DNA from: Gammaproteobacteria bacterium
Lineage (GTDB): Bacteria > Pseudomonadota > Gammaproteobacteria > SZUA-229
DNA length: 64,000 nt
Direction of reading: 5' to 3'
Assembly (NCBI GenBank): GCA_026195895.1
Contig: JAPHRO010000014.1
Location: 1-64,000 of the forward strand
Below are positions 1 through 64,000 of the stretch, in pieces. Within the stretch, counting starts at the first letter, position 1. Each line of letters opens with the position of its first letter. Position numbers and translations under genes: made by a program. Under the pieces are notes generated by a model. It was not told where the DNA came from. It ran no database searches and saw nothing but the letters and a program-made list of their open reading frames with translations.

Positions 1-984
1 ATTGGCGAAGCGCCTGCCATGCAGGAAGTTTTTCGCGCTATCGGTCGCCTGTCAAAATCCAATATCACGGTTTTGATCAATGGCGAATCCGGCACCGGTA
101 AAGAACTGGTTGCCAGCGCACTGCACAAGCATGGCCCCCGGGCCGATCACCCGTTCATTGCCATTAATACGGCGGCTATTCCGAAAGATCTGCTGGAGTC
201 CGAACTGTTTGGCCATGAACGTGGCGCCTTTACCGGTGCCACCGCCCAACGCCGTGGCCGTTTTGAGCAGGCCGACGGCGGTACATTATTTCTGGATGAA
301 ATCGGCGATATGCCGGCAGACTTGCAGACCCGCTTACTACGCGTCCTCGCCGATGGACAGTTTTACCGGGTTGGCGGACACACCCCGATCACAGCAGACG
401 TACGTATCATTACCGCCACCCACCAGGATCTTGAAGAGCGGGTAAAACAGGGATTATTCCGTGAAGACCTGTTCCATCGGCTGAATGTCATCCGCATCCA
501 GATACCAGCACTGCGTGAACGTAGAGAAGATATTCCCGCCCTGCTCAATCTGTTCTTACGCCGCGCCGCCGAGGAAATTGCAGTCGAATCCAAACAGCTA
601 CTCCCCGAGGTAGAAGCCTATCTGTCCAGCCTCGACTGGCCCGGCAATGTACGCCAGCTGGAGAACACCTGTCGCTGGCTCACGGTCATGGCATCCAGCC
701 GAGAAGTGCATATGTCGGATCTGCCATCTGAATTACAGCCCGCAGCGGTGGCGCAAACAGAAGTACCTGAACAAAGCTGGGAAACAGCCTTACAGCACTG
801 GGCCGAAAAACAACTGGCCATGGGCAAGGAAGAACTGCTGAATGATGTCATGCCCAAATTCGAACGCATTATGATTGATGTGGCACTGGCCAAATCCCAT
901 GGCAAACGTCAGGATGCCGCCAGATTACTGGGCTGGGGGCGTAATACGCTAACGCGGAAAATCAGGGAGCTGAACATAGAATAA
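1..984 (+). CDS. ntrC: Nitrogen regulator NtrC, C-terminal part (cut by window start)
   Basis: Sigma-54-dependent response regulator of nitrogen assimilation. The reading frame is already open at base 1 (I-G-E-A-P-A-M...), so the receiver domain lies outside the window. The 327 residues visible hold the AAA+ domain, with Walker A GESGTGKE at fragment residues 28-35, the sigma-54 contact loop GAFTGA at 75-80 and the second loop GDMPADLQTRLLRVL. They end in a Fis-type helix-turn-helix (GKRQDAARLLGWGRNTLTRK). The FEQADGGTLFLDEIGDMP stretch and the LENTCRWLTVMA segment are characteristic of NtrC rather than of other family members. In gammaproteobacteria it normally follows the kinase gene ntrB. 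A strong terminator follows the stop codon. Confidence 0.93.
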   Translation: MGEAPAMQEVFRAIGRLSKSNITVLINGESGTGKELVASALHKHGPRADHPFIAINTAAIPKDLLESELFGHERGAFTGATAQRRGRFEQADGGTLFLDEIGDMPADLQTRLLRVLADGQFYRVGGHTPITADVRIITATHQDLEERVKQGLFREDLFHRLNVIRIQIPALRERREDIPALLNLFLRRAAEEIAVESKQLLPEVEAYLSSLDWPGNVRQLENTCRWLTVMASSREVHMSDLPSELQPAAVAQTEVPEQSWETALQHWAEKQLAMGKEELLNDVMPKFERIMIDVALAKSHGKRQDAARLLGWGRNTLTRKIRELNIE

Positions 985-997
985 ATAATTCACGGGC

Positions 998-1032
998 AAA
1001 AAAAAAACGGGGAGCTTTGCTCCCCGTTTTTT
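998..1032. terminator. Bidirectional intrinsic terminator between ntrC and the pilin gene
   Basis: A perfect 8-bp GC-rich stem (CGGGGAGC / GCTCCCCG, 1008-1015 and 1019-1026) with a TTT loop is flanked by an A-run on the left and a T-run on the right. It can therefore stop ntrC transcription from the left and pilin transcription from the right. Confidence 0.92.
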
Positions 1033-1050
1033 ATCTAACAACTGTAATTG

Positions 1051-1668
1051 CTACAGCAGGGTACAAATATTTCCAACGGCTCCCTCTGCATAGGGTACGG
1101 TAGCAGAACCAACACCCGGGTTATTCGCCGTACCACCGCGAACCGAACCGGTAGCTGCATTACCATCATCCAGCTGGCGATCAATAATGGCCGCAAACTT
1201 GCCGTCAATACCCCGTTGGCAAATTACCGTACCGGTCAGGCCAAAGCCGCCATTCTTAACGCAGGTGATACCACCAAACGCATTGTTAGGCGCCTGACGA
1301 CCGGCGGCATTATCAGTAGTCGCACCGGCCACCAGGCCGGAATTTCTCAGATGCACCCATAGGCGGGCAGTTTCAACACCATTTGTAGCACCACAGGTAC
1401 CGGTTATTACACCATTGCCGTTACCACCGGGTACAGTCCAGCGAGGATTGGTTGAAGCCGTAGGCTCGTCACCAGGCAGCGCACCATAACGATCCAGATA
1501 ACTATAGACCGCAGCACTCACCCCATTAAAATCATTCACTGCACGTTTGATTTTTGAGTTATTGATCATTTCCTGACCTTTCAGCACACCGCCGAGTAAC
1601 AGACCAATAATAACCAGTACGATCGCAATCTCTATCAGCGTAAAGCCCGCTTGTTGTTTCTTCATCAT
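1051..1668 (-). CDS. Type IV prepilin, sigma-54-driven (candidate major pilin)
   Basis: Type IV pilin-like subunit of 205 residues. The N-terminus is a class III leader ending MMKKQQAG, then FTLIEIAIVLVIIGLLLGG. Cleavage is therefore expected before Phe, with Glu at mature position 5, followed by the usual hydrophobic helix. The globular part has four Cys (GTCG, ITCV, VICQ, NICT), the last close to the C-terminus as in pilins with a disulfide-bonded end. An ATG at 1737 in the same frame is excluded because it lies in the promoter -12 element; the ATG at 1668 has GGAG 8 nt upstream. The gene stands alone, with its own promoter and terminator, beside the pilus assembly cluster. That suggests the abundant subunit, but this is inference from context. 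Confidence 0.85.
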   Translation of the reverse strand: MMKKQQAGFTLIEIAIVLVIIGLLLGGVLKGQEMINNSKIKRAVNDFNGVSAAVYSYLDRYGALPGDEPTASTNPRWTVPGGNGNGVITGTCGATNGVETARLWVHLRNSGLVAGATTDNAAGRQAPNNAFGGITCVKNGGFGLTGTVICQRGIDGKFAAIIDRQLDDGNAATGSVRGGTANNPGVGSATVPYAEGAVGNICTLL

Positions 1669-1732
1669 GTTCAAATCTCCAGAAAATAGTATTAATTTAA
1701 AATCATTAAAAACGCATCTTGTATACACACAG

Positions 1733-1748
1733 AGCAAGTGCTGTGCCA
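1733..1748 (-). promoter_or_regulatory. Sigma-54 (-24/-12) promoter of the pilin gene
   Basis: The minus strand reads TGGCACAGCACTTGCT, a full match to the consensus TGGCAC-N5-TTGCW with GG and GC spaced correctly. Transcription would start near 1722, leaving a leader of about 54 nt before the ATG at 1668. The likely activator is the sigma-54-dependent response regulator encoded at 16408-17847; NtrC next door is the alternative. Confidence 0.9.
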
Positions 1749-1948
1749 GCCTTTTTAAACCCCAATAAACAAAGGCTTAGATAGACTTCTTATAGCAGAT
1801 ACTTAACAATTTTGTTGAGATTTCAACAGTTTTTAATGATTTTATGTTGAAAGCTCGACAACATGTCGAAATTCGAACGAAAATTTCCGCTAGTTATATA
1901 CCGCCCTGGCGAAGCAACTGTTGCCAATCTGGGTTAATATCCCTGCCT

Positions 1949-3637
1949 ATGTCCAGCAAGCTGCTCAATTTTAAAAATCTTGCCAAATACGAGTTTATGT
2001 CGCTTGGGCTGATGCTACTGACCCTGCATACCGCGCTGCATCAAAATGAAAATCTGCTGTTATCCACGCTGCTGCTGATCCATCTGGGGTTTTTCCTGCT
2101 CTGGCAACCGCTGCTTGGCTCTCAGGAACAGGTCAATAGCAAACATCTGCTGCTTAGTTTTATTTTTATTATTGGCACCTATTACTTTCTTGGCTGGTGG
2201 TTTATTGCGCTATGGATTATTTTGCTGAGCGGACTCACGGCTGGCAGCGCGCTGATCCAGGGTATAGGTCGTGGCATCTATGCCATCGCCGCCATGATTC
2301 TGTTTCTGGATCTGGGCCTCAAAGTTACCCCAAATTTATTCCATCTCGAAGTGCTACCCGCGGAACTCGATACCGCTATTTTTTACAGCCTGCTAGTGGC
2401 GTGTATGGTGATAACTGTCTGGCCCAATCGACGTGATCGAATTGTTAGAATTGATTACTTGCACAGCATGGTTATTGGATTTGGCCTGTTTGGATTTTAT
2501 CTGACCAGTATTCTGGTTAGCTTTACTTACAAACAGCACTACCTGCAATCCCTGCTGACCACCACTATGCTACTGGCGGTATTTCTGATATTGCTCAGTA
2601 TCCTCTGGCTGCCCAGACATGGCCGGACAGGTTTAAGTCAACGCTGGGAACAGCACATATTAAATATTGGTAATCCGTTTGAAAGCTGGGTTAATGAAAC
2701 CGCATTGCTGGGTAAAAACAATAAAATAAAGCCGGAAACCTTTCTGCAGTATAGCGTCGAGCATTTATTAAACCTGCCCTGGGTTTCGGGTATTCACTGG
2801 TACTCGGGTGATGAAACAGAATTCCATGGCAACGCTTCAAAATATAAATTAACTTTCGAAGAAAACAATCTGAAACTGGAGCTGTATAGCCACATACCTA
2901 TGGGCAATGCTTTGAAGATTCACGCTCAGTTACTACTGCAGTTAATGGCCTATTTCTATATGTCCAAACTGCGCGAGATTTCCCTAAAAAATCAGACCCA
3001 TTTAAAAGCCGTGTATGAAACCGGTTCAAAACTTACCCACGATATAAAAAATATTCTGCAATCGTTACAGGCATTAACCGGAGTTGTTCAGGCCAGTGAC
3101 GATACTCAACATAGCCATGAATTACTGGAAAAACAACTACCCCTGCTAACGCAACGCTTACAAAATACTCTGGATAAATTACAAACCAGAACCGATACCG
3201 GCCAGAGCTATAAACAATTATCGGAATGGTGGAAAGAATTACAAAGCCGTTACCATGGTCGAGAAATAAATTTTACCGGCCAGGTAGAAACCGACCGGGA
3301 TATTGATACCGATGTATTCGATACTATCCTGGAAAACCTGCTGGAAAATGCCCGTAGCAAACGCAGAGTAAATCCCAACACAGCTATAAAAACACATTTG
3401 TATTCAGAAAAAGAAGCTTATTATATTGAAGTATGTGATACCGGCTATCCACTGGATGATCATCAGGCGAATATACTATTTAAACAGATTCTACCGTCGA
3501 AAAACGGTTATGGGATAGGGCTTTATCAGTCTGCTCAGTTGGCCAGACGTAATGGCTATGAATTGAAACTGACACAAAATGAAAATGGGAAAGTTTGTTT
3601 TAGGATTGAATATAAAAACGAATCAACTAAATACTAA
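1949..3637 (+). CDS. Membrane sensor histidine kinase (PilS/PrsK-like) of the pilus locus
   Basis: Two-component sensor kinase of 562 residues. The first 220 or so residues form seven or eight membrane helices with no large periplasmic domain. They are followed by a roughly 130-residue cytoplasmic domain (GAF-like position, not certain) and the kinase core. The core has an H-box with the HDIKN motif (His364), an N-box around Asn467 (ENLLENARS), a G1-type box CDTGYP and a G2 box GYGIGL at 520-525. The HDxKN H-box and many-helix N-terminus resemble PrsK of PEP-CTERM systems; a role like PilS is also possible. An in-frame ATG at 1844 exists, but residues from there look uncharged by selection; 1949 is preferred although neither start has a clear ribosome site. 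The partner is probably the regulator at 16408-17847, with which it brackets the pilus genes. Confidence 0.8.
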   Translation: MSSKLLNFKNLAKYEFMSLGLMLLTLHTALHQNENLLLSTLLLIHLGFFLLWQPLLGSQEQVNSKHLLLSFIFIIGTYYFLGWWFIALWIILLSGLTAGSALIQGIGRGIYAIAAMILFLDLGLKVTPNLFHLEVLPAELDTAIFYSLLVACMVITVWPNRRDRIVRIDYLHSMVIGFGLFGFYLTSILVSFTYKQHYLQSLLTTTMLLAVFLILLSILWLPRHGRTGLSQRWEQHILNIGNPFESWVNETALLGKNNKIKPETFLQYSVEHLLNLPWVSGIHWYSGDETEFHGNASKYKLTFEENNLKLELYSHIPMGNALKIHAQLLLQLMAYFYMSKLREISLKNQTHLKAVYETGSKLTHDIKNILQSLQALTGVVQASDDTQHSHELLEKQLPLLTQRLQNTLDKLQTRTDTGQSYKQLSEWWKELQSRYHGREINFTGQVETDRDIDTDVFDTILENLLENARSKRRVNPNTAIKTHLYSEKEAYYIEVCDTGYPLDDHQANILFKQILPSKNGYGIGLYQSAQLARRNGYELKLTQNENGKVCFRIEYKNESTKY

Positions 3638-3699
3638 TTTTAGTCAAACTTACAATAAAAACATAACACCTAAAAAATTATTAAATTCGTTCTTAGTTA

Positions 3700-4497
3700 C
3701 TATGGCAAGCGACCAGCCTGTAACATTCTACTATACAATGTATTTGGCGATATCCAGGTCACGATATCATCGAATACTGGCGCTGTTTCAAGCGGCAACA
3801 TATAGTAAAAAAATTCATCATTAGCAATTCTGTATGCAGGCCCGGCACAGCCCGCAGATCTTGGTATATTAGCCCCCTCGCCAGCATTTTCTGATTCTAA
3901 TGCACTTGGAGCATTAGCCCAATTTCTGCCTAAAGAAAATATAGTAGCTACTGCCGTATTGGTATAAAAGTCTGCAGCAGCAGAACCCGCATTACAGGGT
4001 AGCAATCTATTATTACATATCTGCAAGTTTGGACCCAGGCTTGATAAATTATTACCCGGTTGAGCGGCCTCTTGCTGTATTTGATTATTTGTTGCAACAA
4101 AATCTGCTCCTAAAAAGTTCCCCGCGTCAGAATTAGTAACCGAATATCGGTAGGGCTGTCCCCAGGGGTCAACTAATAAGCCATCGCAATTTACCTCTCC
4201 ACGTAAACCCAAATCGACGCTAGGAACAAACCCGTGAAAACCAGTTGTGCAATTATTATTTGCATCCAATACATCCTGTTGACCTCCAAGGCCAGGAAAA
4301 GAAGGACAAGGCAAGCCACCATTAGTAATGGCAAAACCATATAATGCCTCTTCGATTGCCTGTAAATCAGCCTTTGCTTTTTTTATATTATTAGATTCCC
4401 GTTGCGCCCTTAATGGCATAATAGCTGCGCCAATAAGAAAAGCTATGATGAGCATAACAATTGCTACTTCAACTAATGTAAAACCTTTGCTATTCAT
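3700..4497 (-). CDS. Type IV prepilin-like minor pilin
   Basis: Pilin-like protein of 265 residues with a short leader MNSKG followed by FTLVEVAIVMLIIAFLIGAAI, so Glu is at mature position 5. The helix continues into an amphipathic segment (ESNNIKKAKADLQAIEEALYGFA) and a GGLPCP motif shared with the next gene upstream. The C-terminal domain is large, Cys-containing and rich in Asn and Ala. It is the last gene of the minus-strand pilus cluster, 26 nt after the preceding stop, and converges with the kinase gene. By position it corresponds to the minor pilins mshC/D/O of MSHA loci, but I cannot assign one of them. Confidence 0.78.
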   Translation of the reverse strand: MNSKGFTLVEVAIVMLIIAFLIGAAIMPLRAQRESNNIKKAKADLQAIEEALYGFAITNGGLPCPSFPGLGGQQDVLDANNNCTTGFHGFVPSVDLGLRGEVNCDGLLVDPWGQPYRYSVTNSDAGNFLGADFVATNNQIQQEAAQPGNNLSSLGPNLQICNNRLLPCNAGSAAADFYTNTAVATIFSLGRNWANAPSALESENAGEGANIPRSAGCAGPAYRIANDEFFYYMLPLETAPVFDDIVTWISPNTLYSRMLQAGRLP

Positions 4498-4523
4498 AAA
4501 TTTTTACCTATTAACTAAACTAA

Positions 4524-6005
4524 TTACATAGTACAGGGATCTACAACTGTTAAGCCTGTAGCCACAGTATCTTGAATACAAATTATTGTGTCATTCACAT
4601 TAGGATTTGCCACACTGTTTATTACATAGTTGCCGTTACCGGCAATGTCAGGAAAGTTTGTCACATTAGGGCCTTCCAGATACGAGGCTATAACGTTTTT
4701 TGTATCAGGATCAATGGGTAGTGCATCCCTTATTTGTCCTGCTTGGCGTGTTTCTGAAAATATAACCATCGCGGAATAATCGGTAACACCACCATTAAAT
4801 GTAAGACAATTAATACATGCTCCAGGTGCTGGCGGTGTACTGTTTGGATCATAATCACCCGCTACTACATAAAAAAAATGATCTTTCCAGTTTTCCCAGA
4901 TTCTTCGTTCCATACTATTTGGTACACCAGCGTTAAAATTAATATTATTGGCACCATTAGTAACTGCACTACAAATGGTATTTTCTAAAATAAATTGCCC
5001 CCCTGAAATAGCGAGATCTGCTGGGAACCGACCCAGATGCCCCCCTGCTGTTTCAATATATAACCTGCCATCTCGGTAGTCACCCGGAGCCAACGGAGCT
5101 GGCCATGGTAATCGCCTGCTATTATTATTGCCAAATGAAGCCAGGCATTCGGCCAATGCTCTAGTTGTACGGGTAAATTGAGCAGCATATGTATTTTGAC
5201 TGCTTAGTGCATTGAATATTTCCTGTCGAGTAATAGTGATTATACGATCGTTGAAAAAGGTATTTGAACCAATATTTGCTGTAATGAAATCATCAATACT
5301 ATCTGCATTATTAGATACACTTCTATTGTCAATACCATTAAATTGTTCAAGATAATTATTAGCATTAAAATTCCCACAATTATTGCCAGCTACTTTTGTT
5401 CGATTTTGATTATTCAATCTTGCGCCAGGCGCTATTATTATCGCTACAACTCGGTTATCAGGACGGTTACCTGCTATAATATTGGACTGTTGATCAAATA
5501 ATCTAAACGCACCATTAGTATCTTCATTCAACATTTCACTACGCGTCAATCCTGACGTCTGATTTAAGGCTCTTCTATCTAAACGGCCAATATTTTTATA
5601 CTCGCCTGAAACGGCATACCACAAACAACTTCCTGAACTATCTTTTTGAACATCTAATCCTAAGGTTTTCCAAGGGAACCGTCCCAGTACATTCACATAC
5701 TGTGCTCCACAAGAAGGAGATATTTCCCCTTCATTTACTGACGTAGCATTTTCAGGGCATGGCAAGAATCCCAACAGTCCATTTCGATTATTAAATGGAA
5801 AAGTGGTAGCATTTGTTAAATTATATGTAGAGACAAACGAAAGAAGTGCCTCTTTAGCATTTCTAAGGGATTGTGATGTTTTTGCTTCTTGGCTAATTAT
5901 TCCTCTATCAATCGAGAAATTTGTGACAACAAACACCGCTCCTGTTAATACTATTACTAGCACCAATAAAATCAGAGCTGCGCCTTGTTGTTTACGATGA
6001 CACAT
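4524..6005 (-). CDS. Large Asn-rich pilin-like protein without Glu5 (PilX/MshP/GspK-type)
   Basis: Pilin-like protein of 493 residues, far longer than a usual minor pilin. The N-terminus MCHRKQQG then AALILLVLVIVLTGAVFVV looks like a prepilin leader and helix, but position +5 of the mature chain is hydrophobic instead of Glu. That is the pattern seen in GspK and PilX/MshP-type initiator pilins. It shares KEALLSFV and a LPCP motif with the downstream pilin. The rest is Asn-rich and has scattered Cys (CLAS, CINC, CIQDT, DPCTM). An 83-nt gap separates it from the upstream gene, so it may have its own promoter. Whether it caps the pilus or binds a surface is unknown. Confidence 0.7.
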   Translation of the reverse strand: MCHRKQQGAALILLVLVIVLTGAVFVVTNFSIDRGIISQEAKTSQSLRNAKEALLSFVSTYNLTNATTFPFNNRNGLLGFLPCPENATSVNEGEISPSCGAQYVNVLGRFPWKTLGLDVQKDSSGSCLWYAVSGEYKNIGRLDRRALNQTSGLTRSEMLNEDTNGAFRLFDQQSNIIAGNRPDNRVVAIIIAPGARLNNQNRTKVAGNNCGNFNANNYLEQFNGIDNRSVSNNADSIDDFITANIGSNTFFNDRIITITRQEIFNALSSQNTYAAQFTRTTRALAECLASFGNNNSRRLPWPAPLAPGDYRDGRLYIETAGGHLGRFPADLAISGGQFILENTICSAVTNGANNINFNAGVPNSMERRIWENWKDHFFYVVAGDYDPNSTPPAPGACINCLTFNGGVTDYSAMVIFSETRQAGQIRDALPIDPDTKNVIASYLEGPNVTNFPDIAGNGNYVINSVANPNVNDTIICIQDTVATGLTVVDPCTM

Positions 6006-6088
6006 CAGAAAATAAAACCTAATTCTTTACGCATAATTTAATAAGTTATCGCTTTAATTTTGAAAGTTCCCGCTAATCTAGAAATGCC

Positions 6089-6640
6089 TTACTTTACAGG
6101 ACTAATATCTTTCTTATTTTCCATTGATTCTTCTTTTATGACAGTCTCATTGGTCTCTATTTCAGGCCGTTTTATCTGATATTTGTCCTGGATTATCCTG
6201 TCTGCCTCGGTCCATTGCTGGCCAGGCTTCATGGATAGATTTTTCTGAAATACCTTTACCGGCACCTTTAGCCTGTTTTTGTTGACGCCGGATGTTCTCA
6301 CCCGAATGCCATCTTCTATGGTCTGGGATTTCAAAGTGTTCCCCTCATTCACCCAGACAACAGGCTTCTGTTTATCCCTGAACACAACACCCTTTACTTC
6401 GACTTTAAGCGGTGCGCGAATAACCGGCGCACCTGTTTGCTGGTTCTGTTTATTATCAAACTGACCGGCATTACGGAGTTCGTCCAGTTTTTTACGTTCC
6501 AGTGGTGTGGTAAACAGGGTTCTTAATTGGGTAATTTGATCGGTTTCCCCAGCGCTGACAACACTCGGTAGAACAAATAGCGGGCAGCCAGACAATATGA
6601 GCAACTTGAAAAGAAACACTCTAATAATTTGCCTATTCAT
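6089..6640 (-). CDS. mshK: MshK/PilP-like periplasmic pilus assembly protein
   Basis: Protein of 183 residues with a hydrophobic N-terminal export signal (about residues 5-30, ending VVSAGE). A small beta-rich domain follows (LKVEVKGVVFRDKQKPVVWVNEG...). The pattern of a short GVVFRD..P..WVNEG..LK repeat and a conserved MKPGQ(Q)W near the end is what MshK proteins show. In this family the protein is thought to link the inner-membrane platform and the secretin, like PilP. The start codon overlaps the end of the MshJ-like gene by 8 nt, implying translational coupling. Assignment rests on size, signal, motif and gene order. Confidence 0.65.
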   Translation of the reverse strand: MNRQIIRVFLFKLLILSGCPLFVLPSVVSAGETDQITQLRTLFTTPLERKKLDELRNAGQFDNKQNQQTGAPVIRAPLKVEVKGVVFRDKQKPVVWVNEGNTLKSQTIEDGIRVRTSGVNKNRLKVPVKVFQKNLSMKPGQQWTEADRIIQDKYQIKRPEIETNETVIKEESMENKKDISPVK

Positions 6641-7277
6641 TTTCTTCTTCCGACAAAACTATTGTGCTTAAGGACTGTTGCTTCATGGTAAACCAGTTTA
6701 ATTGACAGGTGGCAGAAAAATTTTTATCAGTGTTCGTCTCCAGAATAGATGCCACGGCGACATTATTTCGTCTCATATTGCATGCCGAAACTTCAAATAA
6801 ACCCTTCGCATTTTTCTGTAAATTATTGATGACGGTATATAAGTCACCTTCATGCAGTAATTCCATATCCAGCGTCATAGTCGATTGAAATACGTCAATC
6901 CCGGGATATGTTGCCTTGATCTGTGAATCAGCCAGCGGTTTCTGCTGTTCTATTTTGTATTTCAGGTAAGGAATTTTTTCTTTTCTGGTGGTTTGTTCTA
7001 TCACATCTATCCAGTCGAGACGCTTTTCCTCGCCAACGATTCCCTGCTTCATGAGCAGGTCGTATTTATCTTCGAATTCCTTGAGTAGACGTTTTCGTTC
7101 CAGCGCCGTGTGATATTTTTCTCTGGCTTCAGACAAACTATCTTTGGCATTCTGTTTGTCTATTGAGATAGTTTCCCAATACATTTTGGATACCAGAATC
7201 ATAATAATTGAAACTACCAGCGCGATCAGAAAAATTCCTATTTCTTTTTGCAGATTTTTTAGCATCGGCTTAATCAT
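6633..7277 (-). CDS. mshJ: MshJ/PilO-like inner membrane pilus assembly protein
   Basis: Protein of 214 residues with one N-terminal membrane helix (about residues 12-30, IGIFLIALVVSIIMILVS). A coiled-coil segment rich in Glu/Lys/Arg follows (to about residue 75), then a compact alpha/beta domain. This is the architecture of PilO/GspM-type platform proteins, and the position between MshI- and MshK-like genes agrees. Its ATG overlaps the preceding stop by 4 nt and its own end overlaps the next gene by 8 nt, so the three are translated as a coupled unit. Confidence 0.7.
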   Translation of the reverse strand: MIKPMLKNLQKEIGIFLIALVVSIIMILVSKMYWETISIDKQNAKDSLSEAREKYHTALERKRLLKEFEDKYDLLMKQGIVGEEKRLDWIDVIEQTTRKEKIPYLKYKIEQQKPLADSQIKATYPGIDVFQSTMTLDMELLHEGDLYTVINNLQKNAKGLFEVSACNMRRNNVAVASILETNTDKNFSATCQLNWFTMKQQSLSTIVLSEEENE

Positions 7278-8848
7278 GCCTGGCGCCCTTTCATTATCAG
7301 ACGCAATTCAAACCGTCCTTTTTCTGAATCGGTGGCAGTGGACTCTTCCACTCGCGTACCGCTTTCATTTTCAAGACTGTTTTTTGATCGTGTATCAATA
7401 GGCATTTTAGTTATTTCTACCTGTTCGACCATTTTATGATTCTCAAATGCGGCAACAATTGAATTAATCTTATTAACTGTGTCTTTTAAACTGGAATCAG
7501 AAATTCTGATAAAACCACGCACGACAGCACGCTGTTTGATTACATCAGTCGAGCCATAATTAACTGCCTGCCGGGTTTGGCCCGGTCGCTCATTAAGCTC
7601 ATTCGTTTGAGTGTGTTGCCAGTCAATTTCAGTAATTTGGGTATCATTCATCCCGGAAAGTGTAAACAGACGACTGATATCGACCATGAAATTCTGCGGT
7701 GAAATAACTCGACTTTTTATTATTTTATTATTTAATAAAACCGATGACTTCATGGCTTCAGTTTTTTCTAGCCGCGGCTCCAGTTTTTCCAGCTCTTTGG
7801 TATAGCTATTCTCCATAACCACTGTTTGTTTATTAATAATATCGGTCTCCGCCTCCATTATCTGGGCATCAGAAATGTAAGACAGCATGACCAGTATTGA
7901 TGCGATAAGCAAAATCAAACTACTGGCATACATCGCTTTGGAAACCAGATGCTGATAAAAATACCTGAATAAGGAAACCGGCCCATAATGGCCTTTAGGA
8001 ATAATTTGTTTATTACATATAAAAGAATACAGACCATTACTATAATCTTCAGTAACATCTGTACAACCAAATTCTTGCTGTAACTTATTAAGACTATGAT
8101 AGATATAAGTTCGTAATGGCGAGTCTTCACAAAACTGCTGAATTTTTTCAATGTCGGCATCACGACAAATAACGTGCACCGATAATTTTTCATCGAACCC
8201 AATAAATCGTTGATTGGCCAGAAACCGAATTGTTTGTTCAACTTCGTCAGATATATATTCACCCAATGGAGTATCTTCCAGATTAACCACGGCTGAACGG
8301 CTTGACTGAAATTCTCCATTTTTAAAATAACTCTGCCTTAGGTTGCTCGGCACCTGTTGTGACACAAGCAAAACATTTTTATCGTCCCGCGCAATTTTTT
8401 TAACCAGTTTTTCTGAAATCAGTGGCAGCGACCAGATACCCACCACTGCTGTTTGTGCATCTTCAATCGCTTTCATCCAGGGCTGTAAAATATCTGGATT
8501 TGTTAATACACCGACCAGTAAATTATCGTCTCTACGCCCGGCTGTTTCTCGGCCAATCACTCGGTGGTAATAAAAATCGACACTTTTGCGATAATGTCTT
8601 TCCATTAGCCTGTTTAATACAGCCTTTCGGTCTTTGGCTCCCAGGTGTGGCACGGTCTCTTTTCTAAAATCTTCTTCAATAACATCAACCAGAATACGTA
8701 CCGGCGTGTTTTCTGTTGCATTTAAATATTCAACAAATTTTTGCAGGCCATCATCGCCGGGATCAAAGGCAAAGGACGCCATAAATTTATGGTTTTCCCA
8801 GTGGAAAACCGTTAATCTGTAACCTGAGTAATAAAATATTCTATTCAC
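7274..8848 (-). CDS. mshI: MshI-like pilus assembly platform protein (PilM/PilN-like)
   Basis: Protein of 524 residues. The first 300 or so are soluble and probably cytoplasmic (MNRIFYYSGYRLTVFHWE..., actin-like PilM/GspL fold suspected). A single membrane helix lies near residues 315-335 (ASSLILLIASILVMLSYI). A periplasmic coiled coil (NKQTVVMENSYTKELEKLE) and a PilN-like alpha/beta domain follow. It would couple the cytoplasmic ATPase MshE to MshJ and MshK. The stop overlaps the next start by 4 nt and the gene begins 9 nt after mshG. The C-terminal 40 residues are Ser/Thr/Glu-rich and look disordered before a last conserved strand. Confidence 0.68.
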   Translation of the reverse strand: MNRIFYYSGYRLTVFHWENHKFMASFAFDPGDDGLQKFVEYLNATENTPVRILVDVIEEDFRKETVPHLGAKDRKAVLNRLMERHYRKSVDFYYHRVIGRETAGRRDDNLLVGVLTNPDILQPWMKAIEDAQTAVVGIWSLPLISEKLVKKIARDDKNVLLVSQQVPSNLRQSYFKNGEFQSSRSAVVNLEDTPLGEYISDEVEQTIRFLANQRFIGFDEKLSVHVICRDADIEKIQQFCEDSPLRTYIYHSLNKLQQEFGCTDVTEDYSNGLYSFICNKQIIPKGHYGPVSLFRYFYQHLVSKAMYASSLILLIASILVMLSYISDAQIMEAETDIINKQTVVMENSYTKELEKLEPRLEKTEAMKSSVLLNNKIIKSRVISPQNFMVDISRLFTLSGMNDTQITEIDWQHTQTNELNERPGQTRQAVNYGSTDVIKQRAVVRGFIRISDSSLKDTVNKINSIVAAFENHKMVEQVEITKMPIDTRSKNSLENESGTRVEESTATDSEKGRFELRLIMKGRQA

Positions 8849-8857
8849 AGTATTTAT

Positions 8858-10066
8858 CTAAAACTGAATTTTTGTTAATGAATCATAAACTGGCCCAAGT
8901 ACCGCCATCATAATCCACATCATTATACCGCCCAGTATTATTGTCATTACCGGGGAGATAGCCGCTTCCATTTTATCGACGGTTTCTTTGACTTCTCTGT
9001 TGTAAAAGTAACTGATGTTAAGCAGTGAATCATCCAGTGCGCCGGTACTTTCACCGACTTTTAACATGCGTATAACCAGTGGTGGATATATTTCAACTTT
9101 ACTAAAACTTTCACTAATCGAGCCGCCTTCACCAATCATTGCTCGCGCATCAGTAATCGCATTACTTAAAACGACATTGTCTACCAGTTTTTCAGAAATC
9201 TTTAAGGCATCCAGCACGGTTAAACCAGAGGTATACATCATGGCAAAATAATTGGCGAACCGAGCCAGATTGGTTTTTAAAATCAGGGGACCGAACAAAT
9301 ACATTTTCAGTTTGAAGCTATCAAGCTTAAATCGAACATTATGATTTCTTTTCGCCCATTGACGCATAACTATAAACATCAAAATGGGCAGCCCGACAAC
9401 CAGATACCAGAAATTACCCATAAACCAGGATGTGGCAATTAAGGCTCGGGTATGCAATGGTATCTCACCACCAATATCCTGAATAAACGGCACCAACTGG
9501 GGAATCAAATAAATCATTAAAAATGAAACGACCGCAAGAACGACTACGGTAACTATTGCCGGATAAATCATGATTTTTTTAGTATGCGAAATCAACTCAT
9601 CATGCCATTTGAGCGTTTCGGCCATATCATGTAACACTTCTGATATTCGTCCGCTTTCTTCACCAACACGCACCAGGGTGATATATACCGAATCAAAAAT
9701 TTCAGGAAATTCGGATAGTGCCTGAGAAAAAGTTTTACCCCCTTCAATTTCATCTACCAGGCCTGCCAGCACTTCACGTAACCGACTTTCTTCAACCGTA
9801 TTTTTTAAATCTCTCAGGCCATCTAATATGCTAACGCCCGATTTTGTCAGCTGTTGCATTTGAAAAGAAAAATTGATTAATTCTTTTCGGCTAATTTTTT
9901 TACTTTTAAAGGTTAATCCGGTTGATCGGTGCTCTTTGAAGTTAATAAGATCCAGACCCATACCGCCAAGCCGCTGTTCAAGATCCAGTAAGTTATCCGC
10001 TTCAATTCTGTCGGATCTAACTTTCCCCTGTGCATCTATGGCTTTGTATTTAAATACCGTTGCCAT
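8858..10066 (-). CDS. mshG: Pilus inner-membrane platform protein MshG (PilC/GspF family)
   Basis: Polytopic protein of 402 residues with the PilC/GspF fold. The N-terminal signature is MATVFKYKAIDAQGKV. Two repeated cytoplasmic domains carry MQQLTKSGVSILDGL and FAMMYTSGLTVLDALK, and there are three membrane segments at about 170-195, 215-235 and 370-395. The family forms the rotor-like core that the extension ATPase turns. The gene lies 2 nt after mshE and 9 nt before the mshI-like gene. Length and motifs are normal. Confidence 0.9.
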   Translation of the reverse strand: MATVFKYKAIDAQGKVRSDRIEADNLLDLEQRLGGMGLDLINFKEHRSTGLTFKSKKISRKELINFSFQMQQLTKSGVSILDGLRDLKNTVEESRLREVLAGLVDEIEGGKTFSQALSEFPEIFDSVYITLVRVGEESGRISEVLHDMAETLKWHDELISHTKKIMIYPAIVTVVVLAVVSFLMIYLIPQLVPFIQDIGGEIPLHTRALIATSWFMGNFWYLVVGLPILMFIVMRQWAKRNHNVRFKLDSFKLKMYLFGPLILKTNLARFANYFAMMYTSGLTVLDALKISEKLVDNVVLSNAITDARAMIGEGGSISESFSKVEIYPPLVIRMLKVGESTGALDDSLLNISYFYNREVKETVDKMEAAISPVMTIILGGIMMWIMMAVLGPVYDSLTKIQF

Positions 10067-10068
10067 AT

Positions 10069-11817
10069 TTATAGTCGATCCGTCAGGTCTATAACACGGC
10101 TAACTTCATCCAGGGTCGTTTCGCCTTCAATCACTCGTCTGGCGGCATCATCTGCCAGCGTCTGGAAGCCCTGTGATTTCAGATAAACTTTCATTTTCCC
10201 TATGGTTACTTTTTCAGCAATCATTTCATCAATGACATCATCGAACCGTAGAACTTCTAAAATAGCCAGGCGCCCCCGGTAACCGGTATTTTCACAATGC
10301 TCACAGCCGTTGGCATCGTGGATCATGACTTCTGCTGTTTCATCAATACTGAGTAATTTTTTTTCTATATCTTCTGCGGCGCGAGCAGTCTTACATTTTT
10401 TACATAATTTTCTAACCAGTCGCTGCCCCAGAATGCCAATAATATTGCCCGTCATGATGTCGGAATGGACGCCAATATCTAATAGCCGTGGTATTGAGCC
10501 TATGGCTGAATTGGTATGCAGGGTGGAATACACCTGGTGACCCGTCATGGCTGCACGAAATGCCATTTCTGCTGTATCGGGATCTCGTATTTCACCCACC
10601 AGAATTATATCCGGGTCCTGCCGCATTAATGATCGAATACCATTTGCAAAATCCATTCGTAGCACTTCGTTAATCGAAGTTTGCCGAATCAGGTCCATCG
10701 GATACTCTACCGGATCTTCCAGGGTCATAATATTAACCTGCTCGGATTTCACATAATTCAGCATTGAATACAGTGTGGTTGTTTTACCACTACCCGTGGG
10801 GCCGGTGACCAGGATTATGCCTTCGGGTCGAGCCATCATTATTTTTAAGGCTTCCAGTGCATCGGCATGCAAGCCTAATTTTTCAATCGGCACTATACCT
10901 TTGGCTCGATCAAGTACACGCAATACGACATTTTCACCGTGCGTCGTTGGCTGTGATGACACACGAAAATCAATATTGTGACCACGAATCTGTAAACTGA
11001 TACGGCCGTCCTGTGGCGCACGGGTTTCCGCAATATTCATATTTGACATGACTTTCAGACGTACAACGATAGCCGACCAGTAATCTTTATGTAAACTTCT
11101 GATCTGACGCAATACGCCATCGATACGATATCGAAGACGCAGGAAACCTTCTTCCGGTTCGAAATGGATATCTGATGAACCACGCTTGACTGCATCGGCC
11201 AGAATCGCATCTACCAGTCGAACTAAAGGCTGGCTGTATTCATCGCCTTCCGCTTCAAGACTTGCATAATCAACTTCACCGGTTTCGATTTCATGGAGAA
11301 TGCCGTCTACTGAAAGTTCATAACCATAAAACTGGTCGATAGCATCCGATATTTCACTTTCGCCCGCCAGCAGCGGAATGATTTCCGTGCGATTACCCAC
11401 TATTGCCCTGATACGATCCAGCACTGCCAGATTGTATATATCGGTCATCGCAACTGTGAGACGATTTTCACTTTTGTCAAAACTTAAGGGAATAATATTG
11501 AATCTGACAGATACGTCTTTGGGAATGATTGCGATGGCTTCATCATCAGGGACTGCATTGGAGAGATCAATACTTTCTCTACCCAGCATTTCACCCAGAG
11601 CATCACGAAGTACGCCTTCGGTCACAAAACCCAGAGTAACCAGCGCCTCGCCTAAAGGCCTGCCAGTTTTTTTCTGTTCTTTTAACGCGATATTAACCTG
11701 GTCATCAGTAACCAGTCCCTGAGCAACCAGTTCTTCACCCAGGCGTTTCTTTTTAGCTCTGAGTGCTGAACCCAGATCCTGGATCTCTGCCTGTGATACC
11801 TGGGAATGTTTACTCAT
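10069..11817 (-). CDS. mshE: Pilus extension ATPase MshE with c-di-GMP-binding MshEN domain
   Basis: GspE/PilB-type ATPase of 582 residues that powers pilus extension. The N-terminal MshEN domain holds two 24-residue motifs separated by five residues (25-48 and 54-77). The first matches the c-di-GMP-binding consensus completely (R25-L-G..., Gly34, Leu45, Gln48). The second lacks the initial Arg (Pro54) and final Gln (Met77). The ATPase part has Walker A GPTGSGKT at 339-346, a Walker B region with DIILVGEIRDPDTAE and a zinc-binding tetracysteine at 472/475/505/508. It overlaps the mshN stop by 4 nt. Binding of c-di-GMP is known for MshE of Vibrio; here it is inferred from the motif. Confidence 0.92.
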   Translation of the reverse strand: MSKHSQVSQAEIQDLGSALRAKKKRLGEELVAQGLVTDDQVNIALKEQKKTGRPLGEALVTLGFVTEGVLRDALGEMLGRESIDLSNAVPDDEAIAIIPKDVSVRFNIIPLSFDKSENRLTVAMTDIYNLAVLDRIRAIVGNRTEIIPLLAGESEISDAIDQFYGYELSVDGILHEIETGEVDYASLEAEGDEYSQPLVRLVDAILADAVKRGSSDIHFEPEEGFLRLRYRIDGVLRQIRSLHKDYWSAIVVRLKVMSNMNIAETRAPQDGRISLQIRGHNIDFRVSSQPTTHGENVVLRVLDRAKGIVPIEKLGLHADALEALKIMMARPEGIILVTGPTGSGKTTTLYSMLNYVKSEQVNIMTLEDPVEYPMDLIRQTSINEVLRMDFANGIRSLMRQDPDIILVGEIRDPDTAEMAFRAAMTGHQVYSTLHTNSAIGSIPRLLDIGVHSDIMTGNIIGILGQRLVRKLCKKCKTARAAEDIEKKLLSIDETAEVMIHDANGCEHCENTGYRGRLAILEVLRFDDVIDEMIAEKVTIGKMKVYLKSQGFQTLADDAARRVIEGETTLDEVSRVIDLTDRL

Positions 11818-13292
11818 GAATTCGTATCTTGTAAAAATTTAATTCTGTTTTTAGTATCTTCAACAGAGAAATTACCGCCGTTTATCTGTTTAAGTTTAAT
11901 ACTAAGCTCATAATAATCTTTTGCCTGTTGTTTTTTCCCAAGGTGATCAAGACTCACTGCAAGACTGTAAGAGTAATCTGCATTTTTATTATCTGCCGAC
12001 CATGCGCTAAAAAAAGCGCTCTGAGCTTTCGGCCATTTTTGCTGCGCCGCATAAAGAGAACCCAATGCAAAATAAAGATGCGCGGCCTCTGGCTGTTCCC
12101 TTAGCATAAATTTAAGCTGACTTTCATTAAGCTGGGGATCAATTTTACTTTCAATAGTACTTAGCCCCGCTCTTGCATGGGAATCTTTTGGATTCAGGTT
12201 TAACAGGTGCAAATATTTTTGTTTTGCATACTCATATCTTTCCTGCTTGATACCGATTGCTGCAAGACCTAACAATGCATCCCTGTTATGGGCATCTCGA
12301 TCAATCACCCGGGTGTATAGATTATTGGATTTCACGTAATCCTCGTTGTTGAACGCTGCATACGCCTGGCGCAGCAAAGTATCTATCGGATCTTCAATGC
12401 TCTTGCGAATAACATTTATTTTTTTCACCGGCTTCTTAACCGGTGCTCTGGCAGCAGCTTGTACACTCTGCTTTTTGGGCTGCGTGCTGATAGCCGCAGC
12501 TGCAGCCACAGGTGTAGTCGCCGTAACGACTGGCTCTGGTGTTACCGCGGCTGGCTTAACTGAACGCACAGAAGCATTAACGGGATTAACCTGTTCTTTT
12601 CTATCCAGCGCATCTGCAATGAAAAGTTTCTGCGTTGAACTGGACACCTGTATCACATAATAACCAACTGCAAATACCAGCACGATTAATACTATGAAAA
12701 TTATGGCTATATTAGTTTTCAAGTTATTGCGTCTTGTAGATTGATTGCTCTTGTTAATTAGTGCTTCCAGGGCTTTTTCATTCTCTACACGGCTGGCTTT
12801 TCTATGCGTCCGGTCTGAGGAAACATCCAACATATCATCGGCAGCAGATGCTGCTGGCAGCTCACTACTTAAATTTCCACCAGCAGTTTCATCTAGCTGT
12901 TCAACAGGCGGTGAATCTTCAGTATTGCTTTCTGTATCCACTACATTCTTTTTATCAGCAGATATTATTTTTGTTTCTTCTTCTGCTATTTGCAAAGCAT
13001 CATCACTGGCAGAACTATGAATCGGCGCCTCCATTTCAGGCTGACCTGTATCTTCGACACTTTGCTCAACAGCTTGTGGCTCAGATATCTCCAGCGTCTC
13101 ATCAACTGCAGGAAAATCGGCTTCGACCTGCTCAATCTCCAGATCTAAATCCAGGTCATCATCAGCAGAAATTTCTGTTTCAGCTTCCGACAGTTCTTCA
13201 AGCTGAATATTGTCTTCACTTTCATCAGCTGGTGATGCATTCTTCTGTTTTTCATCTGCAGCTTTTTTCAGGGCATCAAGAAGTAAACTCAT
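11814..13292 (-). CDS. mshN: MshN-like TPR protein of the pilus system
   Basis: Protein of 492 residues. It starts MSLLLDALKKAADEKQ, the usual MshN/GspB-like N-terminus, then has a very acidic low-complexity cytoplasmic region to about residue 170. One membrane helix follows near 193-215 (TNIAIIFIVLIVLVFAVGYYV), then an Ala/Pro/Val linker and a C-terminal array of TPR repeats (from about 305: AYAAFNNEDYVKSNNLYTR...). It would be a bitopic protein with periplasmic TPRs, probably helping secretin placement together with MshM. It sits between mshL (11 nt) and mshE (4-nt overlap). Confidence 0.8.
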   Translation of the reverse strand: MSLLLDALKKAADEKQKNASPADESEDNIQLEELSEAETEISADDDLDLDLEIEQVEADFPAVDETLEISEPQAVEQSVEDTGQPEMEAPIHSSASDDALQIAEEETKIISADKKNVVDTESNTEDSPPVEQLDETAGGNLSSELPAASAADDMLDVSSDRTHRKASRVENEKALEALINKSNQSTRRNNLKTNIAIIFIVLIVLVFAVGYYVIQVSSSTQKLFIADALDRKEQVNPVNASVRSVKPAAVTPEPVVTATTPVAAAAAISTQPKKQSVQAAARAPVKKPVKKINVIRKSIEDPIDTLLRQAYAAFNNEDYVKSNNLYTRVIDRDAHNRDALLGLAAIGIKQERYEYAKQKYLHLLNLNPKDSHARAGLSTIESKIDPQLNESQLKFMLREQPEAAHLYFALGSLYAAQQKWPKAQSAFFSAWSADNKNADYSYSLAVSLDHLGKKQQAKDYYELSIKLKQINGGNFSVEDTKNRIKFLQDTNS

Positions 13293-13303
13293 TTAATATC
13301 GCC

Positions 13304-14980
13304 CTATTGTTGACCGTGTTCATTCTCTTCAGCGTCCGGCTGTATCTTTCCAGGTTCTTTAGGCAAATACTTTTGATAGTCTGCCAGATCACCCATAAGA
13401 CTTGCATGTCGTACAACGACCGGACGGATGAAAATAACGAGTTCTGATTTTTCCCTGAGATCGTCTTCGTACCTGAATAAGGCGCCAATGATTGGGATGT
13501 CAGAAAGAAATGGCACACCCGATGAAGTGTCATTCACGGTATCCTGCATTAAACCACCGATAATCGCTGTATCGCCACTATTCACCTGTAACAATGACTC
13601 TATTTCACGCACCTGAATAACCGGCACATTACTGGTTACATTGGCATTGGCAAATGCTGGATTAGGATCTTTAACAGTATCAATAATTCTTGAAATTGTT
13701 GGCCTGATATTAAGCGTCACCACATCGTGTTCATCAATATATGGTGTTACTGACATTACAAAACCGACCGGAACTGTTTTTATTTCGGTTTCAAATGTAG
13801 TTACAGATACACTATCCGCAACCGATGAATCCACGTCCATTTCGAAGTAAACAATATTATCTACAACTTTTAGAATCGCCGGCTGATTATTTAAGGCAAT
13901 AACTTTCGGACTGGATAATACCTGCACATCGCCAAACTGCTCTAAGGCACTTAAGGTGGCTGTCAGTTGATCACCACCAACATCGCCAGCCAGACTCAAC
14001 GTAGAAAAAGGCGCCTGACCAAGATTAGTACCAAGAAAATCAGAAGTAAAACTAATACCATCGGTTGGATCACTGGCAATCAGATTCCAGTCAATACCAG
14101 CCTGATAACGATCGCTTAGGTTTATTTCTGCAATGGTGGCCTCTATTAAAACCTGTCGTTTAGCATTACCCAGCACCAGGTCGACAAATCCCTGAATAAT
14201 TTCATGTTGTTTGTGGGTTGCCCTGACAACAATAATGCCGGATTCTTTATTAACAATTACATTTTTACTATCACTACCAGCATCCGTTGCTTCAGTTTCC
14301 GCCGTTGCATCTTCATTCAATATAGCAGCGATATTTTTTGCCAGCGTTTCCCAGAATTTATTATTAGAGGTATTGGTAACCTGAGTGCGCGAGCTATTAT
14401 TTTCGTCCTGACTACCACCACTACTTCCCTGCTCACCAATATTTCCCTGACCCGTTGAGCCCAGAGTTGTCGCTACACTAACCACACCGCTGGATTCTCT
14501 GGCCATATTAACGTAACTAATTTTATAAGTTCTCAGATAAGGCGCATCAGCACGAACCCGTAAGTTGTCTCTATCAAGTTCATAGCGAATATTTGTTTGC
14601 TTACTCAGACGATCAAGTATTTGAGGCAATGTCTGATCAATAGCATTCAGTGTAACGGTGCCTTCAATATCATTATGAATATCAAGGTTCAGCTTCGCAT
14701 CTCTGGCCATCGAAAAAAGCAGGTCTTTTACCGGTACATCACTGACTACGACCGTATAAGTTTCCAGGCGAGGTCTTTGTTTGGGTTCAGGCAACAGGGT
14801 CGTCTGTGTTAATGCAGCCGGAATAACAGCTTCCTCCTGCACCACGTCATCGCTAATATGACCTGCAGATTGTTCTGGTGGCCGCGTCGGTCCACAACTC
14901 ACTAACAGCAATACCAGGCTGCTTCCGATTAATATTTCGCGTGTTTGTTCAATTAGTTTCAATGTAATGCCCCGAGTCAT
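13304..14980 (-). CDS. mshL: Outer-membrane secretin MshL
   Basis: Secretin of 558 residues that forms the outer-membrane pore for the pilus. A lipoprotein signal ends at LLVSC with Cys29 as lipidation site. Then come an STN/N-domain (VKDLLFSMARDAKLNLDIHNDIEGTV) near 85-130, a Gly/Ser/Asn-rich loop around 175-205, and an N1-type domain (NKESGIIVVRAT..). The C-terminal secretin core follows, with VQVLSSPKVIALNNQPA and VNSGDTAIIGGLMQ. The start overlaps mshM by 4 nt. Relative to Vibrio MSHA loci the order of mshL and mshM is swapped. Confidence 0.9.
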   Translation of the reverse strand: MTRGITLKLIEQTREILIGSSLVLLLVSCGPTRPPEQSAGHISDDVVQEEAVIPAALTQTTLLPEPKQRPRLETYTVVVSDVPVKDLLFSMARDAKLNLDIHNDIEGTVTLNAIDQTLPQILDRLSKQTNIRYELDRDNLRVRADAPYLRTYKISYVNMARESSGVVSVATTLGSTGQGNIGEQGSSGGSQDENNSSRTQVTNTSNNKFWETLAKNIAAILNEDATAETEATDAGSDSKNVIVNKESGIIVVRATHKQHEIIQGFVDLVLGNAKRQVLIEATIAEINLSDRYQAGIDWNLIASDPTDGISFTSDFLGTNLGQAPFSTLSLAGDVGGDQLTATLSALEQFGDVQVLSSPKVIALNNQPAILKVVDNIVYFEMDVDSSVADSVSVTTFETEIKTVPVGFVMSVTPYIDEHDVVTLNIRPTISRIIDTVKDPNPAFANANVTSNVPVIQVREIESLLQVNSGDTAIIGGLMQDTVNDTSSGVPFLSDIPIIGALFRYEDDLREKSELVIFIRPVVVRHASLMGDLADYQKYLPKEPGKIQPDAEENEHGQQ

Positions 14981-16383
14981 TGACCAGATACCATATTGTT
15001 GATTGACTGACTTTTTCTGATATCCGCCCTGATACCCTTGATTGTTCTCAAATAAGGACTACTTGCCTTAAGCTCACTGCTTAATTTCTGCAACTGCTGT
15101 ATGGCATCTTCCCTGTTTATGTAGTCGTTGTATAGCACACTAAATACCTTCTGCCCCTGTATGATGGCGTCATATACATAGACCTTATCCATATTCAGGG
15201 TTTTGCTCGCTTTTCGTAAATAGTCCTCTGCTTTATTAACGGCCCAGGCCTCCAGCAAAATAAGCTGAATAGTGTAATTACCAGCTTCCGCCTGTGGCAG
15301 CCATGCTTTAGTCATCGCCAGTTGTTGCTGTAAAAGCTGTTGTGCAGGCTCACTATTCTGGTTTGATTGATTGTTCTCTGCTACAGCTTCCACTGCTGCA
15401 GGCATTAATGTTGCTGGCTTTAATATTTCTGCGGTAGCCGCCGGCTTTATTGCTAATTCATCTGCACGCTCAACTACTGCATGCTGCTGCGGAATTAATG
15501 TTCCAGTCCAGACAGCTAATGCGACAACACAAACGGCTGCAATCGAATAACTCAGTGGTTTCCAGTTTTTTTCCTGATTGAAATCACTGTCTCTGGCAGC
15601 AATGTCAATATGCTTGGCAGCAACACCATGGCCGCCTTCGGAATACACGGCCAATAAGGCTTTATCGGCGAGAATATTTATGCGGCGCGTTAGCCCTTTG
15701 GATTTTCTTTCAATATTACTGGCCACTTTTTGCGAGAAAATATCCGGGCCTTTATAACCAACATGGCGCATGCGAAAATTTAGATATTCAAAAATGTCAC
15801 TTTTAGGAAACGGGTCGAGATAAAAACTATGGGTGATGCGTTCTTTTAATTGCCTGATACTGGTATCACGTAACTTTTCATCCAGTTCTGGCTGGCCAAA
15901 TAAAACCATTTGCAGCAGCTTGTGATCATTGGTTTCCAGATTACTTAGTAAACGAATTTCTTCCAGAGTCTCTAATGGCATGCTTTGCGCTTCTTCTACA
16001 AAAACAACCACCTGTTTATTATCGGCATGCTTTGCTAGCAAATAATTTTGTAATTGCTGCATGACCTCAAATTTGTTTGTATCACTAGATATATCAAGTT
16101 TTAATTCAAAAGCGATAACATGCAATATATTTTCTGGTGACAAACTGGGATTTGCTATATAAACAACTTCAATATTATCTGGCAATTCCATCTCAAGCAT
16201 GCGGCATAACATTGTCTTGCCGCTACCAACTTCGCCTACAACCTTGATGATTCCCTCACCAGAAACTATTGCATACTTCAACGCTTCCAGTGCAGCACCA
16301 CGTTTACTGCCTGTATAAAATAAACTTGTGTCAGGCGTAATTTTAAATGGCGATCTCTTGAGACCAAAATGCTCTAGGTACAT
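14977..16383 (-). CDS. mshM: AAA ATPase MshM with C-terminal SPOR-like domain
   Basis: ExeA-type AAA ATPase of 468 residues. MYLEHFGLKRSPFKITPD is the family N-terminus, followed by Walker A GEVGSGKT (about residues 45-52), Walker B VVVFVEEAQ (about 125-133), and one membrane helix near 275-293. A periplasmic Ala/Gln-rich linker follows. The last 80 or so residues (GNYTIQLILLEAWAVNKAEDYL... to LRTIKGIRADI) have the layout of a SPOR peptidoglycan-binding domain. ExeA family members couple ATP hydrolysis in the cytoplasm to peptidoglycan remodelling for secretin assembly. It follows the regulator gene by 24 nt. Confidence 0.85.
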   Translation of the reverse strand: MYLEHFGLKRSPFKITPDTSLFYTGSKRGAALEALKYAIVSGEGIIKVVGEVGSGKTMLCRMLEMELPDNIEVVYIANPSLSPENILHVIAFELKLDISSDTNKFEVMQQLQNYLLAKHADNKQVVVFVEEAQSMPLETLEEIRLLSNLETNDHKLLQMVLFGQPELDEKLRDTSIRQLKERITHSFYLDPFPKSDIFEYLNFRMRHVGYKGPDIFSQKVASNIERKSKGLTRRINILADKALLAVYSEGGHGVAAKHIDIAARDSDFNQEKNWKPLSYSIAAVCVVALAVWTGTLIPQQHAVVERADELAIKPAATAEILKPATLMPAAVEAVAENNQSNQNSEPAQQLLQQQLAMTKAWLPQAEAGNYTIQLILLEAWAVNKAEDYLRKASKTLNMDKVYVYDAIIQGQKVFSVLYNDYINREDAIQQLQKLSSELKASSPYLRTIKGIRADIRKSQSINNMVSGQ

Positions 16384-16407
16384 AGTTTTACCCGTTATGA
16401 ATTAATG

Positions 16408-17847
16408 TCATTTTTTCTGCATCCTGCTATACAAAGTCGTCCTGTTTACATGCAATGCTTTGGCAACCTTGCTTAAATTCCCATCATAAATTTCCATCGC
16501 AAGTTCGATGTAATGATTTTCAAGATCTCGAATAGCCTGATCTAAATAGACTTCACCCGCTTGCATTTGTTGCTTTAACACTTCATCACTTAAAATATTT
16601 GATGTATTTTTTTGTTCATTCACAGCGTCGCTACTAACAAATGCATCCAGTTCTAGTTCAGCCTGTAATTGTTTTCGAGAAACCATCGCACCAGGATATT
16701 TAGTGCCAAGACGGATAACAATATTACGTAGTTCTCGTACATTGCCAGGAAAACCATAATTCACCCAGAGCTCTCGGGCAGACTCATCAAGCTCTACCGA
16801 CAAAATCGATTCTGCATAAAATTTTCTGAAGTGATCAAACAGTAACAGACTATCTCGACCACGATCACGTAAACCAGGCACCTGTATTTTTAAAATACTC
16901 AACCGATGAAATAAATCCGAACGAAAAGCTGATGCTCTGACCTCATCGGCAAGGGTTTTGTTGGTTGCGGCAATTATCCTGGCTTTCGATGTCAGGCATT
17001 GAGTATCACCCACTCGATAGTATTCGCCACTCTCCAGCACTCGGAGCAATTTGGCCTGCAGGTCATAGGCGATTTCACCAATCTCATCGAGGAACAAAGT
17101 GCCTTCCCCTGCCTGCTGGAAAAATCCTTTATGCTCGCGGGTCGCGCCAGTAAACGCACCTTTGGTATGGCCAAACAATTGCGCCTCCAGTAATTCAGGG
17201 GCAATCGCCGCACAGTTGATAACCATATAGGGCTGCTGGCTACGCGAACTTTGCTGATGCAGTGCTTTGGCAATCAGTTCTTTTCCAGTCCCCGATTCCC
17301 CCTCAATCAGCACTGGAAAAATTGAATTACTAAACTGATCAATCTGCTGCCGCAATACCTGCATCGACGCACTTTCGCCAATAATGGCGGCATCGGTATT
17401 TTTCTGTTCCTGCTTTTTTTCCACCTGCTGTAACATCAACTGATGCTGCAACCGCGTTTGTAATAATGCTGGCTCGGCGGGCTTGGGAATAAAATCGACG
17501 GCGCCTAGCGTCAGCGCATGCTGTATGTTGGCCTCTTCGCTTTGACCAGACAGCACCATGATTTTCATTTGAGGATCATGGGCCAGCAAATCTTCGATCA
17601 GAGCAAAGCCTTCGTCAGGACTGTGCGGTGATGGTGGCAAGCCCAGATCAACCAGCGCCAGTTGCGGCACCTGATCAAGGGCTGCCAGTACAGCACGCGC
17701 CTGGATGCGGGATTCTGCGATATGAACCTGGTAATTTTTTTTAAGTATAAAACCCAGGCTTTCAGAAATCAGCGGATCATCATCGATGAGCAATAACACC
17801 GGCTTTTCCACGCTATGATCTGGGGCATGTGAAAGCGGTTCGCTCAT
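16408..17847 (-). CDS. Sigma-54-dependent response regulator of the pilus locus (PrsR/PilR-like)
   Basis: NtrC-family response regulator of 479 residues. The receiver has Asp22-24 in the acidic pocket, Asp67 as phosphorylation site within VDLGLPP, and the LSG and PKP motifs. The AAA+ domain has Walker A GESGTGKE and an intact GAFTGA loop, and the protein ends in a Fis-type helix-turn-helix (LSKVAKALHVNRTTLYSRM). The DLGLPPxPxxPDEG stretch after the phospho-Asp is typical of PrsR-type regulators. It is the first gene of the minus-strand pilus cluster. Likely target: the sigma-54 promoter at 1733-1748. Likely partner: the kinase at 1949-3637, about 13 kb away on the other strand. Both pairings are inferences. 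Confidence 0.88.
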   Translation of the reverse strand: MSEPLSHAPDHSVEKPVLLLIDDDPLISESLGFILKKNYQVHIAESRIQARAVLAALDQVPQLALVDLGLPPSPHSPDEGFALIEDLLAHDPQMKIMVLSGQSEEANIQHALTLGAVDFIPKPAEPALLQTRLQHQLMLQQVEKKQEQKNTDAAIIGESASMQVLRQQIDQFSNSIFPVLIEGESGTGKELIAKALHQQSSRSQQPYMVINCAAIAPELLEAQLFGHTKGAFTGATREHKGFFQQAGEGTLFLDEIGEIAYDLQAKLLRVLESGEYYRVGDTQCLTSKARIIAATNKTLADEVRASAFRSDLFHRLSILKIQVPGLRDRGRDSLLLFDHFRKFYAESILSVELDESARELWVNYGFPGNVRELRNIVIRLGTKYPGAMVSRKQLQAELELDAFVSSDAVNEQKNTSNILSDEVLKQQMQAGEVYLDQAIRDLENHYIELAMEIYDGNLSKVAKALHVNRTTLYSRMQKK

Positions 17848-17879
17848 TGAATCAGCACCTAATATAAATGAATAAATAT

Positions 17880-17910
17880 ACTATTTTTTAGTCCGAAAGC
17901 ACTAAATAGT
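17880..17910. promoter_or_regulatory. Inverted repeat in the divergent trmL / pilus-regulator region
   Basis: ACTATTT at 17880-17886 and AAATAGT at 17904-17910 form a perfect 7-bp inverted repeat with a 17-nt spacer. It lies 33-63 nt upstream of the regulator ATG. It could be an operator for the pilus cluster or chance in AT-rich DNA. No sigma-54 consensus is present in this 143-nt gap. Confidence 0.3.
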
Positions 17911-17990
17911 CAATAATTACTGGACATATCTAAAAAATGGATAAAGAATAACTCCTAACCCACTGATAATCAATGAAATTAATATCTTAA

Positions 17991-18455
17991 ATGTTCCAAA
18001 TTATTTTATACCAGCCGGAAATCCCACCCAATACGGGGAACATAATCCGACTCTGCGCCAATACCGGCTGCAAACTCCATTTAATCCACCCGCTGGGTTT
18101 TGAGCTGGACGACAAACGGCTACGCCGTGCGGGTCTCGACTATAGCGAATTTGCCACCGTAACTAGCCATGACTCTATCGAGTCCTGCCTGGCGAAAATT
18201 CGGCCAAATCGGTTATTTGCCTGTTCTACCAAAGGCAAAAAAACGCATAGCGATATCCGATATGAGAAAGACGATGCTTTTATCTTTGGCCCGGAAACCC
18301 GAGGATTACCGGAAAACTACCTGGCCAGCCTGCCTGCGGAACAGATCATCCGCATTCCCATGCTGAAAAATAGCCGTAGTATGAATTTGTCCAATTCTGT
18401 TGCAGTGATTGTGTATGAAGCCTGGCGGCAATTAGATTATGCCGGTAGCGGTTAA
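17991..18455 (+). CDS. trmL: tRNA (cytidine(34)-2'-O)-methyltransferase TrmL
   Basis: SPOUT-class methylase of 154 residues that 2'-O-methylates the wobble base of leucine tRNAs. [26 protein letters not shown] is the family start. The knotted SAM site is formed by FGPETRGLP and [22 protein letters not shown]. No clear ribosome site precedes the ATG. It converges with gpsA with only 3 nt between the stop codons, and no terminator is visible. In Pseudomonas the same gene lies beside secB, so this is part of a conserved block. Confidence 0.92.
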
Positions 18456-18458
18456 CGA

Positions 18459-19475
18459 TTATTCGGCTTTTGATTCTCGGCCCAACAGAGCATCTACGGC
18501 GGCTTTGGGTGATTCACCCTCATACAGAACTCGATAGGTTTGTTCAATAATGGGCATATCCACCCGGTATTTCTGTGCCAGTTGCCAGGCTTCTTTGGCC
18601 GTTTTCACACCCTCAACCGCCTGGCCAATCTGGTCTCGGGCCTGCTCAATAGACAGGCCTTCTGCCAGCTTGAGTCCCATACGTCGATTTCTCGACTGAT
18701 TATCGGTACAGGTCAACACCAGGTCTCCAAGACCCGCAAGTCCCATGAAAGTTTCGGTGTGGGCGCCCATGGCATGACCCAGGCGCATAATTTCTGCCAG
18801 ACCACGAGTAATAAGCGCTGCCCGTGTATTGGCGCCGAAACCCAGACCATCGGCAATACCAGCGGCAATTGCCAGCACATTTTTCAGTGAACCACCCAGC
18901 TCGACACCTGTCATGTCATCACTGGTATAGGCCCTGAAACTGCCATGATGTAAAAACTCCACCATTTCCGCCGCCAGCTGTTTTGAACTGGCCGCCACGG
19001 TAATAGCGGTGGGCAATCCTTGCGCCAGCTCTTTGGCAAAAGTGGGTCCCGAAATCACGGCGGTGGCCTTACATTCGGGCAATTCTTCAGCAATGATCTG
19101 ATGCATCTGTTCGTTAGTGCCTTCCTCCAGACCCTTGGTTGCCCAGACAATATGATGATCGCTGCGGATAAAAGGCCTGGCGGATTGTACAAAACTGCGA
19201 AAGGCATGACTGGGCACAACTATCAACAGGGTCGTTGCCTGATTAATCGCTGTCTGTAAATTCTCACAGAGCTTCAGTGAATCCGGAAAAACCACCCCCG
19301 GCATATAGACTGCATTGCAGCGATCCTGCTGCATTTGCTTTACATGATCCGGATTATGATCCCACATGCATATATCAAAATTGGCACCGGAATCATTTGC
19401 CCTGGCAATATGAATGGCCAGAGCCGTGCCCCAGGAACCGGCACCCAGTACCGCTATGCTCCTGGAGTCAGGCAT
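18459..19475 (-). CDS. gpsA: Glycerol-3-phosphate dehydrogenase [NAD(P)+]
   Basis: Biosynthetic dehydrogenase of 338 residues that reduces dihydroxyacetone phosphate to sn-glycerol-3-phosphate for phospholipids. The NAD(P)-binding motif GAGSWGTALA is at residues 11-20. The catalytic region KNVLAIAAGIADGLGFGANTRAALITRGLAE and GLAGLGDLVLTC are intact. Its ATG touches the end of secB (shared base 19475), so the two are coupled, as in many gammaproteobacteria. Confidence 0.95.
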   Translation of the reverse strand: MPDSRSIAVLGAGSWGTALAIHIARANDSGANFDICMWDHNPDHVKQMQQDRCNAVYMPGVVFPDSLKLCENLQTAINQATTLLIVVPSHAFRSFVQSARPFIRSDHHIVWATKGLEEGTNEQMHQIIAEELPECKATAVISGPTFAKELAQGLPTAITVAASSKQLAAEMVEFLHHGSFRAYTSDDMTGVELGGSLKNVLAIAAGIADGLGFGANTRAALITRGLAEIMRLGHAMGAHTETFMGLAGLGDLVLTCTDNQSRNRRMGLKLAEGLSIEQARDQIGQAVEGVKTAKEAWQLAQKYRVDMPIIEQTYRVLYEGESPKAAVDALLGRESKAE

Positions 19476-19945
19476 TAATGCGCGGTCTCAGCGGCGGATT
19501 CACCCTGCGCCTGTTGCTGCTGGTGCTGCATATATAAGGCATTGAAGTTAACCGGCGACAACAATAACTGTGGGAATCCACCTTTGGCAACCAGGTCGGC
19601 AATGGCTTCACGGGCAAAAGGAAACAGCACTTCTGGGCAATAAGCACCCAGCATGCCGCCCAACTGCTCCTGTGGAAAACCTGACATCTGAAACACACCG
19701 GCCTGTTTCACTTCTACCAGAAACGCGGTATTTTCCTGCTGTTTGGCTGTTACGGTGACGGTTAAAATCACTTCATGTATGCCATCAGACAATGACTTGC
19801 CTTCCGTATTCAACTGCACATTCACTTCTGGCTGCCATTGACCATCGGAAAACACACCTGGCGCATTGGGTGATTCAAATGAAACATCTTTTAAATAAAT
19901 TTTCTGGATCGCAAACTGTTGCTGATTATTTTGTTCTTCACTCAT
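19475..19945 (-). CDS. secB: Protein-export chaperone SecB
   Basis: Tetrameric cytoplasmic chaperone of 156 residues that holds precursor proteins unfolded and hands them to SecA. It has the family core QKIYLKDVSFESPNAP near residue 13, LTVTVTAKQ and YCPEVLFPFAREAIADLVAKGGFPQLLL. It lies in a run of minus-strand genes (rhodanese, grxC, trxC, secB, gpsA); the gap to trxC is 101 nt. Confidence 0.95.
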   Translation of the reverse strand: MSEEQNNQQQFAIQKIYLKDVSFESPNAPGVFSDGQWQPEVNVQLNTEGKSLSDGIHEVILTVTVTAKQQENTAFLVEVKQAGVFQMSGFPQEQLGGMLGAYCPEVLFPFAREAIADLVAKGGFPQLLLSPVNFNALYMQHQQQQAQGESAAETAH

Positions 19946-20046
19946 GGTATTGCCTATAAAAATTAAAAAATATAAAGCTAAGGGATTATCGAAAGAATTG
20001 CTTTGGCAGAATAATGATTTTCAACCGCTGATCTTGGACCCTGATT

Positions 20047-20472
20047 CTAAATATTCTGATTAATCCAGGCCAGCAAGCTATTCTGATCCAGGGCACCAGA
20101 CATGCGGGCCACTTCCCTGGCTCCGGAGAATACCACTAAAGTCGGTATGCTGCGAATCCCGTAGCGCGCTGATAAACCTTGCTCGGTTTCTGTATTGACC
20201 TTGAGTAAACGCGCGCGGGGCTCAATCAGGCCCGCCGCTTTTTCGAAGGCGGGAGCCATCATCTTACAGGGGCCACACCAGGACGCCCAGAAATCAACCA
20301 CCAGCGGAATTTCACTTTTGAATAACTGGCGTTCAAACTGGCTTTGATTGACGGATAGCGCTGAGGCTGTGAATAATGGTTTATGACATTTACCGCAGTT
20401 TGCGGGGGCAACATTACGTTCGGCGGGGAGACGATTGATAGCTGCGCAATGCGGACAGACTACCTGGCTCAT
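20047..20472 (-). CDS. trxC: Thioredoxin 2 (zinc-finger thioredoxin TrxC)
   Basis: Thioredoxin of 141 residues with the extra N-terminal zinc finger of TrxC (CPHC near residues 5-8 and CGKC near 26-29). The active site WCGPC lies at about 65-69 and the cis-Pro loop is IRSIPTLVVF. TrxC enzymes reduce disulfides and in enterics belong to the oxidative-stress response. The gene starts 2 nt after grxC. The Pseudomonas secB-grx-rhodanese block does not include trxC as far as I recall, so this may be an insertion adding redox capacity. Confidence 0.92.
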   Translation of the reverse strand: MSQVVCPHCAAINRLPAERNVAPANCGKCHKPLFTASALSVNQSQFERQLFKSEIPLVVDFWASWCGPCKMMAPAFEKAAGLIEPRARLLKVNTETEQGLSARYGIRSIPTLVVFSGAREVARMSGALDQNSLLAWINQNI

Positions 20473-20474
20473 GG

Positions 20475-20735
20475 TCAGCCCTCCAGCATAGGGTCAAGAC
20501 CGCCCTGTTTATCCAGGGCGGACAGATCATCAAAACCACCCACATGATGATCACCGATAAATATCTGCGGCACCGAGGTGCGACCGCTTTTACTTTCCAT
20601 TTCTTCCCGATAGGCGTCGTCATCGCCGACATTAATAAGCGTGTATTCGACGCCCTTACCGTCCAGTAACTGCTGCGCCCAGGAACAGTAGGGACAAAAA
20701 GGAGAGTAATAAACCGTGATATCTGACTGGGACAT
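20475..20735 (-). CDS. grxC: Glutaredoxin 3
   Basis: Glutaredoxin of 86 residues with the dithiol active site CPYC (SPFCPYCSWAQQLL, Cys14 and Cys17), the TSVPQIFIGDHHVGG cis-Pro/glutathione loop and the DDLSALDKQGGLDPML end typical of GrxC. It uses glutathione to reduce mixed disulfides. It lies 18 nt after the rhodanese gene and 2 nt before trxC. Confidence 0.93.
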   Translation of the reverse strand: MSQSDITVYYSPFCPYCSWAQQLLDGKGVEYTLINVGDDDAYREEMESKSGRTSVPQIFIGDHHVGGFDDLSALDKQGGLDPMLEG

Positions 20736-20753
20736 AAAACAATAATCTATCTG

Positions 20754-21179
20754 TTATTTCCTGGTTAATGGCAAATTGGCACTGGTCCAGGCCATAACGC
20801 CACCGGACATATTATGCACGTTTTCAAAACCGGCTTTTTTTAGCAGTTTGCAGGCATAGTTGGAACGACTGCCGGAACGACAATAGGTGAGTACCTGCCT
20901 GTTTTTATATTTATCCAGCTCACCGATACGCTTTTTTAGTGCCGACATGGGGATATGTACAGATTCCTTGATATGACCGGTGGTATATTCATTGCCTTCG
21001 CGCACATCCAGCACCACCGTCTCATGGTCATTCATAAAACGAACCGCATCAACTACATTTAGCTGATTAACGCCACTCAGCTTGCTATCAAGCTCCATTT
21101 TAACAATCATTATCAGCACAACCATCAGTGCGCCAAACAACAGCAGATGATTGCCAGCAAATTCAACTATCTGAGACAT
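20754..21179 (-). CDS. Membrane-anchored rhodanese-like sulfurtransferase
   Basis: Single-domain rhodanese of 141 residues with one N-terminal membrane helix (about 9-27). The catalytic loop is CRSGSRS with the active Cys near residue 99 (TYCRSGSRSNYACKLL); the VVLDVRE and GGVMAW motifs are present. It would carry a persulfide and transfer sulfane sulfur at the membrane. It is first in the rhodanese-grxC-trxC run, 123 nt downstream of the ArsR-family gene, which may control it. Confidence 0.88.
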   Translation of the reverse strand: MSQIVEFAGNHLLLFGALMVVLIMIVKMELDSKLSGVNQLNVVDAVRFMNDHETVVLDVREGNEYTTGHIKESVHIPMSALKKRIGELDKYKNRQVLTYCRSGSRSNYACKLLKKAGFENVHNMSGGVMAWTSANLPLTRK

Positions 21180-21212
21180 GTATTAATCCTGAAAATTAGA
21201 ATCCAAACAATA

Positions 21213-21239
21213 AGCCAGCACCCTGCTCAGGCACTGGCT
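21213..21239 (-). other. Hairpin in the arsR-rhodanese spacer
   Basis: AGCCAG (21213-21218) pairs with CTGGCT (21234-21239), with two further inner C-G pairs. It lies 34-60 nt before the rhodanese ATG. There is no T-run after it on the minus strand, so it is not a standard terminator; it could be a leader structure or a weak attenuator. Confidence 0.35.
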
Positions 21240-21302
21240 CGAATATAAACAACCACTTTGACATGACCTGTTCTGGCATCGGGCATCGCCCAATGGGGCC
21301 GA

Positions 21303-21635
21303 TTATTCTTCCGAACCGCCCTGTGAACAGAATACTTCCTGCATCATGCTAATCAAACGTAGTGTACGTGCATCACCCACCCGGTAATAAACACGATTAG
21401 CATCTTTACGTGATGCCAGAATGCCTTTATCGCGTAAAATAGCCAGATGCTGAGAAATATTACTTTGAGATGTGCCCACACTATCTACAATATCCTGTAC
21501 ACTAATTTCCTGATCTCTTAAAGTACAAAGGATTTTTAAACGTAGCGGATGAGACATGGCTTTAAGAGACCGAGAAGCACGATCGATATCTTCTTCACGG
21601 GTCATCAAGTGCGTGTCTTCAATATTTACAACCAT
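21303..21635 (-). CDS. ArsR-family repressor, SqrR/BigR-like persulfide sensor
   Basis: Winged-helix ArsR/SmtB repressor of 110 residues. The DNA-reading helix is VGTSQSNISQHLAILRDKGIL and the wing is VYYRVGD. There are only two cysteines, Cys37 (KILCTL) and Cys103 (EVFCSQ), 66 residues apart. That is the same spacing as Cys41/Cys107 of SqrR and Cys42/Cys108 of BigR, which form a polysulfide bridge and release DNA. The metal-binding CVC motif of ArsR is absent. The start has GGAAGG 7 nt upstream. The gene sits just before a rhodanese-glutaredoxin-thioredoxin run and is divergent from envC. Sensor function is inferred from the cysteine geometry and neighbours. Confidence 0.85.
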   Translation of the reverse strand: MVVNIEDTHLMTREEDIDRASRSLKAMSHPLRLKILCTLRDQEISVQDIVDSVGTSQSNISQHLAILRDKGILASRKDANRVYYRVGDARTLRLISMMQEVFCSQGGSEE

Positions 21636-21677
21636 TGGTTAACCTTCCAGCTGATTTGGTAAAGACTTTATATTAGT

Positions 21678-21704
21678 AAACTACCATAAAATAATACATA
21701 GTTT
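21678..21704. promoter_or_regulatory. Candidate arsR operator/promoter
   Basis: AAACTA (21678-21683) and TAGTTT (21699-21704) form a 6-bp inverted repeat in a very AT-rich 126-nt gap between arsR and envC. On the minus strand TAATAT/TATAAA hexamers next to it could serve as a -10. The repeat may be the site of autorepression. The arms are short, so this is tentative. Confidence 0.35.
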
Positions 21705-21761
21705 TTTTATGTTTTTTACAAATTTTTCACATTTTTTATAAATAAAATCGCGATATAAGAA

Positions 21762-22991
21762 ATGGCTTATAAACATTCCGACCAGGTGACGCATCACACT
21801 GCACTAAGCGCCCGCACCATAGCATGGCTCCGATCCGTTATTCTGCTACTAATGGTCAGCCCGGTAGTTCTGGCTACAGATCAGGCACCAGCTGACTATC
21901 AAATCAAACTTGAGCAGATCCGCGAAAAAATCACCCAGGTACTCAACCGTCTGAACGAGACTGAGAATAAACGCAGTAATGTGCGTTCTCAAATTCAGAG
22001 TCTTGAGCTTAAAATTGCCAAAACTTCCAAATCTTTACGGGAAACGCAGTTAAAACATAAAAAATCGACCAGAAAGCTGGCCGCTCTTAAAGACGAGCTT
22101 AAAAAACTAAAGCAAAAACTTCGCAACCAACGCGCCATTCTTGCAGACCAGATACGCTCAGCCTATGCCATGGGCCAACAAGCCCAGGTTAAACTGCTGC
22201 TGAACCAGCAGCAGCCCGATGAAATGGGACGGGCCATGGTCTATTACGACTACCTGAACCAGGCGCGTACTGAAGAAATTGGCGAGTACCTGCAAAGCAT
22301 AGAGAAAAAGCAGCAACTGGAAACCAGTATTGGTGAAACCGCTGCAGAGCTTGAACAACTGCTGGATAAAAGGCTTAAGCAAAAGAAAAGTCTATCTGGA
22401 CAGCGCATTAACCGTAAGCGGCTCCTGGCGAAATTAAGCCAGGACATCGACCATCAGCAAAATACCCTGACCGAATTAAAAGGTAGCCGTAATCGCATTG
22501 AGCAATTATTAATGTCACTGGGCGAGTTACTGGCAGATATTCCCAGTGCACCACTCGATCAAAAACCTTTTGGCCAGCTCAAGGGCAAGTTACCCTGGCC
22601 CATCAAAGGCAATTTTAATGCAAAGTTTGGAACATCTCGCAACCAGGGTGATCTGACCTGGAACGGTGTGATTATTTCATCTTCATACGGTACACCGGTT
22701 CGAGCCATCAGTCATGGTCGCGTTGCATTTGCCGACTGGTTACAGGGTTACGGTTTCATTACGATAATTGATCATAAAGATGGTTATATGAGTCTTTATG
22801 GTTATAACCAGGCACTTTACAAACAGGCCGGCGACTGGATCGAAGCCGGTGAAGTAATTGCAACCGTGGGAGATAGTGGTGGCCAGGCTGACAGTGGGCT
22901 GTATTTTGAAATACGGCATTTAGGCAAACCTATTAATCCAAACCGCTGGTGTTCCAGTAAAATTAAACATCTGGCAATGAAAGAAAACTAA
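21762..22991 (+). CDS. envC: Murein hydrolase activator EnvC
   Basis: Periplasmic division factor of 409 residues that activates amidases at the septum. The export signal is near residues 24-39 (SVILLLMVSPVVLA), a long coiled coil spans about 45-265, and a C-terminal LytM domain follows. The LytM domain is degenerate: the zinc-ligand H...D pair is replaced (WNGVIISS) and the HxH motif reads GLYFEIR. This is the expected state for a non-enzymatic activator. ctpA follows at 58 nt, the conserved order. Confidence 0.92.
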   Translation: MAYKHSDQVTHHTALSARTIAWLRSVILLLMVSPVVLATDQAPADYQIKLEQIREKITQVLNRLNETENKRSNVRSQIQSLELKIAKTSKSLRETQLKHKKSTRKLAALKDELKKLKQKLRNQRAILADQIRSAYAMGQQAQVKLLLNQQQPDEMGRAMVYYDYLNQARTEEIGEYLQSIEKKQQLETSIGETAAELEQLLDKRLKQKKSLSGQRINRKRLLAKLSQDIDHQQNTLTELKGSRNRIEQLLMSLGELLADIPSAPLDQKPFGQLKGKLPWPIKGNFNAKFGTSRNQGDLTWNGVIISSSYGTPVRAISHGRVAFADWLQGYGFITIIDHKDGYMSLYGYNQALYKQAGDWIEAGEVIATVGDSGGQADSGLYFEIRHLGKPINPNRWCSSKIKHLAMKEN

Positions 22992-23049
22992 ATCGCCTTA
23001 TCTATACTTAAACAAATAACTTTATAAAAATAATATTGCGGAGCAATAC

Positions 23050-24399
23050 ATGAACAAGATTTTTTCACCGGTAGTTATACACCTGATGGTTATATTTACC
23101 TTCACTGCCAGTTTTAATGCTCCAGTATTAGCTGAAACTCAACCGTCAAATACTCAACTGGAAAATAAACAGGGGCTACCATTAGAGGAGTTGCGCAACT
23201 TCTCCGATATATTCGCCCGTATAAAATCTGATTATGTAGAAGAAGTGGATGATAAAGAACTTCTAAACAACGCTATTCGAGGCATGCTATCTGGACTCGA
23301 TCCTCATTCGACCTATATGGATCCGGATGAATATAAGGAACTTAAAATTGGTACTTCCGGCCAGTTTGGCGGCCTGGGCATACAGGTAGGCATAGAAGAT
23401 GGCCTGGTAAAAGTCATTTCACCAATTGATGATACGCCAGCGTTTCGTGCCGGACTTAAAGCGGGTGATCTTATAGTACGCCTTGATGACAAACCGGTTA
23501 AAGGCATGTCGCTAAATGACGCAGTCAATATCATGCGTGGCAAACCAGGGACAACTATCGAATTGACTATTGTGCGAGAAGATGTGATTGACCCACTGGT
23601 TTTTAAAATTGAACGCGCCATTATAAAAGTTAAAAGCGTTAAAAGCCAAATGCTTGAAAATGATTATGCATATATACGCATTTCCACTTTCCAGTCCCAT
23701 ACATCACGCCATCTGACCGAAGCGCTGAACGATTTGAAAAAAGAAAATAAAAATCCGTTGAAAGGACTGGTGCTTGATTTAAGAAATAATCCCGGCGGCG
23801 TGTTGAATGCGGCAGCAGAAGTATCCGATACTTTTTTAGATAAAGGTTTAATTGTTTATACCAAAGGCCGAATTAAAAACTCCTATTTTGAATTCAAAGC
23901 AAAACCAGGTGATAAACTGGATGGCATACCTATGGTGGTACTGATTAATGAAGGCTCGGCCTCAGCATCAGAAATTGTGGCCGGTGCGCTACAGGATCAT
24001 AACCGCGCTGTTATCATGGGATCAAAAAGTTTTGGTAAAGGCTCAGTACAAACTATCCAGGAATTACGTAGTGGCGCTGCTGTAAAATTTACCACCGCCA
24101 GATATTTCACGCCTGCCGGTCGCTCTATACAGGCTGAAGGCATAATACCAGACATTGTGCTTGCCGATATGAAACTCACGGCTGTTAAAAGCAATGGTAT
24201 TAAACGCCTGAAAGAAGCAGATTTAAGCGGTCATATTAGTAACCCCAATGGCGTCAAAAGAAAGGGCAAAAATAAAAAAGCTACCGAAGCGTCACAAAAA
24301 AATGACGACCAGCTAACTGACGATTATCAGATCAAAGAAGCTTTAAACGTACTGAAAGGCCTTAATATATTTCATAAAAAACAGGCTAAAAAGGAATAA
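23050..24399 (+). CDS. ctpA: Carboxy-terminal processing protease CtpA (S41)
   Basis: Periplasmic PDZ protease of 449 residues. It has an N-terminal signal (residues 8-28), a PDZ domain around 95-175 (GLGIQVGIEDGLVKVISPIDDTPA) and the catalytic Ser in NEGSASASEIVAGAL. The catalytic Lys is in SKSFGKGSVQT. The last 60 residues form a basic Lys-rich tail. GGAG lies upstream of the ATG (GCGGAGCAATACATG). It is in the conserved envC-ctpA pair, probably one transcript. Confidence 0.93.
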   Translation: MNKIFSPVVIHLMVIFTFTASFNAPVLAETQPSNTQLENKQGLPLEELRNFSDIFARIKSDYVEEVDDKELLNNAIRGMLSGLDPHSTYMDPDEYKELKIGTSGQFGGLGIQVGIEDGLVKVISPIDDTPAFRAGLKAGDLIVRLDDKPVKGMSLNDAVNIMRGKPGTTIELTIVREDVIDPLVFKIERAIIKVKSVKSQMLENDYAYIRISTFQSHTSRHLTEALNDLKKENKNPLKGLVLDLRNNPGGVLNAAAEVSDTFLDKGLIVYTKGRIKNSYFEFKAKPGDKLDGIPMVVLINEGSASASEIVAGALQDHNRAVIMGSKSFGKGSVQTIQELRSGAAVKFTTARYFTPAGRSIQAEGIIPDIVLADMKLTAVKSNGIKRLKEADLSGHISNPNGVKRKGKNKKATEASQKNDDQLTDDYQIKEALNVLKGLNIFHKKQAKKE

Positions 24400-24451
24400 G
24401 TTTTAAATATCTATAAACACTGGCTTTAATAGTAGTTCTGAAGGAAACGTT

Positions 24452-25000
24452 ATGACAAAAGTACTCGTACCATTAGCTCAGGGCTGTGAAGAACTTGAAG
24501 CTATAACAATTACCGACCTGCTGGTTCGTGCTGGTATTTCAGTAACCACCGCAGGACTTGACGATCAACCCGTTAAAGCCTCACGTGGTGCAACACTCAT
24601 TCCCGATACAACAATCGATAAAGTCGTTGATAAAATTTTTGATATGATCGTATTGCCGGGCGGTTTACCCGGAGCGGATTATTTGCGCGATGATAGCCGA
24701 GTACAGGCCATACTTAAAAATCATGCTGCTAAAAATTGTTATATCGCTGCTGTTTGTGCGGCGCCCAAAGCACTGGCAAAAGCTGGATTGCTTGATAATA
24801 AAACCGCCACTGCTTACCCGGGCGTGCTGGAATCTTTGAATTTAACATCCACAAAAATAAAAAATTCAGCTATAGAAATAGATGGAAAAATCATCACCTC
24901 CAGGGGGCCAGGCACAGCTATGGATTTTGCCTTGACGCTTATCGAGCAACTTGAAGGCAAAAATAAAAGATCAGTTGTTGAGCAACAACTGGTTCGTTAA
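24452..25000 (+). CDS. yajL: DJ-1/PfpI family protein (YajL-like)
   Basis: Protein of 182 residues of the DJ-1 superfamily. It has the reactive Cys in IAAVCAAPKAL (about residue 107), the supporting Glu in GCEELEAIT (about residue 15), and VLPGGLPGA. YajL/DJ-1 proteins protect against oxidative and carbonyl stress as chaperones or glyoxalase-like enzymes; the exact activity is debated. The ribosome site AAGGAAACG is strong. The next gene starts 14 nt after its stop. Confidence 0.88.
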   Translation: MTKVLVPLAQGCEELEAITITDLLVRAGISVTTAGLDDQPVKASRGATLIPDTTIDKVVDKIFDMIVLPGGLPGADYLRDDSRVQAILKNHAAKNCYIAAVCAAPKALAKAGLLDNKTATAYPGVLESLNLTSTKIKNSAIEIDGKIITSRGPGTAMDFALTLIEQLEGKNKRSVVEQQLVR

Positions 25001-25013
25001 ACAGAGATTCGAT

Positions 25014-25796
25014 ATGAAAAAATTAACCTTCCTTGTATTGCTTATTATGTCCTTTGGCTCCATCGCTTCTGATATAGCAAGGGAAAAACGTCTGGCTGAT
25101 CAAATCGTAGACTCCATACTCGATGGCGAACCGATATTTTTAAAATCACAGAACCATGAATTTTTATCCATTTATACAGAAACAGAAGATGAATCAGCAA
25201 AAGGGGCTGCAATAATTTTACACGGTCGTGGCTATCATCCAGACTGGAAAGATGTGGTTTATCCACTGCGTACAGAACTACCCAAACATGGCTGGAATAC
25301 ATTGTCTATTCAAATGCCCGTTCTTGATAAACAGGCCAGGTTCTATGAGTATCGACCCATATTCAAGGACTCTTACCCAAGAATAGATGCCGCTATATCT
25401 TATTTATTAGAAAATAATATTAAAAATATTATCCTTATCGCACATAGCTGCAGTGTTCATATGAGTATGGACTGGTTCGAACAATCCGGCTCATCATTGA
25501 GAAATGAAATAGATGCCTATATTGGCATAGGTATGGGAGCAACTGATTATAAACAATACATGAGCAAACCTTTTCCAATCGATAAATTGACTATCCCTTT
25601 TCTTGATATTTATGGTAGCGATGATTATCCGGCCGTAATCAATATGGCCCCAGCACGAAAAAAAATGCTCGAAGCAACTGGCGTTAAAGAATCTGCCCAG
25701 GTGTTAATATTTGATGCCAATCATTATTTCACCGAGCAAGGGGACCCTTTAGTAAAAGAAATTACTGACTGGCTAAATAAATTAACATTACAATAA
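25014..25796 (+). CDS. Secreted alpha/beta-hydrolase-like protein (DUF3530 family)
   Basis: Protein of 260 residues with an N-terminal export signal (KKLTFLVLLIMSFGSIAS). It has an alpha/beta-hydrolase layout: oxyanion segment ILHGRGYHPDW, nucleophile elbow IAHSCSVHMS, a likely acid in YGSDDYPA and a His in FDANHYF. The elbow lacks the usual G-x-S-x-G. DUF3530 proteins are periplasmic and of unknown substrate. An upstream in-frame ATG at 24951 would overlap yajL and delay the signal peptide, so 25014 is chosen. It converges with the TrmH-family gene, overlapping by 9 nt. Confidence 0.72.
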   Translation: MKKLTFLVLLIMSFGSIASDIAREKRLADQIVDSILDGEPIFLKSQNHEFLSIYTETEDESAKGAAIILHGRGYHPDWKDVVYPLRTELPKHGWNTLSIQMPVLDKQARFYEYRPIFKDSYPRIDAAISYLLENNIKNIILIAHSCSVHMSMDWFEQSGSSLRNEIDAYIGIGMGATDYKQYMSKPFPIDKLTIPFLDIYGSDDYPAVINMAPARKKMLEATGVKESAQVLIFDANHYFTEQGDPLVKEITDWLNKLTLQ

Positions 25797-26336
25797 TTCA
25801 CGCATTGCTGTTTGTCGTCGCCATTCAAATAAACATATTCCCAGTGCATGACTGACATTCATCGAACCATTAGTACCAAACATGGGAATATGAACAGCCC
25901 GGTCACATATTCCAAGCAAGTCACTGGTAATACCATGTCGTTCATTACCAACCATGAAGCTAAGCTGCTGCGGCAGATCAATTTCATATACTGACGAGGA
26001 ATTTGTGGTCAATTCTATTGCTATTAGCGGATGATACAAATGAGGCGATGCAATAAAATCTGCTGGCGTCATCTGGACTGTTTCTATAATTTTATCTGTG
26101 TTTCTTGCCACCTTACTGATTTTCTGATTCAGTACTAAGTCGTCATCACTTTCATTAATAAAAACAATCACGGGGCAACCTGCTGCATCGGCCAACCTGA
26201 AAATACTACCTATATTTTCTGCTGATCTCAGGCCCGCAGCAATAATTCTGGGGCCTGCTATGAAATCAGGCTGCGCAAGTTTTTGTTTTTGATTTTGATA
26301 TAATTGTTGGCTATCAAGCTGTTCTCCAGCATTCAT
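25788..26336 (-). CDS. TrmH/SpoU-family RNA 2'-O-methyltransferase
   Basis: SPOUT-class methylase of 182 residues. The three family motifs are present: GLRSAENIGSIFRLADAAG near residue 35, FMVGNERHGI near 125 and IPMFGTNGSMNVSHALGICLFEW at the C-terminal end. It probably methylates a tRNA or rRNA ribose; the substrate cannot be read from the sequence. The 143-nt gap upstream holds an ATCAATAC direct repeat and nothing else clear. Confidence 0.82.
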   Translation of the reverse strand: MNAGEQLDSQQLYQNQKQKLAQPDFIAGPRIIAAGLRSAENIGSIFRLADAAGCPVIVFINESDDDLVLNQKISKVARNTDKIIETVQMTPADFIASPHLYHPLIAIELTTNSSSVYEIDLPQQLSFMVGNERHGITSDLLGICDRAVHIPMFGTNGSMNVSHALGICLFEWRRQTAMRELL

Positions 26337-26479
26337 ATTTCCATCATACTCTCAATCAGCTAATAAATAGGTGGAATCACCAGTCATAATACATATAGAA
26401 ATGAACAGACACTACATGCAGCATAATTATAAAAATAATAATTGACTTATCAGCACATCAATACCGTGGTGTATCAATA

Positions 26480-26692
26480 CTATTTCTCTAGCGCCTGTTC
26501 GGCTTCGGTTTTCATATTCAATTTTTTCATTAAAATTTTTGGTGGGCAGAACCCAGTAAAAGAACTTTGCAAACAGTTAAACCCCACAAAAAGCGTTACC
26601 CAGCTCCAGTAAGGATGATGAAACAGGGCCAGTAAAGAAGTAATCATTACCATGGAGCCACCCAGAGCAAATAGTGCACGTTCTACTGTCAT
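26480..26692 (-). CDS. DUF2892 small membrane protein (YgaP C-terminal-like)
   Basis: Membrane protein of 70 residues with two helices (about 6-25 and 29-45) and the SSFTGFCPPKILMKKLN motif that marks DUF2892. The same domain forms the membrane part of YgaP, where it is fused to a rhodanese. Here it stands alone, 61 nt downstream of glmU. A TAACAG/CTGTTA inverted repeat lies in that gap. The Cys-Pro motif and the family link suggest a sulfur or thiol role, but function is unknown. Confidence 0.75.
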   Translation of the reverse strand: MTVERALFALGGSMVMITSLLALFHHPYWSWVTLFVGFNCLQSSFTGFCPPKILMKKLNMKTEAEQALEK

Positions 26693-26753
26693 AATTTTAG
26701 ATCTCCAAAAATAACAGTTAAAAAAATATAATCTGTTAATCGAGCAATTTTAA

Positions 26754-28115
26754 TTATTTATTCTTTTTAGGTCTGTCCCAGCCTTTTATAGATTTCTGAG
26801 GACTGCGGCTGATAACCAGTACATCATCCTCCGTATCTTTAGTAATCGTTGCTCCGGCACCAATAGTCACATTCTCCCCTATGGTTACCGGTGCTACTAA
26901 TTGCGTATCAGAACCAACAAAGACATTATCTTTAATTATAGTTTTATGTTTGTTTGCACCGTCGTAATTGCAGGTTATCGTGCCGGCACCAATATTTACA
27001 TTTTTACCCATCTCAGTATCACCGATATAACTCAGATGATTTACCTTGCTACCCTCACCGATACTGGCTTTTTTAATTTCAACAAAATTACCGACTCTTG
27101 CACCTTTGTGTAAGTGTGTATCCGGCCGTAAACGTGCAAACGGCCCAATATCAACATCATTGTCAACTATCGCATTTTCAAAAACACAATTGGGTTTTAC
27201 AAAAACATTATCACCAATAATAGAATCAGATATAACACAATTAGCGCCAATACTACTGCCTGAGCCAATCGTTACATTACCTTCTAATATCACATTAACA
27301 TCGATATATACATCGTTGCTGATGTTTACATTTCCACGCACATCCAGGCGATCTGGATCGGCCAGGGTAACACCATTGGTCATCAATTCATCTGCGATAT
27401 TTCTTTGATGTATACGCTCAAGCGTTGCCAGTTGTAGTCGATTATTAACACCTTCAACCTCATAACAGGCCGCAGGATGTGAAGTTATTATTTCCACGTC
27501 ATCGTTTGCCGCCAGTGCAAATACGTCCGTCAGATAATATTCACCTTGTGCATTATTATTATCAATTTGATCAAGATATTTTTTAAGCATATTTCCTTTC
27601 GCCGCCAGAATACCTGTATTAACCTCATCAATATGCTTTTGTTCGTCATTGGCATCTTTTTGCTCGACAATACCAACGACCTTATCATGATTATTTCGAA
27701 TGATGCGGCCATAACCCGTAGGGTTCTCAAGCTTAACCGTCATTAATGCAATTTTATTCTCAAAATCTTCTAACAATTGCCGCAAACTTTGTTCTTTGGT
27801 CAGGGGAACATCGCCATATAAAACCAGAACATCATTTTTTAAATTAACCACATTCAGTGCTTGCTGAACGGCATGACCTGTACCAAGCTGTTCTTTTTGT
27901 TCAACCCATTTCGCATCAATATGTTCACAGGTTTTTAATACCTGCTCACCACCATGTCCATAAACAATAACCACTTCCTCTGCGCCTAAGCTTTTCGCTG
28001 TGTCATATACATGACCAAGCAATGGCTTACTGGCTAACTTATGCAATACTTTGGGTAAACTGGATTTCATTCGGGTGCCTTTACCGGCGGCCAGAATAAC
28101 GACGCTTAGTGACAT
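26754..28115 (-). CDS. glmU: Bifunctional GlcNAc-1-P uridylyltransferase / GlcN-1-P acetyltransferase
   Basis: Enzyme of 453 residues making UDP-GlcNAc for peptidoglycan and LPS. The N-terminal pyrophosphorylase has LAAGKGTRMKSSLPKVLH at residues 8-25 and a GYGRI loop. The C-terminal half is a left-handed beta-helix of hexapeptide repeats, with NHLSYIGDTEMG and AGTITCNYDGANKHKT. It is in its usual place downstream of the atp operon, 122 nt after the second atpC. Confidence 0.96.
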   Translation of the reverse strand: MSLSVVILAAGKGTRMKSSLPKVLHKLASKPLLGHVYDTAKSLGAEEVVIVYGHGGEQVLKTCEHIDAKWVEQKEQLGTGHAVQQALNVVNLKNDVLVLYGDVPLTKEQSLRQLLEDFENKIALMTVKLENPTGYGRIIRNNHDKVVGIVEQKDANDEQKHIDEVNTGILAAKGNMLKKYLDQIDNNNAQGEYYLTDVFALAANDDVEIITSHPAACYEVEGVNNRLQLATLERIHQRNIADELMTNGVTLADPDRLDVRGNVNISNDVYIDVNVILEGNVTIGSGSSIGANCVISDSIIGDNVFVKPNCVFENAIVDNDVDIGPFARLRPDTHLHKGARVGNFVEIKKASIGEGSKVNHLSYIGDTEMGKNVNIGAGTITCNYDGANKHKTIIKDNVFVGSDTQLVAPVTIGENVTIGAGATITKDTEDDVLVISRSPQKSIKGWDRPKKNK

Positions 28116-28237
28116 ATTACATCCTTCGATAAAATAATCGGGTCTCGGTGTATTCGTTATGGTTTAACTACAAAGTTTAAAGTCGCAAACTAAAAGTGCA
28201 AGCATATTCAGTTCGGCTCCAGCAAACCAGCCAATGA

Positions 28238-28654
28238 TTATGCTTTCCGCTTTCTGATTTTTTTGATGGTTTCCACCATCGCCGCTAATTCAGCCAATTC
28301 AGCTTTGGCACGCGCATAGTCCATTGCGGAAGCTCTGTTTGCCATGGTTTCTTCTGCCCGTTGTTTGGCTTCCAGCGCCGCAACCTCATCTAAATGTTCC
28401 GCACGAATGGCGGTATCCGCCAGAATCGTAACCAGATGTGGTTGCACTTCAAGAATGCCACCAGATATGAAAAAGGAGGTTTCATTATCAAGCTCATCCA
28501 GAATACGTACTTCACCGGGTTTCAGCCGCGTTATCAGTGGCGCATGACGCGGCGCGATACCCAGCTCACCCATTTCACCCGGTGCAAACACCATAGCCAC
28601 AGAACCTGACCAGATTTCTGCCTCTGAACTGACAATATCAACTTGAATAAGCAC
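28238..28654 (-). CDS. atpC: Second ATP synthase epsilon subunit (tandem paralogue)
   Basis: Epsilon subunit of 138 residues, intact and full length: beta-sandwich with [31 protein letters not shown] and ADTAIRAEHLDE, then a C-terminal helical hairpin. It is clearly paralogous to the upstream copy at 28811-29230 in protein and DNA. The start is GTG, with GGA six nt before it. It lies beyond the terminator at 28758-28787, so it may be expressed separately or only by read-through. Whether it replaces the first copy in the enzyme or tunes its inhibition is unknown. Confidence 0.9.
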   Translation of the reverse strand: MLIQVDIVSSEAEIWSGSVAMVFAPGEMGELGIAPRHAPLITRLKPGEVRILDELDNETSFFISGGILEVQPHLVTILADTAIRAEHLDEVAALEAKQRAEETMANRASAMDYARAKAELAELAAMVETIKKIRKRKA

Positions 28655-28757
28655 ATTGATTCCGTAATCTATCCTGAGATGATTCTAATAATAATGGCTA
28701 TATCACGATAATTAAAACCTTACTCATCAGAAGCTGTAAGCTTTTACAAACACCCGT

Positions 28758-28787
28758 AAAAAAGCCGAACAAAGTCCGGCTTTTTTT
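28758..28787 (-). terminator. Intrinsic terminator between the two atpC genes
   Basis: GCCGAAC (28764-28770) and GTCCGGC (28774-28780) pair with one G-U wobble around a 3-nt loop. There are six A on one side and seven T on the other, so the minus-strand transcript ends in a U-run. It would end the main atp transcript after the first atpC. Confidence 0.88.
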
Positions 28788-28810
28788 ACTGGATAAGACA
28801 TCTCTGGCTA

Positions 28811-29230
28811 TTACCTGCGGCCACGAACCTTTTTAATGGTCTCAACCATAGCTGCAGCTTCAGCCAGTTCGGCCTTGGCTGTGGCGTAATCCATATCCGA
28901 TTTCTGGTCAGAAATGGCCTCTTCAGCCCGTTGCTTGGCAGCCAGCGCCGCCGCTTCGTCCAGGTCATCCGCGCGAATCGCTGTATCGGCCAGCACAGTC
29001 ACAACATGTGGCTGAATTTCAAGAATGCCACCGGAAATGAAGAATGATTCTTCCGCATCACGTTGGTCTCTTACTCGAACTTCACCTGCTTTCAGACGTG
29101 TCAGCAAAGGTGTATGTCGCGGCGCGATACCCAGCTCACCCATTTCACCCGGTGCAAACACCATAGTAGCCGGGCCTGACCAGATTTCTTTTTCAGCGCT
29201 GACGATGTCTAAATGAATTGTCATTGCCAT
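28811..29230 (-). CDS. atpC: ATP synthase epsilon subunit
   Basis: Epsilon subunit of 139 residues of F1. It has the N-terminal beta-sandwich ([40 protein letters not shown]) and the C-terminal two-helix domain that can inhibit ATP hydrolysis. It is the last gene of the atp operon proper, 87 nt after atpD and directly before the terminator. The start MAMTIHLD may be one of two close ATGs (29230 or 29224). Confidence 0.95.
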
Positions 29231-29317
29231 GACGGTATACCTACAAGTTGCCGTAACTGTTCAGCTTTCCTCCAGGTCGCTTCGGAGCGAAGCAACTCGG
29301 GGGTAACTAAATCGTTA

Positions 29318-30709
<1,392 letters not shown>

Positions 30710-30756
30710 CTAAATAAACTTAAATTCTTTACTGTTCGAACAAACTCGAACCTGTA

Positions 30757-31617
30757 TTAAACTGCGGCAGCACCTGCGACAATCTCGGAAATTTCCTGTG
30801 TGATCGCTGCCTGACGAGCTTTGTTATACATGGTTTCCAGATCGCTAATAATGTCACCGGCGTTATCGGTAGCACTTTTCATGGCAATCATTCGGGCTGA
30901 CATTTCACAGGCAATGTTTTCTACCACACCCTGGTAAACCTGCGACTCAACGAAACGCATTAACAGGCTGTCCAGTATTTCTTTTGAATCGGGCTCGTAA
31001 ATATAATCCCAGTGATGTTTTAACTGATCATCAGCAGGACCGGCGACAGGCAATATCTTGGCGATGGTAGCGGTTTGCGTCATGGTATTAACAAAATCAT
31101 TACTCACCATATATAAGGCATCAATATCACCTTCAGCAAACGCATCCAGCATCACTTTAACCGTACCAATCAATTCGTCGATATGGGGCGTATCACCTAA
31201 ATGACTTGCCTGGGCAACCACATTGGCGCCACGACGTTTAAAATACTCGACGGCTTTACGACCGATTGCCACCACATCGATTTCAATACCCTGTTCATCA
31301 TGGGCTATCATATCGGCCAATGTTTTCTTGAACAGGTTGACGTTTAAACCGCCACACAGACCACGATCGGAGGTAACAACAATATAGCCAACGCGTTTGA
31401 TTTCACGCTCAATCATAAACGGATGTTTAATTTCCGCATGGGCATGAGATAAATGACAAATAACATTGCGCATTTTTTCCGCGTAGGGTCGGGTTGCTGT
31501 CATGCGATCCTGTGCTTTACGCATTTTACTCGCCGCAACCATTTCCATAGCTTTTGTAATCTTCTGAGTATTTTTAATACTCTTAATCTTACTTCTTATT
31601 TCTTTTGCACCGGACAT
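30757..31617 (-). CDS. atpG: ATP synthase gamma subunit
   Basis: Central-stalk gamma subunit of 286 residues. It has the N-terminal helix [33 protein letters not shown], the [10 protein letters not shown] motif, and the C-terminal helix [18 protein letters not shown]. It turns inside the alpha3beta3 ring. It lies 13 nt after atpA. Confidence 0.97.
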
Positions 31618-31630
31618 ACTCTATCTCCGA

Positions 31631-33172
31631 CTACCAGACACCGTTAGCTTTGAATGCTTCGATTGCCGCTTTCATTTCTGCTGCAATGTCATCATTGTAA
31701 TCACCGGTTTCGTCAATCTTATTGATAAGATCGGCATTGTTGCTCTTTAAATGAGCAAACAGAGCAGATTCGAAATCAAGGATTTGCTTCACTTCGATAT
31801 CATCCATGTAGCCGGCATCAACTGCCAGCAGGGTGAATGCCATTTCAGCAATGCCCATGGGTGAATACTGATGCTGTTTCATTAATTCAGTAACACGCTC
31901 ACCCCGTTCTAACTGGGCGCGCGTTGTGTCATCCAGATCAGATGCAAACTGGGCGAATGCCGCCAGCTCACGGAACTGTGCCAGTGCCAGACGAACACCA
32001 CCACCCAGTTTCTTGATGATCTTGGTCTGTGCTGCACCACCTACACGCGATACTGACAGACCCGCGTTGATCGCTGGACGAATACCGGCATTGAACAGAT
32101 CGGACTCAAGGAAGATCTGACCATCAGTAATCGAGATAACGTTTGTTGGTACGAATGCAGATACGTCACCGTCCTGCGTTTCGATAATTGGCAATGCTGT
32201 TAACGAACCGGTTTTACCTTTAACTGCACCATTGGTGTGTTTTTCTACATAGTCAGCGTTGACACGAGAAGCGCGTTCCAGCAGACGTGAATGCAGATAG
32301 AAAACATCACCCGGATACGCTTCACGACCTGGTGGACGACGTAACAACAAAGACACCTGGCGATACGCCCATGCCTGTTTGGTTAAATCATCATATACAA
32401 TCAATGCATCCTGACCGCTGTCGCGGTAGAACTCGCCCATTGAACATCCTGAGTAAGGAGCAATGTACTGCATCGCAGCAGAATCAGATGCCGCTGCTGC
32501 AACCACAATCGTGTGTTCCATGGCACCGTGCTCTTCCAGCTTACGAACAACATTAGAAATAGTCGAAGCCTTCTGACCCACCGCAACATAGATACATTTA
32601 ACACCCGTACCTTTCTGGTTGATGATGGCATCAATCGCTACCGCCGTTTTACCTGTCTGGCGGTCACCGATAATCAGCTCACGCTGACCACGACCGATGG
32701 GCACCATGGCATCGATGGATTTCAGACCTGTCTGTACAGGCTGGTCAACCGACTTACGTTCGATAACGCCGGGGGCAATTTTTTCGATAGGCGCGGAAGT
32801 GGTTGTTTCAACCGGGCCTTTACCATCGATTGGCACACCCAGTGAATCAACTACACGACCTAACAGGGCATCGCCGGTTGGTACTTCAAGAATTCGGCCG
32901 GTACATTTAGCCGTATCACCTTCAGACAGATGACCATAAGAACCCAGTACCACCGCGCCCACAGAGTCGCGTTCCAGGTTCAGAGCTAAAGCATAAGTAT
33001 CACCAGGCAGTTCAATCATCTCACCCTGCATGGCTTCAGTCAGTCCGTGAATACGGATAATACCGTCAGTCAGACTTACTATGGTTCCTTCGGTGCGTGC
33101 TTCAGCAGTCGCTTCGAAGTTATCAATACGTTTTTTAATCAGTTCACTGATTTCTGATGGATTTAGTTGCAT
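31631..33172 (-). CDS. atpA: ATP synthase alpha subunit
   Basis: Non-catalytic nucleotide-binding alpha subunit of 513 residues. Walker [14 protein letters not shown] lies at about 169-181, with [31 protein letters not shown] and [11 protein letters not shown]-terminal [16 protein letters not shown] contacts the delta subunit. It lies 14 nt after atpH. Confidence 0.98.
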
Positions 33173-33186
33173 TCTTCAGTTCCTCG

Positions 33187-33723
33187 TTAATGAGTCAGCA
33201 CGGAGGCCAAGTTGTTTAGCCTGGCCTGGGCTGAGCCATCAATAACTAAATCGCCGGCTTTAATTACCACACCACCGATTAGTGATTCATCTATTTTTGT
33301 AACCAGAGTTACATCGCAGCCAAGTTTTTTCTTAAGTGCTTCAGTCATGGCCTGTTGCTGAGCATCGGAAATTGGATAAGCCGATGTCACTGTTGCTTCC
33401 ACTTTACTCTGTGCTTCAGCAAGTAACTCTTCATAGAGTCCAGCAACGTCTGGTATTAAAGCCAGACGACCATTCTCGGCGAGCAATTTAATAAAGTTAC
33501 GCTGTTTGTCATTCAGGTTATTGCCTGATATTTCTAATAGCAGCTCACCTTTGTCAGCAGCACCCATGTTTGGTGATTGCAATGCAGCTTTCATATCTTC
33601 GTTAGCAATAACGGAAGACAGAAACTCCAGTACCTCGGACCAGTTGGCCTCAGCAGAATCACCTTTGGCTGTTTCAAAAACAGCTTTGGCATATGGACGA
33701 GCAGCGGTAATCAAGTCAGACAT
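33187..33723 (-). CDS. atpH: ATP synthase delta subunit
   Basis: Peripheral-stalk delta subunit of 178 residues. The N-terminal helical domain starts ITAARPYAKAVFETAKG and the C-terminal part has LIGGVVIKAGDLVIDGSAQARLNNL, both family signatures. It holds the stator to the top of F1. It lies 10 nt after atpF. Confidence 0.96.
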   Translation of the reverse strand: MSDLITAARPYAKAVFETAKGDSAEANWSEVLEFLSSVIANEDMKAALQSPNMGAADKGELLLEISGNNLNDKQRNFIKLLAENGRLALIPDVAGLYEELLAEAQSKVEATVTSAYPISDAQQQAMTEALKKKLGCDVTLVTKIDESLIGGVVIKAGDLVIDGSAQARLNNLASVLTH

Positions 33724-33733
33724 AAGTACCTGC

Positions 33734-34204
33734 CTATATCTGCGTGATCAGGTCATCAACGATGTCGCTATGCGCTGATTCGTCGATTTCACGTTTCAAT
33801 ACTTTTTCTGCACCGGCAATGGTAATGCTGGCTATCTGTTGTCTCAGATGCTCTTTGGCTCGATTCACTTCCTGATCGATTTCAGCAGCAGCAGTTTTCT
33901 TAATACCGTCCACTTCTTCCCTGGCGCCTTCTTTAGCTTCTTCAACAATTTCAGATGCACGCTTCTGTGCCTGAGTCACAATTTCAGATGCCTGTAATTT
34001 GGCTTTTTTGATATGTTTCTCTGCAGCTTTTTCCGCGAGTTCCTGCTCGTGCTGACCTTTTTCAGCAGCCGCTAAACCGTCGGCAATGGTTGCTTTACGT
34101 TCGTCCAGCGCTGCTATCAGCGGTGGCCATACGTATTTCATAACAAACCATACGAACAGGAAAAATGCGATCGACTGGCCGATTAGAGTTGCATTTATGT
34201 TCAT
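33734..34204 (-). CDS. atpF: ATP synthase b subunit
   Basis: Stator b subunit of 156 residues with one N-terminal membrane helix (about 5-25, ATLIGQSIAFFLFVWFVMKYVWPPL). A long charged coiled coil rich in Ala, Glu and Lys follows. Normal length for gammaproteobacteria. A 141-nt spacer separates it from atpE; I see no gene in that spacer. Confidence 0.96.
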   Translation of the reverse strand: MNINATLIGQSIAFFLFVWFVMKYVWPPLIAALDERKATIADGLAAAEKGQHEQELAEKAAEKHIKKAKLQASEIVTQAQKRASEIVEEAKEGAREEVDGIKKTAAAEIDQEVNRAKEHLRQQIASITIAGAEKVLKREIDESAHSDIVDDLITQI

Positions 34205-34345
34205 GTTTGTTCCTCGGTAAGTATTCGGGTAACTATTCAGATTGCCGCTGTATAGTTTCAGGTCAGGGCGAAAAATGTGAGTTTACTAATGTAAATGTCC
34301 ATTTTTCAACGCAGACATGGAGCCATACAGTGGTGAGCTGGATAA

Positions 34346-34591
<246 letters not shown>

Positions 34592-34688
34592 TTAATCTCC
34601 TGTGAGAAAAGTTTTAAGTTTAAATTTAAAAAGCATTACAAACCGCTCCCCAACCATTCATAGCCAGGGAACGACTCAAATTTTTTAC

Positions 34689-35555
<867 letters not shown>

Positions 35556-35945
35556 CTAGTTCTCCAAATTCAGGCTGTCGTCGGGATAAAAATACGACAC
35601 CAGCCACGGAATCATTGTGTTAAACAGAAATACACCCATCAGGGCAATGATGTTCAGCGGCTTGATCATCACCATCGCCGCAGTAAACAGCATAACGGTC
35701 AAAATAATTTTACCGACCTCAGCACCATAATAACAGGCGAGGATTTTCTCCGGCTCGGTCTCCACCTGTTTATGGAAAACCTTCCAGGCAAAATAGCCAT
35801 TTGCCAAAGTTGCGATCAGCCCTCCGGCCAAAGCAGACCAGAAGTAGCCCTGATCAAATACCAGCAGCAGTGCCGAAATGACGATACTGGCCATAAGCTG
35901 TATCAGAAGAATACGACGAACCTGAGCTGTACTGGCTTTGTGCAT
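35556..35945 (-). CDS. atpI: ATP synthase accessory protein AtpI
   Basis: Small membrane protein of 129 residues with four predicted helices and the conserved ATLANGYFAWKVF segment. AtpI assists assembly of the c-ring and is usually the first gene of the operon, as here. The strong promoter at 35995-36023 lies directly upstream. Confidence 0.9.
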   Translation of the reverse strand: MHKASTAQVRRILLIQLMASIVISALLLVFDQGYFWSALAGGLIATLANGYFAWKVFHKQVETEPEKILACYYGAEVGKIILTVMLFTAAMVMIKPLNIIALMGVFLFNTMIPWLVSYFYPDDSLNLEN

Positions 35946-35994
35946 TTAGATTCGCCTCGCCATCAACTGAAAAGGCTCGTCGAAATGCGCGCAA

Positions 35995-36023
35995 ATTATA
36001 GTTAGCACCTTGATGTTGGTCAA
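35995..36023 (-). promoter_or_regulatory. Sigma-70 promoter of the atp operon
   Basis: On the minus strand TTGACC (36023-36018), a 17-nt spacer and a perfect TATAAT (36000-35995) form a near-consensus promoter. Start of transcription is expected near 35988, about 43 nt before the atpI ATG. Confidence 0.85.
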
Positions 36024-36189
36024 GATCTTAATGGGAGAATAAGCCTTTTTTATTTTAGAAAATCAGTGAAACTTGATATTCCAATTCCCACGCGGGTTTG
36101 AAGGGCATATCTGAATAACCAGATACTCATAACTGATAGCAAAATATGTTGCCTACAGCAGCCGACTATTTACTAACAAAATCATAGAT

Positions 36190-37080
36190 TTAATGGATTT
36201 TAGCCAAAATGCCATCGAGTTCATCCAGGCTGTTATAGCTAATCACCAGTTTACCCCCGGCGCCTTTAGTCTGAATATTCACCGCTGCGCCCAGTCTTTC
36301 ACTTAGTTCATCGGTCAGACGCTTGATATCTGGATCCGTAGCGGCATCTGCTCTTTTAACTTTTACCACCGGATTCAACTGTTTGCGTACCAGTGCTTCA
36401 GTCTCACGCACAGACAGACCCTTGTCAGCGACTTTTTTTGCAAGCAGGCTTTGCTCGGTACCGGTTAATCCCAGCAACGCCCGGGCATGCCCCATTTCGA
36501 TCTGACGTTCATCCACCAGCAATTTTACATCTTCATTCAAATCTTTAAGCCGCAACAGGTTTGATACTGAGGCGCGAGATCGACTGACCGTCTCCGCCAC
36601 CTGCTGGTGCGTCATATCAAACTCATCAATCAATCGCTGCAAAGCACGGGATTCTTCCAGTGGATTCAGGTTTTCACGCTGAATATTTTCAATCAACGAT
36701 ACCGCAGCGGCAGCCTGATCATCCAGTTCTTTGATAACGGCCGGTATTTCGCCAAGCCCGGCTAACTGGGTGGCCCGCCAGCGACGCTCCCCCGCGATCA
36801 GCTCATAACCACCGGCTGCAATCGGGCGCACCACAATGGGCTGCACCACGCCCTGCGACTTGATGGATTCGGCCAGTTCCTGCAGGGCTTCGGGTTCAAA
36901 ATGGACCCGGGGCTGATAAGTACCGCGCCGAATCAGATCCACTGCGATATGCGCCAGACCGGCAGGTGAAGACTCACCGGAAACGGGTGCAGGTGCAGGA
37001 TCAGTGAGTTGTTTAACTTCCGCTGCGTTACCTAAAAGTGCATTGAGTCCCCGACCTAAACCGCGTTTTTTTGCTGCCAT
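36190..37080 (-). CDS. parB: Chromosome partitioning protein ParB
   Basis: CTP-dependent DNA clamp of 296 residues that loads at parS. The N-terminus KKRGLGRGLNALLG is the ParA-contact tail, the GERRWRA motif (about 98-104) is part of the CTP pocket, and a helix-turn-helix (MTHQQVAETVSRSRASVSNLLRL, about 155-180) reads parS. The C-terminal dimer domain ends LDGILAKIH. Two matching parS sites lie in recF in this window. It follows parA by 14 nt. Confidence 0.96.
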   Translation of the reverse strand: MAAKKRGLGRGLNALLGNAAEVKQLTDPAPAPVSGESSPAGLAHIAVDLIRRGTYQPRVHFEPEALQELAESIKSQGVVQPIVVRPIAAGGYELIAGERRWRATQLAGLGEIPAVIKELDDQAAAAVSLIENIQRENLNPLEESRALQRLIDEFDMTHQQVAETVSRSRASVSNLLRLKDLNEDVKLLVDERQIEMGHARALLGLTGTEQSLLAKKVADKGLSVRETEALVRKQLNPVVKVKRADAATDPDIKRLTDELSERLGAAVNIQTKGAGGKLVISYNSLDELDGILAKIH

Positions 37081-37094
37081 TATTTAACCTTTTG

Positions 37095-37889
37095 TTATGC
37101 GACCGCGCCGGCGGGTGAGCCGCCCTTGACCTGTTTACGGATAATTTCCCCAGCCAGTGAAAAATAGGCCAGTGCACCACGGGATGTTTTATCGTATTTA
37201 AGTACCGGTAAACCGTGGGAAGGCGCTTCGGCCAGACGCACATTACGCGGTACGACGGTACGGTAAACGCGATCACCAAAATGTTCGATCAACTGATCGG
37301 ATACATCATTTGCCAGCTTATTGCGCGGATCAAACATGGTGCGTAACAGACCTTCGACCTGTAAAGCTGGATTCACGCTACTGCGCACCTGTTCAATGGT
37401 TTCCATCAATGATGATAAACCTTCGAGGGCATAATATTCACACTGCATGGGAATCAGCACCCCATCAGAAGCAACCAGAGCATTCAGCGTCAACATATTC
37501 AATGATGGCGGACAGTCGATAATAACAAAATCATAGTTGGCCTTGACCGGCTCCAGGGTATCGCGCATACGACGCTCGCGATGATCCAGATCCATCAGGG
37601 CCACTTCGGCTGCGGTCAGATCACTATTGGCAGGCAATACCGAAAAACCGGATGCTTCGACAAATTCGATGCACTGGCTAATATCGATTTCACCCAGCAG
37701 CACGTCACAGACCGTATAATCCAGCTCGTGTTTGTCAACGCCGCTACCCATGGTGGCATTACCCTGGGGATCAAGATCGATTAATAGAACTTTACGTTTT
37801 TGTGCTGATAATGATGCCGCCAGATTCACCGACGTGGTAGTTTTACCCACACCACCTTTTTGATTGGTTACCGCGATTACTCTAGTCAT
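37095..37889 (-). CDS. parA: Chromosome partitioning ATPase ParA (Soj)
   Basis: ParA/MinD-type ATPase of 264 residues. The deviant Walker A KGGVGKTTT lies at residues 10-18, with switch motifs LLIDLDPQGNAT and VIIDCPPSLNMLTLNAL. It drives origin segregation with ParB. Its ATG overlaps the rsmG stop by 4 nt. Confidence 0.96.
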   Translation of the reverse strand: MTRVIAVTNQKGGVGKTTTSVNLAASLSAQKRKVLLIDLDPQGNATMGSGVDKHELDYTVCDVLLGEIDISQCIEFVEASGFSVLPANSDLTAAEVALMDLDHRERRMRDTLEPVKANYDFVIIDCPPSLNMLTLNALVASDGVLIPMQCEYYALEGLSSLMETIEQVRSSVNPALQVEGLLRTMFDPRNKLANDVSDQLIEHFGDRVYRTVVPRNVRLAEAPSHGLPVLKYDKTSRGALAYFSLAGEIIRKQVKGGSPAGAVA

Positions 37890-38500
37890 GACGATTTTAT
37901 TTCTATGAGTCGACGTTCTTCATCCAGCCACGCAACTTCCAGATCATGACTGTTCACCTGTTCAAAACCGGCCGCCAATTGAGGAATTTCTTCTTTTCCT
38001 TTCATCGCCAGTATCCGGGTTGTTGATGTTACCAGATGTTGGGTGCGTTCCAATATAGTATTTAACGCCGAAAAGGCGCGGCAGGTGATAATCCCAAAGC
38101 TGAAATCCGGCCGATAATCTTCCACCCGGCTATGAATAACTTCAATATTATCAATGGCTAACTCGATTTTTACCTGGGTCAGAAAGCGGGTCTTTTTGCC
38201 ATTGCTATCGAGCACAACAAATTTTTTATCTGGCAGGCATAATGCCAGCGGGATACCCGGCAGGCCCGCCCCCGTACCCACATCCAGAACGGGAGATTGA
38301 TTGATATGGGGTAACAGACTCAAACTATCCAGCAGGTGACGAATGACCATCTGATCCAGATCGCGAATAGCGGTGAGATTGAACGCCCTGTTCCACTTTT
38401 GCATGAGCTGTAAATAGGCCAGCAGGCGAGCCTGGGTTTCTGCCGATACATCCAGGCCCATTTTTGTTAAACCCTGCTGCAGGCGTTGTGATGCTTCCAT
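37886..38500 (-). CDS. rsmG: 16S rRNA m7G527 methyltransferase RsmG (GidB)
   Basis: SAM-dependent methylase of 204 residues acting on G527 of 16S rRNA. The SAM motif LDVGTGAGLPGIPLAL is at about 66-81. FNLTAIRD and ITCRAFSALN are also present. It shares one base with the stop of the DUF302 gene upstream (TGATG) and overlaps parA by 4 nt, so all are coupled. Confidence 0.95.
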   Translation of the reverse strand: MEASQRLQQGLTKMGLDVSAETQARLLAYLQLMQKWNRAFNLTAIRDLDQMVIRHLLDSLSLLPHINQSPVLDVGTGAGLPGIPLALCLPDKKFVVLDSNGKKTRFLTQVKIELAIDNIEVIHSRVEDYRPDFSFGIITCRAFSALNTILERTQHLVTSTTRILAMKGKEEIPQLAAGFEQVNSHDLEVAWLDEERRLIEIKSS

Positions 38501-38958
38501 CAGATTTTTTCTACCGCCTTATCGGTCATGGCATTCAGCGCGCCGGTCATTTTATTGATAATGGTCTGATTTTTCAGATCATGCCGCTGTTGCAATACCG
38601 AGGGTTTCAGATAACTTAACCAGACCTGCCCATCGGCATCTTTCCAGGCCAGGGCTTTCATGGGTAAATCCAGTGCCATCATTATATTTTCATTTATCAA
38701 AGGCGTGCCCATTTTGGGATTACCAAAAATGAGTAACCTGGTGTCATTCATGGGGATGCCAACTCGCGATGCCCCTGCGGCATGATCAACCCGAGTGAAA
38801 ATAGTGATACCCTTCTTTTTTAAAACATTTTCCAGACGATCCAGAGTTCTATCCACAGAATACGGGCTTTTCTTGATCACATAATTATCGGCCGCTACCG
38901 CGAAAGACTGAAAACCGACCAGTAAAGCCAACATCAATAAGGCCATCGAATTTTTCAT
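38500..38958 (-). CDS. Exported DUF302 protein in the rsmG-parAB operon
   Basis: Protein of 152 residues with a clear signal peptide (MALLMLALLVGFQSFAVAA). A DUF302 domain follows (IFTRVDHAAGA, LLIFGNPKMGTPLINENIMMALDLPMKAL). DUF302 proteins are small periplasmic or cytoplasmic proteins of unknown role. Its stop codon overlaps the rsmG start, so it is translationally linked to a chromosome-maintenance operon. That is an odd place for an exported protein. The gap to mnmG upstream is 187 nt. Confidence 0.85.
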   Translation of the reverse strand: MKNSMALLMLALLVGFQSFAVAADNYVIKKSPYSVDRTLDRLENVLKKKGITIFTRVDHAAGASRVGIPMNDTRLLIFGNPKMGTPLINENIMMALDLPMKALAWKDADGQVWLSYLKPSVLQQRHDLKNQTIINKMTGALNAMTDKAVEKI

Positions 38959-39141
38959 TTTTTAATTCCTGCTGGTTAGGTTAATGACTACTGCCTCTGA
39001 TAAGACTGGTCGCTCACCTGCTTTATTCCATCTTCTTTGATTAATAACTATTTATTACTAACAACAGCCTCGATAAAAAACATTCCGCTTTAAACTTGAT
39101 GTAGACCGCAATGCGTGTGTGGAGACACGCTTAATAATCCT

Positions 39142-39166
39142 CATATCAAGTGCTTTTCTTGATATG
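39142..39166 (-). other. Hairpin spanning the mnmG stop codon
   Basis: CATATCAAG and CTTGATATG form a perfect 9-bp inverted repeat (39158-39166 and 39142-39150 in transcript order) around a 7-nt loop. The mnmG TGA lies in the second arm. There is no U-run, so it is more likely an mRNA 3'-end structure than a terminator. A second small stem (GCGTGT/ACACGC, 39113-39130) lies just after it. Confidence 0.45.
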
Positions 39167-41017
39167 AACCATTAATAACGATATAGCCGCCGGCGTAATC
39201 CCGGAAATCCGTCCGGCCTGCCCCAGGGTTACCGGCCGATGATCTGCCAGTTTCTGTTTCACTTCATTGGATAGACCGCGGACATTTTCGTAGTCCATAT
39301 CTGCCGGGATACTGCTGTCTTCGTAGCGACGGGCTTTGTCGATTTCATCCTGCTGGCGATCCAGATAGCCCTGATATTTGGCCTGAATTTCCACCTGTTC
39401 AGCCACCACTGGATCCGCAACCGCCGGTCCAATGGATGCTATCTGGGTCAGCTTTGCATAATCCATTTCGGGGCGACGCAACAAATCAATGGCCCGACTT
39501 TCTTTGGATAGCGGTTTCTGTAAAAACTGTTCCAGCTCTTTCGCTGTTTGTGACTGGGCCGGCACCCACATATCGTGCAGTCGCTGTTGTTCTTTTTCGA
39601 TAGCCGCCCGTTTTTCGCTAAAGGCACGCCAGTGAGCTTCGATCAACAATCCCAGTTCGTGGGCTTTTTCACTCAAACGCAAATCGGCATTGTCTTCGCG
39701 CAGAATCAGCCGATATTCCGCGCGTGAAGTAAACATCCGATAGGGTTCGACAGTGCCCTGGGTTATCAGGTCATCCGCCAGCACACCAATATAGGCTTGA
39801 TCCCGTTTGGGATACCAGGCTTCCTTACCCTGCACCTGTAAACTGGCATTGATTGCTGCCAGCAATCCCTGGGCGCCAGCTTCTTCATAACCGGTAGTGC
39901 CATTGATCTGACCGGCGAAAAACAGACCCTTGATAAATTTGGTTTCCAGCGTCGGTTTCAGATCCCGGGGATCGAAAAAGTCATACTCAATGGCGTAACC
40001 GGGCCGGGTAATGAAGGCATTTTCAAAACCTTTGATGGAGCGTACCAGTTCAAACTGCACATCAAACGGCAGGCTGGTGGAAATACCATTGGGATAAATT
40101 TCAAAACTATCCAGCCCTTCCGGCTCGATAAATATCTGGTGCGAATCCTTGTCGGCAAAGCGCATGATTTTATCTTCGATGGAAGGACAATATCTGGGCC
40201 CAACACCCTCGATCACGCCAGAATACATGGGCGAACGATCCAGGCCGCCATGAATAATTTCGTGGGTGCGGGTATTGGTGTGGGTAATGTAACAGGGAAT
40301 CTGTTGGGGATGATCATCCACCGAGCCGGTGAATGAAAACACCGGTAAGGGTTCATCGCCTGGCTGTTGCTGTAATTCGGAATAATCGATAGACCGCGTA
40401 TCAATACGTGGCGGGGTACCGGTTTTTAAACGACTCACCCGAAACGGTAATTCTCGCAAACGTCTGGATAAAGCAATCGACGGTGGATCGCCGGCCCGCC
40501 CGCCGGAGTGATGGCTTTCGCCAATGTGAATCAGACCATCCAGAAATGTACCCACGGTCAGTACCACCGCAGAAGCTCTGAACTTCAATCCCATCTGGGT
40601 AACAACACCGGTGACCTGATCATTCTCAACAATCAGATCATCCACCGCCTGCTGGAAAATGGAGAGATTTTGCTGGTTTTCCAGCATATGGCGAATGGCA
40701 TATTTGTAGAGTTTACGATCCGCCTGGGCACGGGTCGCGCGCACGGCCGGGCCTTTTCGTCGATTCAGAATCCGAAACTGGATGCCACCCTTATCCGCCG
40801 CTTTGGCCATGGCGCCACCCATGGCATCGATTTCCTTCACCAGGTGACCTTTGCCAATACCACCAATCGCCGGGTTACAGCTCATTTGCCCCAGGGTTTC
40901 GATGTTGTGCGTCAGTAATAACGTCTTTGATCCCATGCGCGCAGCCGCCAGCGCCGCTTCGGTGCCAGCGTGGCCGCCGCCGATAACTATGACGTCGAAT
41001 GAATCTGCGTAGAACAT
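39146..41017 (-). CDS. mnmG: tRNA uridine-5-carboxymethylaminomethyl modification enzyme MnmG (GidA)
   Basis: FAD-dependent enzyme of 623 residues that modifies wobble U34 of tRNAs together with MnmE, also encoded here (44671-46032). The FAD motif [17 protein letters not shown] is at about 13-29. [30 protein letters not shown] and the C-terminal [32 protein letters not shown] are intact. It is the usual first gene of the mnmG-rsmG-parAB group. Confidence 0.97.
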
Positions 41018-41047
41018 GAGATAAAATGCCTGCTATGGGAACCCGCT

Positions 41048-41077
41048 ATTATCTCTTATATTGGTCAAATTAGGCAA
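41048..41077 (-). promoter_or_regulatory. Possible sigma-70 promoter of mnmG
   Basis: The minus strand has TTGCCT (41077-41072), an 18-nt spacer and GATAAT (41053-41048), 31 nt or more upstream of the mnmG ATG. Each box is one or two bases off consensus. Confidence 0.45.
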
Positions 41078-41113
41078 AAATAGTTAGCTGTCTAAAAAAG
41101 ACGCTGGCACAGC

Positions 41114-41698
41114 TCAGTCCAGATCTTCTACCAAAGAAGCTCTGACATTTTCCGCTATTTGTTCAACCGTGTGTTGATAGGCAGGATGATCAATACCGGC
41201 AGATATTTTGCTACCCGCCTTGGCTTTTTCTACCATCTCAGGTGTTAACTCAAAGCGCATAAAGTGAACCGAAGATGTTTTATCTTCAGTTTCCCTGTCC
41301 AGATCTTCATTGCTGATGGGATTCACTGGATCACAGTCACCCACCTTAATCCAGATTTTTTTCTCAATACCGATCATTCTGGCAAGCGCCTGTTTGCGTT
41401 CTTCCGGATTATCATATTCCACCATAAAAGTGGCTTTCCAGTTATTGCCATCCGGTATCAATGGATTGTAAACATCCAGCTCTTCCTGAATGCCATCGGC
41501 TTCAAAAATTTTTTCAATGCGCAACATTTCCTGAACCTGATAGCGCATAGTGAGTTCATCTTCAAAGTACAGCGCTGTATGATCGCCAATCGGCAGGCGA
41601 CGATGCTTTTTATGCTCCATGACTTTCTGCCGAAATTCCTGTCGAGTTTCGGCATATTTTTCCAGGCTATCTAAATCTTTTCGGGATAGTTTTGGCAT
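41114..41698 (-). CDS. DUF3501 family protein
   Basis: Soluble protein of 194 residues without signal or membrane segment. MPKLSRKDLDSLEKYAETRQEFRQ and RRLPIGDHTALYFEDELTMRYQVQEMLRIEKIF are the DUF3501 hallmarks. Function is unknown. It is the third gene of a rubrerythrin, Fe-S/CCG protein, DUF3501 operon (24 nt after the Fe-S gene). I recall this trio being conserved in other proteobacteria, which suggests a joint role in peroxide or redox handling. Confidence 0.85.
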   Translation of the reverse strand: MPKLSRKDLDSLEKYAETRQEFRQKVMEHKKHRRLPIGDHTALYFEDELTMRYQVQEMLRIEKIFEADGIQEELDVYNPLIPDGNNWKATFMVEYDNPEERKQALARMIGIEKKIWIKVGDCDPVNPISNEDLDRETEDKTSSVHFMRFELTPEMVEKAKAGSKISAGIDHPAYQHTVEQIAENVRASLVEDLD

Positions 41699-41722
41699 AA
41701 TTGTTTCTCGTAAATTTTCTGG

Positions 41723-43057
41723 TTAAATGCCATAGGCTTTGCGTAATAAACTAATCGGATGCTCTGCTTTTACGCCATCTTTAGTAGCATGTTCAATATG
41801 GTGTCCTGCCATCGCGCAATCACTGCCAAAATGTTCCGCTGCTGATTTTTCCACTCGATTCGCAACGGGGCGGACAATTTTCATTGACGCTGCATGAAAC
41901 TCTTTTTTCACGGCATAAGTACCGTCATGTCCTGAACATCGTTCTATGACTTCTACTTCTGTGTCTGGAATTAGTAACAAGGTATCTTTAGTTTTTGGTC
42001 CTATGTTCTGCACTCGCTGATGACAGGCGGCATGATAAGCCACTTTACCCAGGGCATTTTTGAACTCCGTATTCATGGCGCCTTCCTTGTGGCGTAGCAT
42101 TAAATACTCAAAGGGATCATAAAAAGCATCTTTTACTTTTTGCACATCCGCATCATCGGGATACATCAACGGTAATTCCTGCTTGAACATTAACACACAG
42201 GAAGGTATCAATGCCGTCAGGTCGTATCCTTCGTCAACCAGACGGGCCAGTTCAGGAATATTCACCTGTTTGGCTTTTTCTACAGAGTCGAAATCACCCA
42301 GTTCCAGTTTCGGCATACCACAACATTTTTCTACTTTAGGCGTCGTTACCGGTATACCGTTATGTTCATAAACCGCGACAAAATCTACACCTATATCTGG
42401 CTCATTATGATTCATATAACAGGTAGTGAATAAGGCTACTTTACCCTTGGTGATCCCTGCCGGTTTCACCGAAGACAAACTTGCGTGATTTTTTAAACGT
42501 TTACGTAAACTGTTGCTGTGATACTCGGGTAAGTTAGCATCGGCATGTACGCCTAACACCGACTCAAGAATTTTTCTTGTCGGTTTTAATTTATTAACAG
42601 TGTTAACCACAGATGAAATAACTGGAATTCCTGCCAGGGATCCAACAGCATCCGTGCTGGTTAAAATTTTATCGCGGGTTTTAACATCGCCCTGTTTATA
42701 TTTAACGGCTTTCGCGCGCAACATCAGATGGGGGAAATCCAGATTCCATTCATGGGGGGGGACGTAAGGGCATTTGGTCATGTAACACAGATCACACAGA
42801 TAACAATGATCCACTACCTGCCAGTAATCTTTTTTATCTACACCATCGACTTCAAATGTTTCCGATTCGTCAACCAGATCAAACAGAGTTGGAAACGACT
42901 GGCACAGACTGACACAGCGACGACAGCCATGGCAGATATCAAATACGCGTTCCATTTCGTTGAATAAAGATTGTTCATTATAAAAATCTTCGCTTTTCCA
43001 GTCGAGTGGATGACGAGTAGGTGCTTCCAGATTACCTTCGCGGCTTGCCGTTGACAT
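41723..43057 (-). CDS. Fe-S oxidoreductase with CCG domains (GlpC/HdrB-like)
   Basis: Protein of 444 residues. The N-terminus holds two 4Fe-4S motifs (CHGCRRCVSLC near 39-49 and CYLCDLCYMTKCP near 83-95). The rest holds two CCG-type cysteine domains: TTCYMNH...KCCGMPKLE and AACHQRVQ...RCSGHDGTYA. The second CCG motif reads CSG, which may alter the cluster it binds. GlpC- and HdrB-like proteins move electrons between quinones or thiols and partner enzymes. No membrane helix is seen. It is 64 nt after rubrerythrin and probably its redox partner. Confidence 0.85.
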   Translation of the reverse strand: MSTASREGNLEAPTRHPLDWKSEDFYNEQSLFNEMERVFDICHGCRRCVSLCQSFPTLFDLVDESETFEVDGVDKKDYWQVVDHCYLCDLCYMTKCPYVPPHEWNLDFPHLMLRAKAVKYKQGDVKTRDKILTSTDAVGSLAGIPVISSVVNTVNKLKPTRKILESVLGVHADANLPEYHSNSLRKRLKNHASLSSVKPAGITKGKVALFTTCYMNHNEPDIGVDFVAVYEHNGIPVTTPKVEKCCGMPKLELGDFDSVEKAKQVNIPELARLVDEGYDLTALIPSCVLMFKQELPLMYPDDADVQKVKDAFYDPFEYLMLRHKEGAMNTEFKNALGKVAYHAACHQRVQNIGPKTKDTLLLIPDTEVEVIERCSGHDGTYAVKKEFHAASMKIVRPVANRVEKSAAEHFGSDCAMAGHHIEHATKDGVKAEHPISLLRKAYGI

Positions 43058-43121
43058 TTTATTCTCCCCAGAATCGTTGCCAAATAGCCGGCCATCGCAA
43101 AGATGGCCGGCAGGTAAAACA

Positions 43122-43538
43122 TTAGTCCATTTCAGCCAGCGCTTTCTGGTAACGATTAGCGTGAGAACGCTCGGCTTTAGCTAGCGTTTCAAACCAGTCG
43201 GCAATTTCATCAAAGCCTTCATCGCGGGCTGTTTTTGCCATGCCTGGGTACATGTCTGTGTACTCATGCGTTTCACCGGCTACTGCGGATTTCAGATTGT
43301 CAGTGGTGCCGCCAAATGGCATGCCTGTTGCGGGATCACCACATTGCTCCAGATATTCCAGATGGCCATGTGCATGACCTGTTTCACCCTCTGCAGTAGA
43401 ACGAAATAGTGCCGCTACATCTGCGTAACCTTCTACATCAGCTTTATTGGCGAAGTAAAGATAACGACGATTGGCCTGAGACTCGCCCGAAAATGCGTCT
43501 TTTAGATTCTGTTCAGTACCGCTGCCTTTTAGGTCCAT
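43122..43538 (-). CDS. Short rubrerythrin lacking the rubredoxin domain
   Basis: Diiron ferritin-like protein of 138 residues. The ligand helices are visible: [23 protein letters not shown] and a second ExxH ([17 protein letters not shown]), then [22 protein letters not shown] and a last helix with [15 protein letters not shown]. It ends without the CxxC rubredoxin domain, so electrons must come from another protein, perhaps the Fe-S protein next in the operon. A start at 43556 is possible. The ATG at 43538 is chosen because GGGAG lies 7 nt before it. Rubrerythrins reduce peroxide. Confidence 0.9.
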
Positions 43539-43600
43539 GATTTTTCTCCCATACAATTAAGTTGTTTTTAATCAGACTGCAACCACAATAGTACGCCTAC

Positions 43601-43630
43601 TTAAATATTTAGCTAATTAAAAATATTTAA
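43601..43630. promoter_or_regulatory. 30-bp inverted repeat upstream of the rubrerythrin operon
   Basis: TTAAATATTT (43601-43610) and AAATATTTAA (43621-43630) form a perfect 10-bp inverted repeat with a 10-nt spacer, 63-92 nt before the rubrerythrin ATG. A -10-like TACTAT lies just downstream on the minus strand, so a bound repressor or activator could cover the promoter. The recognising regulator is not known. Confidence 0.55.
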
Positions 43631-43709
43631 CAGATTCATTGGTAATCTCAATGAAGAATTTAATGAAATAGTAATAAAGGATCCCGGTGGAAACAGATGA
43701 AGCTACGGA

Positions 43710-44669
43710 TTAGTAGAACCTTTGCTCACCCTCAGGACGAGTTTTGAATAATCGAAGAGTCCAGAAATATTGTTCCGGACAGATATTGATAAGTTGTTCA
43801 ATCGCCTGGTTCATAGTTTGAGTATCGAGCTGATCATCACCCAATGGAAAATTGTCTAGCGGCGGTAGAATATGTACCTGATACTTTGCCTGAGCAGTAT
43901 CATAACAACTGACACAGGGAAACACTTTTGCCCGGCAGCTTTTTGCTAATCGTCCCAGTACCGGGATGGTTGCTTTTGGCACGTCAAACAAAGGCACAAA
44001 AATCGAGCGCTCCTTGCCCAGATCTTCATCGGGCAAATAACACATGACGCAACCAGAGCGAACATCTTTAATAATCGGGCGCAAACCTGCTTCTCGGGTA
44101 TAGATCAGGGTGCCAAACTTACTTCTGGCCCGGGCCACGATCCAGTCAGCGACCGGATTTTTCATACTTTTAAAGGGACCCGATACAGAATAAGCACGGC
44201 CCAGGGCAGATACCGCGGCTTCCAGCCCAACACTATGAATGGTCATCACTATAACATTGTGGCCAGCGGCGATAGCGGCATCGATATTTTCCTGCCCCTG
44301 AAACTCAATACGTTTTTGCAGCGATTTTTTCGAACCCCAAAGAATAAAACCATAATGCAGAATACTGCGCATTTGGGCGCGAAAATGATTTTTTAAAAAA
44401 AACTGCCGTTCATTTTCTGACATCTCCGGATAACATAGATCAAGATTTTTATAGGCAATAGCTAATCTTTTTTTATTTATTTTTCTTAATAAATCACCGA
44501 GACAGTTGCCCAGTAAATCAACAAGTTTATTCGGCAACAAAAAAATCAGGTAGGACAAAACCAGAAAAAACCAGGTTGACCAGTATTGCGGCTTTAAAAA
44601 ATATGCATGGAATTTAGCATCGAATACCAGAGGACTTTTTTCTGCTGCGATACCATTTTTTTTATTCAT
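43710..44669 (-). CDS. Lysophospholipid/lipid A acyltransferase (LpxL/HtrB family)
   Basis: Inner-membrane acyltransferase of 319 residues. It has one membrane helix near residues 35-55, the catalytic H-x4-E motif HSVGLE (about 144-149), and GPFKSMKNPVADWIVARAR and CYLPDEDLGKERSIFVPLF as later family motifs. It probably adds a secondary acyl chain to lipid A or a related glycolipid. An in-frame ATG at 44744 would run through the end of mnmE; the ATG at 44669, one base after the mnmE stop, is preferred. Substrate is not decidable from sequence. Confidence 0.82.
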   Translation of the reverse strand: MNKKNGIAAEKSPLVFDAKFHAYFLKPQYWSTWFFLVLSYLIFLLPNKLVDLLGNCLGDLLRKINKKRLAIAYKNLDLCYPEMSENERQFFLKNHFRAQMRSILHYGFILWGSKKSLQKRIEFQGQENIDAAIAAGHNVIVMTIHSVGLEAAVSALGRAYSVSGPFKSMKNPVADWIVARARSKFGTLIYTREAGLRPIIKDVRSGCVMCYLPDEDLGKERSIFVPLFDVPKATIPVLGRLAKSCRAKVFPCVSCYDTAQAKYQVHILPPLDNFPLGDDQLDTQTMNQAIEQLINICPEQYFWTLRLFKTRPEGEQRFY

Positions 44670-44670
44670 G

Positions 44671-46032
44671 TTACTTACCAATACAGAAACTGGAAAAGAT
44701 GCGGCCCAGCAAATCATCGGAAGTAAATTCACCGGTGATTTCATTTAAAACATCCTGCGCTCGACGCAACTCTTCCGCCAATAATTCCCCGGCCTGAAGT
44801 TCCACCAGATTTATCCGCGCCGCCTGCAAATTTTCATCGGCTGATTGCAGTGCATCCAGATGGCGTCGCCGCGCCATAAAACGGCCTTCCATCGATTGTT
44901 CATAACCCATGCAGGTTTTTAAATGATTTTTTAATAAATCCAGCCCGGCTCCGGTTTTTGCGCTCACCGCAATATCGATTTCGCCTTCGGCTTCAATTAA
45001 ACCCGGGTCACGGCCACTTAAATCAATTTTATTAAATATCCGGGTCACGCCAATATGTTCCGGCAACTGATCTTCTATTTCCAGATGATCATTTTCCGGA
45101 TGCTCATCATCGACCAGCAACAAAATACGGTCAGCCTGTTCAATTTCGCGCCAGGCGCGACGTACACCCTCCTGCTCTACCGGATCATCACTGTCGCGCA
45201 GGCCCGCTGTATCTATAATATGTAAAGGTAAGCCATCTATCTGGATATGTTCCCGTAAGACGTCGCGAGTAGTGCCCGGTATATCCGTGACTATGGCAGA
45301 TTCTCGGCCCGCCAACTGATTTAACAAGCTGGATTTTCCAGCATTGGGTCGACCGGCTATTACCAGTGTCATGCCTTCGCGCAACAAACAGCCCTGGCGA
45401 GCTGATGTAAAAATTTCATCCAGTTGCAGTTCTATACCGGATAATTTAGCTTCGACAATGCCATCGGATAAAAAATCGATTTCTTCTTCTGGAAAATCCA
45501 GCGCGGCTTCGACGTATAAACGCAACTCAATGAGTTTTTCAACCAACTGGTGAATGCTTTGGGAAAATTCACCCTGCAATGATCGCACCGCGGCTTTTGC
45601 TGCATCTTCTGACTCGGCTTCAATGAGATCTGCTACTGCTTCGGCCTGGGCCAGATCCATCTTGTCATTCAAAAATGCCTGTTCAGAAAATTCGCCGGCC
45701 CGGGCCATTCGTGCGCCCAGTGCTAAAACCCTTTTGAGTAGCATATCCAGTACTACTGGACCGCCGTGCGCCTGTAACTCCAGCACATTTTCGCCAGTAA
45801 AAGAATGGGGTTTTTCAAAATACAGTGCAATCCCGGTGTCGATAGCTGTACCGGCTGCATCCTGAAAAGCTAAATATTCTGCCTGGCGAACAGCCGGTAA
45901 TTTACCCAGGATTTTTTCTGCGATATTTTGACATGCCGGGCCAGATACCCTGACGATACCGACACCTCCGCGTCCCGGCGGTGTGGCAATTGCTGCAATG
46001 GTATCGATATTTTGAAGTTTTGTTGAATTCAT
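44671..46032 (-). CDS. mnmE: tRNA modification GTPase MnmE (TrmE)
   Basis: GTPase of 453 residues, partner of MnmG. The N-terminal folate-binding domain has [21 protein letters not shown]. The G domain has [12 protein letters not shown] (about 222-233), [24 protein letters not shown] and NKID. The C-terminal FCIGK with the essential Cys is intact. It lies in the usual yidC-mnmE order with a 61-nt gap. Confidence 0.97.
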
Positions 46033-46093
46033 TACCTTGCACTTTATAGCAGCAAAAGTAATTTAGAAACATGCCCCCCTGGCGGGAGGGGCT

Positions 46094-47740
46094 TTATGAA
46101 TTTTCAATGCGTTTGGTAATCACCCATTGCTGGGCAATAGACAATGTATTATTTACTACCCAGTACAGCACCAGTCCCGCCGGGAAAAACAGGAAAAATA
46201 CCGTAAACATGATCGGCATAATCTGGAAAATTTTCTGCTGCATTGGATCCATCGGCGCAGGATTCAGTTTCTGCTGAATGAACATCGACGCGCCCATCAG
46301 TAGTGGTAATATGTAATAGGGATCCTGCACCGATAAATTGGTAATCCACAATGCAAATGGCGCATTACGCATTTCCACCGATTCCAGCAATACCCAGTAT
46401 AATGCGATGAAAACCGGCATCTGCACCAGTATCGGCAAACAGCCACCGAGAGGATTTATTTTTTCCTCTTTGTACATTTTCATCATCGCCTGACTCATGC
46501 GCTGGCGATCATCACCATAGCGTTCTTTCATGGCCTGCATCTTGGGAGCAACTTTGCGCATTTTTGCCATGGATCGATAACTGGCTTCGGATAATTTATA
46601 AAATATCAGTTTAACGGTAAGCGTCAGAAATATAATCGCCCACCCCCAGTTATTGAAAACACCATGGTACATTTCCAGCACCCAGTACAGCGGTTTGGCC
46701 AGAATGGTTAAAATGCCATAATCTACTGTCAGCTCTAAACCGGGTGCGATCGCTTCCAGTCGGTGCTGCAGTTTAGGGCCCACCACTAACTGACTGTGGA
46801 AACGACCCTGTTCACCCGCTTTCACCGTCATCGCCGGAGAACGCAAACCTAAAATGTATCGGTTATTCGATGGATTGGAACTATAGGCCAGATTCAATTC
46901 CTGTTGATCGGGTATCCAGGCAGACAGGAAATAATGTTGAATCATTGCGACCCAGCCACCTAACATGTCATTGCCCAAACCAATTTCTCGCATATGGTTT
47001 TTATCCGCCATATCATCAAAATCGACTTTTTCGTATTTAATTTCGTCATTAAACACGACGCCACCGGTATAGGTATAGATAAAGGCAGACTCACCTCGGC
47101 TATCGGTCGCGCTTCTGGCTAACTGACGATACTGGCTCCCCGTCCAGTCGCTACGGGATTGCACAAAATGTTCGACATCGATGACATAACTGTCACGATG
47201 AAAAGTAAACACTTTGGTTACCGTGGTATCCTGGTCCTGCCAGACCATTTGTACTTTAAGATCGTTTTCACCCTCGGCTAATCGGTATTCATCTTTGGCG
47301 GCATGGTAAACGGCATGGTGATTGGGTGCTGCTGAGTTTGCTGAAATCAGACCGGACTGTGCGACATGGAATTGTGAATCCTTGTCGGAAAAAAGTTCGA
47401 ACGGCCTGTCATCTTCAGCACTGGTTGGGTATTTGCGCAGATCAAGTTTATGGATGCTACCGCCTTTGGTATCGATCGCCACGTCCATTAGATCGGTAAC
47501 CACCCGGATGGCCTTGCGTGAGGCCGGCATTGTTTGTGCCTGAGGCACTGCCGCCGGCATAGCGGCTCGCGGCGTGTCATTAATTTTTTCTGCCGCCATC
47601 GGAATACCCGATGAAGTTCGCGTTTCAGTAGTACTGGCAACGGGTACAGGTTTAGAACCGTAATCTTCTTCCCATGCCTGCCATATCAAAAACAGAATAA
47701 AGAAAAAGGTGATATACAGCAGGGTGCGTTGGTTTTCCAT
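46094..47740 (-). CDS. yidC: Membrane protein insertase YidC
   Basis: Insertase of 548 residues. The first membrane helix is at residues 5-17 (RTLLYITFFFILFLIWQAW). A large periplasmic beta-domain runs to about 340, and the conserved five-helix core holds MYHGVFNNWGWAIIFLTL, NPLGGCLPILVQMPVFIALYWVLLES and LVLYWVVNNTLSIAQQW. It inserts Sec-dependent and Sec-independent membrane proteins, including the AtpE encoded in this window. It follows yidD by 31 nt. Confidence 0.97.
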   Translation of the reverse strand: MENQRTLLYITFFFILFLIWQAWEEDYGSKPVPVASTTETRTSSGIPMAAEKINDTPRAAMPAAVPQAQTMPASRKAIRVVTDLMDVAIDTKGGSIHKLDLRKYPTSAEDDRPFELFSDKDSQFHVAQSGLISANSAAPNHHAVYHAAKDEYRLAEGENDLKVQMVWQDQDTTVTKVFTFHRDSYVIDVEHFVQSRSDWTGSQYRQLARSATDSRGESAFIYTYTGGVVFNDEIKYEKVDFDDMADKNHMREIGLGNDMLGGWVAMIQHYFLSAWIPDQQELNLAYSSNPSNNRYILGLRSPAMTVKAGEQGRFHSQLVVGPKLQHRLEAIAPGLELTVDYGILTILAKPLYWVLEMYHGVFNNWGWAIIFLTLTVKLIFYKLSEASYRSMAKMRKVAPKMQAMKERYGDDRQRMSQAMMKMYKEEKINPLGGCLPILVQMPVFIALYWVLLESVEMRNAPFALWITNLSVQDPYYILPLLMGASMFIQQKLNPAPMDPMQQKIFQIMPIMFTVFFLFFPAGLVLYWVVNNTLSIAQQWVITKRIENS

Positions 47741-47771
47741 AAATCGTTCGTTTTTTTTGATTTGCGCTAGT

Positions 47772-48053
47772 TTATCTGTTTTGCGTTAAGTGGTTATCAG
47801 GTTCATCGTGGCCATTTTCGCCATGATCGTGCTGGCAATGATGTCCGGGTACCGGATCAAAACCGCCTTCATGCCAGGGATGACAACGTCCGATTCGACG
47901 AACGGCCATCCAGCCACCGCGGAATATACCAAATCGTCCAATGGCTTCAACTGCATAGGATGAACAGGTGGGAGTATAACGGCAATGGGGTGGGAAAAAT
48001 GGGCTAATTGCGTACTGATAAAATCGGATCAGTCCGATAAAAATTTTGCGCAT
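47772..48053 (-). CDS. yidD: Membrane protein insertion efficiency factor YidD
   Basis: Small protein of 93 residues with the full YidD signature: [27 protein letters not shown] and [18 protein letters not shown]. The C-terminus is His/Asp/Glu-rich. It overlaps the end of rnpA by 25 nt, the usual arrangement. Confidence 0.95.
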
Positions 48054-48394
48054 AGTCTATCCCAGTGTTTTTCCAGCGAATCAAAAAGAACAGCGTTTGA
48101 TGTTTTTTTGGTTCCCGGTTTTGCCATTACTACAAAATCTGCTGTCGGTAACATCGATTGATGCTGACGAAAACTCTCCCGAACAAGTCGTTTGATTCGG
48201 TTGCGATCCACAGCCCGCTTAGCATTTTTTTTTGAAATGGCCAAACCCAGACGCGGATAAGCGAGTTTGTTGCCACTAGCCAGGATAGTAAACTGATCGT
48301 CGCTAGATCGAATTGCCTGTTTAAATACCCGACTGAATTCTGCTGGCTTTAAAAGCCTGGCGCGCTTTAAAAAGCGCGCCGAGTTGACTGTCAT
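48029..48394 (-). CDS. rnpA: Ribonuclease P protein component
   Basis: Basic protein of 121 residues that assists the RNase P RNA in tRNA 5' maturation. The motif [18 protein letters not shown] (about 59-76) is the RNR signature. It is preceded by rpmH (83-nt gap) and overlaps yidD, the conserved rpmH-rnpA-yidD order. Confidence 0.96.
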
Positions 48395-48476
48395 ATACTT
48401 AAGTCCCCTGGAAATACCTTGCTGGAAATTTTCCCTGTGGAAACATCCTTTAAGGGACTCCCATGGCGACTAAAAC

Positions 48477-48611
48477 TTATGCTGACAGACGTGCACGACC
48501 CTTGGCGCGACGGGCTTTCAGTACTTTACGGCCGCCTACTGTTGCACTGCGCGCACGAAATCCGTGAGTACGAGCACGTTTGATACGGCTAGGTTGAAAT
48601 GTTCTTTTCAT
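48477..48611 (-). CDS. rpmH: 50S ribosomal protein L34
   Basis: Forty-four residues starting [19 protein letters not shown] and ending [10 protein letters not shown], the full L34 sequence pattern. It is read on the minus strand from the ATG at 48611 to the TAA at 48477. It is divergent from dnaA across a 248-nt gap, which is expected to carry the two promoters; I found no DnaA box in that gap. Confidence 0.98.
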
Positions 48612-48859
48612 TGGTCCAGACCTTGTGTTTCATGTCATGAAATTTTGGGCCGAGTATTCTAATGTCTACGTCAGACGGAGTCAAAACAAATCAACACCAA
48701 ATAAAATAAAAATACTTAGGGCTAATTGTCGGATACTGGTTTCAACCACCGAATTTGCGGTATAGAATGTCCTGTTCAATTTCTAATTTTCCGGTTGTGT
48801 CTAAAAAAACCTTTTGGGCGTTATTAAACAACCAGTTTTAAACCTTTGGGGAATACCAA

Positions 48860-50248
48860 GTGAGTGCGGCGTTGTGGAGCAAGTGTCTGCAAATGCTCGA
48901 ACAGGAACTGTCTGATCAACAGTTGAATACCTGGATTCGACCATTGCAAGTCGTTGAAGATACAGACGAATTACGCCTGCTTGCGCCTAATCGGTTCGTG
49001 CTGGACTGGGTCAACCAGAATTTTCTCGATCAGATATCCCGCATTACGCAACAACTGACCGGTGATAATCCAGTTAAATTGAGTCTGGAAATAGGCACTC
49101 AAGCCAGGAAGAAACCCGCCACGCCGGTAAGCTCCATTATCCAGAATAAAGACCCCGCATCGTCGATTAATCCCAATGAAGTTAGAGAACTGACCTTCGC
49201 GCCTGCATCCAGGGTGGTTCAACATGTGGATCATAATCTGAATATGGGCTTTACCTTTGAAAATTTCGTTGAAGGTAAATCCAATCAACTGGCAAGAGCC
49301 GCGTCGTTACAGGTCTCTGAAAATCCCGGCGGCGCTTATAATCCACTATTTCTTTACGGGGGTGTAGGCCTGGGTAAAACCCACATAATGCATGCCGTGG
49401 GTAATCGCATGCGGGAACTCAATCCCGATGCTCGTATTGTGTATTTACATTCCGAGCGTTTTGTTGGTCATATGATCAAGGCGCTACAGCACAATGCAAT
49501 TGATGAATTTAAACAATTTTACCGTTCCCTGGATGCATTGCTGATTGATGATATCCAGTTTTTCGCCGGCAAGGAGCGTTCTCAGGAAGAATTTTTCCAC
49601 ACCTTCAATGCCTTACTCGAAGGTGGCCGACAAATCATCCTCACCTGTGATCGTTATCCCAAGGAAATTGAAGGCCTGGAAGAACGTTTAAAATCCCGTT
49701 TTGGCTGGGGTTTACCGGTCTGTATCGATCCACCGGAACTGGAGACTCGAGTCGCCATCTTACACAAGAAAGCAGAAGAATTTGGCGCGGTACTGCCCAA
49801 TGAAGTGGCATTTTTTATTGCTAAACGCATTCGATCTAATATTCGAGAACTGGAAGGTTCTTTACGGCGAGTGATGGCGACGGCTAATTTTACCGGTAAA
49901 CCCATCACGCTGGAATTTGCCAAAGATACCCTGAGAGACCTGATTGCCCTGCAGGACAAGTTGATCACCATCGATAATATCCAGAAAACGGTCGCTGAGT
50001 ATTTCCAAATCAGAAGTTCAGATTTATTATCCAACCGACGTAGCCGATCCATAACCCGGCCCAGACAGGTTGCCATGGCTTTATCAAAAGAACTGACCAA
50101 TCATAGTCTGCCAGAAATTGGCAATGCATTTGGGGGACGCGATCACACCACCATACTGCACGGTTGTCGCAAAATTGCTGAATTAAGGGAATCTGATTCC
50201 AAGATTAATGAAGATTATACAAACCTGTTGCGAATATTAAGCAATTAG
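48860..50248 (+). CDS. dnaA: Replication initiator DnaA
   Basis: Initiator ATPase of 462 residues. Domain I starts [23 protein letters not shown]. The AAA+ domain has Walker [10 protein letters not shown] at about 166-174 and [13 protein letters not shown]. The C-terminal DNA-binding domain has [15 protein letters not shown]. The start is GTG at 48860, with GGGGA about 8 nt before it. It reads away from rpmH and is followed by the DnaA-box region. Confidence 0.98.
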
Positions 50249-50514
50249 GCGTTTCACAGCTCTAAACGAGATTGTATAAAGAAGGTATAAACTGTGGATA
50301 ACTCGATGATAAAACAGTGGATAAGTCTGGATTTATACTTATCCACAAACTATCAACAGTTTACACGCCGTGAGTTCAGTCTGTGCTCATTGTTATAAAC
50401 AGGCTTAAGATATTGATTAATAAAAGTTTATTAAAGTTATCCACAGAAAAACGTGGGCTTAATAATAACTATAAGTTATATATTAAAGATAAATAATAAT
50501 TATTAGGTTAAGCA
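50249..50514. other. oriC: dnaA-dnaN intergenic region, candidate oriC
   Basis: The 266-nt gap holds three perfect DnaA boxes TTATCCACA (50293-50301 on minus, 50339-50347 on plus, 50437-50445 on plus). There is also one single-mismatch box (50316-50324 on minus, TTATCCACT). A very AT-rich stretch follows at about 50460-50510 and could serve as the unwinding element. Gene orientation switches at the adjacent rpmH-dnaA junction, and two parS sites lie 1.5-2.2 kb away. An alternative is that the boxes only control dnaN. Confidence 0.7.
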
Positions 50515-51615
50515 ATGAAATTCAAAATTTTACGAGAAGATTTGTTGGTACCCCTGCAACAGGTGATTGGCGCAGTTGAAAAACGCCAAACACTACCCGC
50601 CCTGTCCAATGTTTTAATCAAAGGCGAAGCACAAGGCTTATCGCTAACGGCAACCGACCTGGAAATTGAACTGGTGTCAACGGTTCAGCTAATGCTGGAT
50701 GAACCTGGTGAAATAACCCTGCCTGCCAAGAAATTATTGGATATATGCAAGTCTTTACCCAATGAGGCTGAGATCAGCATCGATGTGGATGTCGATCGGG
50801 CCATCATCAAATCCGGCCGCAGTCGTTTCACCCTGACTACCTTACCTGCATCGGATTTTCCTGCCCTGGATGAAATATCCAGTGTTTATGAATTTAACAT
50901 TTCGCAGAATGTATTGAAGGATTTGATCGATAAAACGTCATTTGCCATGGCGCAGCAGGATGTTCGATATTATCTAAATGGCCTGATGATGGAGGTTTCA
51001 TCATCGACTATTCGTACCGTCGCGACAGATGGGCATCGTCTGGCTTTTTGTGAAAAAGAAATGGATGGTGATCTTGCAGATAGTAAACAGGTGATTATTC
51101 CTCGTAAGGGTATTAGTGAATTACAGCGCTTGTTAGCGGATTCGGACGAAACGATCAAAGTAATTCTGGGTAATAATCATATCCAGTGCCAATTACCCAA
51201 CCAGCGCTTTACTTCCAAATTAATCGATGGGCGTTTTCCCGATTACAAACGGGTTATGCCAGCCGCTGAAGGCAATACGCTAATCGTGGATCGAGAAAGT
51301 TTGAAACAGGCTCTGGTTAGAGCATCGATATTATCGAATGAAAAATACCGCGGTATACGGTTTATTCTTAGCGAAAATCTGTTAAAACTACAGGCACAAA
51401 ATCCTGATCAGGAAGAAGCGGATGTTGAGCTGGAAATCAACTATTCAGGTGACGCGCTAGAAGTCGGCTTCAATGTTACCTACATGCTTGATGTGTTAAA
51501 CACATCTTCCAGAGAAATTGTTCAGGGTATTATTAAAGATGCAAACAGTAGTTTATTGCTGAGTTTCCCCGATGAATCCCAGGCCAGGTATGTAATTATG
51601 CCGATGAGACTCTAG
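50515..51615 (+). CDS. dnaN: DNA polymerase III beta sliding clamp
   Basis: Processivity clamp of 366 residues made of three repeated domains. MKFKILREDLLVPLQQVIGAVEKRQTLPALSNVLI opens the protein, VRYYLNGLMMEV and TDGHRLAFC lie in the middle, and the C-terminal residues YVIMPMRL form part of the partner-binding pocket. It follows the presumed origin and precedes recF by 25 nt. Confidence 0.98.
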   Translation: MKFKILREDLLVPLQQVIGAVEKRQTLPALSNVLIKGEAQGLSLTATDLEIELVSTVQLMLDEPGEITLPAKKLLDICKSLPNEAEISIDVDVDRAIIKSGRSRFTLTTLPASDFPALDEISSVYEFNISQNVLKDLIDKTSFAMAQQDVRYYLNGLMMEVSSSTIRTVATDGHRLAFCEKEMDGDLADSKQVIIPRKGISELQRLLADSDETIKVILGNNHIQCQLPNQRFTSKLIDGRFPDYKRVMPAAEGNTLIVDRESLKQALVRASILSNEKYRGIRFILSENLLKLQAQNPDQEEADVELEINYSGDALEVGFNVTYMLDVLNTSSREIVQGIIKDANSSLLLSFPDESQARYVIMPMRL

Positions 51616-51640
51616 TTCCTGAAAAATATAAAACAGGGTA

Positions 51641-52720
51641 ATGAGTCTACTCTCACTTGAAATTTTACAGTTTAGAAACCTGCAGCATGTTCGAATCGAG
51701 CCTGATGCAGGTTTAAATATTATTAGTGGCGTAAACGCGGCCGGGAAAACCAGTTTACTGGAAAGCATTTTCTATCTGAGTTATGGCCGGTCATTTCGTA
51801 ACAGTCAGGCCCGTGATCTGATTATGTACGATAAAGATTTTTTCCGCTTACTCAGTAAAACTTCTGATGGACATCACGATTACCAGATAGGGATCCAGAA
51901 AAGTATTAAGGACCAGATAATCCGGATCAATCAGCAAACTGTCACCAGAGTGACTGAATTATCCGCCCTGCTCCCCGTTATTGCTTTACACCCGGATTCG
52001 CACCATTTAATTACAGCCGGTCCTGAATACCGAAGACAATTCATTGACTGGGGGGTGTTCCACGTGGAACATGCATTTATCAAATCATGGAAAGATTTTC
52101 GCAGGGCCTTATCACAGCGGAATGCCGCGCTTAGAAATAATGAATCGGATCGCGTGTGTAATTTATGGAATCAGGTACTGGTTGAAAATGCTGAATTCAT
52201 ACAAAAATCGCGCTGTCAGTACCTGGAAGAATTAAATGAGGTACTGAAAAGAATATCAGGTTTATTTTTCCCGGACAATAAAATCACTCTCGAATACCGT
52301 CGTGGCTGGACAGAAGATCAGGATTACCTGTTTCAGCTGCAGCAGACGTTGGTGCGAGATAAAGAAAAAGGATTTACCCAGTCTGGCCCCCACCGTGCGG
52401 ATATAAAAATAAAACTGGATAATAAATCAGCACAGACTTCGATTTCTCGTGGACAGCAGAAAAAACTGGTGGCCATGCTGAAACTTGCCCAGCTCGAAAT
52501 GTTTATCCAGTCCTCGGATAAAACCTGTGTGTTGATTTATGATGATTTGCCCGCCGAACTGGATTCTGAAAATAGACGAATAATTATGGATATGCTGGCG
52601 AGTATGAAGGTTCAGGTATTTGTATCCGCTATTGAAAACAGTCAGCTTGAATATTCATCATGGAATTCGGGTAAAATGTTCCACGTGGAACACGGAGAAG
52701 TCAGTACCACAAGTCTGTAA
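51641..52720 (+). CDS. recF: Recombination mediator RecF
   Basis: SMC-like ATPase of 359 residues that helps load RecA at gaps. Walker A is GVNAAGKTSLLE (about 29-40), the signature motif ISRGQQKKL lies at about 268-276 and Walker B is VLIYDDLPAELD. Two parS sites lie inside the gene (52056-52071 and 52677-52692). Both encode the peptide FHVEH, the second within the last 20 residues. Confidence 0.96.
   Translation: MSLLSLEILQFRNLQHVRIEPDAGLNIISGVNAAGKTSLLESIFYLSYGRSFRNSQARDLIMYDKDFFRLLSKTSDGHHDYQIGIQKSIKDQIIRINQQTVTRVTELSALLPVIALHPDSHHLITAGPEYRRQFIDWGVFHVEHAFIKSWKDFRRALSQRNAALRNNESDRVCNLWNQVLVENAEFIQKSRCQYLEELNEVLKRISGLFFPDNKITLEYRRGWTEDQDYLFQLQQTLVRDKEKGFTQSGPHRADIKIKLDNKSAQTSISRGQQKKLVAMLKLAQLEMFIQSSDKTCVLIYDDLPAELDSENRRIIMDMLASMKVQVFVSAIENSQLEYSSWNSGKMFHVEHGEVSTTSL
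52056..52071. other. parS: parS site 1 (ParB loading site) inside recF
   Basis: The 16-bp palindrome TGTTCCACGTGGAACA is identical to the high-affinity parS sequence known from Pseudomonas. It encodes VFHVEH in the conserved DWGVFHVEH segment of RecF. ParB is encoded at 36190-37080. Confidence 0.92.
52677..52692. other. parS: parS site 2 (ParB loading site) inside recF
   Basis: A second perfect copy of TGTTCCACGTGGAACA lies 621 bp after the first, near the 3' end of recF in the stretch encoding KMFHVEHGEV. This part of RecF is poorly conserved, so retention of the exact 16 bases suggests selection on the DNA site. Confidence 0.92.
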
Positions 52721-52746
52721 ATATCCTTTTTAAAAGCGGATACTAA

Positions 52747-55221
<2,475 letters not shown>

Positions 55222-55238
55222 GTTATGTCCCGATCTAT

Positions 55239-55271
55239 AAAAAAGCCCACTAATTTGAGTGGGCTTTTTTT
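55239..55271. terminator. Bidirectional terminator after gyrB
   Basis: GCCCACT (55245-55251) and AGTGGGC (55258-55264) form a perfect 7-bp stem with a 6-nt loop, flanked by six A and seven T. It can serve both gyrB and the convergent PstS-like gene. Confidence 0.92.
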
Positions 55272-55309
55272 ATTATTCGATATTAGCAATAGCGTACTGA
55301 AATAGTAAA

Positions 55310-56203
55310 TCAATAAGTCAGGTTTTCGGTACTGGAATTTTGTGCTTTCTGTTCCTGCTGTACCTGCTTCATTACCAGCCTTAAGGCTTCCAGATAAGGC
55401 ACCACACCGTTGGTTTTCATAATCGAACGCCCGGTATTACTATGGGCAAACTTAATAAAGTCCTTAATTAAAGCTATATTTGGGCTGGCAGGATTAAAAG
55501 TGATAAATAGTGGTCGATACAAAGCATACTGACCCTGTTTGATTGTTTTATAGTCTGGGAAGATGTTATTCAAGCTAAGAATTTTAACGTCTCTTAATCG
55601 AGCACTACTGATGCCTGTAATAGCGATGGCATGGGGATCGGATTCGATTCCTTTCTCTAATGGACCGCTGGATTTAAAAACCTTGCTAGCTATAAAATCC
55701 TTGTTCTTATCAGCAAAAATAAGTGTACGAATAGTATAACCCACGCCTGAAATTTTCCCTTTACGAACAAATAATTTTACTGGTGCATCTAGCCCACCCA
55801 GTTGTTTCCAGTTGTTTATTTTGCCTTCGTACAGGCTTTTTATCTGTGGGAAACTGATATTATTCACCGGATTATTTTTGTTAACAATCACTGCCAGTGC
55901 ATCCCAGGCGACAGGTTCATAGCCAATGGATTTTTCCAGTTCATTGTCCGGGAGATGAAAACGGCAGGAGCCGCCCAGATCAGCAGTACCGGCGGCAACA
56001 TCCCGAATGCCACGGGTAGCACCGCCACCCTGAATATTGATATTAATATTGCGGCTTTTTTTATATGCTTCAGCCAGTTTGTTCATATAAGATTTTTTAC
56101 TGATACCGCAGCCAACCCAATTGAGGTTTTGCTGTTCAGCAAAAGAGAAACTGGAAAAAAAGATTGAAAAGAAACAAAGACAACGAATAATAGACAACTT
56201 CAC
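55310..56203 (-). CDS. Orphan phosphate-binding-protein-like (PstS family) exported protein
   Basis: Periplasmic type II solute-binding protein of 297 residues. The signal peptide is residues 2-23 (KLSIIRCLCFFSIFFSSFSFA). The ligand-loop signature INIQGGGATRGIRDVAAGTADLGGS and AVIVNKNNPVNNIS follow. No pstC, pstA or pstB is nearby. The start is GTG at 56203, with GGAG 7 nt before it; an in-frame ATG at 56242 lies upstream of that ribosome site. It could bind phosphate for sensing rather than transport, or another oxyanion. The Gln/Lys-rich C-terminal 25 residues are extra. Confidence 0.78.
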   Translation of the reverse strand: MKLSIIRCLCFFSIFFSSFSFAEQQNLNWVGCGISKKSYMNKLAEAYKKSRNININIQGGGATRGIRDVAAGTADLGGSCRFHLPDNELEKSIGYEPVAWDALAVIVNKNNPVNNISFPQIKSLYEGKINNWKQLGGLDAPVKLFVRKGKISGVGYTIRTLIFADKNKDFIASKVFKSSGPLEKGIESDPHAIAITGISSARLRDVKILSLNNIFPDYKTIKQGQYALYRPLFITFNPASPNIALIKDFIKFAHSNTGRSIMKTNGVVPYLEALRLVMKQVQQEQKAQNSSTENLTY

Positions 56204-56234
56204 AGTGTGGCTCCATTGGGGGGGGTAAAAAACA

Positions 56235-56279
56235 AACAGCAATTTCGTATAAGTTTTTTATAAACAAAAAATTGCTGTT
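56235..56279. promoter_or_regulatory. Long inverted repeat upstream of the PstS-like gene
   Basis: AACAGCAATTT (56235-56245) and AAATTGCTGTT (56269-56279) form a perfect 11-bp inverted repeat. Inside it lies a smaller TATAA/TTATA repeat. It lies 32-76 nt before the GTG start. It could be an operator, a leader hairpin or a cruciform; there is no T-run of a terminator. Confidence 0.5.
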
Positions 56280-56415
56280 AATTATTAAAGTATAGCTACC
56301 ACACTGGAAAACGCCGAAAATAGACGTGAAGGCTTCATGCCACACCGCATTTAATCATAGAATGTTAATAATGAAAAGCATGAAAAACTTATAACCTACT
56401 GATTTATAAACGAAT

Positions 56416-56421
56416 TATAAT
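56416..56421 (+). promoter_or_regulatory. Perfect -10 box placing prlC on a possibly leaderless mRNA
   Basis: TATAAT ends 6 nt before the prlC ATG at 56428. Transcription would start at or next to the ATG. No Shine-Dalgarno sequence precedes the ATG and no good -35 is visible. Confidence 0.45.
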
Positions 56422-56427
56422 ATACTT

Positions 56428-58461
56428 ATGACAAATCCCCTGCTTGATATAACTGCATTACCCAAATTTTCCCAGATAAAACCCAAACATGTCGAAGCGG
56501 CGATAGACCAGGTACTGGATCAAAACCGAAAACAGTTGAATCTGTTGCTGCAGAAGGAAAACTTCAGCTGGGAATCGTTGATTCATCCATTAGAGGAAAT
56601 GGACAATTTACTCTCCAGGGTCTGGTCGCCTGTTAGCCATATGAATTCAGTGGTCAATTCTGAAGAATTGCGCCAGGCGCATGAAGCCTGTATTCCCAGG
56701 CTCAGTGCTTATTCAACGGAAATGGCACAAAATGAAGCTTTGTACCAGGCGTATTTACAAATTAAACAAAGTCAGCAATTTACTGATTTTGATTCAGCCC
56801 AGAAAAAAACTATCGAAAATGCCCTGCTGAAATTCAAACTGAATGGAGTGGCGCTTGATAAAGATAAAAAGCAGCAGTTCAAGGAGATTAAACAAAAGCT
56901 GTCAACTCTAAAATCGAAATTTGAACACAATGTACTGGATGCCACCCAGGAATGGAAAATCCATATTGAGAATAAAAAAGAGCTGGCGGGTTTACCCGAG
57001 TATGCAAAAGATATGGCCAGCCAGGCAGCGGCGGCTGAAAATCTGAAAGGATGGGTATTTACCCTGGATGCGCCGTCTTATTTATCGGTAATGACTTATG
57101 CTGATAATGATAAATTTCGTAAAGAAATGTACACCGCCTTTACCACCCGAGCATCGGATCAGGGACCCAATGCAGGAGAGTTTGATAATTCTCAAATCAT
57201 GGAAGATATACTGACATGCAGAGCCAAAATGGCTGAGTTATTAGGTTATGAAAATTATGCTGAATTATCTATAGCAGACAAAATGGCCGAATCGACAGCA
57301 GATGTGCTGGGGTTTCTAAATGATCTGGTAGAAAAATCTCGGCCTCAGGCGCAGCGAGAATTTGAACAATTAAAAACATTTGCCAGAAAAAAATACGGCA
57401 TTAAAAACCTGCAGGCCTGGGATGTACCTTATTATTCAGAAAAGCTGAAGCAACAGGAATACGGTATCAGTCAGGAAGAACTAAAGCCGTATTTCCCCGC
57501 ACCAGAAGTTATTCATGGGCTGTTTCAGATTGTAAACCGTTTATACGGTCTGGAAATTACCGAAGTTAACAATATCGATAGCTGGCACAAGGATGTACTG
57601 TTTTATGAAATAAAAGACCAGCATGGTGAATTACGTGGCTGCTTTTATCTCGATTTATTTGCTCGCAATAATAAACGCTGCGGCGCCTGGATGGATGAAT
57701 GTATCAGCCGTATGATTTGCGGTGATCAGGTACAAATCCCGGTAGCTTACCTAAGCTGCAATTTAACGCCACCCGTTGGTGATGACCCGGCACTGCTGAC
57801 ACATGATGAAGTGACTACCCTGTTCCATGAATTTGGTCATGGTCTTCATCATATGCTGACAAAAATCAATCCTTTATTCGTGTCAGGCATATCGGGTGTA
57901 GAGTGGGATGCGGTGGAATTACCCAGTCAGTTTATGGAAAACTGGTGTTGGGAAAAAGAAGGGCTGGATTTAATTTCTTCACATTACCAGACATGCAAAG
58001 CCTTGCCAAAGGAACTTTATGAAAAATTAATCAAAGCGAAAAATTTCCAGTCAGCGATGTTTATGGTCAGGCAACTGGAATTTGCGTTATTTGATTTTCG
58101 ATTGCATATGGAATACGGTCATACAGAGTTTAAAGGTATTCAAAGCCTGTTAGATGATGTTAGAGAACAGGTTGCAGTAGTGATACCCCCTTCTTTTAAT
58201 CGTTTTCAGCATGGATTTTCACATATTTTTGCCGGAGGTTATTCAGCGGGTTACTACAGTTATAAGTGGGCAGAAGTTTTATCAGCCGATGCGTTTTCAA
58301 AATTCGAAGAACAAGGAATTTATGATAGAAAAACAGGCGAAGAATTTTTAACTAATATTCTGGAAAAAGGAGGCTCAGAAAATGCTATGGAATTATTTAA
58401 AAAATTCAGAGGTAGAGAGCCCAAAATAGATGCACTGTTAAGACATAGTGGCTTGGCCTGA
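56428..58461 (+). CDS. prlC: Oligopeptidase A (M3 metallopeptidase)
   Basis: Zinc endopeptidase of 677 residues that degrades signal peptides and other oligopeptides in the cytoplasm. The zinc motif HEFGH lies at about 470-474 (TTLFHEFGHGLHHML), followed by the third ligand in SGVEWDAVELPSQFMENW. The N-terminus NPLLDITALPKFSQIKPKHVEAAI is typical of PrlC. A run of small genes follows on the same strand. Confidence 0.95.
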   Translation: MTNPLLDITALPKFSQIKPKHVEAAIDQVLDQNRKQLNLLLQKENFSWESLIHPLEEMDNLLSRVWSPVSHMNSVVNSEELRQAHEACIPRLSAYSTEMAQNEALYQAYLQIKQSQQFTDFDSAQKKTIENALLKFKLNGVALDKDKKQQFKEIKQKLSTLKSKFEHNVLDATQEWKIHIENKKELAGLPEYAKDMASQAAAAENLKGWVFTLDAPSYLSVMTYADNDKFRKEMYTAFTTRASDQGPNAGEFDNSQIMEDILTCRAKMAELLGYENYAELSIADKMAESTADVLGFLNDLVEKSRPQAQREFEQLKTFARKKYGIKNLQAWDVPYYSEKLKQQEYGISQEELKPYFPAPEVIHGLFQIVNRLYGLEITEVNNIDSWHKDVLFYEIKDQHGELRGCFYLDLFARNNKRCGAWMDECISRMICGDQVQIPVAYLSCNLTPPVGDDPALLTHDEVTTLFHEFGHGLHHMLTKINPLFVSGISGVEWDAVELPSQFMENWCWEKEGLDLISSHYQTCKALPKELYEKLIKAKNFQSAMFMVRQLEFALFDFRLHMEYGHTEFKGIQSLLDDVREQVAVVIPPSFNRFQHGFSHIFAGGYSAGYYSYKWAEVLSADAFSKFEEQGIYDRKTGEEFLTNILEKGGSENAMELFKKFRGREPKIDALLRHSGLA

Positions 58462-58463
58462 AT

Positions 58464-58889
58464 ATGATTAAACTGATCAGCCCAGTTATTTTATTGTGCG
58501 TATCATTTTTATGTTTTGCTTCTAGTACAGAATTTTCACTAGCCACTGGTGACGATAATCTAGATCATGCATTAAATGCGCTAAATAAAATAGTTACTTC
58601 AGAAAAGACTGATAATTTTATTTTGCAGTTAGAAAAAGAATACCGGTTACCTCAAGTTAAAATTAAAAAACTGTTTGATGCGTACAATTTTACTGCAGCC
58701 GAAGTTTTTATGACGATAGCAATATCTGATTTAACAGGTCAGCCGTTAAATATAATTACCCGAGCATATATAGAACATAAAACCAAAGGCTGGGTATATG
58801 TATTAGATCAGCTTAATTTACATCCACGTTCTATAGAGTTTAAACAGATAAAATCAGATATTGATTCGATTTTAAATAGATCAATTTAA
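58464..58889 (+). CDS. Secreted protein of unknown function
   Basis: Protein of 141 residues that I do not recognise. It has a signal peptide (ISPVILLCVSFLCFAS) and a mature part of about 120 residues, mostly helical. Charged repeats (ALNKIVTSEKTDNFILQLEKEYRLP, VKIKKLFDAYNF) are followed by a conserved-looking TAAEVFMTIAISDLTGQPLNIITRAYIEHKTKGWVYVL. It begins 2 nt after the prlC stop, so it is probably translated from the same message, and it lies 35 nt before ubiD. No Cys remains in the mature part. Confidence 0.65.
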   Translation: MIKLISPVILLCVSFLCFASSTEFSLATGDDNLDHALNALNKIVTSEKTDNFILQLEKEYRLPQVKIKKLFDAYNFTAAEVFMTIAISDLTGQPLNIITRAYIEHKTKGWVYVLDQLNLHPRSIEFKQIKSDIDSILNRSI

Positions 58890-58924
58890 TTTAAATAGTA
58901 AACACTCCAAAAATAGCATAGCTA

Positions 58925-60406
58925 ATGAAATATAAAGATTTACGAGATTTTATAAAACAGCTCGAACAACTGGGCGAACTTAAACGCGTCACCCATGAAG
59001 TCGATCCTTACCTGGAAATGACAGAAATATGTGATCGTACATTACGCGCGCAAGGGCCTGCATTGTTATTTGAGAATGTTAAAGATTCTGAAGTACCTGT
59101 TTTGGCTAATCTATTTGGTACACCTAAACGAGTGGCAATGGGTATGGGTGAAAGTTCCGTCGAGGCTTTACACGAGGTGGGAAAATTACTGGCTTTTCTT
59201 AAAGAACCGGAACCACCTAAAGGCATGAAAGATGCCTGGGAAAAATTACCTATATTTAAGCAGGTGTTAAATATGGCACCTAAAGTAATAAATGGCGCCG
59301 ATTGCCAGAAGTATATTATTGAAAAAGATGATGTAGATTTATCTACAATTCCTGTGCAAACCTGCTGGCCGGAAGATGCGGCACCACTTATAACCTGGGG
59401 ACTGGTAGTAACCAGGGGGCCACATAAAGATCGTCAAAATCTTGGTATATATCGCCAGCAGGTCATTGCGAAAAATAAAGTTATCATGCGCTGGCTATCT
59501 CACCGAGGTGGTGCACTTGATTTTAAAGAATGGCAACAGACACATCCAGGGGAACCCTTTCCCGTAGCAGTTGCACTGGGGGCAGATCCAGCGACAATTC
59601 TGGGCGCGGTGACACCGGTACCCGATACATTATCAGAATATGCATTTGCAGGTTTATTACGTGGCAGTAAAACGGAAGTTACCCAATGCAAGTTAAGTGA
59701 ACTGCAGGTGCCGGCATCGGCAGAATATGTGCTGGAAGGTTTTATTTATCCCAATGAAATGGCGCCCGAAGGACCTTATGGAGATCACACGGGTTACTAC
59801 AATGAAGTTGAAGAATTTCCAGTTTTTACAATAGAAAAAATAACTCATCGTAAGCAACCTATTTATCATACAACGTATACTGGTCGTCCCCCCGATGAAC
59901 CTGCAATTTTAGGTGTCGCATTGAACGAAGTTTTTGTGCCAATATTACAAAAGCAATTTCCAGAAATAACAGATTTTTATTTACCACCCGAAGGATGTTC
60001 TTATCGACTGGCAGTAGTCAGTATGAAAAAACAATATCCGGGCCATGCCAAACGCGTGATGATGGGCGTATGGTCTTTTCTTCGTCAATTTATGTATACC
60101 AAGTTTGTTATAGTGGTAGATGACGATGTTAATGCCAGAGACTGGAATGATGTGATCTGGGCGATGACCACGCGAATGGATCCAGCGCGAGATACAACCA
60201 CTATAGAAAATACGCCAATTGACTATCTGGATTTTGCTTCCCCCGTTTCAGGCCTGGGTTCTAAAATGGGTTTTGACGCAACGAATAAAATGCCCGGCGA
60301 AACGGATCGTGAATGGGGCAGGCCAATTATCATGGACGAAAAAATAAAACAGCGTGTCGATGATATATGGGAAGAGTTAAATATTTTTACTGAGCATGAT
60401 GAATAA
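58925..60406 (+). CDS. ubiD: 4-hydroxy-3-polyprenylbenzoate decarboxylase UbiD
   Basis: Decarboxylase of 493 residues of ubiquinone biosynthesis, using prenylated FMN. The family segments [61 protein letters not shown] and [23 protein letters not shown] are present. Length matches the E. coli enzyme. It overlaps the SET-domain gene by 11 nt. Confidence 0.96.
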
Positions 60407-60695
60407 AAAATTTTATGTAAAACAAAGTGGCATTCACGGCAAAGGATTATTTGCGCAGCAGACAATCAGGCGTGGTGAAACCATTGGCACTATTAAATAT
60501 AATCCTGTCAATGAAGATGGGCCCCATGTGTTATGGGTCGATGAACAGGGTATTCTGGTAGAGTGTGAGCTAAAATATATCAATCACAGTTCTCAGCCTA
60601 ATGCCTGTTATTGTGATGATTTGCAGGTAGTAGCACTAAAGAATATAAATAAAGATGAAGAAATTACCCATGACTATGGGGACGACTGGAAGTAG
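60396..60695 (+). CDS. Small SET-domain protein
   Basis: Protein of 99 residues that is nearly only a SET domain: [45 protein letters not shown] and [15 protein letters not shown]. The NHSxxPN and EEIxxDYG motifs bind SAM and the lysine in SET methyltransferases. The pre- and post-SET parts are absent, and the domain is shorter than usual, so substrate binding may need a partner. It starts inside the end of ubiD. A target protein cannot be predicted; the ATG at 60399 is an alternative start. Confidence 0.8.
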
Positions 60696-60697
60696 CC

Positions 60698-60886
60698 GTG
60701 TCAAAAATACATTGTTTATATTGTGGTGAAGAAATTCCGGATGATGTGGAACATTGCCCCGAATGTGGTGCACCATCACATTATCAAAAACGCGGCGTAT
60801 CTTTAAGCAAACAGAAAAAGTTTATTATTTACTTTATCGCATTGATAATATTTGTGGCCGTAATGATCATCTGGTTACCCAGATAA
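60698..60886 (+). CDS. Zinc-ribbon single-pass membrane protein
   Basis: Protein of 62 residues with an N-terminal zinc ribbon (CLYCGEEIPDDVEHCPECG, four Cys in two CxxC pairs), a basic linker and one C-terminal membrane helix (FIIYFIALIIFVAVMIIWL). The start is GTG with GGAAG upstream, 2 nt after the SET gene stop. Such proteins are of unknown function; topology suggests the zinc domain faces the cytoplasm. Confidence 0.7.
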   Translation: MSKIHCLYCGEEIPDDVEHCPECGAPSHYQKRGVSLSKQKKFIIYFIALIIFVAVMIIWLPR

Positions 60887-60920
60887 ATAAAGCCAGATAT
60901 TTTTTGAAGATAACAAAATA

Positions 60921-61118
60921 TTAGTAAACTTTGCGTAAGGTATTTTGCCAATTCTTATTAGCTTGCTCCTCGCCCAGTTTTATATTTTGACCCACCTCAT
61001 TTTCATACCAGCCATGATGGTTTTGCAATGGCTCCACCTGGTATCCCCACCAGCAACCATCTGCATCCTGGGCAAGCCAGTTTACCCAGACAGGAAGCAC
61101 AACAGTTTCCCAATTCAT
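60921..61118 (-). CDS. Small Trp-rich conserved-looking protein
   Basis: Protein of 65 residues with seven Trp (for example NWETVVLPVWVNWLAQDADGCWWGYQVEP). There is no signal or membrane helix. It starts 8 nt after the glutaredoxin stop on the same strand, which supports real, coupled translation. I do not recognise a characterised family. Confidence 0.6.
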   Translation of the reverse strand: MNWETVVLPVWVNWLAQDADGCWWGYQVEPLQNHHGWYENEVGQNIKLGEEQANKNWQNTLRKVY

Positions 61119-61126
61119 GAAATTTA

Positions 61127-61390
61127 TTACGCGCTGGCTTCCATAAGTTCATCGAGCTCATCATCCATGTGCATCATTGTCAGGTCTGAAAAACCACCGA
61201 TCCATTTTCCATCAATGGTGATCTGTGGCACGGTGCGTGCACCATCAGTTTTTTCGGCCATTTCTCGTAGAGCACTATGGTCTGTATCTACCCGGACTTC
61301 TTCATAGGGGATACCCCATTTGTTGAGCAGGTTCTTGGTTTTATCGCAAATTGGACAACGGCCAGTGCTGTATATCTTGAGTCGTGCCAT
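61127..61390 (-). CDS. Glutaredoxin family protein
   Basis: Glutaredoxin of 87 residues with active site CPIC (TGRCPICDKTKNLLNKWG, Cys12 and Cys15), the RTVPQITIDGKWIGGFSDL cis-Pro loop and an acidic C-terminal helix. It is distinct from grxC at 20475-20735. It forms a short operon with the Trp-rich protein and is divergent from the ferredoxin-reductase gene. Confidence 0.88.
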   Translation of the reverse strand: MARLKIYSTGRCPICDKTKNLLNKWGIPYEEVRVDTDHSALREMAEKTDGARTVPQITIDGKWIGGFSDLTMMHMDDELDELMEASA

Positions 61391-61562
61391 TGTATGGCTC
61401 CAGAAAAATTTATATAGATTTTTATTATACCAAAATTCGTATCAGGAAATCCCCAGGCAATTAATGCAAAATATTACCCAATAACACTATGGTTATGTAA
61501 AACTTCCACTTAACAACGAGATGATGCAAAATGCCGGTCTATTTTAGTTAATGAGGTTTGGC

Positions 61563-62603
61563 ATGTCACACAAGGTAACCATTAAACCAAGCGGTCACGA
61601 ATTTGAGGTCGAACAGGGTGAAACAATACTGGAAGCTGCGATGCGTCAGGATATTGATTTACCTTATGGTTGTCGTGGTGGTGCATGCGGTGCCTGCGCA
61701 GGATACATATTAGAGGGTGATGTATCTTACGAAGATGAACCGATAGCACTGACCGATGCTTTCAAAGAAGCGAATATGGGGCTGTTTTGTCAGGCATTAC
61801 CAGCTTCTGATCTGGTAGTAAGCATTGAAGAAGTAGCCGGTCTTGATGGTATAGAAGTTAAGAACTTGCGTTGTCGAGTAGAATCAAAAGATCAGCTTTG
61901 CCATGATGTGATTTCATTAAAACTCAAACTGGCCGGAGATGAAAGACTGCAGTTTCATGCGGGTCAATATATTGAATTTATTCTCGAAGATGGAAGGCGT
62001 CGCGCCTTCTCTATCGCCAATGCACCGCATAATGATGAATTAATAGAGCTCCATATTCGTCATGTCGAGGGCGGTCTGTTTACCGATTTCCTATTTGAAA
62101 AAATGCCCGATAAATCCATGTTAAGAATGGAAGGGCCTCTGGGTAGTTTCTTCTTACGTGAAGATTCCGATCGGCCTGTTATCCTGATGGGTGGTGGTAC
62201 CGGATTTGGTCCACTAAAAGCAATGATAGAACACCTGGAATATGTTGGTAGCAAAAAATCTGTGCATTTATTTATGGGTGTTCGAGCATTGCGTGATCTG
62301 TATATGGATGACATGGTAAAGCAGTGGATTAAGAATAATCCAAATTTAATATTTACACCGGTTTTATCCGAGCCGATGGATGAAGATGAGTGGCAGGGAG
62401 AGACCGGCTATGTGCATGAAGCCGTTGCCAGAGCGTATCCTGATTTATCAGAATTTGATATTTACATGAGTGGTCCGCCACCAATGGTAAATGCAGCGGT
62501 TGAATTGTTTACTAAACAGGGTGCTGAAACAACGCATCTATTTTCAGATGCTTTTGAATATTCCGCTGACGCCACAAAAGCCATTACAGAAAAAAATACA
62601 TAA
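61563..62603 (+). CDS. Ferredoxin-flavin reductase fusion (Fre-like NAD(P)H oxidoreductase)
   Basis: Protein of 346 residues. An N-terminal plant-type 2Fe-2S domain has Cys37, Cys42 and Cys45 (CRGGACGAC) plus the fourth in LFCQA near 78. A ferredoxin-NADP reductase module follows, with RAFSIANAP for FAD and GGGTGFGPLKAM and YMSGPPPMV for NAD(P)H. Databases often name such proteins CDP-6-deoxy-glucoseen reductase. In E. coli the flavin reductase fre follows ubiD, so this may be its ferredoxin-bearing counterpart. An ATG at 61551 exists; 61563 has GAGG 6 nt before it. Confidence 0.85.
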   Translation: MSHKVTIKPSGHEFEVEQGETILEAAMRQDIDLPYGCRGGACGACAGYILEGDVSYEDEPIALTDAFKEANMGLFCQALPASDLVVSIEEVAGLDGIEVKNLRCRVESKDQLCHDVISLKLKLAGDERLQFHAGQYIEFILEDGRRRAFSIANAPHNDELIELHIRHVEGGLFTDFLFEKMPDKSMLRMEGPLGSFFLREDSDRPVILMGGGTGFGPLKAMIEHLEYVGSKKSVHLFMGVRALRDLYMDDMVKQWIKNNPNLIFTPVLSEPMDEDEWQGETGYVHEAVARAYPDLSEFDIYMSGPPPMVNAAVELFTKQGAETTHLFSDAFEYSADATKAITEKNT

Positions 62604-62616
62604 ATTTGACGTGAAA

Positions 62617-63894
62617 TTACTGAATAATTTTTAGTTTGGGTGGTGTCTCTAAATTATCCAGTAATTTAACAGGGTCTGACACTATTAGTGATTCTCCCTG
62701 CTTTTCATTAAGGGCCAGGTTAAGTCCAGATTTATAATATTCCTGCGCTTTTTCCGGCTCGTGCATTTTTTCTTCCAGCAGTATTGCAAGCTGTAAATAA
62801 GCATCTGCCAGTGGTTTGATGCCAATGCTGGTTTCAAGATAATTACGGGCTTTACCCCACAACTCTGATTTGATACATATCTTTCCGAGTGCTAATAACA
62901 ATGCGGCACTTCTAGCATGGCCATGTAACCAGGTTTCTGCCGTATCCAGTTGTTGCTGTGGCTTCGATGTATTTAGTTGTGAATATAAAATCACCATTGA
63001 TTCGTGCCAATGTTTACTTAAATGGCCGCGTAGCAAAGTTTCCGCTTCATCATCCTGTTCATTATGCATTAAATAAATAATGTAAATTTTCAATAATTCA
63101 GGATTATCTTTAAGTTGTTTAGGTATTTGCTGCCATACCTGGTTAACTCTTTCAGCGCTATGAATTCTTATGCTGTTATTTAGCATGCCAGCATAAGTTT
63201 CAATTTCTATCTCGACAAGTTTTTCTTCTGAAATGAGTTTGTGTTTACGAACCTCAGCCAGTAATTTACCCAGATTATCCCAATCCCCTAATTGTTGATA
63301 AACACGAGCTTGCAGTTTTTTTACATAACCATGTTTGGGTGAAATACTATTTAGATGGTTTAATGTTGCCAGGGCCTGTTCAAATTGTTTATGGGCAAGT
63401 TGTAATTCGGCCTGGGTAATTCCAATAGCGATATCGGCGGAAGGTGTCGATTCATGGGCAAGGCGTAAGTATTCATCGCGTCGCTCATAAGCGCCCTGCT
63501 GTTGAGCTGATCGAGCAGCCATTAAATAATTCAACAAACCGGTATCACTATGTTCCACCTGTTTTAACAGAATTTTTTCAGCCTGGGAAAAACGACCTTC
63601 AGACATTTCAATAAGGCCTTTAACTAAAGCATTGCGAGCTTTTTCAGCCTGACGCTTGCTATAGCGAAGCCCCAGATAATCGGGAATGCGTAATAAGATC
63701 GATAATACACGCACAAAATAATGAAAAATAAAGAATGCTATGGCAAGAAATCCCAGCATAAAAACAAATGAGGTTTCTATACTGAGTTCACCAAAACTAA
63801 AAACCACATAACCGGGACCATAGTAATAGGCAAATATTCCTATAGCGACTGCTAAGGTGGTTGCTATGCTGAGTGCCAGTAGAGAACGCTTCAT
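62617..63894 (-). CDS. hemY: HemY-like TPR membrane protein
   Basis: Inner-membrane protein of 425 residues, with two N-terminal membrane helices (about 6-25 and 40-62). The conserved ALVKGLIEMSEGRFSQAEKILLKQ and a series of TPR-like helical repeats follow. Gammaproteobacterial HemY is encoded with hemX and late tetrapyrrole genes and affects protoporphyrin metabolism; its mechanism is unclear. The start overlaps the hemX stop (TAATG). Confidence 0.92.
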   Translation of the reverse strand: MKRSLLALSIATTLAVAIGIFAYYYGPGYVVFSFGELSIETSFVFMLGFLAIAFFIFHYFVRVLSILLRIPDYLGLRYSKRQAEKARNALVKGLIEMSEGRFSQAEKILLKQVEHSDTGLLNYLMAARSAQQQGAYERRDEYLRLAHESTPSADIAIGITQAELQLAHKQFEQALATLNHLNSISPKHGYVKKLQARVYQQLGDWDNLGKLLAEVRKHKLISEEKLVEIEIETYAGMLNNSIRIHSAERVNQVWQQIPKQLKDNPELLKIYIIYLMHNEQDDEAETLLRGHLSKHWHESMVILYSQLNTSKPQQQLDTAETWLHGHARSAALLLALGKICIKSELWGKARNYLETSIGIKPLADAYLQLAILLEEKMHEPEKAQEYYKSGLNLALNEKQGESLIVSDPVKLLDNLETPPKLKIIQ

Positions 63895-64000
63895 TACAAT
63901 GCCTCTTCTTTGGTAGCGGTAGCAGCTTGCCTGGCCGATGACTTGTTATGTTCAGTGTTTTTGTTCATCAGTTCCGGGTTTGTTCCCTGCAATACGTCCT
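63894..64000 (-). CDS. hemX: HemX C-terminal end (cut by window end)
   Basis: An open frame on the minus strand enters at base 64000 and ends at TAA 63896-63894, sharing a base with the hemY start. The 34 residues visible (DVLQGTNPELMNKNTEHNK then a Ala/Thr-rich tail) carry no domain. The identity rests on gene order, since hemX precedes hemY in gammaproteobacteria. Confidence 0.6.
   Translation of the reverse strand, partial: DVLQGTNPELMNKNTEHNKSSARQAATATKEEAL

Follow-up and report, generated by a model that had tools for sequence, protein, structure and literature searches.

A candidate persulfide-responsive ArsR-type repressor and a conserved promoter element at the head of a rhodanese-secB gene block in Gammaproteobacteria

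An ArsR-type repressor gene (arsR) precedes a rhodanese-led gene block in the window, by which we mean the whole 64,000-nucleotide stretch of gammaproteobacterial DNA that was analysed. Its product carries a conserved cysteine pair placed as in characterised persulfide sensors, and its promoter is covered by a conserved 30-bp element. We consider it probable that the protein is a persulfide-responsive auto-repressor of the arsR-rhodanese operon, like that of E. coli ygaVP; sulfide might also control the secB block as a whole. The features of the locus are as follows.

18459..19475, (-), gpsA
19475..19945, (-), secB
20047..20472, (-), trxC, thioredoxin 2 with a zinc ribbon, optional block member (NF008229 146.3 bits, cut-off 125)
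20475..20735, (-), grxC, glutaredoxin 3, optional block member (TIGR02181 105.9 bits, cut-off 90)
20754..21179, (-), membrane-anchored, YibN-like rhodanese with one N-terminal hydrophobic segment and the active loop CRSGSR (Cys100)
21212..21240, (-), terminator-like hairpin and possible attenuator between arsR and the rhodanese gene; several close relatives have hairpins in the corresponding position
21303..21635, (-), arsR-type repressor ORF, 110 aa, with C37 in helix 2 and C103 at the end of helix 5
21669..21698, (-), conserved 30-bp promoter/operator-like element TGTATTATTTTATGGTAGTTTACTAATATA (40-bp profile match at 21665-21704)
21762..22991, (+), envC, divergent from arsR; the common intergenic region contains the 30-bp element

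The repressor and its cysteine pair

The only two cysteines among the 110 residues encoded by arsR are Cys37 and Cys103, separated by 66 residues. A preceding sequence-only reading had singled out this pair as spaced exactly as in SqrR and BigR, and the ORF and alignments confirm it: SqrR (C41/C107; PMC9995734) and sHdrR (C50/C116; PMC12423496) have a spacing of 66, and the alignments of BigR and HlyU to the arsR product are gap-free between both cysteines. The word 'exactly' does not extend to YgaV, whose cysteines C31/C98 are spaced by 67 (PMC9774250). The reported lack of a metal-binding CVC motif also holds, as no CxC motif was found in helix 3, and the helix-5 His/Asp ligands of metal sensors are likewise absent, both in the sequence and in the homologue column table.

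Homologues were drawn from relatives, a class-wide sample, GTDB contigs and more distant members, and the patterns used to fetch contigs (RSLKAMSH and E[VI]SVQDIV) contain no cysteine. In the alignment columns of 200 distinct homologues, which are related by phylogeny and so not independent, the sampled genomes covering many GTDB families, Cys37 occurs in 200/200 and Cys103 in 197/200, while the helix-5 positions 96, 99 and 100 are variable, unlike nearby Cys103. Both cysteines are therefore under selection and not there by chance. All three losses of Cys103 belong to a single genus (g183; L186, L230, L231), in which Cys37 is retained, Val occupies the Cys103 position and the rhodanese gene is more distant or missing; this genus apparently represents a natural loss of the cysteine switch.

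The window's own genome has a single arsR copy, the remaining two matches being 33-35% identical. A second ArsR-type protein in this genome (L002, G000:C26:11376-11627) is followed 292 nt on by a rhodanese match and is apparently an ArsR-rhodanese fusion with an open frame of 228 aa. An ArsR-like protein with a CVC motif (L003, G000:C58:6392-6592) is likely an arsenite or metal sensor.

Fold and family placement

The arsR product falls into the ArsR/SmtB superfamily, matching HTH_5 (Pfam) at 51.4 bits against a cut-off of 22. AlphaFold2, run with 32 homologues (mean pLDDT 78.6; one of five models confident), predicted helices at residues 13-26, 30-39, 46-53, 57-69 and 89-102 and a beta hairpin of strands 73-78 and 81-86, that is, an ArsR winged-helix fold. 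In this model Cys37 lies inside helix 30-39 and Cys103 immediately past helix 89-102; the finding that would have refuted the earlier reading, cysteines off the matching helices, did not arise. The conserved helix-2 and helix-5 cysteines that mark persulfide-sensing ArsR proteins (SSN cluster 4) are thus both present. Membership of that cluster is set at an identity of at least about 40% to its members, and the identity of the arsR product to BigR, HlyU, YgaV and SqrR is 37-40%, a range measured against five characterised members.

The top PDB sequence matches were BigR (3pqj, the best), HlyU, SqrR and YgaV, all of which share both cysteine columns in the printed alignments. Foldseek placed HlyU and BigR at the top, followed by NolR, SqrR and YgaV, with the metal-sensing CzrA and SmtB lower; the closest fold matches were the HlyU structures 4ooi, 4k2e and 3jth. 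With the BigR equivalog model NF040642 (NCBIfam) the protein scored 78.5 bits, below the cut-off of 155, and 32 scanned homologues match this model as relatives only. A tree sets the arsR family apart from the characterised references (99/98), long branches making its inner placement unsure. By these comparisons the arsR product belongs to a distinct subfamily that resembles persulfide sensors in anatomy.

Linkage of arsR to a rhodanese gene block

Among the 245 homologous loci with enough sequence, rhodanese was the next same-strand gene after arsR in 237 (median gap 82 nt), a co-localisation with sulfurtransferase/rhodanese genes by which persulfide-sensing ArsR proteins are recognised (PMC10509353). 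The pair is usually followed by secB and gpsA; in the opposite direction lie envC and a C-terminal processing protease. The membrane rhodanese, GrxC and TrxC that had been read from the sequence are confirmed at the window locus by the hydrophobic segment and CRSGSR loop, TIGR02181 and NF008229. Their inclusion in a conserved secB block needs qualification, however, as in a family-level sample of 59 loci the block contained rhodanese in 53, gpsA in 51, secB in 49, grxC in 33 and trxC in 18: rhodanese, secB and gpsA are near-constant partners of arsR, and grxC and trxC are optional. Linkage persists across many families, also in genomes of 1-1.1 Mb. At the window locus no metal transporter adjoins arsR.

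At exceptional loci arsR precedes unrelated genes, for guanylate kinase, triosephosphate isomerase/secG, a TolC-like protein, lpxB or lgt (neighbours named from their translations, not through a family search), and both cysteines are retained although no rhodanese lies close by. One family (f27; L181, L192) has the arsR homologue before a TolC-like outer-membrane protein gene in place of rhodanese. At 13/200 loci a YgaP-like (DUF2892) membrane ORF stands between arsR and the rhodanese gene, recalling E. coli ygaVP. A relative of the ORFs at these 13 loci is encoded in the window some 5 kb away from arsR (26480-26692, (-); PF11127, E 2e-10): a 70-aa YgaP-like membrane protein containing the segment FCPPKILMKK. 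The genome holds three such PF11127 genes. Also in the window (14977-17847, (-)), an ExeA-like AAA ATPase adjoins a sigma-54-type response regulator, judging by the look of the translations.

The catalytic Cys is present in 187/189 arsR-linked rhodaneses versus 27/31 from arsR-less genomes, and the loop Cys together with the last Arg in 145/189 versus 7/31, the control of 31 being small and phylogenetically uneven. In E. coli K-12, where the same block lacks arsR, YibN (L270:4585-5016) has Asp in the catalytic Cys position, a loop anomaly that has been reported (PMC12282094).

A conserved element at the arsR promoter

Motif discovery by expectation maximisation (EM) in 143 non-redundant upstream regions yielded a 30-bp element with the consensus TGTATTATTGTATAATGTTTTAnTAATATA and a log-likelihood of 2052, compared with 233 for shuffled sequences. 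The consensus has a -10-like TATAAT at columns 17-22 and conserved flanks, ATTATT upstream and T.ATA downstream; since it contains this hexamer, the element overlaps, and indeed covers, the arsR promoter. In the window's copy, TATGGT is the candidate -10 hexamer, and TATTA/TAATA form the outer arms. Confident copies occur, at full length, in about 74% of upstream regions, leaving about a quarter without one.

The element is specific to arsR. With a profile built without the window's own family, the top score on both strands of the 64-kb window was 26.5 bits, at 21665-21704(-), the next reaching 11.7; with a loose consensus, the arsR promoter site was the sole match in the window, and 100 shuffles gave none. 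Allowing up to two mismatches, ATTATTGTATAATGTTTTANTNATA was found in 30 of 370 genomes, once in each and always directly upstream of an arsR copy (as established by coordinate comparison with arsR homologues and by reading of the loci); no such strict match occurred in the arsR-less genomes among the 370. In 40 relatives, coordinates or promoter sequence suggest a link to arsR for 15/17 element matches but not for two (G042 and G011:C10). One of the 30 strict matches belongs to a second, displaced arsR paralogue of 59% identity that precedes an unrelated membrane protein gene (L201, G378:C40:6957-7398).

We regard the element as a candidate binding site of the arsR product. It is weakly dyad-symmetric (p about 0.08-0.13), and a clear palindrome was rejected as not significant. 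The SqrR box ATTC-N8-GAAT is absent, at up to one mismatch, from both 21636-21761 and 21180-21302. Two further candidate sites were discarded: the lone additional match in the same genome (three mismatches, G000:C29), near a glycosyltransferase-like and an unrelated ORF, was unpersuasive as a sign of other regulon members, and a site between the rhodanese gene and grxC (20716-20755(-), 11.7 bits) lies inside the control range.

The arsR-rhodanese gap

The 123-nt gap between arsR and the rhodanese gene had been proposed as a second binding region (21180-21302). This proposal was rejected, as the gap gave no profile match or other operator-like element and contains a terminator-like hairpin with 12 pairs at 21240-21212. 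Hairpins occur in the matching place in close relatives, some with T tracts, and other members of the window's family have hairpin-free gaps of 11-40 nt. No Rfam match was obtained in 17800-24600. For the family as a whole one would naturally read arsR and rhodanese as co-transcribed; in the window's own genome their joint transcription may be attenuated. The case for repressor control of grxC, trxC and secB is weaker than that for arsR-rhodanese, because of this hairpin and because grxC and trxC are optional.

Distribution and association with dsrA

At a presence cut-off of E <= 1e-18, the repressor was found in 194/370 sampled class members, about half of a broad gammaproteobacterial sample, six of the 194 being weak matches of around 40% identity. 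dsrA (TIGR02064) was detected in 124/370 genomes, among them the window's own (611 bits). The repressor is present in 119/124 dsrA-positive versus 75/246 dsrA-negative genomes, counts that ignore kinship, and with one genome per family in 47/48 versus 24/92. Within families the two do not always go together. As both traits are inherited in blocks, the relation is an association, not a dependence.

Proposed mechanism and alternatives

We infer that the arsR product senses persulfide. It would belong with the alpha2/alpha5-dithiol proteins (SqrR/BigR/HlyU/YgaV) and act as a dimeric winged-helix repressor that, when reduced, binds 21669-21698 over its own promoter and represses arsR and the rhodanese gene behind it. 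With a rise in cytoplasmic persulfide or polysulfide, sulfane sulfur would bridge Cys37 and Cys103 (as a tetrasulfide), and the bridged dimer would release the DNA, raising rhodanese. Readthrough would raise grxC and trxC, possibly secB-gpsA as well, and the induced proteins would carry sulfane sulfur and reduce persulfides.

The persulfide switch had already been suggested from the sequence, and as a reading by homology it is well supported by the cysteine pair, the relatives, the rhodanese and the element at 21669-21698, though its second site was lost. In favour of a persulfide-responsive auto-repressor we count cysteine conservation and helix placement, the matches to BigR, HlyU, SqrR and YgaV, rhodanese linkage and the retained rhodanese catalytic Cys, element specificity, the dsrA association, the YgaP-like ORF at 13 loci and the published chemistry of such sensors (PMC10509353, PMC9774250, PMC12423496, PMC9995734). 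Against it stand the 37-40% identity to these sensors, the separate tree position, the missing SqrR box, the weak dyad, the upstream regions that lack the element (about a quarter), homologues with both cysteines and no nearby rhodanese, a hairpin that may end transcription after arsR, and many arsR-carrying genomes without dsrA.

The same cysteines could instead close into a plain C37-C103 disulfide, as a switch for general disulfide or oxidative stress (H2O2, GSSG, HOCl) that is matched to GrxC/TrxC rather than to persulfide. The presence of grxC and trxC in the block and the 75 arsR-carrying genomes without dsrA fit such a switch, but it is rather unlikely given how often these two genes are missing where rhodanese is kept (33/59 and 18/59 versus 53/59), the strong dsrA association, and the relative HlyU, which reacts only with persulfides and is unreactive to H2O2 and GSSG (PMC10509353). 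That the protein is an ArsR/SmtB-type metal or metalloid sensor with two incidental cysteines is very improbable. Its best NCBIfam label is the generic 'metalloregulator ArsR/SmtB family', yet it has just two cysteines, no helix-3 CxC, no helix-5 His ligands and no adjoining metal transporter; metal sensors rank below persulfide sensors in sequence and fold comparisons, and a different ArsR-like protein of the genome (L003) does carry a CVC motif.

Two further alternatives concern the target and the element. The repressor may control its own gene only, the rhodanese-secB genes using their own promoters and the synteny being inherited gene order. The hairpins in the window and its close relatives and the arsR-less block of E. 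coli point this way; the hairpin-free gaps in the same family and linkage across many families, including the 1-1.1 Mb genomes, speak for joint transcription, and we take control of arsR only to be unlikely. It is distinctly unlikely that the element is merely a strong conserved sigma-70 promoter and no operator. Its TATAAT hexamer and a partial match upstream of rhodanese in one arsR-less genome (G103, L287) would agree with a promoter alone, but conservation extends to both sides of the -10, the profile finds no element at 30/31 arsR-less block loci, and the displaced paralogue in G378 keeps it. Our preferred reading builds on the observed gene, cysteines, conservation, linkage and specific element and on the predicted fold; binding of the element by the arsR product, repression, persulfide as the inducer and the reach of readthrough form its inferred part.

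In a wider reading, which we offer tentatively, the family would be an undescribed, widely conserved gammaproteobacterial subfamily of persulfide repressors that has an operator type to itself and essentially a single target in each genome. As a near-universal Dsr companion it would make a redox and protein-export block headed by the rhodanese respond to sulfane sulfur in the cytoplasm; genomes without it, E. coli among them, often have a linked rhodanese that no longer carries the full catalytic motif. In the literature searched, no paper was found on this regulator (an ArsR protein linked to secB, rhodanese and glutaredoxin). The sensor-rhodanese principle is already known, since a published network analysis shows that persulfide-sensing ArsR proteins co-localise with rhodaneses (PMC10509353); the subfamily, the element, the position at the secB block and the companionship with dsr appear undescribed in that literature. 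Sulfane-sulfur regulation is little known in gammaproteobacterial Dsr-type sulfur bacteria, and here it would involve one short operon with a candidate operator defined to its 30 bp and a pair of cysteines, all directly testable. A role for YibN, the conserved E. coli rhodanese whose function is unknown, is suggested too, since the catalytic loop is retained in those of its relatives that have the sensor. If readthrough holds, the possible tie of secB/gpsA to sulfur stress would be a new one.

Comparison with known systems

E. coli YgaP combines a rhodanese with a membrane domain of the YgaP type, whereas the rhodanese here is N-terminally anchored and lies within a yibN-grxC-secB-gpsA block. 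YgaV is an ArsR-type auto-repressor with a site over its own promoter, and sulfide relieves its repression (PMC9774250). The arsR product shares with YgaV-YgaP the helix-2 and helix-5 cysteines, the rhodanese partner (co-transcribed in the case of YgaV) and a promoter-overlapping site, here a candidate; it differs from YgaV in sequence (40% identity), operator and cysteine spacing (66 versus 67).

SqrR of Rhodobacter capsulatus has the same fold, cysteine pair and spacing, and controls a rhodanese among other genes (PMC9995734). Identity to SqrR is 40%, the SqrR box does not occur at the arsR promoter, and SqrR controls several genes, in contrast to essentially one operator-like site per genome here. 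In Xylella fastidiosa and Acinetobacter baumannii, BigR shares the cysteines and controls a sulfur-detoxifying operon, but the arsR product falls well short of the BigR equivalog cut-off (78.5 versus 155 bits), and the Xylella target is a PDO-rhodanese fusion, not a secB block (PMC9995734). HlyU of Vibrio provides the closest fold matches and the same dithiol pair, yet it activates a hemolysin gene and its targets are unrelated. Finally, the E. coli yibN-grxC-secB-gpsA-cysE block has an identical gene order and is likewise divergent from gpmM-envC, but it lacks arsR, and its YibN has Asp in place of the catalytic Cys.
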